From Ignavibacteriota bacterium (GTDB lineage: Bacteria; Bacteroidota; Ignavibacteria; UBA10030; UBA6906): 37,602 bases of DNA. Below the pieces are notes generated by a model. It was not told the origin of the DNA. It did no database searches and saw nothing but the letters and a program-made list of their open reading frames with translations. The stretch is taken from positions 1 through 37,602 of the forward strand of contig JACRFA010000030.1 in assembly GCA_016218065.1 (NCBI GenBank), written 5' to 3'. Each line of letters opens with the position of its first letter. Positions within the stretch are counted from its first letter, which is position 1. This document shows positions 1 to 37,602 of this stretch, piece after piece. Both the position numbers and the translations under genes were made by a program.

Positions 1-755
1 GGATGTTTTCGTTCGACGAAGGGATGCAAACGCTCCCGAATGCTTTGAGCCGCGCGCTTGGCGGCCGGGTTTGGACCGATGCCCGCGTTACAAGCCTCAA
101 GCATCTCGCCGGGGGTTTTGAGATACGGGGGATGAGGAAAGGGAAAGCCTTTCGTTTGGCTACGAAAGCGGTAGCGACCTCGATTCCCGCGTACCAACTT
201 GCGCCGTTGATCGCACCCTTGAGCAAACCGACGGCTGCCGCGCTGCGCGAGATCGTCTATCCGCCCGTCGCGGAAATCTTTCTCGGATTTCGCTCGTCCG
301 ATGTTGCACGAACGTTGGACGGCTTTGGGTTTCTCGTTCCGGCAAAAGAGAACCGTCAGATTCTCGGCACGATCTGGTCATCAAGTCTCTTTCCGCAACG
401 TGCACCGGAGAATCATGTAGCGCTCACGTCGTTCGTTGGCGGCTCACGTCAGCCTGAGTTGTACGAGAAGAGCGATGCAGAGCTTGTGGCGATGGTGACG
501 GAAGAACTTCGTTCGATCATGAGCGTCAGCGGAATTCCCGTCTTCTCGAAAGTGATCCGGTGGCAGAAGGCCATCCCGCAATACAACATTGGCTACAAGA
601 AGATTGTTGATGAGATGGAGCGATGTGAACGCGAGAATGCCGGCTTGTTCTTCTGCAGCAACTTCAAAGGCGGCATTGCCGTGGGCGATTGTGTGATGAA
701 TGGAAAGAAAGTGGCGGAGAAAGTGATCAGCAGTACCATGGACACTGCGATTTAA
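1..755 (+). CDS. hemY: Protoporphyrinogen oxidase, C-terminal part (5' truncated)
   Basis: This is the last 250 residues of an oxygen-dependent-type protoporphyrinogen oxidase, the FAD enzyme that converts protoporphyrinogen IX to protoporphyrin IX late in heme synthesis. The reading frame is open at the window edge, so the ATG at base 3 is probably internal. The N-terminal Rossmann dinucleotide motif lies outside the window. What is visible is the substrate-domain segment (FxSFDEGMQTLPxAL-like opening), the PQYNIGY block near residue 195 and the C-terminal FAD-contact block NFKGGIAVGDCVMNG near residues 218-233, all typical of the HemY/PPOX family. The downstream hemB and hemL genes on the same strand support the assignment. 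The amine-oxidase superfamily is broad, but the heme context makes another function unlikely. Confidence 0.9.
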   Translation, partial: MFSFDEGMQTLPNALSRALGGRVWTDARVTSLKHLAGGFEIRGMRKGKAFRLATKAVATSIPAYQLAPLIAPLSKPTAAALREIVYPPVAEIFLGFRSSDVARTLDGFGFLVPAKENRQILGTIWSSSLFPQRAPENHVALTSFVGGSRQPELYEKSDAELVAMVTEELRSIMSVSGIPVFSKVIRWQKAIPQYNIGYKKIVDEMERCERENAGLFFCSNFKGGIAVGDCVMNGKKVAEKVISSTMDTAI

Positions 756-818
756 GGTTTGTTTTGAACTCTGAGGATTGGTAGATTCAACTACGAAATC
801 TCGAAACAGAGACGGCAT

Positions 819-837
819 TTCCTTGAGCATCAAGGAA
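819..837. other. Small perfect hairpin upstream of the toxin-antitoxin pair
   Basis: Bases 819-826 (ttccttga) and 830-837 (tcaaggaa) form a perfect 8-bp stem with a 3-base loop, lying between the protoporphyrinogen oxidase stop and the antitoxin. No T-run follows, so it is not a textbook intrinsic terminator on the + strand. It could be an mRNA processing or stability element, or an operator for the antitoxin. The role is inferred only from its position. Confidence 0.4.
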
Positions 838-911
838 GGTGAAATGAGAAAGGTAAATGAGTAAAGGTGCAACCTCGCAAAATCGGCTTGGCAAAAAAGG
901 AGGGACCAACG

Positions 912-1115
912 ATGGCTCAAGCTCTCAAGTACTATACAAGTGTTAAGGAAGGCGGCAAGATCGAAATAGACAGTGTGCCTCTCGAGGCTGGAACAAAGCT
1001 CGAAGTTATTGTCTTGAAGTCAGAGGATCAATTCGACGATTTGGTCAAGGCATCCGAAACGAGTCTTGAGTTTTGGGACAATGACATAGACGATCAGGTA
1101 TGGAACAATGCCTAA
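912..1115 (+). CDS. Putative antitoxin of a MazF/PemK-type pair
   Basis: This is a 67-residue acidic protein immediately before and overlapping a MazF/PemK-like toxin gene. The ATG at 912 is chosen over the in-frame GTG at 867 because a strong AAGGAGG lies at 896-902. The N-terminal half (KEGGKIEIDSVPLEAGTKL, then EVIVL) has the short beta-strand pattern seen in AbrB-like or DUF2281-like antitoxins. The C-terminal tail (SLEFWDNDIDDQVW) is acidic and aromatic, as expected for the flexible segment that blocks the toxin groove. The last 8 bases overlap the toxin start, so translation is probably coupled. Antitoxins of this type usually repress their own promoter. The exact family cannot be fixed from sequence reading alone. 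Confidence 0.7.
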   Translation: MAQALKYYTSVKEGGKIEIDSVPLEAGTKLEVIVLKSEDQFDDLVKASETSLEFWDNDIDDQVWNNA

Positions 1116-1470
1116 TCAAAGAGAGATTCTGCTGCTGCCGATTCCGTTCACAGATCTGCGATCTTCTAAACGTCGTCCAGTGATCGTTGTATCGCCAGAC
1201 AAGTATAATCAGCTGAAGAAAGACATTCTCGTCGCTGCGATTACATCAAACCTTTCAAATGAAGCAACGGGGATACTCATTCGCACGAGCGACATGGAGG
1301 AAGGGACACTGCTTCACGACAGCATGATAAGGTTTGACAAGCTCTATTGCTTGGATCAAAGGATTATCGTGAAGCGTTTTGGCAAATTGAAGCGTGAAAC
1401 ATATATGGCTATGATCGAAAAGATTTGCTCGTTCATTGAGCTAGAGGGAACACAAGAGCAGAGGAGTTGA
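1108..1470 (+). CDS. MazF/PemK-family toxin, putative mRNA endoribonuclease
   Basis: This 120-residue protein has the hallmark start of PemK/MazF growth inhibitors: [20 protein letters not shown] at residues 8-27, matching the family's PFPFTD...KRRPV(L/I)V block. These toxins cleave mRNA, often at short specific sequences, and are neutralised by the partner antitoxin, here the small acidic protein just upstream with which it overlaps by 8 bases. The length is normal for the family. The gene ends 4 bases before hemB, and the hemB ribosome binding site (GAGGAG, 1461-1466) lies inside its last codons. Whether the toxin is active cannot be told from the sequence; no frameshift or internal stop is present. 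Confidence 0.82.
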
Positions 1471-1474
1471 CACA

Positions 1475-2503
1475 ATGCACACCAATGAAAAACTTGTTCT
1501 CGGTTCGTACACACAAACCGATATGGAGCCGTTTAAGCGTCTGCGTCGAACGCGCATGACAGAGGCGCTGCGCTCGATGGTCCGGGAGACAGAGCTTTCG
1601 AAGAATGATTTCATCTATCCGCTCTTCGTTGTTGAGCGGGAGAATTACAAAAAGGAAATCTCGTCAATGCCGGGCGTTTACCAGATGTCAATTGACCTCA
1701 TCGTGCGTGAGTGCGTCGAGGTGAAGAAGCTTGGTATTCCCGCGGTGATTTTGTTCGGCATCCCCAGAGAAAAGGATGAAGTCGGGTCGGGAGCTTACGA
1801 CGAGCTTGGCGTTATTCAGCAGGCCACGCGGGCGATCAAGAAAGAAGTCCCCGAGCTTGTCGTCATCACCGACGTTTGCTTGTGTGAGTACACCTCGCAC
1901 GGACACTGCGGCATTGTTCGCGGCAACGAGATTGTGAACGACGAATCGATCGAACTACTCGCGAAGGAGGCGCTCACGCACGCACAAGCCGGCGCCGACA
2001 TGATTGCGCCGTCGGATATGTTTGATGGGAGAGTGAAAGCAATTCGCACGATACTTGATGCGAACGGGTTCACGAGTATCCCTATCATGTCGTACGCGGC
2101 GAAGTATGCATCAGGCTTCTACGGACCGTTCCGCGAGGCAGCCGAAAGCACGCCGCATTTCGGTGATCGGCGGTCGCACCAGATGGATCCGGCAAATTCC
2201 AACGAGGCGATTCGCGAAGTCGAGCAGGACATCATCGAGGGCGCAGACATTGTTATGGTGAAACCCGCCACGCCGTATCTCGATATCATCCGACGCGTCA
2301 AAGACACATTTGGACTTCCAACGGCAGCTTATAACGTGAGCGGCGAGTACTCGATGGTGAAAGCCGCGGCACAACTCGGCTGGATTGATGGCGAGCGTGT
2401 GATGATGGAAATGCTCACCGGCATCAAGCGCGCCGGCGCCGACATGATCCTGACGTACTTCGCAAAAGAAGCGTCCCAGTATTTGGATACACATAAGCTC
2501 TGA
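1475..2503 (+). CDS. hemB: Porphobilinogen synthase (delta-aminolevulinic acid dehydratase)
   Basis: HemB condenses two molecules of 5-aminolevulinate into porphobilinogen in the cytoplasm. The 342-residue length is normal, with about 15 extra residues before the conserved [15 protein letters not shown] start region. The two Schiff-base lysines are visible: Lys210 in [15 protein letters not shown] and Lys263 in [10 protein letters not shown]. The metal-binding cysteines 135, 137 and 145 are in [14 protein letters not shown], which points to a zinc-dependent form. The ATG at 1475 has GAGGAG at 1461-1466, inside the end of the upstream toxin gene, so toxin and hemB share a transcript and probably coupled translation. 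hemL follows after 116 bases. Confidence 0.97.
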
Positions 2504-2546
2504 GCGTTTTAAGCCCTGAGCGCTTTTAAGCCCTGAGCGCTTTTTG
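2498..2546. repeat. Three tandem 16-17 bp units at the hemB stop codon
   Basis: Units at 2498-2513, 2514-2530 and 2531-2546 share the core ctgagcg(c)ttttaag. The first unit contains the hemB stop codon, so the array begins in the last codon and runs into the spacer before hemL. The units differ at only a few positions, which suggests slippage expansion. The gcg...cgc pieces can pair only weakly. No clear intrinsic terminator is formed. Confidence 0.7.
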
Positions 2547-2619
2547 CGAAGGGCCTGAATCTTAAACCCAACGTAGCAGACCCTTCGTTGGAAAGCACTC
2601 AGGGTAGGAACAAAAATCT

Positions 2620-3912
2620 ATGAAAACACTTCAATCAGATTTCTTCTTTGAGAGAGCAAAGCAGTTGATTCCCGGCGGCGTCAACTCGCCGGTTCGTGCT
2701 TTCAAATCCGTCGGCGGCAATCCGCTCTTCATCAAAAGGGCGCTCGGCTCTCGATTGTGGGATGTTGATGGAAACGAGTTCATCGATTACGTCGGCACGT
2801 GGGGCCCCGCGATTCTTGGTCACAGTCATCCGCGAGTTGTTGACGCGATCACAAAGGCGGTCGTTGACGGAACCAGTTTCGGCGCGCCGACAGAGCTTGA
2901 GCTGAAGATGGCTGAACTGATCTGCAAGCTTGTTCCTTCGGTGGAGATGGTCAGAATGGTGAACTCGGGGACCGAAGCGACGATGAGCGCAGTTCGTTTG
3001 GCGCGGGCGTTCACCGGGAAGGAAAAGCTCATTAAGTTCGAGGGATGCTATCACGGCCACGGCGATTCGTTCCTGATCAAAGCCGGATCGGGCGCAATGA
3101 CATTTGGCGTACCCGATAGTCCGGGAGTTCCGTCCGCTGTCGCCGCGCAGACGCTGACTGCGCAATTCAACTCGCTGACTTCTGTGCAACAGCTTGTCGA
3201 TGCCAACAAAGCTCAGATTGCGGCAATCATCGTCGAGCCGGTTGTCGGCAATATGGGTTGCATACCTCCGCTCCCTGGCTTTCTCGAAGGACTCAGATCG
3301 CTCTGCACGAAAGAGAACATCATCCTGATTTTCGATGAAGTGATGACGGGCTTCCGGCTTGCGCCCGGCGGCGCGCAGGAGCTGTTCAACATCAAGCCCG
3401 ATCTCTCGACATTCGGCAAGATCATCGGCGGGGGATTACCTGTTGGCGCGTACGGCGGCAAGAAAGAAATCATGCAGCTTGTTGCTCCGAGCGGACCGAT
3501 GTACCAGGCGGGAACGCTTTCCGGGAATCCGCTGGCGATGACTGCCGGCTTCGAAACGCTTTCGATCATCCAGGAAGAGAAGCACTTCTACGAGCAGCTT
3601 GAGTCGAAATCAAAACTCCTTGCAGATGGAATCGCCACAAATGTGAAGCAACTTGGCGTCCCGATCATCACTCAACGCGTCGGTTCGATGTCCACGCTCT
3701 TCTTCACGTCAAAGCCGGTGATTGACTGCGAGACTGCGCTCTCATCCGATACCAAACGCTTCGCAACATATTTTCGAGCAATGCTCGAGATGGGAGTTTA
3801 TCTCGCTCCATCGCAATTCGAAGCCGGATTTGTTTCCATCGCTCACACCGAGGACGACATTCGAATGACTATTGCAGCGAACCGAAAAGCACTTGAAGCT
3901 GCATGGAAGTAA
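2620..3912 (+). CDS. hemL: Glutamate-1-semialdehyde 2,1-aminomutase
   Basis: HemL is the PLP enzyme that converts glutamate-1-semialdehyde into 5-aminolevulinate, so this organism makes ALA by the C5 route from glutamyl-tRNA. The protein has 430 residues, the usual length. The start [18 protein letters not shown] is diagnostic for the family. PLP contacts are seen at [15 protein letters not shown] (115-129), YHGHGDS (144-150) and DEVMTGFR (239-246), with the PLP lysine at 267 in [18 protein letters not shown]. An AGGA sequence precedes the ATG at a slightly long distance. It feeds the product used by HemB, encoded just upstream. Its 3' end faces the convergent pilin-like operon with about 50 bases between. 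Confidence 0.97.
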
Positions 3913-3962
3913 AAGGTTCGCGTCAAGAAGCTGACGTCAATAGGCTTTCTTTCCGCCACGCG

Positions 3963-5273
3963 TTATTTTTCATACCATGACACAAGTTCGTATTTGGTGG
4001 CCTTGGGGTAGCCTGGAGGGGCGGCCGTCAGGAATCGCGGGTCATGTCGAATTGAATAATCCATTCCGGTAAGTTTCCCGGAGCCGCCAAATGTCCCGAG
4101 TGAACCGGCAGTCTTCTGTGTCACTCCACCAAACAGACTCACGCGGCCGTGCTTGCCTATGTTCCAGAAATCCTGAGCGGTCAATTCGCCCTCATGACAA
4201 TAGACGGCTGCCTGGATGTTGAATACGCTTTGCTCAGACCGAGAGTTGTCCCTCGTGATAAAGGCATTGCGCTCTGCAACGATACCCATCATATCGGTCG
4301 AAGCCGAGTTTGATCGCGGGTTGTCAAACGCGGCGATTCCATTGCCATCCAGCCAAACATTCCCTTTGTTCGCGTTCGAGCCTTTGAGGGCCACCACCGT
4401 AATCCTCCCGCGGTACGTTCCCTTTATTCTGATGTCGCCGCCACTGACAGCAACGACTCCCGATGGAGCCAATGATGTGATGTTCGCGGTGTCGTTTCTG
4501 ATGGATCCCGTTGTTGGTGGAATCTTCACGGCGACTCTACCGTCGTTGATGAACGTCAGTGCGACATCGTTGCCCGTGTTATTGAGTAGTCCTCCCGATC
4601 CACTGGCAGTTGTCAGAAGATTTGTGAGATTTGCCGCGGAGCGCGGAACCGTGACGCCCCACTGATATCCACCGTTGTAGATCGGTGCTCTCACGCCGCC
4701 CACGGTCATGAGCTGTGGACTATTCGTGGCCGTGACCTTGTCATGGAAATATGGCCTCCCCCCCAGATTAAATCGCCCGTTGGTGTGGGCTAATCCCCAA
4801 ACGGAATCGCCCGTAATTTTCCAATCGTCGCCCCCGCGGAAGGGGCTTCCGACGTAACCATTCTTTTCCTGGTCAGTAAACCAACTGTACTTCGAGAAAC
4901 TGACGATCTTGATCACTGCCTCTACCGTGTCTCTCGCTTCGTTTATCCAGCGGCTTTGACGGAAGCTGTAGAAGTGAATCGGCAGATGGGAAATCGAACG
5001 GATGCGAGTGGTGTCTCCACTCTTGATGACGTAAACGTCAAAACTGCCTCCGGCAAACGCGGTGTTCAAGGTGTTCGTGTTATACGATGTGTCGTTTAAG
5101 CATCGCTGGGTTCCGATGTTCGCTCCCGCGATTGCGAGGTTATGCGCCATTGTCCGGCTGTAGTATTCGGCATACGTGTCCATCGAACTGGCGCTTGTTC
5201 TCCCCATCGTCAGTAATGCGTACCCGACAATTGCACTCACTCCGACGACGTAGATGATCATTGATTTTCCCAT
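3963..5273 (-). CDS. Pilin-like surface protein, large (GKSM N-terminus)
   Basis: This 436-residue protein has a hydrophobic helix at the very N-terminus (MGKSMIIYVVGVSAIVGYAL) followed by a long, Ser/Asn/Thr-rich, predicted beta-rich extracellular part. Such a layout resembles PilX-type minor pilins or pseudopilins. The helix lacks the canonical prepilin G|FxxxE start: there is G at position 2 but no Glu at +5 of the mature form. The segment after the helix (YAEYYSRTMAHNLAIAGANIG) looks like the amphipathic second half of a pilin spine. It is the last gene of a three-gene run with two smaller proteins of the same design. Role inferred: a minor pilin or pseudopilin-like tip protein. The body of the protein was not recognised. 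Confidence 0.55.
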   Translation of the reverse strand: MGKSMIIYVVGVSAIVGYALLTMGRTSASSMDTYAEYYSRTMAHNLAIAGANIGTQRCLNDTSYNTNTLNTAFAGGSFDVYVIKSGDTTRIRSISHLPIHFYSFRQSRWINEARDTVEAVIKIVSFSKYSWFTDQEKNGYVGSPFRGGDDWKITGDSVWGLAHTNGRFNLGGRPYFHDKVTATNSPQLMTVGGVRAPIYNGGYQWGVTVPRSAANLTNLLTTASGSGGLLNNTGNDVALTFINDGRVAVKIPPTTGSIRNDTANITSLAPSGVVAVSGGDIRIKGTYRGRITVVALKGSNANKGNVWLDGNGIAAFDNPRSNSASTDMMGIVAERNAFITRDNSRSEQSVFNIQAAVYCHEGELTAQDFWNIGKHGRVSLFGGVTQKTAGSLGTFGGSGKLTGMDYSIRHDPRFLTAAPPGYPKATKYELVSWYEK

Positions 5274-5288
5274 AGTCCACTTCTGATT

Positions 5289-5873
5289 CTAACCATGACG
5301 TTTTATGTTGCGAGATGACAATCGAGTCTGACGCCAGAATGCACTGGCATAACCTTGTTGGGTCGGATCAATCTGGTCCGCGATCTTGTACGTGCTCGAC
5401 ACAGCGATCGAGACCTCGATGACCGAGATCATCGAGAGCACACTTGTCTGGATGCCGTCCTGATCAAAATACTTCAGCTTGAATGTGGTCACGCCGTATG
5501 CGATGCCAAGCGGAGTGCCGTTATTCACCCGTCGATAGAGGATACGCACCTGCCGGTCCGTGTATTTGGCGAGCGGCGCCCCCACGTACCATTCTACTGA
5601 ATCGACGGTGTTGTTATTGTCGAGGTCGACCCTGATTCTGATTCTCTGCGAATCAGCAATGGCAATCGAATTCTTTGGATCAGGAACATTGAAGCCGGCT
5701 AACCGAAAGTCGGACTCGACGGAAGACATAGCATCGACTAACGATTCTTGAATGCCGAGATTCGTGGTTGCACTGTCGGACGCGCTGGACATGTTGAAGT
5801 TGATTCGCAGAATCAGAAGAATGACGTAGCCTGAGATCAACACCGAGCCTATCATATCAAGTATTACTGCCAT
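5289..5873 (-). CDS. Pilin-like protein (PilW-like)
   Basis: This 194-residue protein begins directly with a hydrophobic helix (MAVILDMIGSVLISGYVILL) ending in the GY pair seen in both neighbours. The rest is soluble: an amphipathic stretch (GIQESLVDAMSSVESDFRLAG) like those in PilW/PulJ-type pseudopilins, where VESDFRLAGF is a familiar feature. A strand-rich domain with RVDLDNNNTVDSVEWYVG follows. The start ATG at 5873 has no clear Shine-Dalgarno sequence. It is separated by 21 and 15 bases from the upstream and downstream pilin-like genes, so the three are probably co-transcribed. Assignment to the PilW/PulJ-like group rests on pattern only. Confidence 0.55.
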   Translation of the reverse strand: MAVILDMIGSVLISGYVILLILRINFNMSSASDSATTNLGIQESLVDAMSSVESDFRLAGFNVPDPKNSIAIADSQRIRIRVDLDNNNTVDSVEWYVGAPLAKYTDRQVRILYRRVNNGTPLGIAYGVTTFKLKYFDQDGIQTSVLSMISVIEVSIAVSSTYKIADQIDPTQQGYASAFWRQTRLSSRNIKRHG

Positions 5874-5894
5874 AGTGGATTGCTGATGGATGTG

Positions 5895-6461
5895 TTAGTT
5901 CCAGAAACTCATAACTGCCGGGATGGCTAGCGTATCGCGCAGCGCCGGATTGATCACTGTGACTGTGATCTTCTTATGCCAGGTGGTGTACAAGGACGCG
6001 CGGTTGAGACTATCGGGCCTGACATACTCGACCTTGCATTTCACGTAGTACTTCGCGCGAATTCCGGGTACAATCGTCTCCCAATGAGAGCCGGGTGTGC
6101 GTGCCGTGTCGAGAGAGTTGGTGCTCTTGAAGACGAGAAACAGATTGTTGAAATCATCGAAGTCGTTGAAGTCGCAGGCGCCGCCGCGATATTTCTCTGT
6201 TGCGCCAGGACCCAGCGCGTTAGGTGAGGTAAGTTGGTTGGTGTTGGTCAACGCGCCGGTTGTTGCATCTTCGATCTTCGCATCGAACATCTTTCCCGTC
6301 GCCTCCTCGATAATGGAGGTGGCGAGTGATACAGCCGTGATACCCGACTCGGCTACATTGATATTGTCGTGGACGTTGGTGATACCTCTGTTGCTGTTGA
6401 GGGCGACGTATCCCATGAGGGAGAGCGCTGCAGCGGCAAACATCGATTGCCCAAGGTTCAA
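5895..6461 (-). CDS. Pilin-like protein (GQSM N-terminus)
   Basis: This is the first gene of the three-gene pilin-like run, 188 residues. The start appears to be TTG at 6459-6461, supported by GGAGA seven bases upstream. No ATG or GTG lies between it and the in-frame upstream stop. The N-terminus (MNLGQSMFAAAALSLMGYVA) matches the third gene of the run in the pattern G[QK]SM followed about ten residues later by GY. A spine-like stretch follows (VAESGITAVSLATSIIEEAT), then a beta-rich domain. No prepilin peptidase gene is nearby. If the Gly before Q/K is a processing site, the leader would be only four residues. Function inferred as a minor pilin or pseudopilin-like component. Confidence 0.55.
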   Translation of the reverse strand: MNLGQSMFAAAALSLMGYVALNSNRGITNVHDNINVAESGITAVSLATSIIEEATGKMFDAKIEDATTGALTNTNQLTSPNALGPGATEKYRGGACDFNDFDDFNNLFLVFKSTNSLDTARTPGSHWETIVPGIRAKYYVKCKVEYVRPDSLNRASLYTTWHKKITVTVINPALRDTLAIPAVMSFWN

Positions 6462-6928
6462 AGAGTTTCTCCGTGTTGCTACCGGTTGTCATTAACACCT
6501 CGCGCTACATATCTATCGGCACGTTTATTAGTGATGCCAGCTTGCAGGCCGGGAAGAGAAATCATCTTCACGGCTCTATGGCATGAGAGCAAAAGAAAGC
6601 GACGTTGCGAGCAGACGGCGGTGCAAATCCGCTCGACGACGTCGAAATTGAATGTTGAAAATATGAGTAAGAACGGTGGTCTGTGAGAAAATCGGGCGGC
6701 AGTGCAGCACGAGCCGCGATTCGTGCGTGTTGTAGTTATCGGGACACGGGACGGTTCCCTTTAGTGTCACGCACCAGTCACGCACTTTCACAAATACGCT
6801 TTTGAGGCTGACCATCTTGCAAGTGATGGACTTCACTCATGGAGACCCAACTCTGCTATTGAGCGAGTTGTTGAAGCAGCTACAAATTGAGCGAATCGTC
6901 GCCTCGAAAGGAACGCTTGTTGCATAGA
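6462..6928. other. Non-coding interval between the pilin-like run and the propeller gene
   Basis: About 470 bases without a convincing gene. Short open frames are present on both strands, but they are basic or low quality and none has a good ribosome binding site. The interval must hold the promoter of the leftward pilin-like run near 6470-6560, though no clear -35/-10 pair was found. Around 6745-6785 there are short repeated words (gggac/ggtac-type and two copies of cacgca). Nothing else was recognised. Confidence 0.5.
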
Positions 6929-6964
6929 ATGCAAAAGCCGACTCCCCCAAGCCGGCTTTTGCAT
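6929..6964 (-). terminator. Intrinsic terminator of the propeller gene
   Basis: Arms 6929-6940 and 6953-6964 are perfect 12-bp inverted repeats with a 12-base loop. Read on the minus strand the arm is preceded by an A-run and the closing arm ends in CGGCTTTTGCAT, the usual A-stem-T layout. It lies about 70 bases beyond the stop codon of the minus-strand gene at 7036. It is nearly symmetrical and might also act on + strand transcripts. Confidence 0.75.
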
Positions 6965-6975
6965 CCCCTCTCCAC

Positions 6976-7006
6976 AACTAGTGTCAATCCCCCTTCGACA
7001 CTAGTT
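6976..7006 (-). other. Second perfect hairpin between propeller gene and its terminator
   Basis: Arms 6976-6985 (aactagtgtc) and 6997-7006 (gacactagtt) pair perfectly over 10 bp around an 11-base loop containing five consecutive C (G on the minus strand). It sits 12 bases from the neighbouring hairpin, whose loop also carries five C/G. It may be an exonuclease-blocking or termination-assisting structure on the leftward transcript. Confidence 0.6.
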
Positions 7007-7035
7007 ATCCCACCACAAATTTTTGAAAGAGCTGC

Positions 7036-7974
7036 TTACTGCAAACGAAAGACGCCCGAGCCGCCAGTGCCGGCTAGCAGCATCGACGCATCAACTGCGA
7101 GCGACAGCACAACTTGATTCGGCAGATCGACTCCGATTGGAAACCAGGCTTTACCTCCATTACTCGATGCGAATGCGCCTTTGTCTGTGCCTGCGTACAG
7201 TACTCCGTTCGCCGAAGTCGCAAGCGCGTACACTGATGCCGAACCGATTCCGTTGTTTGCCTCCGACCAGAGACTTGCCTGCGTGCTCGACCGAAACGCT
7301 CCGTTTCCCCGCGTGCCTGCGAAGAGTGTTCCGTACGCATCGACCGCAAGCGAGATGATTGCCATGTTCGACAAGCCGTGATTCATTCGCGTCCAGCTCG
7401 TGCCGTTGTCGGACGAGCGAAACACACCTGCGCCGTCAGTGCCCGCGTACACGCTGCCGCGAGAGTCGATGGTGAGTGACAAAATTTGATCGGCATTCAA
7501 TCCATCGCCGACGTGAGTCCAGTGTATTCCTTTATTCTCCGATCTGAAGATTCCGCCGCCTAGTGTTCCCGCAAACATCATTCCGGAGGGACTCACTGCG
7601 AGCGCGCTGACAATCGTATTTGATAAGCCATCGCTCACTCTGGTCCAATATTCTCCGCCGTTCGTTGAGGAGAAGATGCCGTCATCCGTCCCTACAAAAA
7701 CGGTTCCTGTCACGTCGACGGCAATTGCATAGATCGCGTGCGTTGAAAGGCCTGCGTTGCGTTCTTGCCACGAACATCGCGTCGATCTGTCTGCGACAAA
7801 CACGCCATGCCCGCCGGTGCAGGCGTAGAGATTGCCTTGTTGGTCGATTGCTTGAGCGTACACAAATCCTGTGAAGGGACCGTTGGTGGACGACCACCGT
7901 TCGGCAGCACGGGCGAACGAACATGCGAAGAAGAATATCGTGAGTAGAGTCAGTGATCGTCGAGTGTTGGTCAT
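7036..7974 (-). CDS. Secreted beta-propeller protein with Asp-box-like repeats
   Basis: This 312-residue protein begins with a clear signal peptide (SLTLLTIFFFACSFARA, cleavage after about residue 23). The rest is about six repeats of roughly 43 residues with the pattern (V/I)xALAV...G..(F/Y)AGT...G(V/I)FRSS(D/N)xGxxWT, for example IFSSTNGGEYWTRVSDGLSN and VFRSSDNGTSWTRMNHGLSN. These are BNR/Asp-box-type blades as in Ycf48-like, sortilin-like or two-component-regulator propellers. There is no T9SS sorting domain at the C-terminus, so it is likely periplasmic or carried out by another route. A terminator follows at 6929-6964. No catalytic residues are visible; a binding or scaffold function is inferred. 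Confidence 0.8.
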   Translation of the reverse strand: MTNTRRSLTLLTIFFFACSFARAAERWSSTNGPFTGFVYAQAIDQQGNLYACTGGHGVFVADRSTRCSWQERNAGLSTHAIYAIAVDVTGTVFVGTDDGIFSSTNGGEYWTRVSDGLSNTIVSALAVSPSGMMFAGTLGGGIFRSENKGIHWTHVGDGLNADQILSLTIDSRGSVYAGTDGAGVFRSSDNGTSWTRMNHGLSNMAIISLAVDAYGTLFAGTRGNGAFRSSTQASLWSEANNGIGSASVYALATSANGVLYAGTDKGAFASSNGGKAWFPIGVDLPNQVVLSLAVDASMLLAGTGGSGVFRLQ

Positions 7975-7989
7975 GCCGGTGTTTTTTGC

Positions 7990-8011
7990 GTTCAGTGTTC
8001 AGTTGCCAGTT
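7990..8011. repeat. Short heptamer-like repeat upstream of the propeller gene
   Basis: The stretch reads gttcagt gttcagt tgccagt t, i.e. about three degenerate heptamers, just upstream of the leftward propeller gene's start. It resembles the short tandem AACTGAX-type repeats scattered in many genomes. It may overlap the promoter or 5' leader of that gene. Confidence 0.5.
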
Positions 8012-8208
8012 TTCATTCCCTCGATCTCGCCCGCTATTGTCACTACCTACTTTGATGCCAATTCACGCGTTGGTGAATGTTCGATGAACGATGGAGTTTT
8101 CGTAATGTGGCGTGATGGGTGACGCGAACAAAACTACAAACTGAGCTGAGCGACGGGAGGAATGCGGAGCGCAATGCATCTGATGAAGTGTCATCAGTGA
8201 CTATAACA

Positions 8209-8229
8209 AGGCCCGCACTCGGCGGGCCT
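8209..8229 (-). terminator. Intrinsic terminator of the export operon
   Basis: Arms 8209-8216 (aggcccgc) and 8222-8229 (gcgggcct) form an 8-bp GC-rich stem with a 5-base loop. On the minus strand it is followed by a T-rich stretch (TTGTTATAG). It lies about 33 bases beyond the end of the last permease gene. A second small hairpin (8180-8186 with 8191-8197) follows immediately. Confidence 0.8.
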
Positions 8230-8261
8230 GAGATGGAAATGAACAGAGACCGATCTTGCAG

Positions 8262-9428
8262 CTACGCCGCTCGCAGCGATTCCACAATATTCATACGCGA
8301 TGCGCGGACTGCAGGCAAGAAGCCTCCGATGATACCCATGATCGCAGCAAACATCAGCGATTTGATAATGATGGAAGGGGAGAGCGCAAAGGAAAACGCA
8401 AGCTCCGAGAACGTGCCAAAGTTCATCGTCGAGATCGAGAAGAATGACAGGAAGGAGGCAAAGGCAATTCCGATGAGACCTCCGATCAACGAGAGCGTGA
8501 GAGACTCAACAAGAAACGCGGCGATCACAGAGCGTCTTCGGAACCCGAGCGCACGCAGAGTTCCAATCTCGACTGTTCGGTTTGCAACGGCCGTGTACAT
8601 CGTGATCATCGCTCCAATCATTGCACCGACAGAGAAGATGATGGTGATGGTAAGCCCAAGGATTCGCAGAAACGTTGCAAGGGCTTCCGATTGTTTTTCG
8701 AAGAAGCTTCGCTCGGGTTCGACGTCCATTTGATTCAGGCGCGGGTCCACCGAGATACTGCTTTTCATCGCTGCAAGATCAGTAGGGTTGGTGAACCGGA
8801 ATGTCATGCTGGAAAATGCGGCTCGGTTCTGCACTTGCAGAAGCTGCTCTGCATCGGCCCAGATTTCTGAATCGAAGGCGCTGCCGCCGGCATCAATGAC
8901 GCCGACAATATCCCAAAAGTCTCCTGCGAATTTGATTTTCTCGCCAAGTCCCGCCCCGCGGAATCGTTCGTTCGTTTGCTTCCCGACGACCAGCTCACGC
9001 GCGCCGAATGCAAACATCCTTCCTTCAGCCAATCGCACTTGGGGCCGCAAGGCAAAAACGTTCTCCCCGACACCGCGAACAGAGACATTGCTCATGCCTC
9101 CTGTTTTCTTATCGAGGTTGATCACGGTGGTGACCTCTGCTGAGTACAGCGGCTTGCCGTTGTCGCCCGTTGCGATGGCGGGCATTGTCCTCAACTCGTT
9201 CACAACATCGCGCCCGACGATGCTGGAGATTTCGTTGTTCGATCCTTTGCGTGTCACGATGGCGTTCTCATTTGAGCCGGTTGCGACAAGCGCCTTCTCC
9301 ACCCCGTGCGCCATCATCAACACTGCGGCAAACACGAACACAACCAACGCGATGCCGGTAATTGTAATCGACGCCGTTAAGCGACGTGCAAAGAAATTTC
9401 TGAGTACATAATAGAAGGGAATCTTCAT
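8262..9428 (-). CDS. ABC transporter permease, FtsX/MacB-like (second permease)
   Basis: This is an inner-membrane permease of 388 residues with the FtsX/MacB layout. There is one helix near residues 19-42, a large periplasmic domain (about 45-250) with the MacB-PCD pattern, and three helices near 255-285, 305-335 and 350-375. The conserved block RTVEIGTLRALGFRRRSVIAAFLVES between helices 2 and 3 is the coupling region that contacts the ATPase. The start RNFFARRLTASITITGIAL is typical for the family. It is the last gene of a four-gene operon, 7 bases after the other permease, and a terminator follows. Probably it forms a heterodimer with that permease and works mechanically on periplasmic substrate with the adaptor protein. 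Confidence 0.9.
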   Translation of the reverse strand: MKIPFYYVLRNFFARRLTASITITGIALVVFVFAAVLMMAHGVEKALVATGSNENAIVTRKGSNNEISSIVGRDVVNELRTMPAIATGDNGKPLYSAEVTTVINLDKKTGGMSNVSVRGVGENVFALRPQVRLAEGRMFAFGARELVVGKQTNERFRGAGLGEKIKFAGDFWDIVGVIDAGGSAFDSEIWADAEQLLQVQNRAAFSSMTFRFTNPTDLAAMKSSISVDPRLNQMDVEPERSFFEKQSEALATFLRILGLTITIIFSVGAMIGAMITMYTAVANRTVEIGTLRALGFRRRSVIAAFLVESLTLSLIGGLIGIAFASFLSFFSISTMNFGTFSELAFSFALSPSIIIKSLMFAAIMGIIGGFLPAVRASRMNIVESLRAA

Positions 9429-9435
9429 GGTGTCA

Positions 9436-10596
9436 TCATCCTATGAATCTGAGGCCGTCCACAATTCGGGTTTTCAGCGTTGTCATCACCGGCTGTAGAG
9501 CGGCGAGGAATCCAAGCGCAACTGCCGCACTAAACGTGATGATATACGTGCTGGGCGCGATGAAGAAAACAGGGAAGAACTGCTTCGGTACAACGGCTGA
9601 CACAACTTGCACCAACAGGTACAGCAGTACAATCCCGATCATCGCACCGATGAACGAAAGCAAAATGGACTCACCGGCGATGAACGAGATGAGGTTCTGA
9701 CCTGAGAAGCCCAGCGTTTTGAGCATAGCATATTCCTGCGTTCGCTCACGCGTCGACATGATCATCGTATTACCGAGAACGAGCAGGATGATGCCGATGA
9801 TGAGCACCGACACGATCCGTATGGCGGTGAAGATGGCGCTATAGGACTCGAAGAAGCTTTGGTTGAACGACCGCTCGGTTTCGCTCTTCGTCTCCGTGCT
9901 TGAATTCTTGAACTGATTATCGATTTCATCCGCCACTGCTGCAGGGTTCGCACCGGGGCTTAGCTTTGCGACGATCCACCCGATTTGATTCGCCCTTCCG
10001 GGCGCGACCTGATTCATGCGTTCGTTGAGGTAATCCCAGTGAAAGAACATCTGGGTTCCGTCGACTTTCTCGTCGCGTCGCTTGTAGATGCCACGAATGA
10101 TGAAATCCCAGTTGCCCGGATAGATGTCGCCTTCGATGGTCATCTGATCGCCGAGTTTGAGATTGAACTGCTGGGCGATTGACTCGCCAATCACGCAAGC
10201 CTTGCGCTCCTTCTCGAACGCTTCGAGTTCGGTTGGGGAGAGAATGTACTCAGGGTACACAGAGAACACTCGATCCGGCTGGACCGCCATGCGCGGGAAG
10301 AAATTCTGCTTGTCTTTGTACACACCTTGAAACCAATTGAAGAAACACAGCGTCTCAATGCCTTTCACCTTTTCAATCTTCTCCGCATACGCAAGCGGCA
10401 TCGGAAAGATGAACGACACCGCATCGCGCGTTACCAGCCGGTCAACTGCCGCAACTTCGATTGCAGCGTCCCACGACGTCAGCACCGTTCTCAAGAGGCC
10501 AAACGCGGAAACCGCGACAGCGATCCCCAGCATCGTGAGAAAATTCCTCAGCGGATGCCGCAGTGTGTTTTTGAAAATCATCCGAAACACGCTCAT
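9436..10596 (-). CDS. ABC transporter permease, FtsX/DevC-like (first permease)
   Basis: This 386-residue permease has an N-terminal helix (TMLGIAVAVSAFGLLRTVL, about residues 21-39), a periplasmic domain to about residue 260, and three C-terminal helices. The coupling block STRERTQEYAMLKTLGFSGQNLISFIAGES is characteristic of FtsX/MacB/DevC permeases. It differs clearly in sequence from the second permease, so the complex probably has two unlike permease subunits rather than a MacB-like homodimer. The start codon overlaps the end of the ATPase gene by 4 bases, indicating coupled translation. Likely substrate: a periplasmic or lipid-linked compound or lipoprotein; the sequence does not tell which. 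Confidence 0.9.
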   Translation of the reverse strand: MSVFRMIFKNTLRHPLRNFLTMLGIAVAVSAFGLLRTVLTSWDAAIEVAAVDRLVTRDAVSFIFPMPLAYAEKIEKVKGIETLCFFNWFQGVYKDKQNFFPRMAVQPDRVFSVYPEYILSPTELEAFEKERKACVIGESIAQQFNLKLGDQMTIEGDIYPGNWDFIIRGIYKRRDEKVDGTQMFFHWDYLNERMNQVAPGRANQIGWIVAKLSPGANPAAVADEIDNQFKNSSTETKSETERSFNQSFFESYSAIFTAIRIVSVLIIGIILLVLGNTMIMSTRERTQEYAMLKTLGFSGQNLISFIAGESILLSFIGAMIGIVLLYLLVQVVSAVVPKQFFPVFFIAPSTYIITFSAAVALGFLAALQPVMTTLKTRIVDGLRFIG

Positions 10597-11291
10597 GAGC
10601 GAACCTCCGGCTCCAGATCACCCTTATCGAGATGCAGCACTTTGTGAGCCTTCTCTGCTGCGCGTTGATCGTGAGTTACCATTACGATGGTCTTTTTGAA
10701 TTCCGTGTTCAGCCGATTCAACAACATCATCACCTCGGCGGCGGATATTTTATCCAGGTCTCCTGTCGGTTCGTCGGCGACAATGATTGTCGGGTCGGTT
10801 ACGATCGCACGAGCAATCGCGACGCGTTGCTGCTGTCCGCCCGAGAGTTGCGAGGGGCGATTCTCTTTTCGATCAGACAACCCGACAAGATTCATGGCAA
10901 ACTCTACGTGTTCCTTCTTCTCTTTCTTGGGAAGTTTTGTGAGAAGGAGCGGCAGTTCAACATTTTCGTACGCCGTCAACACGGGCAACAGATTGTAGAA
11001 CTGGAAGATGAATCCGACATGGCGCGAACGCCATTGCGCAAGCTCCGATTCTCCCAGCGCCGCGATATTGATGCCGCCAACGTTGACCTCACCGGCGTCA
11101 GGTCGGTCGATGCCCGCGACGAGATTGAGCAACGTTGTCTTGCCTGATCCCGAAGGCCCCATCAAGGCAAGGAACTCGCCATCGGGCACAGCAAGGGAGA
11201 TGTTGCGCAACACGGGAATCTCAATGGAAGCCCGATAGTAGGACTTCTTTACGTTGTTAACTTGTATGATGGCGCCATTCATTGATGCCAT
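10593..11291 (-). CDS. ABC transporter ATPase, MacB/LolD-like
   Basis: This cytoplasmic ATPase has 232 residues. Walker A is GPSGSGKT (45-52), the Q-loop Gln is at 97 in [17 protein letters not shown], the signature is LSGGQQQR (149-156), Walker B is IIVADEP (169-175) followed by TGDLD, and the H-loop His is at 207 in VTHD. The FQFYNLLP and ADEPTGDLD forms are those of the LolD/MacB/DevA/FtsE branch that pairs with FtsX-like permeases. The ATG at 11291 is supported by GAGGAG eight bases upstream. It lies about 200 bases after the adaptor gene and overlaps the first permease by 4 bases. Confidence 0.95.
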
Positions 11292-11407
11292 GGAATTCTC
11301 CTCTAACAGGTTTTTGAAAAACTCTTACTTCTTTATCCACAAAGGTCACGAAGGAACACTAAGAAGTGATTTTGGCTTGTATCAGAAGAACCTTCGTGCA
11401 CTTTCGT

Positions 11408-11444
11408 GCCTGCACGCCGAAGTGGGTCGTTTCGGCACGCAGGC
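11408..11444 (-). other. Hairpin in the adaptor-ATPase spacer, fully paired only in minus-strand RNA
   Basis: Arms 11408-11421 and 11431-11444 form a 14-bp stem with a 9-base loop. The two central positions are A/C mismatches in + strand RNA but G-U and U-G wobbles in minus-strand RNA, the direction of the operon. The spacer also holds the words cacgaagg and ccttcgtg (11348-11405). It lies between the adaptor stop (11493) and the ATPase start (11291), so it may tune relative expression or protect mRNA ends. It could also be a dispersed repeat. Confidence 0.6.
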
Positions 11445-11492
11445 GTGTTCTTCGCGGATCATTTCTTTCTTTTTCGACATCCCGCTCATTCA

Positions 11493-12680
11493 CTATTTGA
11501 TTTTGATTTTCGATCCTGTCGTCAGGCTTGGGTCCGGACGCAGCACAACTCGATCTCCCTTTGCAAGTCCTCCGGTCACGGCGATACGATCACCGAACGC
11601 TTCTCCTGCGGAGATCTCTTTCTCCGTCACCGTCTCATCTTGCACGAGCAGCACAAAGTGTTTGCCGTCGCGCGTACTAAGTGCAGCAGCCGGAATCGTG
11701 AGCTTAGGCGGCGCTTTTGCTTCGGACGCAGCCACTTCCTTGGAAAGGAACGTCACCTTCGCGCTCATCTCCGGCAGCACGTGCTCATCACGCTCCTTGA
11801 ATCGGACCTTAGTCATCACTGTTGCTTTCGAACGATCTGCTGTTGGGACAACCTTGTGAACAAATCCTTGATAGCGAGTTTCGGGGTACGCATCAAGCGT
11901 GATCTCGCATGGGGCGTTGAGTATGACACGCGTGATGTTCGATTCGGAAACATCCGCCTCCACTTCGAGCGAGTTCATATCGGCAATCGTCACGACGGCA
12001 GCTTTCGATCCGGCGCCTGCAGCAAACGGCGCAACAACTTCGCCGATATTCGCATTCTTGCTGAGAACCGTGCCGTCAAATGGCGCACGGATGCGTGTGT
12101 TCTCGAGTGCGACATTGGCTGCTTGTACACTCGCTTCCGCCGCTTTGATCGTCGCCTCGACTCGCTTGAAGCGAGCCTCCGCGGCGTCAACTTCCGCCTG
12201 CGATGTGAGTCCCGACGGCAGCATGATGCGCTGCCGGTCGCGCCACTGCCGGGCATCGTCCAGATCGGCTTTCGCCAGCTCAAGGTTGGCCTTTGCTTGC
12301 GCCAGCGCTGCGACGACATCGTGATCTTCGATTTGCCCGATCACCTGGTTCTTCTTGACTTTGTCGCCTTCTTCGACAGAGAGCGACACAAGTCGTCCTG
12401 TTGCTTTCGATGCGATGGCAGCTTCTTGTTGCGCGACGATGTAGCCGCTTGCTGTTAGCACGGCATTCGCCGATGATGGATACGTGAGCGTCACAGAGCC
12501 GACCTCGACTTCGGGAACGGATGCAAACGTTCCTCTCAGCAGAAAGAATCCGATGGCAAGGGCGACGACAACTATTGCGGCGATGAGAAGCTTACGCTTT
12601 GTTTTCCCGGAACCGCCGGTAGGCTCGTCGTGGTTGATGCGAAGTCCGGAGAGATCAGCCTTTTCGGTTATCAAACTCAT
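11493..12680 (-). CDS. Periplasmic adaptor (membrane fusion protein), HlyD/MacA/DevB-like
   Basis: This 395-residue adaptor is anchored by one helix at about residues 28-48 (KLLIAAIVVVALAIGFFLLR) after a cytoplasmic start. A split biotinyl-lipoyl domain surrounds the hairpin: SGYIVAQQEAAIASKATGRL and VEEGDKVKKNQVIGQI before it, RIRAPFDGTVLSKNANIGEVV after it. In between is a coiled-coil hairpin of about 90 residues (ALAQAKANLELAKADLDDAR). Beta-barrel and membrane-proximal domains follow. It links the inner-membrane ABC permeases to an outer-membrane channel, probably a TolC-like protein encoded elsewhere, since no such gene is in the window. It is the first gene of the operon. A TATATTG promoter-like word lies about 100 bases upstream. 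Confidence 0.92.
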   Translation of the reverse strand: MSLITEKADLSGLRINHDEPTGGSGKTKRKLLIAAIVVVALAIGFFLLRGTFASVPEVEVGSVTLTYPSSANAVLTASGYIVAQQEAAIASKATGRLVSLSVEEGDKVKKNQVIGQIEDHDVVAALAQAKANLELAKADLDDARQWRDRQRIMLPSGLTSQAEVDAAEARFKRVEATIKAAEASVQAANVALENTRIRAPFDGTVLSKNANIGEVVAPFAAGAGSKAAVVTIADMNSLEVEADVSESNITRVILNAPCEITLDAYPETRYQGFVHKVVPTADRSKATVMTKVRFKERDEHVLPEMSAKVTFLSKEVAASEAKAPPKLTIPAAALSTRDGKHFVLLVQDETVTEKEISAGEAFGDRIAVTGGLAKGDRVVLRPDPSLTTGSKIKIK

Positions 12681-12906
12681 GGAGTAGGACCTTGTTCAAT
12701 GCATGAAAAGACACAGTAAAAGAGCGACCTAAGATACAAAAAAATGTGTTATCTCAAAAAGGGATTTACGTCGTGACGATTCAATATACGCACGACCGAA
12801 AATATTGTTCGGCGCTTTTCGGCGAACAGCGGCCAGATGTCGGCCAACACCTCTCGCACAACTTCGTTCCGAAATAAATACACGTTCGAGCGTGAGAAAA
12901 GCTCCA

Positions 12907-13482
12907 TCACGTGTGGGCCTTCGCGTCCTTCTTCCAGAACGCCGGCACGCGAGTAGTTCCCGACGTTTTGATTTCTTCGGAAGGATAATGTCCCCAGCAG
13001 TCGATGTGCTGGCCAAAAATCAGCGTGAAATTTTTTTCATAGGTGAGCATGTATTCCACTGCGTCAGCGAGTTCCGCGAACACAGCGGCGTCGCGCAAAT
13101 CGAGAAGCCATTTTCCTTTGAACGCCTTCACAGATTTCTCGATTGGTCTGCGCACCCGCGTTTTGGGAATGCACATGAGATCGACAATGGAGTAGATGTA
13201 GTACGTTACGGATTGTGAAGAGGAATCCTTGATCAAACAGAAACTGAGCGGCGCTTTCCGAAGCAATTTCCGCGCAGCAAGATCATCGATGATGAAAAGA
13301 TCTTCCTGCGCAACCCTTGCCCCGGCCCAATTCTTCATTGAAAAGCACTGTGTCTTCTCCTTCGCATCGAAAGAGATATTCTGCCGCGGAAGAAAGAAGT
13401 CCAGCTCCGAGACGCTTTTCGTTCCGTCAACGAACGGAATCTGCCGTGCTGTGAGTAGTGCCCGTACTTCTTGCTCGAACAT
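12907..13482 (-). CDS. Putative PD-(D/E)XK nuclease-like protein
   Basis: This 191-residue soluble protein is not assigned to a named family. Its N-terminal part (FEQEVRALLTARQIPFV, then SELDFFLPRQNISFDAKEK) has the arrangement of restriction-endonuclease-like folds: a first helix with Glu, an Asp in the LDFFLP strand (about residue 28) and a DAK triplet (about 39-41) that fits the (D/E)XK signature. The rest includes an acidic helix and a C-terminal HIDCWGHYPSEEI stretch. It is the last gene of the minus-strand run, 43 bases after the DUF423 gene. No methylase or specificity gene is adjacent, so a repair or defence role is open. The nuclease call is an inference from motif spacing. Confidence 0.5.
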   Translation of the reverse strand: MFEQEVRALLTARQIPFVDGTKSVSELDFFLPRQNISFDAKEKTQCFSMKNWAGARVAQEDLFIIDDLAARKLLRKAPLSFCLIKDSSSQSVTYYIYSIVDLMCIPKTRVRRPIEKSVKAFKGKWLLDLRDAAVFAELADAVEYMLTYEKNFTLIFGQHIDCWGHYPSEEIKTSGTTRVPAFWKKDAKAHT

Positions 13483-13525
13483 GAATCAGCTCCAGAGGTA
13501 GTTCAAACGCAAGAACGTGAGAAGG

Positions 13526-13909
13526 TCAGTGTCCTTTCTTGATGAGAGAATACGCCAGCAGCAACCATCCCGCAATGAATGCAAGTCCGCCCAACGGAGT
13601 GATCATGCCGAAGCTTCTGACTCCGGTCAATGTCAGGAGATACAGACTGCCGGAGAAAAGAAGAATGCCCGCAGCAAAACACCAGCCCGCCGCTCTCGAC
13701 TGCGCATTGTGAGGCACAAGTCCGGCGACGATCAATCCGAAGGCGTGATAGATCTGATAGCGGACTGCGGTCTCATAAACGGCGAGCATGTCCGGGCTGA
13801 GCGATTGCTTCAATGCGTGCGCGCCAAACGCGCCGGCAGCAACGCCGAGTGCTGCAAGCAAGCTGCCGAGCGCAACCAAATATTGTGAACGCAACGTGGG
13901 AAGATTCAT
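13526..13909 (-). CDS. DUF423 family membrane protein
   Basis: This small integral membrane protein of 127 residues has about four helices. The family mark is the N-terminal LVALGSLLAALGVAAGAFGAH segment followed by ALKQSLSPDMLAVYETAVRYQIYHA; conserved GAFGAHAL and YHA blocks define DUF423 (YgdD-like). The last helices carry LFSGSLYLLTLTG and ITPLGGLAFIAGWLLL, also typical. The molecular role of the family is unknown. Its start ATG overlaps the stop of the T9SS Asp-box gene (ATGA), so the two are translationally coupled although their products act in different places. Confidence 0.92.
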   Translation of the reverse strand: MNLPTLRSQYLVALGSLLAALGVAAGAFGAHALKQSLSPDMLAVYETAVRYQIYHAFGLIVAGLVPHNAQSRAAGWCFAAGILLFSGSLYLLTLTGVRSFGMITPLGGLAFIAGWLLLAYSLIKKGH

Positions 13910-15504
13910 TTGAGCAGAACGAGCTTCTTCCGTTCAACAAACGAACCGGACTGCAACTGGGAGAAGTACACTCCGGTGGCGTGGCTCGTGACTTCTTCAG
14001 CGGCGTTCCACTGAACAGAGTGCCAGCCTTGATGTCGGAAGCCATCGACGAGCGTCGTAATGTGTCTTCCCATCAAATCAAAAATATCCACGCGTACGTT
14101 TCCGGCCTCCCCCACGTAGAAGTCGATGTTCGTGGTCGGGTTGAACGGATTCGGGTAATTCTGCAGCAGCTGATAATCCTGCGGCTTCCAGATTTTATCT
14201 TGCGCTACCGGAGTCACTCCGGTCGTGTCATTGATGAGCGCAGTCCACACGCTGAGTGTGCTGCCGTCGAGTCGCATCCAGATCGGATAGACTTTTTTGT
14301 TGTGCGCTGCGATGCACACGTAGTCGCCGAAGAAGATGCCGGCCTGCGGTGAGAACGAACTCTGACTGACTTTGAAATTCTGAAACGTCTCGCCGCCATC
14401 CATCGATCGTGCGACATACACATCCGTCGCGACAGTTGTGTAGTTTCTTCTGTCGTAGAAGATCACGTAAATGTACCCGGTGGTTTGGTCAATTGTCATC
14501 CACGTAAAGAACTGATGCGTTGTGGTCAAATCATCGTTCACCTTCTTCACGGCGCCCCAGGTGTTTCCTCCGTCGGTGGACTTGATGAGGAAGATATCCG
14601 TGTTGCTGAGTCCGTTGCGCTGATCGCTCCAGTTGATGTAGATGTTGCCGCGGTAGGGGGAACTGCTCACATCGCACGCAGTGATAGGCATTCCGTTGGA
14701 GCGTTGAATGCCGGGGACATCAAGATCCCATCCGCCCGGCTGACTCGTCACGAATTTGTCAACTCCGAACGTCACGCCGCCATCGGTCGATTTGTCGAAC
14801 ATAATTCCAAGCGGGCCTGACCAACTCACGTACACGTGTCCGTTCGGACCAACGGCAGGCACCGCGCCTTCTACTGTGCTATCACTGTCGATGCAATTGC
14901 CGCCTTTCTCACTGAGGCGAACGGGTGTTCCCCATGTCGCGCCTGCGTCTGTCGATCGGGAGAAAAGAATGCGCGTGCTGTCTTGCGTGCTGGAGGAGCC
15001 GTAATCATCGAACTCCGTCCACGACATGTAGATGTTATTGTAGTATGGTGAATTCGTCAGATCAACAGCGAGCCATTCTTTGTCCTGATTTTTTGTGGGA
15101 GGATTGAATCCGACGCCGACTCCGACATTCCAATTCGCACCGGCGTTCGTTGATTTCTGCACAACAATTCTATCGATCCAATATCCGGGCGAGGGAGGAT
15201 TGGAAAGATGTCCGTAGTACAGATTGCCGCTTGCGTCGAACACGACGCACGGATCGCCCCAGACGCCGTAGGAGGACGACGTGAGACGCGACTCAATCCA
15301 CGTGTTGCCGCCATCAGATGAACGATACGCATAGTTGATGTTTGCGCCCGCAGCGAGTTGGAGCGGGTTTGCAGGATTGATCGCGATGGTGACTTCCTCC
15401 GGCGCGCTTGCTGTCGGGCTGCTGACGCGTACGTTTGGGTACTGCGCAAGCAGTTGAGTTGTTCCGACACAAACACAGACAATTATCGTGTAGAGTGCTT
15501 TCAT
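13906..15504 (-). CDS. Secreted Asp-box (BNR) repeat protein with T9SS sorting domain
   Basis: This 532-residue secreted protein has a signal peptide (about 1-20, ending LLAQ). The body is a sialidase-like propeller with six Asp-box motifs: RSSDGGNTW (61-69), KSTNAGANW, RSTDAGATW, KSTDGGVTF, KSTDGGNTW and RSMDGGETF. The catalytic Arg/Tyr set of true sialidases was not identified, so binding or another hydrolase function is possible. The last about 85 residues, beginning QNYPNPFNPTTNIDF and ending GVYFSQLQSGSFVERKKLVL, form a type A sorting domain that sends proteins through the T9SS to the surface or medium. The gene starts 9 bases after the amidase stop and overlaps DUF423 by 4 bases. Confidence 0.85.
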   Translation of the reverse strand: MKALYTIIVCVCVGTTQLLAQYPNVRVSSPTASAPEEVTIAINPANPLQLAAGANINYAYRSSDGGNTWIESRLTSSSYGVWGDPCVVFDASGNLYYGHLSNPPSPGYWIDRIVVQKSTNAGANWNVGVGVGFNPPTKNQDKEWLAVDLTNSPYYNNIYMSWTEFDDYGSSSTQDSTRILFSRSTDAGATWGTPVRLSEKGGNCIDSDSTVEGAVPAVGPNGHVYVSWSGPLGIMFDKSTDGGVTFGVDKFVTSQPGGWDLDVPGIQRSNGMPITACDVSSSPYRGNIYINWSDQRNGLSNTDIFLIKSTDGGNTWGAVKKVNDDLTTTHQFFTWMTIDQTTGYIYVIFYDRRNYTTVATDVYVARSMDGGETFQNFKVSQSSFSPQAGIFFGDYVCIAAHNKKVYPIWMRLDGSTLSVWTALINDTTGVTPVAQDKIWKPQDYQLLQNYPNPFNPTTNIDFYVGEAGNVRVDIFDLMGRHITTLVDGFRHQGWHSVQWNAAEEVTSHATGVYFSQLQSGSFVERKKLVLLK

Positions 15505-15513
15505 TTGATGCGC

Positions 15514-17154
15514 CTACTTTTCAAGTGTTGGATGTTTGAGATGAAAACCGGTTGCGTCCTGGTATTTCTTGGCAAACGTGAGAAGCGTTCCTTCGTCGAA
15601 CAGATTGCCGATGAACGTGATGCTCGTCGGAGTGTTCTCCTCTGTAAATCCGTTCGGCACAACAACGCAAGGATGACCGGTGAGATTTGTGAGCAGGGAA
15701 TTGTTTCCTTCAACTGACGGCGCAACGTACAGATCGACTTGCTTCATCAATTGCGCCATCTGCTGGATGAGCATGAAGCGGACGCGATTCGCCTGGATGT
15801 ATTCAACAGCAGGAATGAACCGCGATGCACGGAACGAATTTGGCCACGCATTTTTGATTTGACGTACGAGCAGACTGTCCTTGCCGCTGCGCGTCAGCTC
15901 GTCGAAGGCAGCCGCAGCCTCCGCGCCAAGTATGATGTGAAGGTGCTCAATTGGCAACGCGGGCAGGTCAATTGGCACAAGCTGCACGCCCATTGATCGG
16001 AGTGTTGCCAATGTTGCATCTGCTTGCGACTTGCCTGCCGTGAGGCTGTCAAAATCAGATTTCAGATATCCGACACGCAGTTTCTTCAGATTGATGGATG
16101 GGGAGTAGTTGAACGGAACATCGTACAACGTCTGATCGATTCCGTCGGGGCCGCAGATCGCGTTGAAGACGATTGCGCAATCCTCAACTGTTCTGCAGAT
16201 GGGGCCAATCTTGTCCATCGACCAGCTCAGCGCCATTGCGCCTGTGCGGCTCACCCGGCCGTACGTTGGTCGCAAGCCGGTTGCTCCGCAGCGATTCGAC
16301 GGCGAAACAATCGAGCCCCATGTCTCAGTGCCGATGCTGAACGCAACGAGTCCCGCGGCTGTTGCTGCGGCAGAACCTGCTGACGATCCGCTTGATCCCT
16401 GATCGAGTTTCCACGGGTTTCTCGTCTTGCCGCCGAACCAAACATCGCCCCACGCAAGTTCACCCATCGTCAGTTTTGCGACGAGCACGGCGCCCGCGTT
16501 CTCAAGTCGCTTGATGACTGTTGCATCTTCATCGATCACTTGATGTTTGAACGGGACAGAACCCCACGTCGTGCGGATGCCTTTGGTTGCCAAGAGATCC
16601 TTTGCGCCGTACGGAATTCCGTGAAGCGGGCCGCGATATTTTCCTGCGGCGATTTCCTTGTCCGCTCGCGCTGCCTGCGCTACCGCCAGAGATTCGGTGA
16701 GTGTGATAACGCATTCGAGCGTCGGCCCATAGTGCTTCAAGCGATCGAGGTACATCTTCGTTAGCTGAAGCGAAGTGATCTTGCGCGTCCTGATCAACTG
16801 CGCGAGCTGGCCGATTGAGTAGGAGGCAACATCGTCGAGACGCGGCGGCAGGGCAACTTTTCCTACCGGACTCGTCTTGAACAAAACTTTCTTTGAGGGA
16901 AGCGTTGCGCCGGAAGGAATCGGGTTGAAAAGAATCGCCGGCGGAATGCTATTTGGAATCGAGATTGCACGCAGTGCAGCGTAGCTGCTGAGTTGATCCG
17001 TCAGGTCGTCGAGCATCGAATCACGCTTGGCATCGTTGAACTGCAGGCCGATGAGGGACTCAGCGCCGGCGACCATCTGCTTCGTGAGCTTTGGTTGCGC
17101 GAGCACGCTCGTCGTCACTGCGGCGAGCGAGAAGACTATCAAAGCGATTTTCAT
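15514..17154 (-). CDS. Secreted amidase of the amidase-signature family
   Basis: This enzyme of 546 residues has a signal peptide (about 1-19, VTTSVLAQ). It has the amidase-signature fold with the Ser-cisSer-Lys triad: Lys185 in GIPYGAKDLLATKG, the cis-Ser near 255 in DQGSSGSSAGSAAATAAG and the nucleophile Ser near 281 in GTETWGSIVSPS. Such enzymes hydrolyse amide bonds of varied substrates. A periplasmic form is less common than cytosolic GatA-type enzymes, and the lack of gatB/gatC neighbours rules against GatA. About 100 residues between the signal peptide and the catalytic domain are an extra N-terminal helical region. It sits 9 bases from both neighbours in the seven-gene run. The substrate is not known. 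Confidence 0.9.
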   Translation of the reverse strand: MKIALIVFSLAAVTTSVLAQPKLTKQMVAGAESLIGLQFNDAKRDSMLDDLTDQLSSYAALRAISIPNSIPPAILFNPIPSGATLPSKKVLFKTSPVGKVALPPRLDDVASYSIGQLAQLIRTRKITSLQLTKMYLDRLKHYGPTLECVITLTESLAVAQAARADKEIAAGKYRGPLHGIPYGAKDLLATKGIRTTWGSVPFKHQVIDEDATVIKRLENAGAVLVAKLTMGELAWGDVWFGGKTRNPWKLDQGSSGSSAGSAAATAAGLVAFSIGTETWGSIVSPSNRCGATGLRPTYGRVSRTGAMALSWSMDKIGPICRTVEDCAIVFNAICGPDGIDQTLYDVPFNYSPSINLKKLRVGYLKSDFDSLTAGKSQADATLATLRSMGVQLVPIDLPALPIEHLHIILGAEAAAAFDELTRSGKDSLLVRQIKNAWPNSFRASRFIPAVEYIQANRVRFMLIQQMAQLMKQVDLYVAPSVEGNNSLLTNLTGHPCVVVPNGFTEENTPTSITFIGNLFDEGTLLTFAKKYQDATGFHLKHPTLEK

Positions 17155-17163
17155 GATCGGCTT

Positions 17164-17769
17164 TCAGAGATACCGCAACGTTGTAATGAATGCAGCGGCG
17201 ACGAGGCAGCCCAGCGTGCCGCCCAACAGTACTTCGCGTGCCGTGTGCCGTCCGAGCGCGACGCGCGACCATGCAACAAGCAGCGCGAGAATGAGGACGA
17301 GCGTTCCGGCCCTCTGGTCGATCAGAAACATCGCCAGCGCGGCGAACACGCCAAAGCCCGTGTGCAGCGAAACCTTGATCCATCGATTGACGAAGAACGC
17401 CGCACCGACCAGCGCCAGAATCGCGAGCGCTCCAAGTGGGATTGAGGTTGGAACTTCGGCGATCCAAGCAATGATTACGATGATCAGTAGAAGAGGAAGC
17501 AGGATTCCATAGAACTGAGATCGCTCACGCTGATCGGACACGTCCAGGTTGCCCCAGGTCCCTCGATGAACGCGAAAAATCGTGTACGCCCCGGCAGGGA
17601 TAATGACAACGGCCACCGCGATGATTTCTGCGATCATTGCTTGACGCGGCGGCAAAACATTGTACGCCACAATCGCGGTAAACAACGGCATCAGGAGAAA
17701 CGGATGTCCGATGACTGAAATGCACCGAGCGAAATTCATCTGCACCTTATTGACCTCCATTGCGCTCAT
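17164..17769 (-). CDS. PAP2-like membrane phosphatase
   Basis: This 201-residue integral membrane protein has five or six helices. The C-terminal half carries PAP2-superfamily features: KVSLHTGFGVFAAL in place of the PSGH motif (Ser and His present) and WSRVALGRHTAREVLLGGTLG matching the SRxxxxxHxxxDVxxG motif, with Glu where Asp is usual. The first KxxxxxxRP motif is not obvious; WGNLDVSDQRERSQFY may occupy its place. Family members dephosphorylate lipid phosphates such as undecaprenyl-PP, but the altered motifs leave activity uncertain. The start codon overlaps the end of the DUF5615 gene by 4 bases, a surprising partnership. Confidence 0.7.
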   Translation of the reverse strand: MSAMEVNKVQMNFARCISVIGHPFLLMPLFTAIVAYNVLPPRQAMIAEIIAVAVVIIPAGAYTIFRVHRGTWGNLDVSDQRERSQFYGILLPLLLIIVIIAWIAEVPTSIPLGALAILALVGAAFFVNRWIKVSLHTGFGVFAALAMFLIDQRAGTLVLILALLVAWSRVALGRHTAREVLLGGTLGCLVAAAFITTLRYL

Positions 17770-18122
17770 GAGTGGCCCACGGCAAATCTCACGCGTCGCT
17801 CGGTGACAACAACGAAGCTGTTCTCAAGTCTTCTCACATGGTTTCGTAGCAAGTTTTCAAGCACGTCGATCTTGTTCGTATTCCGCTCATCAGCGAGGCG
17901 CAAAAAAACATCGCCCGCATGAGGGCGTCTTTGACGAAATATCATCTCGCCAAAATCTTTGTCGTTAGTAATCAGAATCCAGTTTTCGTGAAATGCCTTT
18001 TCGAGAATGTCGTCGTCAAGCATTCCCGGGTCTTGATCATATACGGAAAAGACCTCAAACTGTTTGGTTGACAAGTATTGTGCAACCGCGGGACCAGTAC
18101 ACTCGTCCACCAAGAACTTCAT
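17766..18122 (-). CDS. DUF5615 PIN-like protein (putative toxin)
   Basis: This 118-residue protein is a member of the DUF5615 PIN-like group. It has MKFLVDECTGPAVAQYL at the start (Asp6, Glu7), DDILEKAFHENWILITNDKDFG in the middle (acidic residues about 37-40, 54 and 56), and a C-terminal ENSFVVVTERRVRFA strand. These acidic clusters match the PIN-like metal site, so a nuclease activity is possible. DUF5615 genes are very often paired with DUF433 genes, as here, and the pair is regarded as a putative toxin-antitoxin module. It overlaps the DUF433 gene upstream and the PAP2-like gene downstream by 4 bases each. Confidence 0.87.
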   Translation of the reverse strand: MKFLVDECTGPAVAQYLSTKQFEVFSVYDQDPGMLDDDILEKAFHENWILITNDKDFGEMIFRQRRPHAGDVFLRLADERNTNKIDVLENLLRNHVRRLENSFVVVTERRVRFAVGHS

Positions 18123-18367
18123 TCATCCCCCACTGCGAGCGGCATGAACGAAGTGCTCTCCAGCGACCTCGTTGCAAAGAGGAGGCATGCTTGGATATCC
18201 TCCTTCGACAGACCCTCGTATTCCAAGATAATGTCCTGAACAGTCGACCCGTGGGCTAACAGATTCAGAATGTATTCCACCGTTAAGCGGGTCCCCTTGA
18301 TAACCGGTTTCCCAACCATCACCTTCGGGTTCAGTGCGATGCGTTGAATAAGTTGTTGATCGCTCAT
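18119..18367 (-). CDS. DUF433 protein (putative antitoxin)
   Basis: This is an 82-residue DUF433 protein, with the core NPKVMVGKPVIKGTRLTVEYI and LLAHGSTVQDIILEYEGLSKEDIQACLLFA. DUF433 has a helix-turn-helix-like fold and is the usual partner of DUF5615 PIN-like proteins. It is believed to act as the antitoxin and possibly as repressor of its own promoter. The KGTRLTV block is diagnostic. It is the first gene of the minus-strand run that extends to 12907, so it could control more than its direct partner. The ATG at 18367 follows a weak GAGAGG sequence. Confidence 0.88.
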   Translation of the reverse strand: MSDQQLIQRIALNPKVMVGKPVIKGTRLTVEYILNLLAHGSTVQDIILEYEGLSKEDIQACLLFATRSLESTSFMPLAVGDE

Positions 18368-18475
18368 ATACGTGCCTCTCTGAAGTTCTGCATGAAGTTA
18401 CGGAATTCTCGTTACAGGAGTATCCGCTCCTCTCTCCTTCACAATGGCGGACATCGATCCTCTGGAGTGACTTGC

Positions 18476-18901
18476 TCAATTCTCAATGTACCCGTCCCGT
18501 ATCCATCTATCGATATCGCTATGGCGCAGGTATGCCGTCTTCAGCTTGCGGAAGCCGAGCTTTCGGTAGAATGCTTCCTGACGCGGGACGCTGACAAGCA
18601 ACACGGATCGTTCCGGCAGATGTGAGAGCAAGTAGTCCACGATTGATTTTCCAATTCCTTGTCCCTGATGCTCGGGCACAACAACAACGTCGAAGATCGC
18701 GGAGTTGGTTGCGCCATCGGAGATCGCTCTGCCTGCGCCGATCAACTCTCCATCTTTCTCGGCAAAGCAACACGCAAAGCTGCCCGTGAACGATCGCTGG
18801 ACTGTGAGCGCGTCGCGTTTTCCCAGCGGAGCGCGCTCAATCACGTCCGCGAGCTTCGTCCAATCAATCGCCGACGCATCGCTATGGTATTTGAGAGGCA
18901 T
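18476..18901 (-). CDS. GNAT family N-acetyltransferase
   Basis: This 141-residue cytoplasmic acetyltransferase has the acetyl-CoA pyrophosphate loop of GNAT motif A (FDVVVVPEHQGQGIGKSIVD, about residues 69-88, with Q/RxxGxG/A as QGQGIG). Motif B near the C-terminus is QEAFYRKLGFRKLKTAYL. Length and layout fit single-domain GNATs. The acceptor substrate cannot be told. The gene stands alone: 108 bases separate it from the DUF433 start downstream and about 140 from the TM2 gene end upstream. No clear Shine-Dalgarno sequence is seen at the start. Confidence 0.88.
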   Translation of the reverse strand: MPLKYHSDASAIDWTKLADVIERAPLGKRDALTVQRSFTGSFACCFAEKDGELIGAGRAISDGATNSAIFDVVVVPEHQGQGIGKSIVDYLLSHLPERSVLLVSVPRQEAFYRKLGFRKLKTAYLRHSDIDRWIRDGYIEN

Positions 18902-18982
18902 GAAATGGAGAATTGTTGCTGCCTCAATTTCTCAAAAACAGGTGCGACATGCAAGCAATCGATGAGCGGCGGGAAACAAAAA

Positions 18983-19010
18983 CTGCAAGAGGCTGCCGCG
19001 CCTCTTGCAG
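18983..19010 (-). terminator. Strong intrinsic terminator after the TM2 gene
   Basis: Arms 18983-18993 (ctgcaagaggc) and 19000-19010 (gcctcttgcag) pair perfectly over 11 bp with a 6-base loop. On the minus strand the stem is followed directly by TTTTTGTTT. It lies about 30 bases beyond the stop of the TM2-domain gene and ends the DUF2752-TM2 transcript. Confidence 0.92.
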
Positions 19011-19041
19011 GTCGGAGAGTATCAAATGACGAGCGGACCGA

Positions 19042-19395
19042 TTACGCTGTCGCTTTGAGCATTGCCATGAGTTGCTGCGCTTGTTGCTGGTTGAACTCGA
19101 ACGCGATGCGCTTGTAGTTGATGAGGTCGATGATCGTTCCGATGAAACAAAGTCCAACGGTGAAGAAGTAGAGGATTCCCATCCCGATCTGATCGGTCAT
19201 GAAGCGCTGGATGCCCGCAAAGCCGAGGAAGCCGACAAGCGTGACAAGCAAGATCGTCTGCGCATCACGGCGGCGGCTGCGATACATCATCGCGAACTGA
19301 GTCGCCTGTTGATCTGAAGCGTCCTTCAGAAGACTCTGCACATACATCATTTCCTCCCCGTCAAGCTCCGGCAGTAACTGCATCATGTTAGCCAT
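19042..19395 (-). CDS. TM2 domain-containing membrane protein
   Basis: This is a 117-residue protein when started at ATG 19395, preceded by AAAGGA in the minus-strand leader. The longer open frame is rejected because it overlaps the upstream DUF2752 gene. The N-terminal 45 residues are charged and helical. The rest is the TM2 domain: two helices (TILLVTLVGFLGFAGIQRFM and GILYFFTVGLCFIGTIIDLI) joined by a short loop with the D-Q-x-G-x-G pattern. TM2 proteins are small membrane proteins of unknown biochemical role, often beside DUF2752, as here with only 5 bases between. A strong terminator follows. Confidence 0.9.
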   Translation of the reverse strand: MANMMQLLPELDGEEMMYVQSLLKDASDQQATQFAMMYRSRRRDAQTILLVTLVGFLGFAGIQRFMTDQIGMGILYFFTVGLCFIGTIIDLINYKRIAFEFNQQQAQQLMAMLKATA

Positions 19396-19400
19396 GAGAT

Positions 19401-19730
19401 TTATCCTTTCGCAGGTTGATGGTTGATGATAGTGAGTAGTTTGATGAGAGTGACAATCCGATGAAGCAACACAATCAATGCGAACGCGCCGAGCGGGTGT
19501 GTGTGAAACGACTGACTCACTTCGCAATGCAACAGGTATGATACCGAGGCGCCGAGTCCGCAGCCGGGGCAAAATGCAAATCCCAGATTCTTCAACGGGC
19601 AAAGCGCGAAATGTCCGCCGTCATGTGGATCAATGACTGCGAGGTAGAGCAAACCGCAGATCCAAATTGCAAGCTCGAGCCAGCCGGTGCTTGTGAAGTA
19701 CCGCAATGCTTTTTTCACAGTTGTGAGCAT
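19401..19730 (-). CDS. DUF2752 family membrane protein
   Basis: This is a 109-residue small membrane protein. The family signature is HFALCPLKNLGFAFCPGCGL (about residues 40-59), matching CPxxxxxGxxCPGCG with three conserved cysteines. Hydrophobic helices lie before (LELAIWICGLLYLAVI) and after (HTHPLGAFALIVLLHRIVTLI). The usual TRA after CPGCGL is replaced by GAS. The family has no known function; the cysteine motif suggests metal or disulfide chemistry at the membrane. It is followed by the TM2 gene, 5 bases away, forming a small operon ended by the terminator at 18983-19010. Confidence 0.9.
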   Translation of the reverse strand: MLTTVKKALRYFTSTGWLELAIWICGLLYLAVIDPHDGGHFALCPLKNLGFAFCPGCGLGASVSYLLHCEVSQSFHTHPLGAFALIVLLHRIVTLIKLLTIINHQPAKG

Positions 19731-19767
19731 AGCTTATTGCGCGGATGAAAAGAATGTGAGCGCCTGA

Positions 19768-20376
19768 CTACTTCGCCGTCATGCGGCTGACCAAGTCTTC
19801 GCGATCGACGATCGAGTCCTCGCCGAACCAAATACTCCACAGCGTTTGTGCAAACAACTGATTGGTGATCGCGGGTTTCTGTTCGCCTTGCACCGTTGCG
19901 CTGATGATTCCTCCGGGCAGCCAGCGAATGACGAATTGATCGTTCTCTTTCACATCCTTCGTGAAGAAGCCAACGTACTGGTCAATCGCCGATTGAATCT
20001 TCTTGAGATCTTCAGCCGACGAGTTCTCCGCGAAGCCGTCACGATAGGTGTCCTGAATTTTCTGCTTGTCAACATCACGAACAAACGTCATCGTGATTTG
20101 TTTTGCCTTGCCGTCGGTGAGAACTGTTTTGTACGCGGCATCTTCCGACATCTTCTGCGGCTCTTGCATGTAGTGCGCCATGCCGTACACTTTGAAAACC
20201 ATCTTCTTCCGAACAGTCACGCCGGTGAGTTGCAGCGTGTAGTCCGTGTTATTGTAGTCGAAGCTGACCTTGCTGTCGAAATTTTTTCCGGTAGAAGGTT
20301 CAGTCACTTTCTCTTGGGCGAGAGAGGAAACCGCTGCGAAGCAGAGCAATGCGGCGATGCAGATGTAAGTTTTCAT
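19768..20376 (-). CDS. Secreted chalcone isomerase-like protein
   Basis: This 202-residue protein has a signal peptide (MKTYICIAALLCFAAVSSLA). Start 20376 is chosen because of it; the longer upstream frame has no signal peptide. The body matches the bacterial chalcone-isomerase-like domain: LTGVTVRKKMVFKVYGMAHYM (about 50-70), the ITMTFVRDVDKQKIQDTYRDGF helix region and the C-terminal NQLFAQTLWSIWFGEDSI, where the LF..LW.IWFG block is typical. Bacterial members lack flavonoid substrates and probably bind fatty acids or other lipids in the periplasm. The gene stands alone, with a TATATTG promoter-like word 186 bases upstream. Confidence 0.85.
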   Translation of the reverse strand: MKTYICIAALLCFAAVSSLAQEKVTEPSTGKNFDSKVSFDYNNTDYTLQLTGVTVRKKMVFKVYGMAHYMQEPQKMSEDAAYKTVLTDGKAKQITMTFVRDVDKQKIQDTYRDGFAENSSAEDLKKIQSAIDQYVGFFTKDVKENDQFVIRWLPGGIISATVQGEQKPAITNQLFAQTLWSIWFGEDSIVDREDLVSRMTAK

Positions 20377-20597
20377 AGAGGTAAGATGATTGTTTGGAGA
20401 ATATGGTGAAGCAGCGTAGCGCTGCAATGATGATCTTCTAGGGACGTGGACGAAAACTCTCATTGTCCCGTGTGCTCCAGCTGATTCTTGCATACAATGA
20501 AACCAGAATCTCGGAAAGGCTACTTCTCGTCGACGTTCCTAGCTTCAACATCGACCGGAGCCAATATACGCAGAGGAAAACTATCACTCAATACACA

Positions 20598-20643
20598 AAA
20601 AGATGCGATGGTATCTCCCTTATTGTCGCGGGCAATACCATCG
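20598..20643 (-). terminator. Intrinsic terminator of the FG-GAP gene
   Basis: Arms 20606-20614 (cgatggtat) and 20635-20643 (ataccatcg) pair perfectly over 9 bp, and an inner CCC/GGG pair may lengthen the structure. On the minus strand the closing arm is followed by CATCTTTTTG, a five-T run. It begins 4 bases after the end of the FG-GAP gene. Confidence 0.75.
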
Positions 20644-20647
20644 TCCA

Positions 20648-22192
20648 CTACCGAACAAGCATGAGTGCTCGTGTCTGTGTGAGATTGCCCGCGCGTAGCT
20701 GATACAAATACACGCCGCTCGCGAGGCCCGCTGCTTGCCATTCCACCGTATGCTCACCGGGTTGCCTCACTTCATTCACGAGCGTTGCGACTTCATGACC
20801 CAATAGATCAAACACCTTCAGCGACGTGAAACCTGAAGCTGGAATCGAGAAGGAAATGTGTGTGGATGGATTGAACGGGTTCGGATAATTCTGTGCGAGA
20901 TGGAACGCTGCGGGCGAAGTTCGCTCGTTCACGTCAGTGATAGTTTGATTGTAGAACACAGAGACGCACGGCTGTCCGGAAACTCCGATGATCAGATCGA
21001 CGTGCCCGTCGCCGTTGATGTCGCCGAACGCGAGCGCGGTGCCGACATTGGGCGAGTCATATTGCCACGAGGGCGTGAGATCGAGTTGTCCGTTTCGGTT
21101 GAGAAAGATGCGGAAGAGCCCGGCGGAAAACTCCGCAGTTGCCAGATCGGGATCGCCATCCTCATCAACATCGGCCCACGCGATGTCTTGTGTGTTGTGC
21201 GACGTGCTTTGCGATTGCCACGTCGGGGTGCTCGCGAAATTTCCTCCCGTGTTCAGATATGCCTGCGTCGGAATCGAACCGCCGACGGCAATGTCGAGGA
21301 AGTTGTCGTTGTTGAGCTTGGCCCACGCAATTCCTTTTTGTCCGCCGGTCGTGTTGCCGTTCCACATCGGCGTCGTCGAGACAACGCCGCTATCGTTGAA
21401 ATACACGCACGAACGGTAGTTCACCCATTTCGAGACGGCAAGATCTTCGAAGCCGTCATTGTTGATGTCGCCCCACGCCAGTCCGCTGGAGATCTCGCTC
21501 GCGGACGATGCCCAGGAGGGCGATTGTTCCAGCGAGCCGCTGTTGTTCCTGAAAATGTGAACAGGTCTCGTCGGATTCGGGCTCACGGCCTGATTTGATG
21601 TTGCGACGTCGATGTCGCCGTCGTGATCAAAATCGCAGACAGCAACGCCGGTAGTCCATGTGCTGTTTGCGGCTCTCCATCCGGGCGTGCGTATGATTGT
21701 GTCTCCCTGCGCGCCGAAGTAAATCGCGTCGGGCGGGAACGAGCTTTCACCGTTGGCGAAAAACAAATCTGCATGCGTATCGTTGTTGAAGTCGGCGATG
21801 CGAACATCGGTGCTCGCGACCGAATCACGCGTCCACCATCCCGGTGTTGACTGCAATTGTGTTCCCTGATTGTACAGCACGAAGTTACGCCAGTCTGTGT
21901 AAGGAGGAAAGCTTTGCGAGCGATAGCATGCAACCGCCACGTCTGAATCGTTATCGTTGTTCAAATCGCCGACGGCAATGCCGCCAACTTGCATGCGCAA
22001 ATCGAGATTCCAGCTTGGCGTGAGTGCGAAAGGGACATTGTCCAACTTGAACGATGCCGGAGTTGTGTGTGACGACGCGACGATGTTCGCGGTGTCGCGG
22101 CCATCGGGGCTGATCTCGATTCTGTTTTGAGATGATGCCGGGCTGATTCCGATCAGAGTGAGAAAGAAGAATGCATAAAGCAAAGAACGCAT
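20648..22192 (-). CDS. Secreted FG-GAP/VCBS repeat protein with T9SS sorting domain
   Basis: This 514-residue protein uses ATG 22192, which has GGAG eight bases upstream and opens a signal peptide (MRSLLYAFFFLTLIGISPA). The body has about seven FG-GAP/VCBS repeats, each with a calcium-binding D-x-(D/N)-x-D-G-like loop: GDLNNDNDSDVAV, ADFNNDTHADLFF, CDFDHDGDIDVAT, GDINNDGFEDLAV, AKLNNDNFLDIAV, ADVDEDGDPDLAT and GDINGDGHVDLII. They should fold as an integrin-like propeller. The tail starts QNYPNPFNPSTHISF and ends YLYQLRAGNLTQTRALMLV, a T9SS type A sorting domain. Likely a surface or secreted binding protein; no enzyme domain is seen. A terminator follows 4 bases after the stop. Confidence 0.87.
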   Translation of the reverse strand: MRSLLYAFFFLTLIGISPASSQNRIEISPDGRDTANIVASSHTTPASFKLDNVPFALTPSWNLDLRMQVGGIAVGDLNNDNDSDVAVACYRSQSFPPYTDWRNFVLYNQGTQLQSTPGWWTRDSVASTDVRIADFNNDTHADLFFANGESSFPPDAIYFGAQGDTIIRTPGWRAANSTWTTGVAVCDFDHDGDIDVATSNQAVSPNPTRPVHIFRNNSGSLEQSPSWASSASEISSGLAWGDINNDGFEDLAVSKWVNYRSCVYFNDSGVVSTTPMWNGNTTGGQKGIAWAKLNNDNFLDIAVGGSIPTQAYLNTGGNFASTPTWQSQSTSHNTQDIAWADVDEDGDPDLATAEFSAGLFRIFLNRNGQLDLTPSWQYDSPNVGTALAFGDINGDGHVDLIIGVSGQPCVSVFYNQTITDVNERTSPAAFHLAQNYPNPFNPSTHISFSIPASGFTSLKVFDLLGHEVATLVNEVRQPGEHTVEWQAAGLASGVYLYQLRAGNLTQTRALMLVR

Positions 22193-22349
22193 GTGAATCT
22201 CCATACTACTGGTTGTGTTACTTGTGCGCTTCTCGGAAGTGGAGGTTGAAGCTGCTCGTGGTGGCACTTGCCGCAAAAGAGCTGGCGGTGATGGTGTGTT
22301 TGATAAAACTTTACCGATTGTGAGAAGCAAAGTCAAGCAATTTTCTTTC

Positions 22350-23225
22350 TCATCGTCCGACTTGAACGGAATCGACGGGTAAGAATGTTCGTGCGAAAGT
22401 TGCGAGTGCAGCAGCGAGGCGCGTTGCAGTAGCTTCGAGGTTTTCATTCGATCGTAAGGCGAGCCCAAACTCAAGTTGAATCGCATCAATCGAAGTGCCC
22501 TGATGGCTGCCGTATGTTTGCACGATGTAGCCGCCGCTGAAGCGCGGATCTTCGCGATCGTCGCTATCGCATTCCGGTTCAATGTCGAAATCATTCGCCT
22601 CAAGTTGTCCGCAGATGCTGTTCTTGCCGACTAGCGCTTTGCGTCCGTGCTGCGTCACGAGATTCGTCACGCTCACGCCGTCGCCGGTTCCGCGAAACAC
22701 TGTCGAGTTGGCGGCGCTCTGTCCGTGCAGATCGATTAGGATTCCCTGGCCCCATATTGTGCGGACCTCGTCGCATGCGGCGCGCAACGCGTTATGGTAT
22801 GCGTTGTAGTACCGCTTCGCCGGCCCGACTTCATACGAACCTTCGGCGGGACGGTTGAGATCAACGCATGCGCGATCAATCTGTGCTACGACTAGAAAAA
22901 GCTTCTTGCCGAGCTTGCGCTGAAAATAGTTATCGAGCCGGATCGCCAGCCTGTTCGTGTTTCCATCTCTCGCCGTGGCAAACCGTGAGACGCCGTTGCC
23001 ATCACGCTCGGGAACATCGGGCGGCGTGATCTTGCCGCCATGCGGCGCAGAGATGATGATCGGCAGGTCGCCGCGCTGAACAATGACAAGACTGTCAGCA
23101 ACATCGAGTCTCTGACCCGGAGCTTGTGAAGGAAGTATCGACTGCAATCCAAGAGACATAGCAAGAACTCCCAATGCGAAGTATGCCAAGCGTCTTTGTG
23201 GAGCGCTATTCCTGAAGCATCCCAT
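22350..23225 (-). CDS. N-formylglutamate amidohydrolase-like protein, exported
   Basis: This 291-residue protein has the FGase-family pattern: IIISAPHGGKITPPDVPER (about 55-73), ATARDGNTNRLA with the D.NT block, DLNRPAEGSYEVG, and ILIDLHGQS (about 162-170), where the metal-binding His and Asp are expected. The C-terminal IQLEFGLALRSN block with Glu completes the site. Known FGases release formate from N-formylglutamate in histidine breakdown, but no other hut gene is near. The N-terminal hydrophobic helix (AYFALGVLAMSLGLQSIL) marks this copy as exported or membrane bound, so another amide substrate is likely. It lies between a T9SS protein and a pectate lyase. Confidence 0.83.
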   Translation of the reverse strand: MGCFRNSAPQRRLAYFALGVLAMSLGLQSILPSQAPGQRLDVADSLVIVQRGDLPIIISAPHGGKITPPDVPERDGNGVSRFATARDGNTNRLAIRLDNYFQRKLGKKLFLVVAQIDRACVDLNRPAEGSYEVGPAKRYYNAYHNALRAACDEVRTIWGQGILIDLHGQSAANSTVFRGTGDGVSVTNLVTQHGRKALVGKNSICGQLEANDFDIEPECDSDDREDPRFSGGYIVQTYGSHQGTSIDAIQLEFGLALRSNENLEATATRLAAALATFARTFLPVDSVQVGR

Positions 23226-23359
23226 TGGCTCTACTGTCGCGCCTGTTTGTCGTGATCGATCTCCACATCTGAGAGATGGAGATTGAGAGCGCCGACCGAG
23301 ATGTGAATTTCACGAAACGAAAGCGAAGGAGTAATAATATCAATGTCCATATGACGAGA

Positions 23360-24526
23360 CTATTTGTTGAGCAGAGCAATTCGTTTCTGCCACGCCGGAT
23401 ATTTCTTGAGCACGTCGGCGGGCGCATCTGTGTACCAGGCGTAGCCTGTGCGGCGCTCGCGTTCAACTTCCGCCAGTGTGTACACCGGCTTTCCATCTCG
23501 GTTGCAGAAGAGCGGGCGTCCGGCGCCGAGTTCGTAGAAGCGCGTCCATGTCGGCGGCGCGTTCGGATCTTGTTTGACGACGCGGTCGATCTTCGTGGAG
23601 TGAAACCTAAACGTCGCCGGCGGGGCGTCAACGGTGACGACTTTGATTCCGCGAATCTGATTCTCCGTGAACCACTGCACTGCGGCATCAACGGCGCGAA
23701 CAATGTCGGCGGAGGGTGTGTCGATGCGCATGAGAAGCGTGACGATCTCTGCGCTCTCCATGCTGCAGAATGAGGCAAGCTCAAACGTGCGCGCATGCTG
23801 CGGTCGGAGATCGATGTTATCATGTTGCTGGCACCATACCGTAGGCTTTCCGCCAACACGTATCTGGCAGCGCAGAATGCAATCGAGTCCCTTCTCGAAG
23901 GCGGCGTGCACTTTTGCTCTCCGCTCGGCATCGAGAAACGAAAACCACGACTTGTTCTGCTCAACCTGAAGCAGCACGCTCATCACGCCACCCATCGCGC
24001 CGTCGTTGAATGTGATGTACTTTCGATATCCGCTCGTGTCGGGATAGAACTGCGGCCATCCGCCGTTCGCGTATTGCGCCGACAAAATGAAATCGATTCC
24101 TCTCACGGAACCGTCCTTGTAGCGCTGATCGTTCGTCGCGTGATATGCTTTGGCAAGATATTCCACCTGTCTGTGCGTCGCGCCATTATCGAACGTTGTG
24201 TTCGTTTCCGATTTCGCAGCGAGGATCGCGGCACGTTGGTCTTCGGTGAGAATGGCGAGCATATCGTAATTCTTCGGCCAGCCGCCATTTGTTTTCTGGT
24301 AGAGAAGAATGTTGTCGGCGATCTTGGCGATCTGTTTCTTGTTGTACTTCTTCTGATCTGCTCGCGGGGTGATCGTCTTCTCTTCATCATTGATGTCGTA
24401 CCAGTGATGTGAGCTGTCATCGAATCCGCTGACGTCGATGGCGGCTTGCGACTTCCCCTGTGCCGTCATGCCAGGGCCTGGAGCAAGTACGAGCAGAAGT
24501 AGGATCAAACAGATTTTCTTTTTCAC
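23360..24526 (-). CDS. Pectate lyase, polysaccharide lyase family 10
   Basis: This 388-residue secreted lyase starts at GTG 24526 with a signal peptide (KKKICLILLLLVLAPGPGMTA). PL10 enzymes cleave polygalacturonate by beta-elimination on an alpha/alpha toroid. Family blocks visible are ILLYQKTNGGWPKNYDM (about 73-89), TTFDNGATHRQVEYLAKAY (about 109-127), LSAQYANGGWPQFYPD, VWCQQHD, the VTVDAPPATFRFHSTKIDR stretch and WTRFYELGAGRPLFCNRDG. The last holds the usual catalytic Arg/substrate-binding residues. There is no T9SS domain, so it probably acts in the periplasm or is released by another route. A TATATT-like word lies about 42 bases upstream. Confidence 0.92.
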   Translation of the reverse strand: MKKKICLILLLLVLAPGPGMTAQGKSQAAIDVSGFDDSSHHWYDINDEEKTITPRADQKKYNKKQIAKIADNILLYQKTNGGWPKNYDMLAILTEDQRAAILAAKSETNTTFDNGATHRQVEYLAKAYHATNDQRYKDGSVRGIDFILSAQYANGGWPQFYPDTSGYRKYITFNDGAMGGVMSVLLQVEQNKSWFSFLDAERRAKVHAAFEKGLDCILRCQIRVGGKPTVWCQQHDNIDLRPQHARTFELASFCSMESAEIVTLLMRIDTPSADIVRAVDAAVQWFTENQIRGIKVVTVDAPPATFRFHSTKIDRVVKQDPNAPPTWTRFYELGAGRPLFCNRDGKPVYTLAEVERERRTGYAWYTDAPADVLKKYPAWQKRIALLNK

Positions 24527-24688
24527 GACAGAGTTCTTTCAGTCTTTCGTTGTCCGATATTCTGTTTGAATATAATGAAAAGGCGATTGCTTCGCATTCA
24601 GCATGGTAAATGGGGAACAGTGCAAATTGAAAATCAGAACTCATTTGCGTACCATGAGTGGCGTCAGTAACCAACTTTGGATTTGAAG

Positions 24689-25702
24689 ATGTTTGTTTTG
24701 GGAATCGAAACTTCGTGCGATGAGACTTCAGCCGCCGTTCTTGACGACGGGCGAGTGAAGTCCAACGTCATTTCATCGCAGCTTGTGCATCAGAAGTACG
24801 GGGGTGTTGTGCCGGAGCTTGCGTCCCGTGCGCATCAACGCATGATCATCGAAGTTGTTGACGAAGCGCTGCGGTGCTCAGGCATCACAAAGCAGCAGCT
24901 TCACGGCATTGCCGCGACGCAAGGCCCCGGCCTTGTCGGTGCGTTGCTGGTGGGACTGAATTTCGCAAAAGCAATGGCGTACGGCCTGAACATTCCGTTC
25001 ATCGCAGTCAACCACATGGAAGGACATTTGTATTCTGATTTCCTGATGGACGATCAGCCGCGCTTTCCGTTCGTGTCGTTGATTGTTTCGGGCGGACATA
25101 CGATGCTCGTACATGTCCGCGCACCGTTCGATCATCAGCTGCTTGGGCAAACCCGCGACGATGCGGCAGGCGAAGCGTTCGACAAAGTGGCGAAGATGCT
25201 GAAGCTCGGCTACCCCGGCGGACCGATCATCGACAAGAATGCTGCAACGGGAAACCCGCGCGCAATCAGATTTCCGAGAACATTCCTCGAAGAGGGAACG
25301 TACGACTTCAGCTTCAGCGGCGTGAAGACTGCTGTTCTGTACTATCTCAAGAAGAACGGCTGGCTCGACGATCCTGAATTCATCGCGCCCGACCATCTCA
25401 ACGATATTTGCGCGAGTTTTCAGGAAGCGGTCGTCGAGGTTCTTGCACGCAAAACCATCGAGGCGGCGAATGAACTGCGCGTCAAGGACGTTGCGCTTGC
25501 CGGCGGCGTCTCCGCAAACTCCCGGCTCCGATCGAAGATGCGCGAGGTATGCGAAAAGGAGGGCGTGCGTCTCTTCTACCCGAAGCCCGAGTATTGTATG
25601 GACAACGGCGCGATGATCGCGTATGTTGGATGGTTGCGCCTGCAACGAGGATTCGTGTCGAGCAACGATCTTCCGGCTGTTGCCAATCTCGAACTTGTGT
25701 GA
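24689..25702 (+). CDS. tsaD: tRNA N6-adenosine threonylcarbamoyltransferase
   Basis: TsaD transfers the threonylcarbamoyl group to A37 of ANN-decoding tRNAs (t6A), working with TsaB and TsaE. It has 337 residues from ATG 24689; a TTG at 24677 in the same frame is less likely since MFVLGIETSCDETS is the universal start. The ASKHA fold is shown by that motif, by VVPELASRAHQRMI with the metal-binding His, by NHMEGHLYSDFL with two more His-region residues, and by VSGGHTMLV and the C-terminal DNGAMIAYVG. A TTGAAA-17-TACCAT pair upstream (about 24627-24655) may be the promoter. The next gene begins 2 bases after the stop. Confidence 0.97.
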   Translation: MFVLGIETSCDETSAAVLDDGRVKSNVISSQLVHQKYGGVVPELASRAHQRMIIEVVDEALRCSGITKQQLHGIAATQGPGLVGALLVGLNFAKAMAYGLNIPFIAVNHMEGHLYSDFLMDDQPRFPFVSLIVSGGHTMLVHVRAPFDHQLLGQTRDDAAGEAFDKVAKMLKLGYPGGPIIDKNAATGNPRAIRFPRTFLEEGTYDFSFSGVKTAVLYYLKKNGWLDDPEFIAPDHLNDICASFQEAVVEVLARKTIEAANELRVKDVALAGGVSANSRLRSKMREVCEKEGVRLFYPKPEYCMDNGAMIAYVGWLRLQRGFVSSNDLPAVANLELV

Positions 25703-25704
25703 CC

Positions 25705-27927
25705 ATGCAGATGCTTTCATCCCTATTCAAGAAGTATCCCACGACATTTCCGCTTACGCTTCTCGTGCTGATGATCGTTGTTCCGTATTGGAAGCTTGCG
25801 TTCATGCAAGGCTTCGTGATTACCGATGACATTTTCACGAGCGACATCATGAACGAGGGCTTTCCCTATCGCTACTACATGAGCGAGGCGCTGAAGAACG
25901 GCGAGCTGCCGATTTGGATGCCGGGAATCTACGGAGGGATGCCGTTGCTCGCGAGAGCTGAAGCCGGTGTTTGCTATCCGTTCAATCTGCTGCTGTTCGG
26001 ATTGTTGTCGCCCTACGTTGCGTTGAACCTAACAATACTTCTCACGCTCATCATTGCAGCCGCGACGATGTACTTTTTTTTGCGAGAGATTGAGGCGAGC
26101 ACCGTGGCGGCAATGATCGGCGGCCTGGCGTTCGCGTATTCCGGCTTCATGGTTTCGCACATCAAGCATCTGAGCATGGTCGGGACAGTCAGTTGGTTTC
26201 CGCTGGGATTACTCGTGATTGAGCGTGCGCTCCGAAAATCAAATCCCAGAGCATTGCTCGCACTCGCTGCAGTGTTTGGATTGCAGAATCTCTCCGGACA
26301 CATTCAGACCGCGTACTACTCCGGCGTGTTCTACATCGTTTATTTCTTGTTTGGGATATTGAGACTGCGAACGCCGAAGCGACAACCGAGAAAGAAGTCG
26401 AAGAAGGATGAACCGACGCGCGAAAGGTCGCCGATGTTCGCGCTGGCGATGTGGTTCGGGCTTGCCATGTTGATTGCCGTTGGCATCAGCGCAGTGCAGG
26501 TGTTGCCGACGTACGAACTTGTCGGGATGACGCAGCGATCAGGCGGCGTTACATTCGACTATGCATCCAACTACGCGTACGATCCATCAAACTTCAAAAC
26601 GTTCTTCTACGCCCACGCGAACGGCGACATCGCGGACGCGTCGTACAGAGGAGAGAGCGTCTTCTGGGAAGACTACGGGTACGTGGGTATCATCCCGATG
26701 CTCGTTGCTCTCTATGCCGCCATTCGCTTCTGGCGAAGATGGCACGTCAGGTTCTTCGCGATTACTGCAGTTGTGGCCTATGTGTTTGTTCTGGGACCTC
26801 ACACGCCGATCTACGAAGGAGCCTTCCACCTCATACCCGGAATGAAGTTCTTCCGATTCCCGACGCGTTTTTTGTTCGTCGTTGACGCGTCGGTCATCGT
26901 CCTTGCATCTCTTGGCTTGACGGAGATCTTCAAGAAGCAACGCTCTGACTTGATCGAGATCGGCGCACTTGTGTTGGTTGCAGCGGATTTACTTTTCTTC
27001 CAGCTTCGAGAGAACCCGATTGTCGATGCCGCACAGTGGCTCGATCCGCCGGCAACAGTCCGTACGATTTCAGCGGACAAAGCGCTGTTCCGAATTTTTT
27101 CGCCGGGCGGATCAGAAACGCACAAGGCTGCGTTTACAGATGCGAGAGGTTGGTCGGGCGACTTGCAGCCATACATCACTCAGCGGGAGTTCATTCAAGT
27201 CAGCAGCAACGTTCTCTACGGGCTGTCGAGTGCAGATGGCTACGCGCAACTCACACCAAACTATGTCGTTGACATTTGGGGCGATCAGAACAAGCCGGGC
27301 ATGATTTACAAGACTGCATCTGTTGTTGACGGACAGTTCATTCCGCAGAGCGCGTTTCTGAATATCATGAACCTGTTCAATGTAAAGTACCTGTTGTCTC
27401 CGTGGCCGATCTCGTCGGAGAAACTGAAGAAGCTAGAGACATACTCAGGCGCTCACTTGTACAGAAACGATCACGCGCTGCCTCGTGCATTTCTTGTCGG
27501 TCATTATCGTCATGCGCTGTCTTCCGATGCCGCGATCGACATTTTACTGTCTTCGGATTTCGATCCGAGCCGCGAGGCAATTGTCGAACCATCGCTCCAT
27601 CGCGACACTACTTCAACTGAAGGCGCCGTCGTGTCAGTCGAACGCTATGCGACGAATCGAGTGAACGTGAACGTAGCATCGTCGGATGGCGGAATGCTTG
27701 TCTTGTCCGACACGCATTATCCTGGCTGGAAAGCATACATCGATGGAGTAGAATCACCGATTCACAAAGTGAATCTTTCGCAACGCGGCGTTCTCGTCCC
27801 GGGCGGCACGCACGAGGTGACGTTTTCGTTCGAGTCGGATTCGATCCGGTGGGGTTTCATTGCGACGATAAGTTCAATCGTGGTGTTGATTATTCTGGGA
27901 ATGATCGGAGTGAGGAGGAGAGCATGA
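25705..27927 (+). CDS. YfhO-family multi-pass membrane protein
   Basis: This is a 740-residue integral membrane protein, started at ATG 25705, two bases after tsaD; the longer frame is rejected because it lies inside tsaD. About a dozen helices fill the first two thirds. The pattern is that of YfhO and related large bacterial membrane proteins with a GT-C-like layout: DIFTSDIMNEGFPYRYYMSE and PIWMPGIYGGMPLLARAEAG in an early loop, with acidic residues where a polyprenyl-sugar transferase would have them. The C-terminal soluble domain ends with SDTHYPGWKAYIDGVESPIH, typical of the family. A role in transferring sugars to cell-wall or surface polymers is inferred. Its end overlaps the mltG start by 4 bases. 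Confidence 0.85.
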   Translation: MQMLSSLFKKYPTTFPLTLLVLMIVVPYWKLAFMQGFVITDDIFTSDIMNEGFPYRYYMSEALKNGELPIWMPGIYGGMPLLARAEAGVCYPFNLLLFGLLSPYVALNLTILLTLIIAAATMYFFLREIEASTVAAMIGGLAFAYSGFMVSHIKHLSMVGTVSWFPLGLLVIERALRKSNPRALLALAAVFGLQNLSGHIQTAYYSGVFYIVYFLFGILRLRTPKRQPRKKSKKDEPTRERSPMFALAMWFGLAMLIAVGISAVQVLPTYELVGMTQRSGGVTFDYASNYAYDPSNFKTFFYAHANGDIADASYRGESVFWEDYGYVGIIPMLVALYAAIRFWRRWHVRFFAITAVVAYVFVLGPHTPIYEGAFHLIPGMKFFRFPTRFLFVVDASVIVLASLGLTEIFKKQRSDLIEIGALVLVAADLLFFQLRENPIVDAAQWLDPPATVRTISADKALFRIFSPGGSETHKAAFTDARGWSGDLQPYITQREFIQVSSNVLYGLSSADGYAQLTPNYVVDIWGDQNKPGMIYKTASVVDGQFIPQSAFLNIMNLFNVKYLLSPWPISSEKLKKLETYSGAHLYRNDHALPRAFLVGHYRHALSSDAAIDILLSSDFDPSREAIVEPSLHRDTTSTEGAVVSVERYATNRVNVNVASSDGGMLVLSDTHYPGWKAYIDGVESPIHKVNLSQRGVLVPGGTHEVTFSFESDSIRWGFIATISSIVVLIILGMIGVRRRA

Positions 27928-28949
27928 GGGGCTGGAAGGTTGCACTGCTTGCTGCGGGCAGCGTGATTGCAGGGGCGGTTGTGTTTCTCTACTGGATTTT
28001 CTTTGGGCCGAACATCTACGACACGGAGAAGAAGGTTTTCTTCGTCAGCAAGGGACAAACGTGGGATCAGGTGGTTGACTCGCTCGGTTCACAGAACATC
28101 GTGCGCAGCAAGGAGTGGTTTGTGTTCGTCACGCGAGTGCTTCATCGCAGCAATCAGGTGTATGTGGGGAAGTATGAGTTCACCAGCGGCATCTCCAACG
28201 TCGAGCTGTATAGCATGCTGCGTCAGGGACGCGGGAGAGTTCCGATTGTCGTAACGCTGCGTGAGGGGAGAAGAAGCACGTCGTATGCTCGCGGACTTGC
28301 GAAAGCCCTCGGCATCGATTCATCGCGATTCATGCAACTGGTGGACGATCCTGCGTTCGCGCGCACGATGAACATCCCAGCGAAATCACTTGAGGGCTAT
28401 CTTGCCGCCGATACGTATGAATTCAATTGGCAGACGGATGAAGATGAGATTATCAGGAGGCTTGTTCGGCAAACACAAAAGATTTTTGATGACACAGTGG
28501 TTGAGCAAGCCCGTCGGTTGAGAATGTCCATGCACCAGGTACTCACACTTGCCTCGATCATTGAGGGAGAGGTGATCGACACAAACGAGCGCGAAGTGAT
28601 TTCGGGCGTCTATCACAATCGGTTACGCAGGTCGATGAATCTCCAGGCCGATCCCACAATTCAATACATCATTCCCAACGGTCCGCGGCGCATTTACTAC
28701 AGCGATCTTCGCATCGCGAGTCCGTACAATACGTACCGCCATCTCGGGTTGCCTCCCGGGCCGATCAGCAATCCGGGTAAGGCGTCAATCCTTGCGGCAG
28801 TCAATCCGGCGAAGCATAAGTATGTTTTCTTTGTGGCGAATGGGAAAGGCGGACATTGGTTCGCAAGCAACTATCGCGAACACTTGAGGAACGCAAAGAG
28901 GTACAGGCATGAACGAGAGATGCAGATGCGTACGGTGCAGCAACTCTAA
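27924..28949 (+). CDS. mltG: Endolytic murein transglycosylase
   Basis: MltG (YceG-like) cuts newly made glycan strands in the periplasm and limits their length. This 341-residue protein starts at ATG 27924, with GGAGGAG just upstream inside the end of the YfhO gene. One N-terminal helix (about 6-27) anchors it in the inner membrane. The LysM-like region follows (KGQTWDQVVDSLGSQNIV), then the catalytic domain with Glu214 in TLASIIEGEVIDTNE, the YHNRL block (230-234), LQADPTIQY (240-248) and PGPISNPGKASILAAVNP (278-295). All family marks are present. It ends a tsaD-YfhO-mltG operon. A C-rich, G-poor stretch follows at 28976-29018. Confidence 0.96.
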   Translation: MRGWKVALLAAGSVIAGAVVFLYWIFFGPNIYDTEKKVFFVSKGQTWDQVVDSLGSQNIVRSKEWFVFVTRVLHRSNQVYVGKYEFTSGISNVELYSMLRQGRGRVPIVVTLREGRRSTSYARGLAKALGIDSSRFMQLVDDPAFARTMNIPAKSLEGYLAADTYEFNWQTDEDEIIRRLVRQTQKIFDDTVVEQARRLRMSMHQVLTLASIIEGEVIDTNEREVISGVYHNRLRRSMNLQADPTIQYIIPNGPRRIYYSDLRIASPYNTYRHLGLPPGPISNPGKASILAAVNPAKHKYVFFVANGKGGHWFASNYREHLRNAKRYRHEREMQMRTVQQL

Positions 28950-28960
28950 GAAGAAAAGGA

Positions 28961-29027
28961 GCGCCCGGAATTGTTCACTCACCATCACCATCACCCAACC
29001 ACCCCAACCCACGCCTCGAATTCCGGG
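28961..29027 (+). promoter_or_regulatory. C-rich, G-poor segment flanked by an inverted repeat after mltG
   Basis: An inverted repeat, cccggaatt at 28964-28972 and aattccggg at 29019-29027, encloses a stretch that is nearly free of G and strongly C/A-rich (ctcaccatcaccatcaccca and on). Such a C-rich, G-poor stretch is the composition expected for Rho loading (rut-like) sites on a + strand transcript. It lies just beyond mltG, where no normal intrinsic terminator was found. The alternative is simple low-complexity DNA. Confidence 0.45.
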
Positions 29028-29054
29028 ACGCCCCAAACTTTCTCACCAAATTGG

Positions 29055-29061
29055 TATATTG
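29055..29061 (+). promoter_or_regulatory. TATATTG promoter-like word upstream of the Ig-like lipoprotein
   Basis: A TATATTG word lies 55 bases upstream of the lipoprotein start, fitting a -10 element. No good -35 box stands at the right distance. The same word occurs upstream of several minus-strand genes in this window. Confidence 0.4.
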
Positions 29062-29115
29062 AAGCGTTTCTACTGTAGCTAACTTCTGACAACCCGGCAA
29101 AGTTCCATCTGATTG

Positions 29116-30822
29116 ATGATTTCTAAAATATTTTTTTCTACCGCGTCACTCGGTCTTCTGGCGCTGCTGTTGCTGTCCTGTGCCGGACAGATGGGTCCGG
29201 AAGGCGGCCCTGTTGACTCGATTCCGCCCACGATCATTCATACCGAACCCGATACGAACCAGGTTCATGTTAACACAGACCAAATTGTGTTGGAGTTCAG
29301 CGAGTATGTTGACCGGCGATCTGCGGAAGAGTCCATCTTCATCTCGCCGCCTCTTGGCGAGCTTGAGTTCGATTGGAGCGGGCCTGAGCTTACGATTCTC
29401 TTTGCCGATTCCCTCCGCGCCAACAAAACGTATGTCGTGAACGTCGGAACTGACGTGACCGACTTGCGGGCGCGCAACAGAATGGCGCATGGATTTAGTC
29501 TGGCGTTTGCCACCGGCGACTCGATTGATCAGGGAATGTTGAAGGGGAAAGTGTTCGATGCAAAGCCTGAAGGCGTGTTGATCTTTGGTTATTCGCTCAA
29601 CGGCATCTCGTCGGACACTCTCGACCCGGGAAAACTTAAGCCTGACTACATCACGCAAACGGGCAAGGACGGCAATTGGACGCTCTCGAATCTGGCGTGG
29701 GGAAGGTATCGATTGTTCGCAGTGCGAGACGAGTATCGCAATCTCCTGTACGACAAGCAGATTGATCAGTTCGGCGTAACGACAGGAGACTTTAGAATCG
29801 ACTCGGTTCGAGTTGGTGTGAACGACATTTGGTTTCGGCTTTCGCAGGAAGACACGGCGAAACCGTTCGTCACGCGAGTGCAGCCACTGGATCAGAAGCG
29901 CATTCAAGTCTCTTTCAGTGAACCTGTGGACACAGTTTCGTTTCGTCGTGCGGACATTTCGATTCAAGATACAGCAACCGGCGCTTCGATCGATATTGTG
30001 CTCCGCTCGTTGGACAAGCCCGACTCGTCTGTCGCGACGCTCTTGACAGTTTCGAGGCTCGACAGCGCCGCTGGATATCGATTGATAATCCGGGGTCTCA
30101 CCGACACGGTTGGAAATGCGATCGACACGTCACATGCGGGCGTGACGTTTGGCGGAACCAACATGATCGATACGTTGAAGCCGTCATTCGCGGTACCTGG
30201 AATAAGAGACAGCATCAGAAATGTCGCGCTTGATCAACGCTTCATCCTCCAATTCTCCGAGCCTGTGCAGCCACTGCCGATGAACTCCGCTGTTGAAATC
30301 CGGGATAGCAACAGAACGCTCATTGCTTCTGCGTTATCATGGCAGAGCGCTGCGAATCTTCGCGTGACGACGCGAGAACCGCTCGTCCCGAACATGCGTT
30401 TCGAGATGCGAATCGTGCTCGACTCGCTGAGTGATTTTTCGGGGAATGGGTATAACGACTCTGTTACAGTCCTTCGGTTCTGGAGTCTCGATTTGAGAAC
30501 GACGGGAACGATTGACGGCTTCGTGATGGATCCGGATACCACCGATGATCGAGGCGAAATCGTTCTCACGGCAACACAGCTGTACGCGAGTCCGCCGAAG
30601 ACGCAGAGCCAGCGGCTGAAAGGTCCGGGTGACTTCCACTTTGAACATCTTCCCGAAGGGCGCTATCTGCTTGATTCATTCCGTGACAGAGACTCATCGC
30701 GAACATACAGCTTTGGAAAGCCGTATCCGTTTGTTACGTCAGAGCGATTTGTTTTTTTTCCCGACACACTGAAGGTAAGGGCGAGATGGGGAGTTGAGGG
30801 TGTGAACGTGATTTACAAATAA
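29116..30822 (+). CDS. Ig-like domain lipoprotein (SbsA/Big_5-like)
   Basis: This 568-residue lipoprotein has the signal ASLGLLALLLLSC with lipobox LLSC (Cys about residue 22), followed by AGQMGPEGGPVDSIPPTIIH. That GGPxDSIPP opening is a recurrent signature of Bacteroidota surface lipoproteins with SbsA-type Ig-like (Big_5) domains. Domains: a first Ig-like unit (about 38-135, VNTDQIVLEFSEYVD ... LAFATGD), a carboxypeptidase-regulatory-like unit (GKVFDAKPEGVLIFGYSL ... GRYRLFAV), then two more Ig-like units (RIQVSFSEPVD, RFILQFSEPVQ) and a final carboxypeptidase-like region (GEIVLTATQLY ... GRYLLDSFRD). An outer-membrane structural or assembly role is inferred. The ATG 29116 is preferred over TTG 29113. 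The stop is one base from that of the convergent SPOR gene. Confidence 0.82.
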   Translation: MISKIFFSTASLGLLALLLLSCAGQMGPEGGPVDSIPPTIIHTEPDTNQVHVNTDQIVLEFSEYVDRRSAEESIFISPPLGELEFDWSGPELTILFADSLRANKTYVVNVGTDVTDLRARNRMAHGFSLAFATGDSIDQGMLKGKVFDAKPEGVLIFGYSLNGISSDTLDPGKLKPDYITQTGKDGNWTLSNLAWGRYRLFAVRDEYRNLLYDKQIDQFGVTTGDFRIDSVRVGVNDIWFRLSQEDTAKPFVTRVQPLDQKRIQVSFSEPVDTVSFRRADISIQDTATGASIDIVLRSLDKPDSSVATLLTVSRLDSAAGYRLIIRGLTDTVGNAIDTSHAGVTFGGTNMIDTLKPSFAVPGIRDSIRNVALDQRFILQFSEPVQPLPMNSAVEIRDSNRTLIASALSWQSAANLRVTTREPLVPNMRFEMRIVLDSLSDFSGNGYNDSVTVLRFWSLDLRTTGTIDGFVMDPDTTDDRGEIVLTATQLYASPPKTQSQRLKGPGDFHFEHLPEGRYLLDSFRDRDSSRTYSFGKPYPFVTSERFVFFPDTLKVRARWGVEGVNVIYK

Positions 30823-30823
30823 G

Positions 30824-31366
30824 TTATCTCGGCGGGATTTGTTCTTGCGGAGGGACAACTTTCGGATGGATGTTCTTGATAATCTTTTCCGGCACTATCC
30901 ACGCGTCAGGAAATCCATTCGAGGAAAGAACGGCCGCATAGCTTTCCGCATCCGCACGATTCTGAAAATTACCTGCGCGCAATTTGTATGACGGAGGATC
31001 GTAAGCGATGTAGAACCATTCGGTCGGGAATGCCGCCTCAGCCTCCGCTTTCTTCGCATTCGCTTCGTCGATGTTCGTCGTCGAGATCAGTTGCACTCTG
31101 AAACCCGGAATGATGATCGGCGCTTCGGTGACAGTCGGCTCGGAAGGAATGGACTTCTGCTCGGTTGCGCGACGCAGTTCCGAAAAGAACACCTTCATGT
31201 CAACATCGTAATCCGACGGACGGAACTTTGCCTCAAAGTTCTCCATCTCATTCGATGGCGTCGTGGCAGTCCTCTTCTCCGTTTCCTTCGAAGACCCGCA
31301 TCCCCACAACATCACGAGCAGTGAAAGAAGAATCTGCCTTACTATTTGTTGATCTCGACAACCCAT
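30824..31366 (-). CDS. SPOR-domain lipoprotein (second)
   Basis: This 180-residue protein has a lipoprotein signal (RQILLSLLVMLWGCGSSK, lipobox LWGC near residue 23), a linker of about 65 residues rich in charged and polar residues, and a C-terminal SPOR domain (about 90-165: GFRVQLISTTNIDEANAKKA ... YKLRAGNFQNRADAESYAAV ... AWIVPEKI). SPOR domains bind denuded glycan strands at septal peptidoglycan. The start overlaps the first SPOR gene by 25 bases, an unusually long overlap, without a good ribosome binding site. It may be reached by coupling. Its end is one base from the convergent Ig-like lipoprotein gene. Confidence 0.83.
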   Translation of the reverse strand: MGCRDQQIVRQILLSLLVMLWGCGSSKETEKRTATTPSNEMENFEAKFRPSDYDVDMKVFFSELRRATEQKSIPSEPTVTEAPIIIPGFRVQLISTTNIDEANAKKAEAEAAFPTEWFYIAYDPPSYKLRAGNFQNRADAESYAAVLSSNGFPDAWIVPEKIIKNIHPKVVPPQEQIPPR

Positions 31367-31788
31367 GCGTCTTTGTATTCGTGAGAATACTCCTGCAGCA
31401 AAGTGCCACGAAAGGCAATCGCCTGTTCTTCCGTTTCGAAGAAGCCGACACGCACTTGATACAGTCGCCCGGCAGCGTTATACACGTTCACGACCGGAAG
31501 CTGCAATCGCTGTCGCGCCGAAGTCTGGAGGAGGCTCGCATTTTTTGCGTCACGGAATGAGCCAATCTGCACAGTGAACCGAACAACTCCGTCGTCTTGT
31601 GCATGTGTAGTTTCTGAACCTGCGGACGCGCCTTGCGCCGTGACGGTGTCGGTACTTGTCTCGAATGTCGTTCGACGAGTCTGGCTGGTCGTATCCGGCG
31701 GAGATTCGCGACTTGTCTCATCCGATGGTCCGCAGCCTATCACGCCCAAAAATGCGGCCACCATCGGCAGCAGTATCATAGATCGCAC
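31342..31788 (-). CDS. SPOR-domain lipoprotein (first)
   Basis: This 148-residue protein has a lipoprotein signal (ILLPMVAAFLGVIGCGPSD, lipobox VIGC near residue 19), a Ser/Thr-rich linker of about 45 residues, and a C-terminal SPOR domain (about 68-146: VRFTVQIGSFRDAKNASLLQ ... LYQVRVGFFETEEQAIAFRG). The start is probably GTG 31788, one base from the deoC stop, with AAAGGA six bases before it; ATG 31779 is an alternative. The domain should bind peptidoglycan lacking stem peptides, in cell division or at the outer-membrane/wall interface. It sits between deoC and a second SPOR gene, so the three appear co-transcribed. Confidence 0.85.
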   Translation of the reverse strand: MRSMILLPMVAAFLGVIGCGPSDETSRESPPDTTSQTRRTTFETSTDTVTAQGASAGSETTHAQDDGVVRFTVQIGSFRDAKNASLLQTSARQRLQLPVVNVYNAAGRLYQVRVGFFETEEQAIAFRGTLLQEYSHEYKDAWVVEINK

Positions 31789-32685
31789 TTAGTATCCTTT
31801 CGATGCGGCAACGGATTCCGAGGGCGCTTCTGCGCTAACGATCTTCACGCTTGCGCTTGCGCCAATCCGATCTGCTCCGTGCGCCACCATCGCCAGTGCA
31901 TCTTCGCGGCTGCGAACACCGCCCGATGCCTTCACTCCCATAGCAGAACCCACCACGCGTCGCATCAGCGCAATATCGCCGACCGTCGCGCCCCCTTTGC
32001 TGAATCCCGTTGATGTTTTGACGAAATCCGCTCCCACGCGCTTACAAATCACGCACGCTTTCACTTTCTCTTCATCGCTCAACAGCCCGGTTTCCAGAAT
32101 CACTTTCGTAAGCACACGGTAGCGCTTGGCTGTACTCACAACTGCGAAGATGTCGTTTTCGACATACTCGAATTCACGCGACTTGAGCATCCCGACGTTG
32201 ATCACCATGTCCACTTCCTGCGCGCCGTCGCGAATGGCGTGCTCGGTTTCAAATGCCTTCACTGCCGATGTTGTCGCGCCCAGCGGAAAGCCGATCACTG
32301 TGCACACTTTCACCTCGGTACCGCGCAGAAGTTTTGCACACACCGACACGTAGCCCGGGTTGATGCACACGCTTGCGAATTTATACTTGCGCGCCTCATC
32401 GCAGAGCTTCTCGATCTCTGCGAGTGTTGCCTCCGGCTTCAGCAAAGTATGATCGATCATGCGCGCGAGATCAGGCTCAACGCCTCCTGCCGAGTCAACA
32501 CCAACGCCGGCAGTTATCCGCTCGGCGCCATTGTGCACGATGTTGCGCACGCCCTCCTTGTTGTGCACGACGCAGAGGTTGTCCGAACAGATTCCATCCT
32601 TGCAGCAGAGATGGCCTTTCTGTCCGTGGAGTTTCTCCTGTAGTATTTCGCTGATAATACGATCGATGGTTTCGCGGTTCATCAA
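31789..32685 (-). CDS. deoC: Deoxyribose-phosphate aldolase with N-terminal helix and Cys-rich extension
   Basis: DeoC splits 2-deoxyribose-5-phosphate into glyceraldehyde-3-phosphate and acetaldehyde. The catalytic domain (about 70-298) has the Schiff-base Lys223 in [10 protein letters not shown], the second Lys252 in GVKASGGVR and Asp159 in [10 protein letters not shown]. The family is usually about 220-260 residues; this one has 298 because of a 70-residue N-terminal extension. The extension opens with an amphipathic helix ([17 protein letters not shown]) and is followed by four cysteines (27, 28, 33, 38 in [13 protein letters not shown]). This resembles the encapsulation helices of bacterial microcompartment enzymes, some of which are DeoC proteins of sugar-phosphate type compartments, but no shell gene is in the window. 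It is the first gene of an operon with two SPOR lipoproteins. Confidence 0.93.
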
Positions 32686-32738
32686 GTCACTCAGTTGGAA
32701 ATTGCGTGTGGCGGGTGTGAGTCCTGAACGCTCGATTC

Positions 32739-32767
32739 AATATAATGGAAAGATGGGGAGAGGTCAA
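32739..32767 (-). promoter_or_regulatory. deoC: Sigma-70-like promoter of deoC
   Basis: On the minus strand TTGACC (+ bases 32762-32767) and TATATT (+ bases 32739-32744) are separated by exactly 17 bases, close to the vegetative consensus. The -10 box is about 54 bases upstream of the deoC start. The -35 box overlaps the stop codon of the upstream FG-GAP gene, so the two transcription units touch without a spacer. Confidence 0.65.
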
Positions 32768-34887
32768 CGAACGAGGAGCATTTTCTTGACCTGCGATGTG
32801 TTGTCTGTCGTGAGTTTGTAGAAGTACACACCCGACGGAGCGTCAGTGGATTGCTTGTTGTGCAGGCGACCATCCCAGGTCACAGTAAACTCGCCCGACG
32901 GTTTCGTTTCATCCACAAGCGTTGCGACCTCGCGGCCGAGCAGATCGAAGACGGTGAGATTGACCGAGGACCGAAGACCCCCGCCAGGAATGACGAAGCT
33001 GATAGCTGTCGATGGATTGAACGGGTTGGGAAAATTCTGAAAGAGCTTTGTCGCGCTTGGCTTCATGCCTGCAATGACGGATGCCATGATGCGATTGTTT
33101 CTGTAGAACTGCATCCCGCCTTTTCGATTTCCCACAAACAAATCCTGATCGCCATCTCCATCAACATCAACAAACGTCGGAGAAGTTTGTTGGGTTGGAG
33201 AAGTGTTGCCGAATCGATCTGTCCGTCGAACAAACTGCGCGCTGCTTTGCGATCCGATGTTCTCATACAACTCAACACGACCGTCATCTGCGCCGAAGAA
33301 CAAATCAAAGTCCCCGTCGGCATCGTAGTCAGTGAAGACCGGCGTGATGTACGTGTCCTGTCCGATGGAAATGCCGGCGTATGTTGGCGAGACGAGAGTC
33401 AGAAGAAGATTCGAGGCCGAGCCATCGTTTCGGTAGAAACGGATTGCGCCGTTCTTTCCGCCGACGAATAAATCCTTGTCGCCATCGTTGTCGATGTCGG
33501 CAAATGCGGGCACGGAATTGTTGAGCACGTCAATGCTATCGGTGACGTAGGGCTGCTGAGCAAACTGAGGACTCTGCGGCAATCCAATGTTGCGAAAGAA
33601 GCGCATCCTTCCATTATCGACGCCGGCGAAAAGGTCCTTGTCGCCATCATTATCGACATCCACGAACGTTGGTGAGAAATAGAAACCTGTCGTGAACCTG
33701 AGATACGCCGAGTCAACGAGCGAGAATGACGGCGAGGTGCTTGCGCCGATGTTTCTGAAGAAAGCCAGCTCGCCGTTCAGCGATCCCACAAACATGTCGT
33801 CGTCGCCGTCCGCATCGATATCGACAAACGCCGGATGCGCGTTCATTCCGACGTCGATTGTCCGGAGGAATTCCTTGGTGACGAGCCTGAGATTGTGAGA
33901 CGTCGATGTTCCGAGATTTTGGTAGAACCGAAATCCCTGACGCTGCACGATTGCGCCGAGTACGGATGCGAACATGTCGAGATCGCCGTCGGCATCAACA
34001 TCAACAAAAGAAACCTGATTGAAACCTGTGCTCACAAGCGGGTCGCCTTGCGGGAAATGGGCAGTGAAGCATTCCATGTGGGCCGACTGCTGAGTTCCGA
34101 TGTTGCGCACCATGAACAGCTCGGTCCAGAAGAGATCGCCGACAAAAAAATCCTGATCGCCATCGGCATCAATGTCAGCGAAGCGATACGCTGCAGCGCC
34201 GTGAAGTCGTGGTGACACGAGCGTATTCGCATTTGTCGTGCACGTGTCGCCAAAGATTGCAATGTTCTGCCACGTGCCCGAAGCGTAAGCGTAGCGGGGG
34301 AGAGTACGCGTGCCGATATTCTGATAGAAGTTCACCGAGCCGATGATGTTCGCGCTGAAGAGATCGAGATCTCCGTCGTTGTCAATATCCGTGAGCGCCG
34401 GAATGCTATTCGAGCCGGCAAACACTTCCTGACCGGACGAATCCAACAACGTTGAGATGAATGGTGAAAAGATTGGCGCTTGAGCTGTTCCCGTGTTGCG
34501 ATATACTTTCAGACCTGAGAATGCAGAATCCTCCGTGCACAGGTCAATTCGCCCATCGCCATCATAATCCACAAAAAGAAACCAGACGAGAAATCGCGGT
34601 AGTGCAATCAATCCATTTTGCATTCTGTAGAGGGGTGAGAACCGCGTGCCTTCGTTACGATAGAAGTCCACGGCCTGATCGATATCAAACACAAACAGAT
34701 CAAGATCGGCATCGCCATCGATATCGGCGAACTGATGTTGCGGTGAGTTGTACCCGCCGGCAAACGGGAGGGGGATCGGCGTGCCTCCTGCAATCACAGC
34801 AAACGGCTCAACTTGTCGCTCGAACGGCTGCGCGAATGCCGGCACGATGGAAAGCAGGAAGAGAATGAACGAAACGAATTGCTTCAT
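32764..34887 (-). CDS. Secreted FG-GAP/VCBS repeat protein, ten repeats, with T9SS sorting domain
   Basis: This protein has 707 residues from ATG 34887, which opens a signal peptide (MKQFVSFILFLLSIVPAFAQ); the frame extends 7 residues upstream with no better start. The body is ten FG-GAP/VCBS-like repeats with calcium-type loops: DIDGDADLDLFV, DYDGDGRIDLCT, DIDNDGDLDLFS, DIDADGDQDFFV, DVDADGDLDMFA, DIDADGDDDMFV, DVDNDGDKDLFA, DIDNDGDKDLFV, DYDADGDFDLFF and DVDGDGDQDLFV. The near-identical repeats suggest recent internal duplication. The C-terminus (QNFPNPFNPSTAISF ... YFYKLTTDNTSQVKKMLLV) is a T9SS sorting domain with Phe instead of the usual Tyr. A surface or secreted binding role is inferred. 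Confidence 0.87.
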   Translation of the reverse strand: MKQFVSFILFLLSIVPAFAQPFERQVEPFAVIAGGTPIPLPFAGGYNSPQHQFADIDGDADLDLFVFDIDQAVDFYRNEGTRFSPLYRMQNGLIALPRFLVWFLFVDYDGDGRIDLCTEDSAFSGLKVYRNTGTAQAPIFSPFISTLLDSSGQEVFAGSNSIPALTDIDNDGDLDLFSANIIGSVNFYQNIGTRTLPRYAYASGTWQNIAIFGDTCTTNANTLVSPRLHGAAAYRFADIDADGDQDFFVGDLFWTELFMVRNIGTQQSAHMECFTAHFPQGDPLVSTGFNQVSFVDVDADGDLDMFASVLGAIVQRQGFRFYQNLGTSTSHNLRLVTKEFLRTIDVGMNAHPAFVDIDADGDDDMFVGSLNGELAFFRNIGASTSPSFSLVDSAYLRFTTGFYFSPTFVDVDNDGDKDLFAGVDNGRMRFFRNIGLPQSPQFAQQPYVTDSIDVLNNSVPAFADIDNDGDKDLFVGGKNGAIRFYRNDGSASNLLLTLVSPTYAGISIGQDTYITPVFTDYDADGDFDLFFGADDGRVELYENIGSQSSAQFVRRTDRFGNTSPTQQTSPTFVDVDGDGDQDLFVGNRKGGMQFYRNNRIMASVIAGMKPSATKLFQNFPNPFNPSTAISFVIPGGGLRSSVNLTVFDLLGREVATLVDETKPSGEFTVTWDGRLHNKQSTDAPSGVYFYKLTTDNTSQVKKMLLVR

Positions 34888-34968
34888 GTGGGCAAGAATA
34901 TCTCTCAATGAACATTGACAACATCAACGGAGAAGATGCTGCGAAAACTCCGGAGATAGCGACGAACA

Positions 34969-36684
34969 CTATTTTACGATGACGAGTTTTCGCGTCTGCG
35001 AAAAAGAACCAGCATGCAATCGGTAGAAATACACGCCGCCCGAGATTCTCGATGCGTCCCATTGCGTTGTGTAGGTGCCCGGTTGTTTCACTTCATTTAC
35101 CAGCGTTGCAACTTCTCTGCCGAGCATGTCGAAGACTTTGAGAGTAACGTGATTGGTATTTGGTCGATGACCCGACCCGTCGGGAATTTGGAATTTGATT
35201 GTTGTTGTTGGGTTGAACGGATTGGGATAGTTTTGTTCGAGACAAAACGTTGATGCCACATTTCTTGTTTCCTGGGTTGACGTCGGCCTGTCTTCTCGCA
35301 GCGCGAAATCGATACGTGTCGCCGGCGCATTCGTCACCACGACATTCCGCGCGGTATCAGGAACATAGCCGGCTGCACGCGCGATGATTGAGTACGTGCC
35401 CGGCAGAAGCAGCCGGTGATAATCGCCGATGGTTGAATCCGAGAAGACCGGAACATTCGCAACATCGATCACATCAACGCGTGCACGCAGCGGCGCTCGA
35501 GTCGCGGAATCACGAACGACGCCGCGTATGCCTTTGAGCGCCTCTTCTATGTACGCGAGAAGTGATTCCTTGTTGTTCGTCCAACGTTGCGGCAGAACCG
35601 AACCTGGTGGATTCTTCGTGTCCCATAACTCAATTGTCGTTTCGCGACCGCCATGCCACCAGTAGATCCAATCCTGTCTGCCGCCATAGATCGCGTACCA
35701 CTCGCAGCCATTCGTGATGCCGTTGGTGAATCCACCGTTCATCATGTCGGGATTTGGGTTTGAGTACTTACGCGAAAGATTCACGAACCACAAATCGTCG
35801 GGGCAACGCGAGTATGTGCCGCTCGGCGTACCATTGTCCCACGGATAATTCACGACCTGCGCGCCGCCGTGAAAGTTTGCAGAGAGAATGAAGTTGTGCT
35901 TCTTCGTGAACTCCATGAACATACGCGTTTCGGTTTGACGTCCCGCGGTAGTGTTCACTGTGTCGTCGATCCGGTCGGGGAAGTTGCGATTCAAATCGTA
36001 GCCGTTCGCGTTGTAGCGGCGCGCGTTGCTCACCGTGGTATCGCCGCCCAACCGGTATGCGCCGTCGGGGTTCGCGAGCGGGTTGATCCAGATTTCCATG
36101 TTGTCGACGAGGCTCGTTGCGCGCAGACCTTCCGGCGTTTGCTGACCGTATTGCGTGAGCAAGTAGTCGGCGAGCCGAAGCATCAGCACGTAACCCACGA
36201 GTTCATCACCGTGCATCGATGATGTGTAGAGGAACTCCGGTTCATCCTCGCCGGCGTTCACGTGGTCTGAGATCTTGAGTGCGAGCAGTTGTCGTCCCTG
36301 CACCGAGTAGCCGAACGTATCGAGCTTGCAGATGTTCGGATAGGTTGCCGCGAACTGTCGCATCATCGCAAGATAGCCTTGATACGTCGGGTATCGATCC
36401 CACTCAAGAACGTCGCCCGGCGAATCGAACATCTCATGCCGATACTCGGAACCCGGATGCTGAAGTTCGTGCGGTCGGTAGCCGAGATGAAGAAGCGCCT
36501 CCCATTCGTTTGCGTTCGCATACGCGAAGACAGTCGTTCCCTTCACTTCATCGATGGAAATGATGCGCGTGAGCACGCCGAGTTCTGATTTTTGAAGTAT
36601 GGAAAACTTGAAGTAGTGCTCAACGTCCTGAGCAAAGAGGGTTGTAGTGAAAACGAAAAGGGCAATCAACGACAATCTGAACAT
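34969..36684 (-). CDS. Secreted M14 zinc carboxypeptidase with T9SS sorting domain
   Basis: This 571-residue secreted peptidase starts at ATG 36684 with a signal peptide (MFRLSLIALFVFTTTLFAQ). A propeptide-like region runs to about residue 95. The M14 catalytic domain (about 98-385) has zinc ligands His158 and Glu161 (SSMHGDELVG) and His272 (SANFHGGAQ), the carboxylate-binding DLNRNFPD with Arg233, and the catalytic Glu352 in TTIELWDTK. A carboxypeptidase-regulatory beta-sandwich follows (about 386-465, GIRGVVRDSATRAPLRARV), then the T9SS domain starting QNYPNPFNPTTTIKF. It probably removes C-terminal residues from extracellular peptides. Its sorting-domain DNA is almost identical to that of the next gene at 36847. 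Confidence 0.93.
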   Translation of the reverse strand: MFRLSLIALFVFTTTLFAQDVEHYFKFSILQKSELGVLTRIISIDEVKGTTVFAYANANEWEALLHLGYRPHELQHPGSEYRHEMFDSPGDVLEWDRYPTYQGYLAMMRQFAATYPNICKLDTFGYSVQGRQLLALKISDHVNAGEDEPEFLYTSSMHGDELVGYVLMLRLADYLLTQYGQQTPEGLRATSLVDNMEIWINPLANPDGAYRLGGDTTVSNARRYNANGYDLNRNFPDRIDDTVNTTAGRQTETRMFMEFTKKHNFILSANFHGGAQVVNYPWDNGTPSGTYSRCPDDLWFVNLSRKYSNPNPDMMNGGFTNGITNGCEWYAIYGGRQDWIYWWHGGRETTIELWDTKNPPGSVLPQRWTNNKESLLAYIEEALKGIRGVVRDSATRAPLRARVDVIDVANVPVFSDSTIGDYHRLLLPGTYSIIARAAGYVPDTARNVVVTNAPATRIDFALREDRPTSTQETRNVASTFCLEQNYPNPFNPTTTIKFQIPDGSGHRPNTNHVTLKVFDMLGREVATLVNEVKQPGTYTTQWDASRISGGVYFYRLHAGSFSQTRKLVIVK

Positions 36685-36750
36685 ACAATTCCTGTGAAAT
36701 TATCTGATGGTGTGTCATGAATCGGCGATTTCACCACCAATCTTGAAAAT

Positions 36751-36814
36751 GTAGGGACGAGGGCATGCCCCGTCCCGTTTCGCAAACAGGGACACGGCAT
36801 GCCGATGTCCCTAC
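36751..36814. repeat. Palindromic dispersed-type repeat with two GGCATGCC hairpins
   Basis: Outer arms 36751-36758 (gtagggac) and 36807-36814 (gtccctac) enclose two hairpins, each centred on GGCATGCC or its near match (about 36756-36774 and 36789-36810). The two are separated by a gtttcgcaaaca-like stretch. Each hairpin carries a one-base bulge. The element sits between two T9SS genes and looks like a REP or BIME-type intergenic repeat. No second copy is in the window, so dispersal could not be tested. Confidence 0.65.
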
Positions 36815-36846
36815 TGTTAGTTGCTACTTTCAGAGCAGTATTTAAG

Positions 36847-37602
36847 TCAACGAATCAGGAGAAGCTTCTTGGTTTGGGAAAAGTCCCCCGCGTTCAATCT
36901 GTACAAATATACTCCACTGGCGAGATTAGTACCATCGAAAACTTTCTCGTAGTTCCCGGGTCCCATTTCCTCGTTCACCACCGTTGCCACTTCTCTGCCG
37001 AGCATGTCGAAGACTTTCAGAGTAACGTGATTGGTATTTGGTCGATGACCCGACCCGTCGGGAATTTGGAATTTGAATGTTGTGCTCGGGTTGAACGGGT
37101 TCGGATAGTTCTGGTACAGCCGAAATTCACGCGGCGTCTCAACAACTGATCCCACGGCAGTCGGGTCGCCGATGCGCATGAACCGCTGACGCGAGCGCGC
37201 GAGGGGAGACCCGTCATTGCCAAACGCCGATGACCCGGGTTGCGGATCTTCTTGAAACACCATGTTCGCGCTTCTGCCTGGATTCCATTTCGACATGCTT
37301 GCGTATCGCTCATCAAGCGCCGTTGACTGCGTCAGGTTCTGCGGCGCGGTCCAGGTGCTTCCGCCGTTTGTGGATTGCACAAGAAAGATGTCGGCGTAGT
37401 TGAATCCCGCCTGAGAAGTTTCTGCCTTGAACGCTTGGAATGCAATGACGATTGTCGAGCCGGCGAGACCAATTGCCGGATATCCGACTGGATACATATT
37501 CACTTGCCGCTTGCGCAACGTATCGATCACGCCGTTCACCGATTCATGCGGAACAGCGAGAACGAATCCTGTACTCTGACTGTAATAGCCGATGCCGGAG
37601 AA
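36847..37602 (-). CDS. T9SS cargo protein, C-terminal part (5' end outside window)
   Basis: The frame is open through the window edge, so this is the last about 251 residues of a longer secreted protein. The GTG at 37539 is internal, since the upstream codons read GIGYYSQSTGFVLAVPHES without a stop. The visible body has one Asp-box-like motif (LVQSTNGGSTW), suggesting a BNR-type propeller like the 13906-15504 protein. The T9SS type A domain begins QNYPNPFNPSTTFKF and ends VYLYRLNAGDFSQTKKLLLI. Its central part is nearly identical at the DNA level to that of the carboxypeptidase gene next to it. Enzyme activity cannot be judged from the fragment. Confidence 0.78.
   Translation of the reverse strand, partial: FSGIGYYSQSTGFVLAVPHESVNGVIDTLRKRQVNMYPVGYPAIGLAGSTIVIAFQAFKAETSQAGFNYADIFLVQSTNGGSTWTAPQNLTQSTALDERYASMSKWNPGRSANMVFQEDPQPGSSAFGNDGSPLARSRQRFMRIGDPTAVGSVVETPREFRLYQNYPNPFNPSTTFKFQIPDGSGHRPNTNHVTLKVFDMLGREVATVVNEEMGPGNYEKVFDGTNLASGVYLYRLNAGDFSQTKKLLLIR

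Follow-up and report, generated by a model that had tools for sequence, protein, structure and literature searches.

Three adjacent genes, here called gI, gJ and gX, lie at 3963-6461 of the window, which is the whole 37,602-nucleotide stretch of DNA that was analysed. The list of open reading frames shows leftward transcription in the order gI, gJ, gX.

5895-6461, minus strand: gI, 188 aa, TTG start, begins MNLGQSMFAAAALSLMGY; putative minor pilin; opens the triplet
5289-5873, minus strand: gJ, 194 aa, begins MAVILDMIGSV; putative GspJ/PilA2-like minor pilin
3963-5273, minus strand: gX, 436 aa, begins MGKSMIIYVVG; putative ComZ/GspK-like tip pilin

Searches of the three window proteins against Pfam and NCBIfam gave no usable match. 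An earlier note, made from the sequence, had described all three as starting directly with a hydrophobic helix, and this is true of gI, gJ and gX. An overlooked leader is excluded for the window triplet because in-frame stops precede the three starts by 6, 8 and 10 codons, with no ATG, GTG or TTG in between. Judged from the list of open reading frames, the window also has no noticeable ATPase, PilC, secretin or prepilin peptidase, as the note had said of all but PilC.

Alignments of relatives revise what the window suggested about the N termini. The proposed G[QK]SM...GY signature is not kept in relatives, where gX begins MG[RK]xx.. and gI begins M(N/G)xGQxx.., so it is no family feature. The GKSM of gX is confined to the window, and the sharing of G[QK]SM between gI and gX is therefore largely coincidence. 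The reported lack of Glu5 holds for gX and gI and fails for gJ, which carries an acidic residue at a fixed place in 37 of 39 relatives. In the window gJ (MAVILD) this is Asp6, position 5 after Met removal. The N termini of gJ come in two lengths, M-[SATG]xxxD and MGSQxxxD, which differ by two residues before the fixed acidic residue; position 5 after Met removal, the classical register, is reached in the short class only. Cleavage by signal peptidase I had been named as an outcome that would speak against pilins, and the A-x-A motif of such a site is found in none of 40 gI, none of 38 gX and 5 of 39 gJ proteins.

Structure prediction, suggested in the note as a check, gives pilin folds for gJ and gX. 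The AF2 model of gJ (pLDDT 87) has a helix at residues 2-57 followed by seven strands. Its best VIA-align match is TTHA1219, a type IV-like pilin of T. thermophilus (Z 12.9), and the ten top-ranked alignments all involve TTHA1219 or GspJ/XcpW/EpsJ chains with Z 10.8-12.9, after which Z falls to 6.7. In the XcpGHIJK filament model, residues 1-199 of the full-length chain align with gJ 1-194, starting at the first residue. The AF2 model of gX (pLDDT 82) consists of a long helix, a pilin sheet and a predicted beta-solenoid between the penultimate and last pilin strands. The best VIA-align match of gX is ComZ (6qvi; Z 17.0, 316 aligned residues, rmsd 10.4), and the high rmsd is put down to a differing angle between the two domains of the gX model. 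ComZ has its solenoid inserted between the same two strands, and that solenoid resembles ice-binding proteins (PMC6561018), which the solenoid of the predicted gX model likewise matches in VIA-align. In both models the N-terminal helix is continuous to residue 57-60. Foldseek alone returned nothing for the gJ and gX models at E<=0.001. The fold evidence, drawn from predicted models with one aligner, VIA-align, appears good for both proteins.

The PDB sequence profile of gJ found only TTHA1219 (E 1.9) and those of gI and gX nothing meaningful, and Pfam gave no consistent match on the gI and gJ alignments. DUF4900 (PF16241) was found in 17 of 23 gX relatives. Comparison of the triplet proteins with single E. 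coli Gsp proteins by hhalign gave low probability; at that low overall probability, the 'ILD' of gJ aligned with the 'LLE' of GspJ in the Glu5 register. A gI homologue is the first gene in every triplet, and by synteny gI may have a GspI-like role.

The earlier note also proposed looking for the same three-gene order beside pilus genes in relatives, and it is found there, with gI, gJ and gX inside a pilus locus. The order is the same in all loci inspected and is kept across the taxonomic order. The locus runs pilin(s), pilC, pilB, triplet, putative pilT, pilM- and pilN-like genes, secretin, and a triplet in a locus of this kind was seen in more than two families of the order and in one other member of the class. 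The conserved three-gene order together with the position in a pilus locus is far above chance. The pilin identity of the triplet is well supported, and the idea that these are divergent minor pilins or pseudopilins whose leader is very short holds up in view of the pilin folds, the GspI-J-K-like order and the pilus locus in relatives.

The machine itself has the extension ATPase, platform protein and secretin of the type IV filament superfamily, as judged from domain matches. Pfam matches in the machine locus of a genome of the same genus (G002) comprise three T2SSE (PF00437), T2SSF (PF00482) and secretin (PF00263), and the major pilin there gives a weak match to a type IV pilin family. The PilM- and PilN-like genes are named from weak Pfam scores (PilN 0.084; T2SSM_b 0.05) plus their position in the locus. 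Walker A and B motifs are intact in PilB and in the putative PilT, the third T2SSE ATPase, and Cys4 is present in PilB only. The third ATPase has an 86% identical counterpart in the window's own genome; its size, position and missing Cys4 are the reasons for calling it PilT rather than PilB. In the window's own genome the machine is split over two contigs (C298 and C173), with no triplet between pilB and pilT.

The same genome holds three copies of the triplet in the same gene order, namely the one in the window and those on contigs C167 and C316. In the gJ tree the window copy groups with machine-locus gJ proteins of G015, G020, G008 and G018 (support 100/98), and these four genomes belong to the same family as the window genome; the group also holds one dispersed gJ of G004. 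Because of this grouping with machine-locus gJ, the window triplet is probably a relocated set of tip pilins of the pilus machine. The triplets on C167 and C316 are most likely extra sets. Of 100 relatives, 88 have a match to the gJ profile, and more than one copy per genome is common. Genome G032 has six gJ copies and T2SSF matches for one PilC only, and several triplets per single machine suggests that tips are exchangeable. Several complete triplets lie clustered on one contig in locus L167 (G032:C30), as also in L168 and L171.

A further gene lies near the triplet in the window.

7036-7974, minus strand: secreted beta-propeller protein with Reg_prop/sortilin-like repeats

Homologues of the propeller protein adjoin triplets in L011 (5128-6105) and L166 (5494-6429), and it is a possible companion of the triplet, as a tip ligand or a PilY1-like partner. 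As a constant PilY1-like partner it is unsupported in general, being found beside three triplets only. Extra pilins are also scattered outside machine loci: the window's own genome has another gene for a leaderless pilin, well away from its machine locus (G000:C270:16330-16734), and scattered extra pilins occur in several relatives.

The absence of a leader extends to the major pilin, which starts MGQQQLLL. Among 144 distinct sequences, G2 is present in 142 and Q4 and Q5 in 141, and 136 have no in-frame start upstream. The same is true of most minor pilins (gI 38/40, gJ 34/39, gX 35/38). Positions 4-9 hold no acidic residue in the 143 major pilins and 38 gX proteins compared. In the PDB the major pilin profile finds PilA5 at E 0.006 and geopilin at E 0.01; in Pfam it finds the family ComP_DUS at E 9e-5, under that family's curated cut-off. 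A-x-A motifs lie inside the helix of 102 of the 143 major pilins; they were rejected as signal peptidase I sites, since ordinary pilins are also Ala-rich there. MGQQQ pilins in a locus of this kind also occur in nine single-contig genomes, which represent several families of the phylum. From these sequences, the class III signal peptide, a leader of 6-26 residues ending in Gly, appears to be missing, and the leader of the triplet pilins would be the initiator Met alone, as throughout the system, major pilin and all.

The enzyme that cuts such leaders is also missing in its known form. A search with PF01478 found nothing above the cut-off in the window's own genome, a 97% complete draft, and in the relatives it scored above the cut-off in 6 of 100; it did so in 12 of 14 control genomes. 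The canonical N_methyl motif occurs in 10 of the 100 relatives, including five of the six with PF01478 (Fisher p about 2e-5), and a strict pattern recovered an ordinary prepilin (e.g., EEG/YTLLET) in four of five stretches around a second, ordinary PilC or peptidase. This overlap and these ordinary prepilins show that the method detects the classical system where it is present. Leaderless pilin and PilC occur together in 85 relatives, 79 of them without PF01478. Most genomes surveyed are drafts; PF01478 is absent from 63 of 69 good-quality genomes with leaderless pilin and PilC, and, among the 12 single-contig genomes that have the pilin, from all except G161. Five genomes (G014, G030, G064, G091 and G096) have N_methyl-type prepilins though no PF01478 match, which may reflect contamination, gaps in the assembly or a peptidase that has diverged.

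The triplet is thus read, with considerable confidence, as encoding the complex that initiates, and sits at the tip of, a machine resembling a type IV pilus and made of leaderless pilins. The machine, encoded elsewhere in the genome, would comprise two PilB-type ATPases, PilT, PilC, PilM/N-like proteins, the secretin and the MGQQQLLL pilins. The N-terminal helix would insert the pilins in the inner membrane with the N terminus cytoplasmic. The initiator Met would be the sole residue to remove, and methionine aminopeptidase could give a free mature N terminus, the counterpart of the PilD product in other pili. At the tip, gX would form the cap, with its solenoid domain as a putative ligand-binding head, and gJ and gI would sit below it; both the place of gX and its ligand binding are proposed by analogy with ComZ and GspK. 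The fibre would then be extended by PilB and retracted by PilT.

The least certain of these steps is the supply of the mature N terminus by methionine aminopeptidase. Gly, Ser or Ala at position 2 favours removal of Met by this enzyme, and Asn does not. The residue at position 2 permits removal in all 143 pilins, 35 of 39 gJ, 34 of 38 gX and 25 of 40 gI, and in 14 of the 40 gI proteins it is Asn. A rather unlikely alternative is that a peptidase unrelated to PF01478 cuts after Gly2, in which case 'MG' would be a leader of two residues with the classical Gly-1 at its end. The near invariance of G2 (142 of 144 major pilins) goes far beyond what methionine aminopeptidase alone requires, and Gly-1 is critical to PilD cleavage (PMC4471445). 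However, the loci inspected, by eye and through labelled homologues, showed no candidate peptidase, known leaders span 6-26 residues (PMC4471445), and the short forms of gJ begin M-[SAT], with no Gly.

What the filament does can also be read in another way. The order of the triplet and the fold of gJ would also suit a T2SS-like pseudopilus for protein secretion that does not extend and retract as a pilus, and a secretion system derived from T4aP has been suggested for Cytophaga by Denise et al. (PMC6668835). The locus, however, includes a probable PilT-type ATPase, and the Cytophaga system is not this one, as it has its own Peptidase_A24 (PMC5553014); a pseudopilus is judged distinctly unlikely. 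It is highly improbable that the triplet encodes stand-alone surface proteins, membrane-anchored or released by signal peptidase, with no link to a pilus. The machine genes are indeed not adjacent to the window triplet in its own genome, but the pilin folds, the orthologues in machine loci, the helix running unbroken to residue 57-60 and the absence of an A-x-A site from gI and gX all speak against that view. Against the proposed pilus itself counts the major pilin without Glu5, a residue on which homopolymer assembly depends in the pili studied (PMC4471445). On balance, we lean toward a whole branch of type IV pili, spread through the Bacteroidota/Ignavibacteria part of the FCB group as well as neighbouring phyla, that would make its pilins at mature length with the initiator Met as sole leader, do without prepilin processing, use methionine aminopeptidase in place of PilD and assemble without Glu5 in the major pilin.

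Several known systems share parts of this arrangement. ComZ, at the tip of the Thermus thermophilus competence pilus, has its solenoid before the last pilin strand, as does the gX model, and likewise has neither a predicted PilD site nor Glu5 (PMC6561018). Its Thermus partners PilA1-3 are ordinary pilins by PilFind, whereas in the present system every partner, the major pilin too, is leaderless. ComEC was rejected as a sign of DNA uptake, as it is found in 90 of 100 relatives with or without a pilus. In the T2SS, GspI, GspJ and GspK are likewise encoded by three adjacent genes, the triplet follows the K-12 order gspI-J-K, and the predicted gJ fold is that of GspJ/XcpW/EpsJ. The T2SS minor pseudopilins differ in having a class III signal peptide and a helical GspK insertion, where the present system has no such peptide, a predicted gX solenoid and a putative PilT. 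PilB, a putative PilT, PilC, a secretin, PilM/N-like genes and pilin folds are held in common with the canonical type IVa pilus. The present system differs from it in being leaderless, in having a major pilin without Glu5 and in the lack of a recognisable prepilin peptidase in the genome.

Loss of the peptidase has parallels as well. The mitochondrial T2SS of some protists is also a type IV filament relative without GspO; its GspG, however, keeps E5 and carries a long, cleaved N-terminal extension, of which there is none here, and the precursor is thought to be processed despite the missing GspO (PMC10128026). The MSH pilus locus likewise has no prepilin peptidase gene of its own, but MSH genomes have the peptidase of another system, thought to be borrowed, whereas here the genome usually has none (PMC6668835).

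Reviews regard the class III signal peptide and its peptidase as universal (PMC4471445). Type IV filaments are conventionally defined by the leader, the prepilin peptidase and Glu5, and annotation programs search for these features. A leaderless pilus in genomes without the leader-cutting enzyme would contradict the textbook definition of these machines. If such a system is widespread and conserved, many machines of this kind would be invisible to current searches. It would also offer a natural test of the purpose of leader cleavage and Glu5. The 2013 description of Melioribacter roseus noted pilT, Q, B and C but no pilA or pilD (PMC3534657), which a leaderless system would account for. No earlier description of a leaderless system was found in the openly available papers that were searched for leaderless pilins or a missing prepilin peptidase.

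The MGQQQ pilin is found in 92 of 100 relatives and in 102 of 296 genomes sampled throughout the phylum. Named records with it are mainly from Ignavibacteria and other Bacteroidota, with further ones from Kryptoniota, Calditrichota, KSB1, Zixibacteria, LCP-89 and Latescibacterota. It also occurs in bins labelled Patescibacteria (L085), Kerfeldbacteria (L108) and Actinomycetota (L087), perhaps through misbinning or transfer. The window holds one more possible feature, judged by eye.

867-1470, plus strand: small overlapping pair that resembles antitoxin and MazF/PemK-like toxin genes, between heme biosynthesis genes
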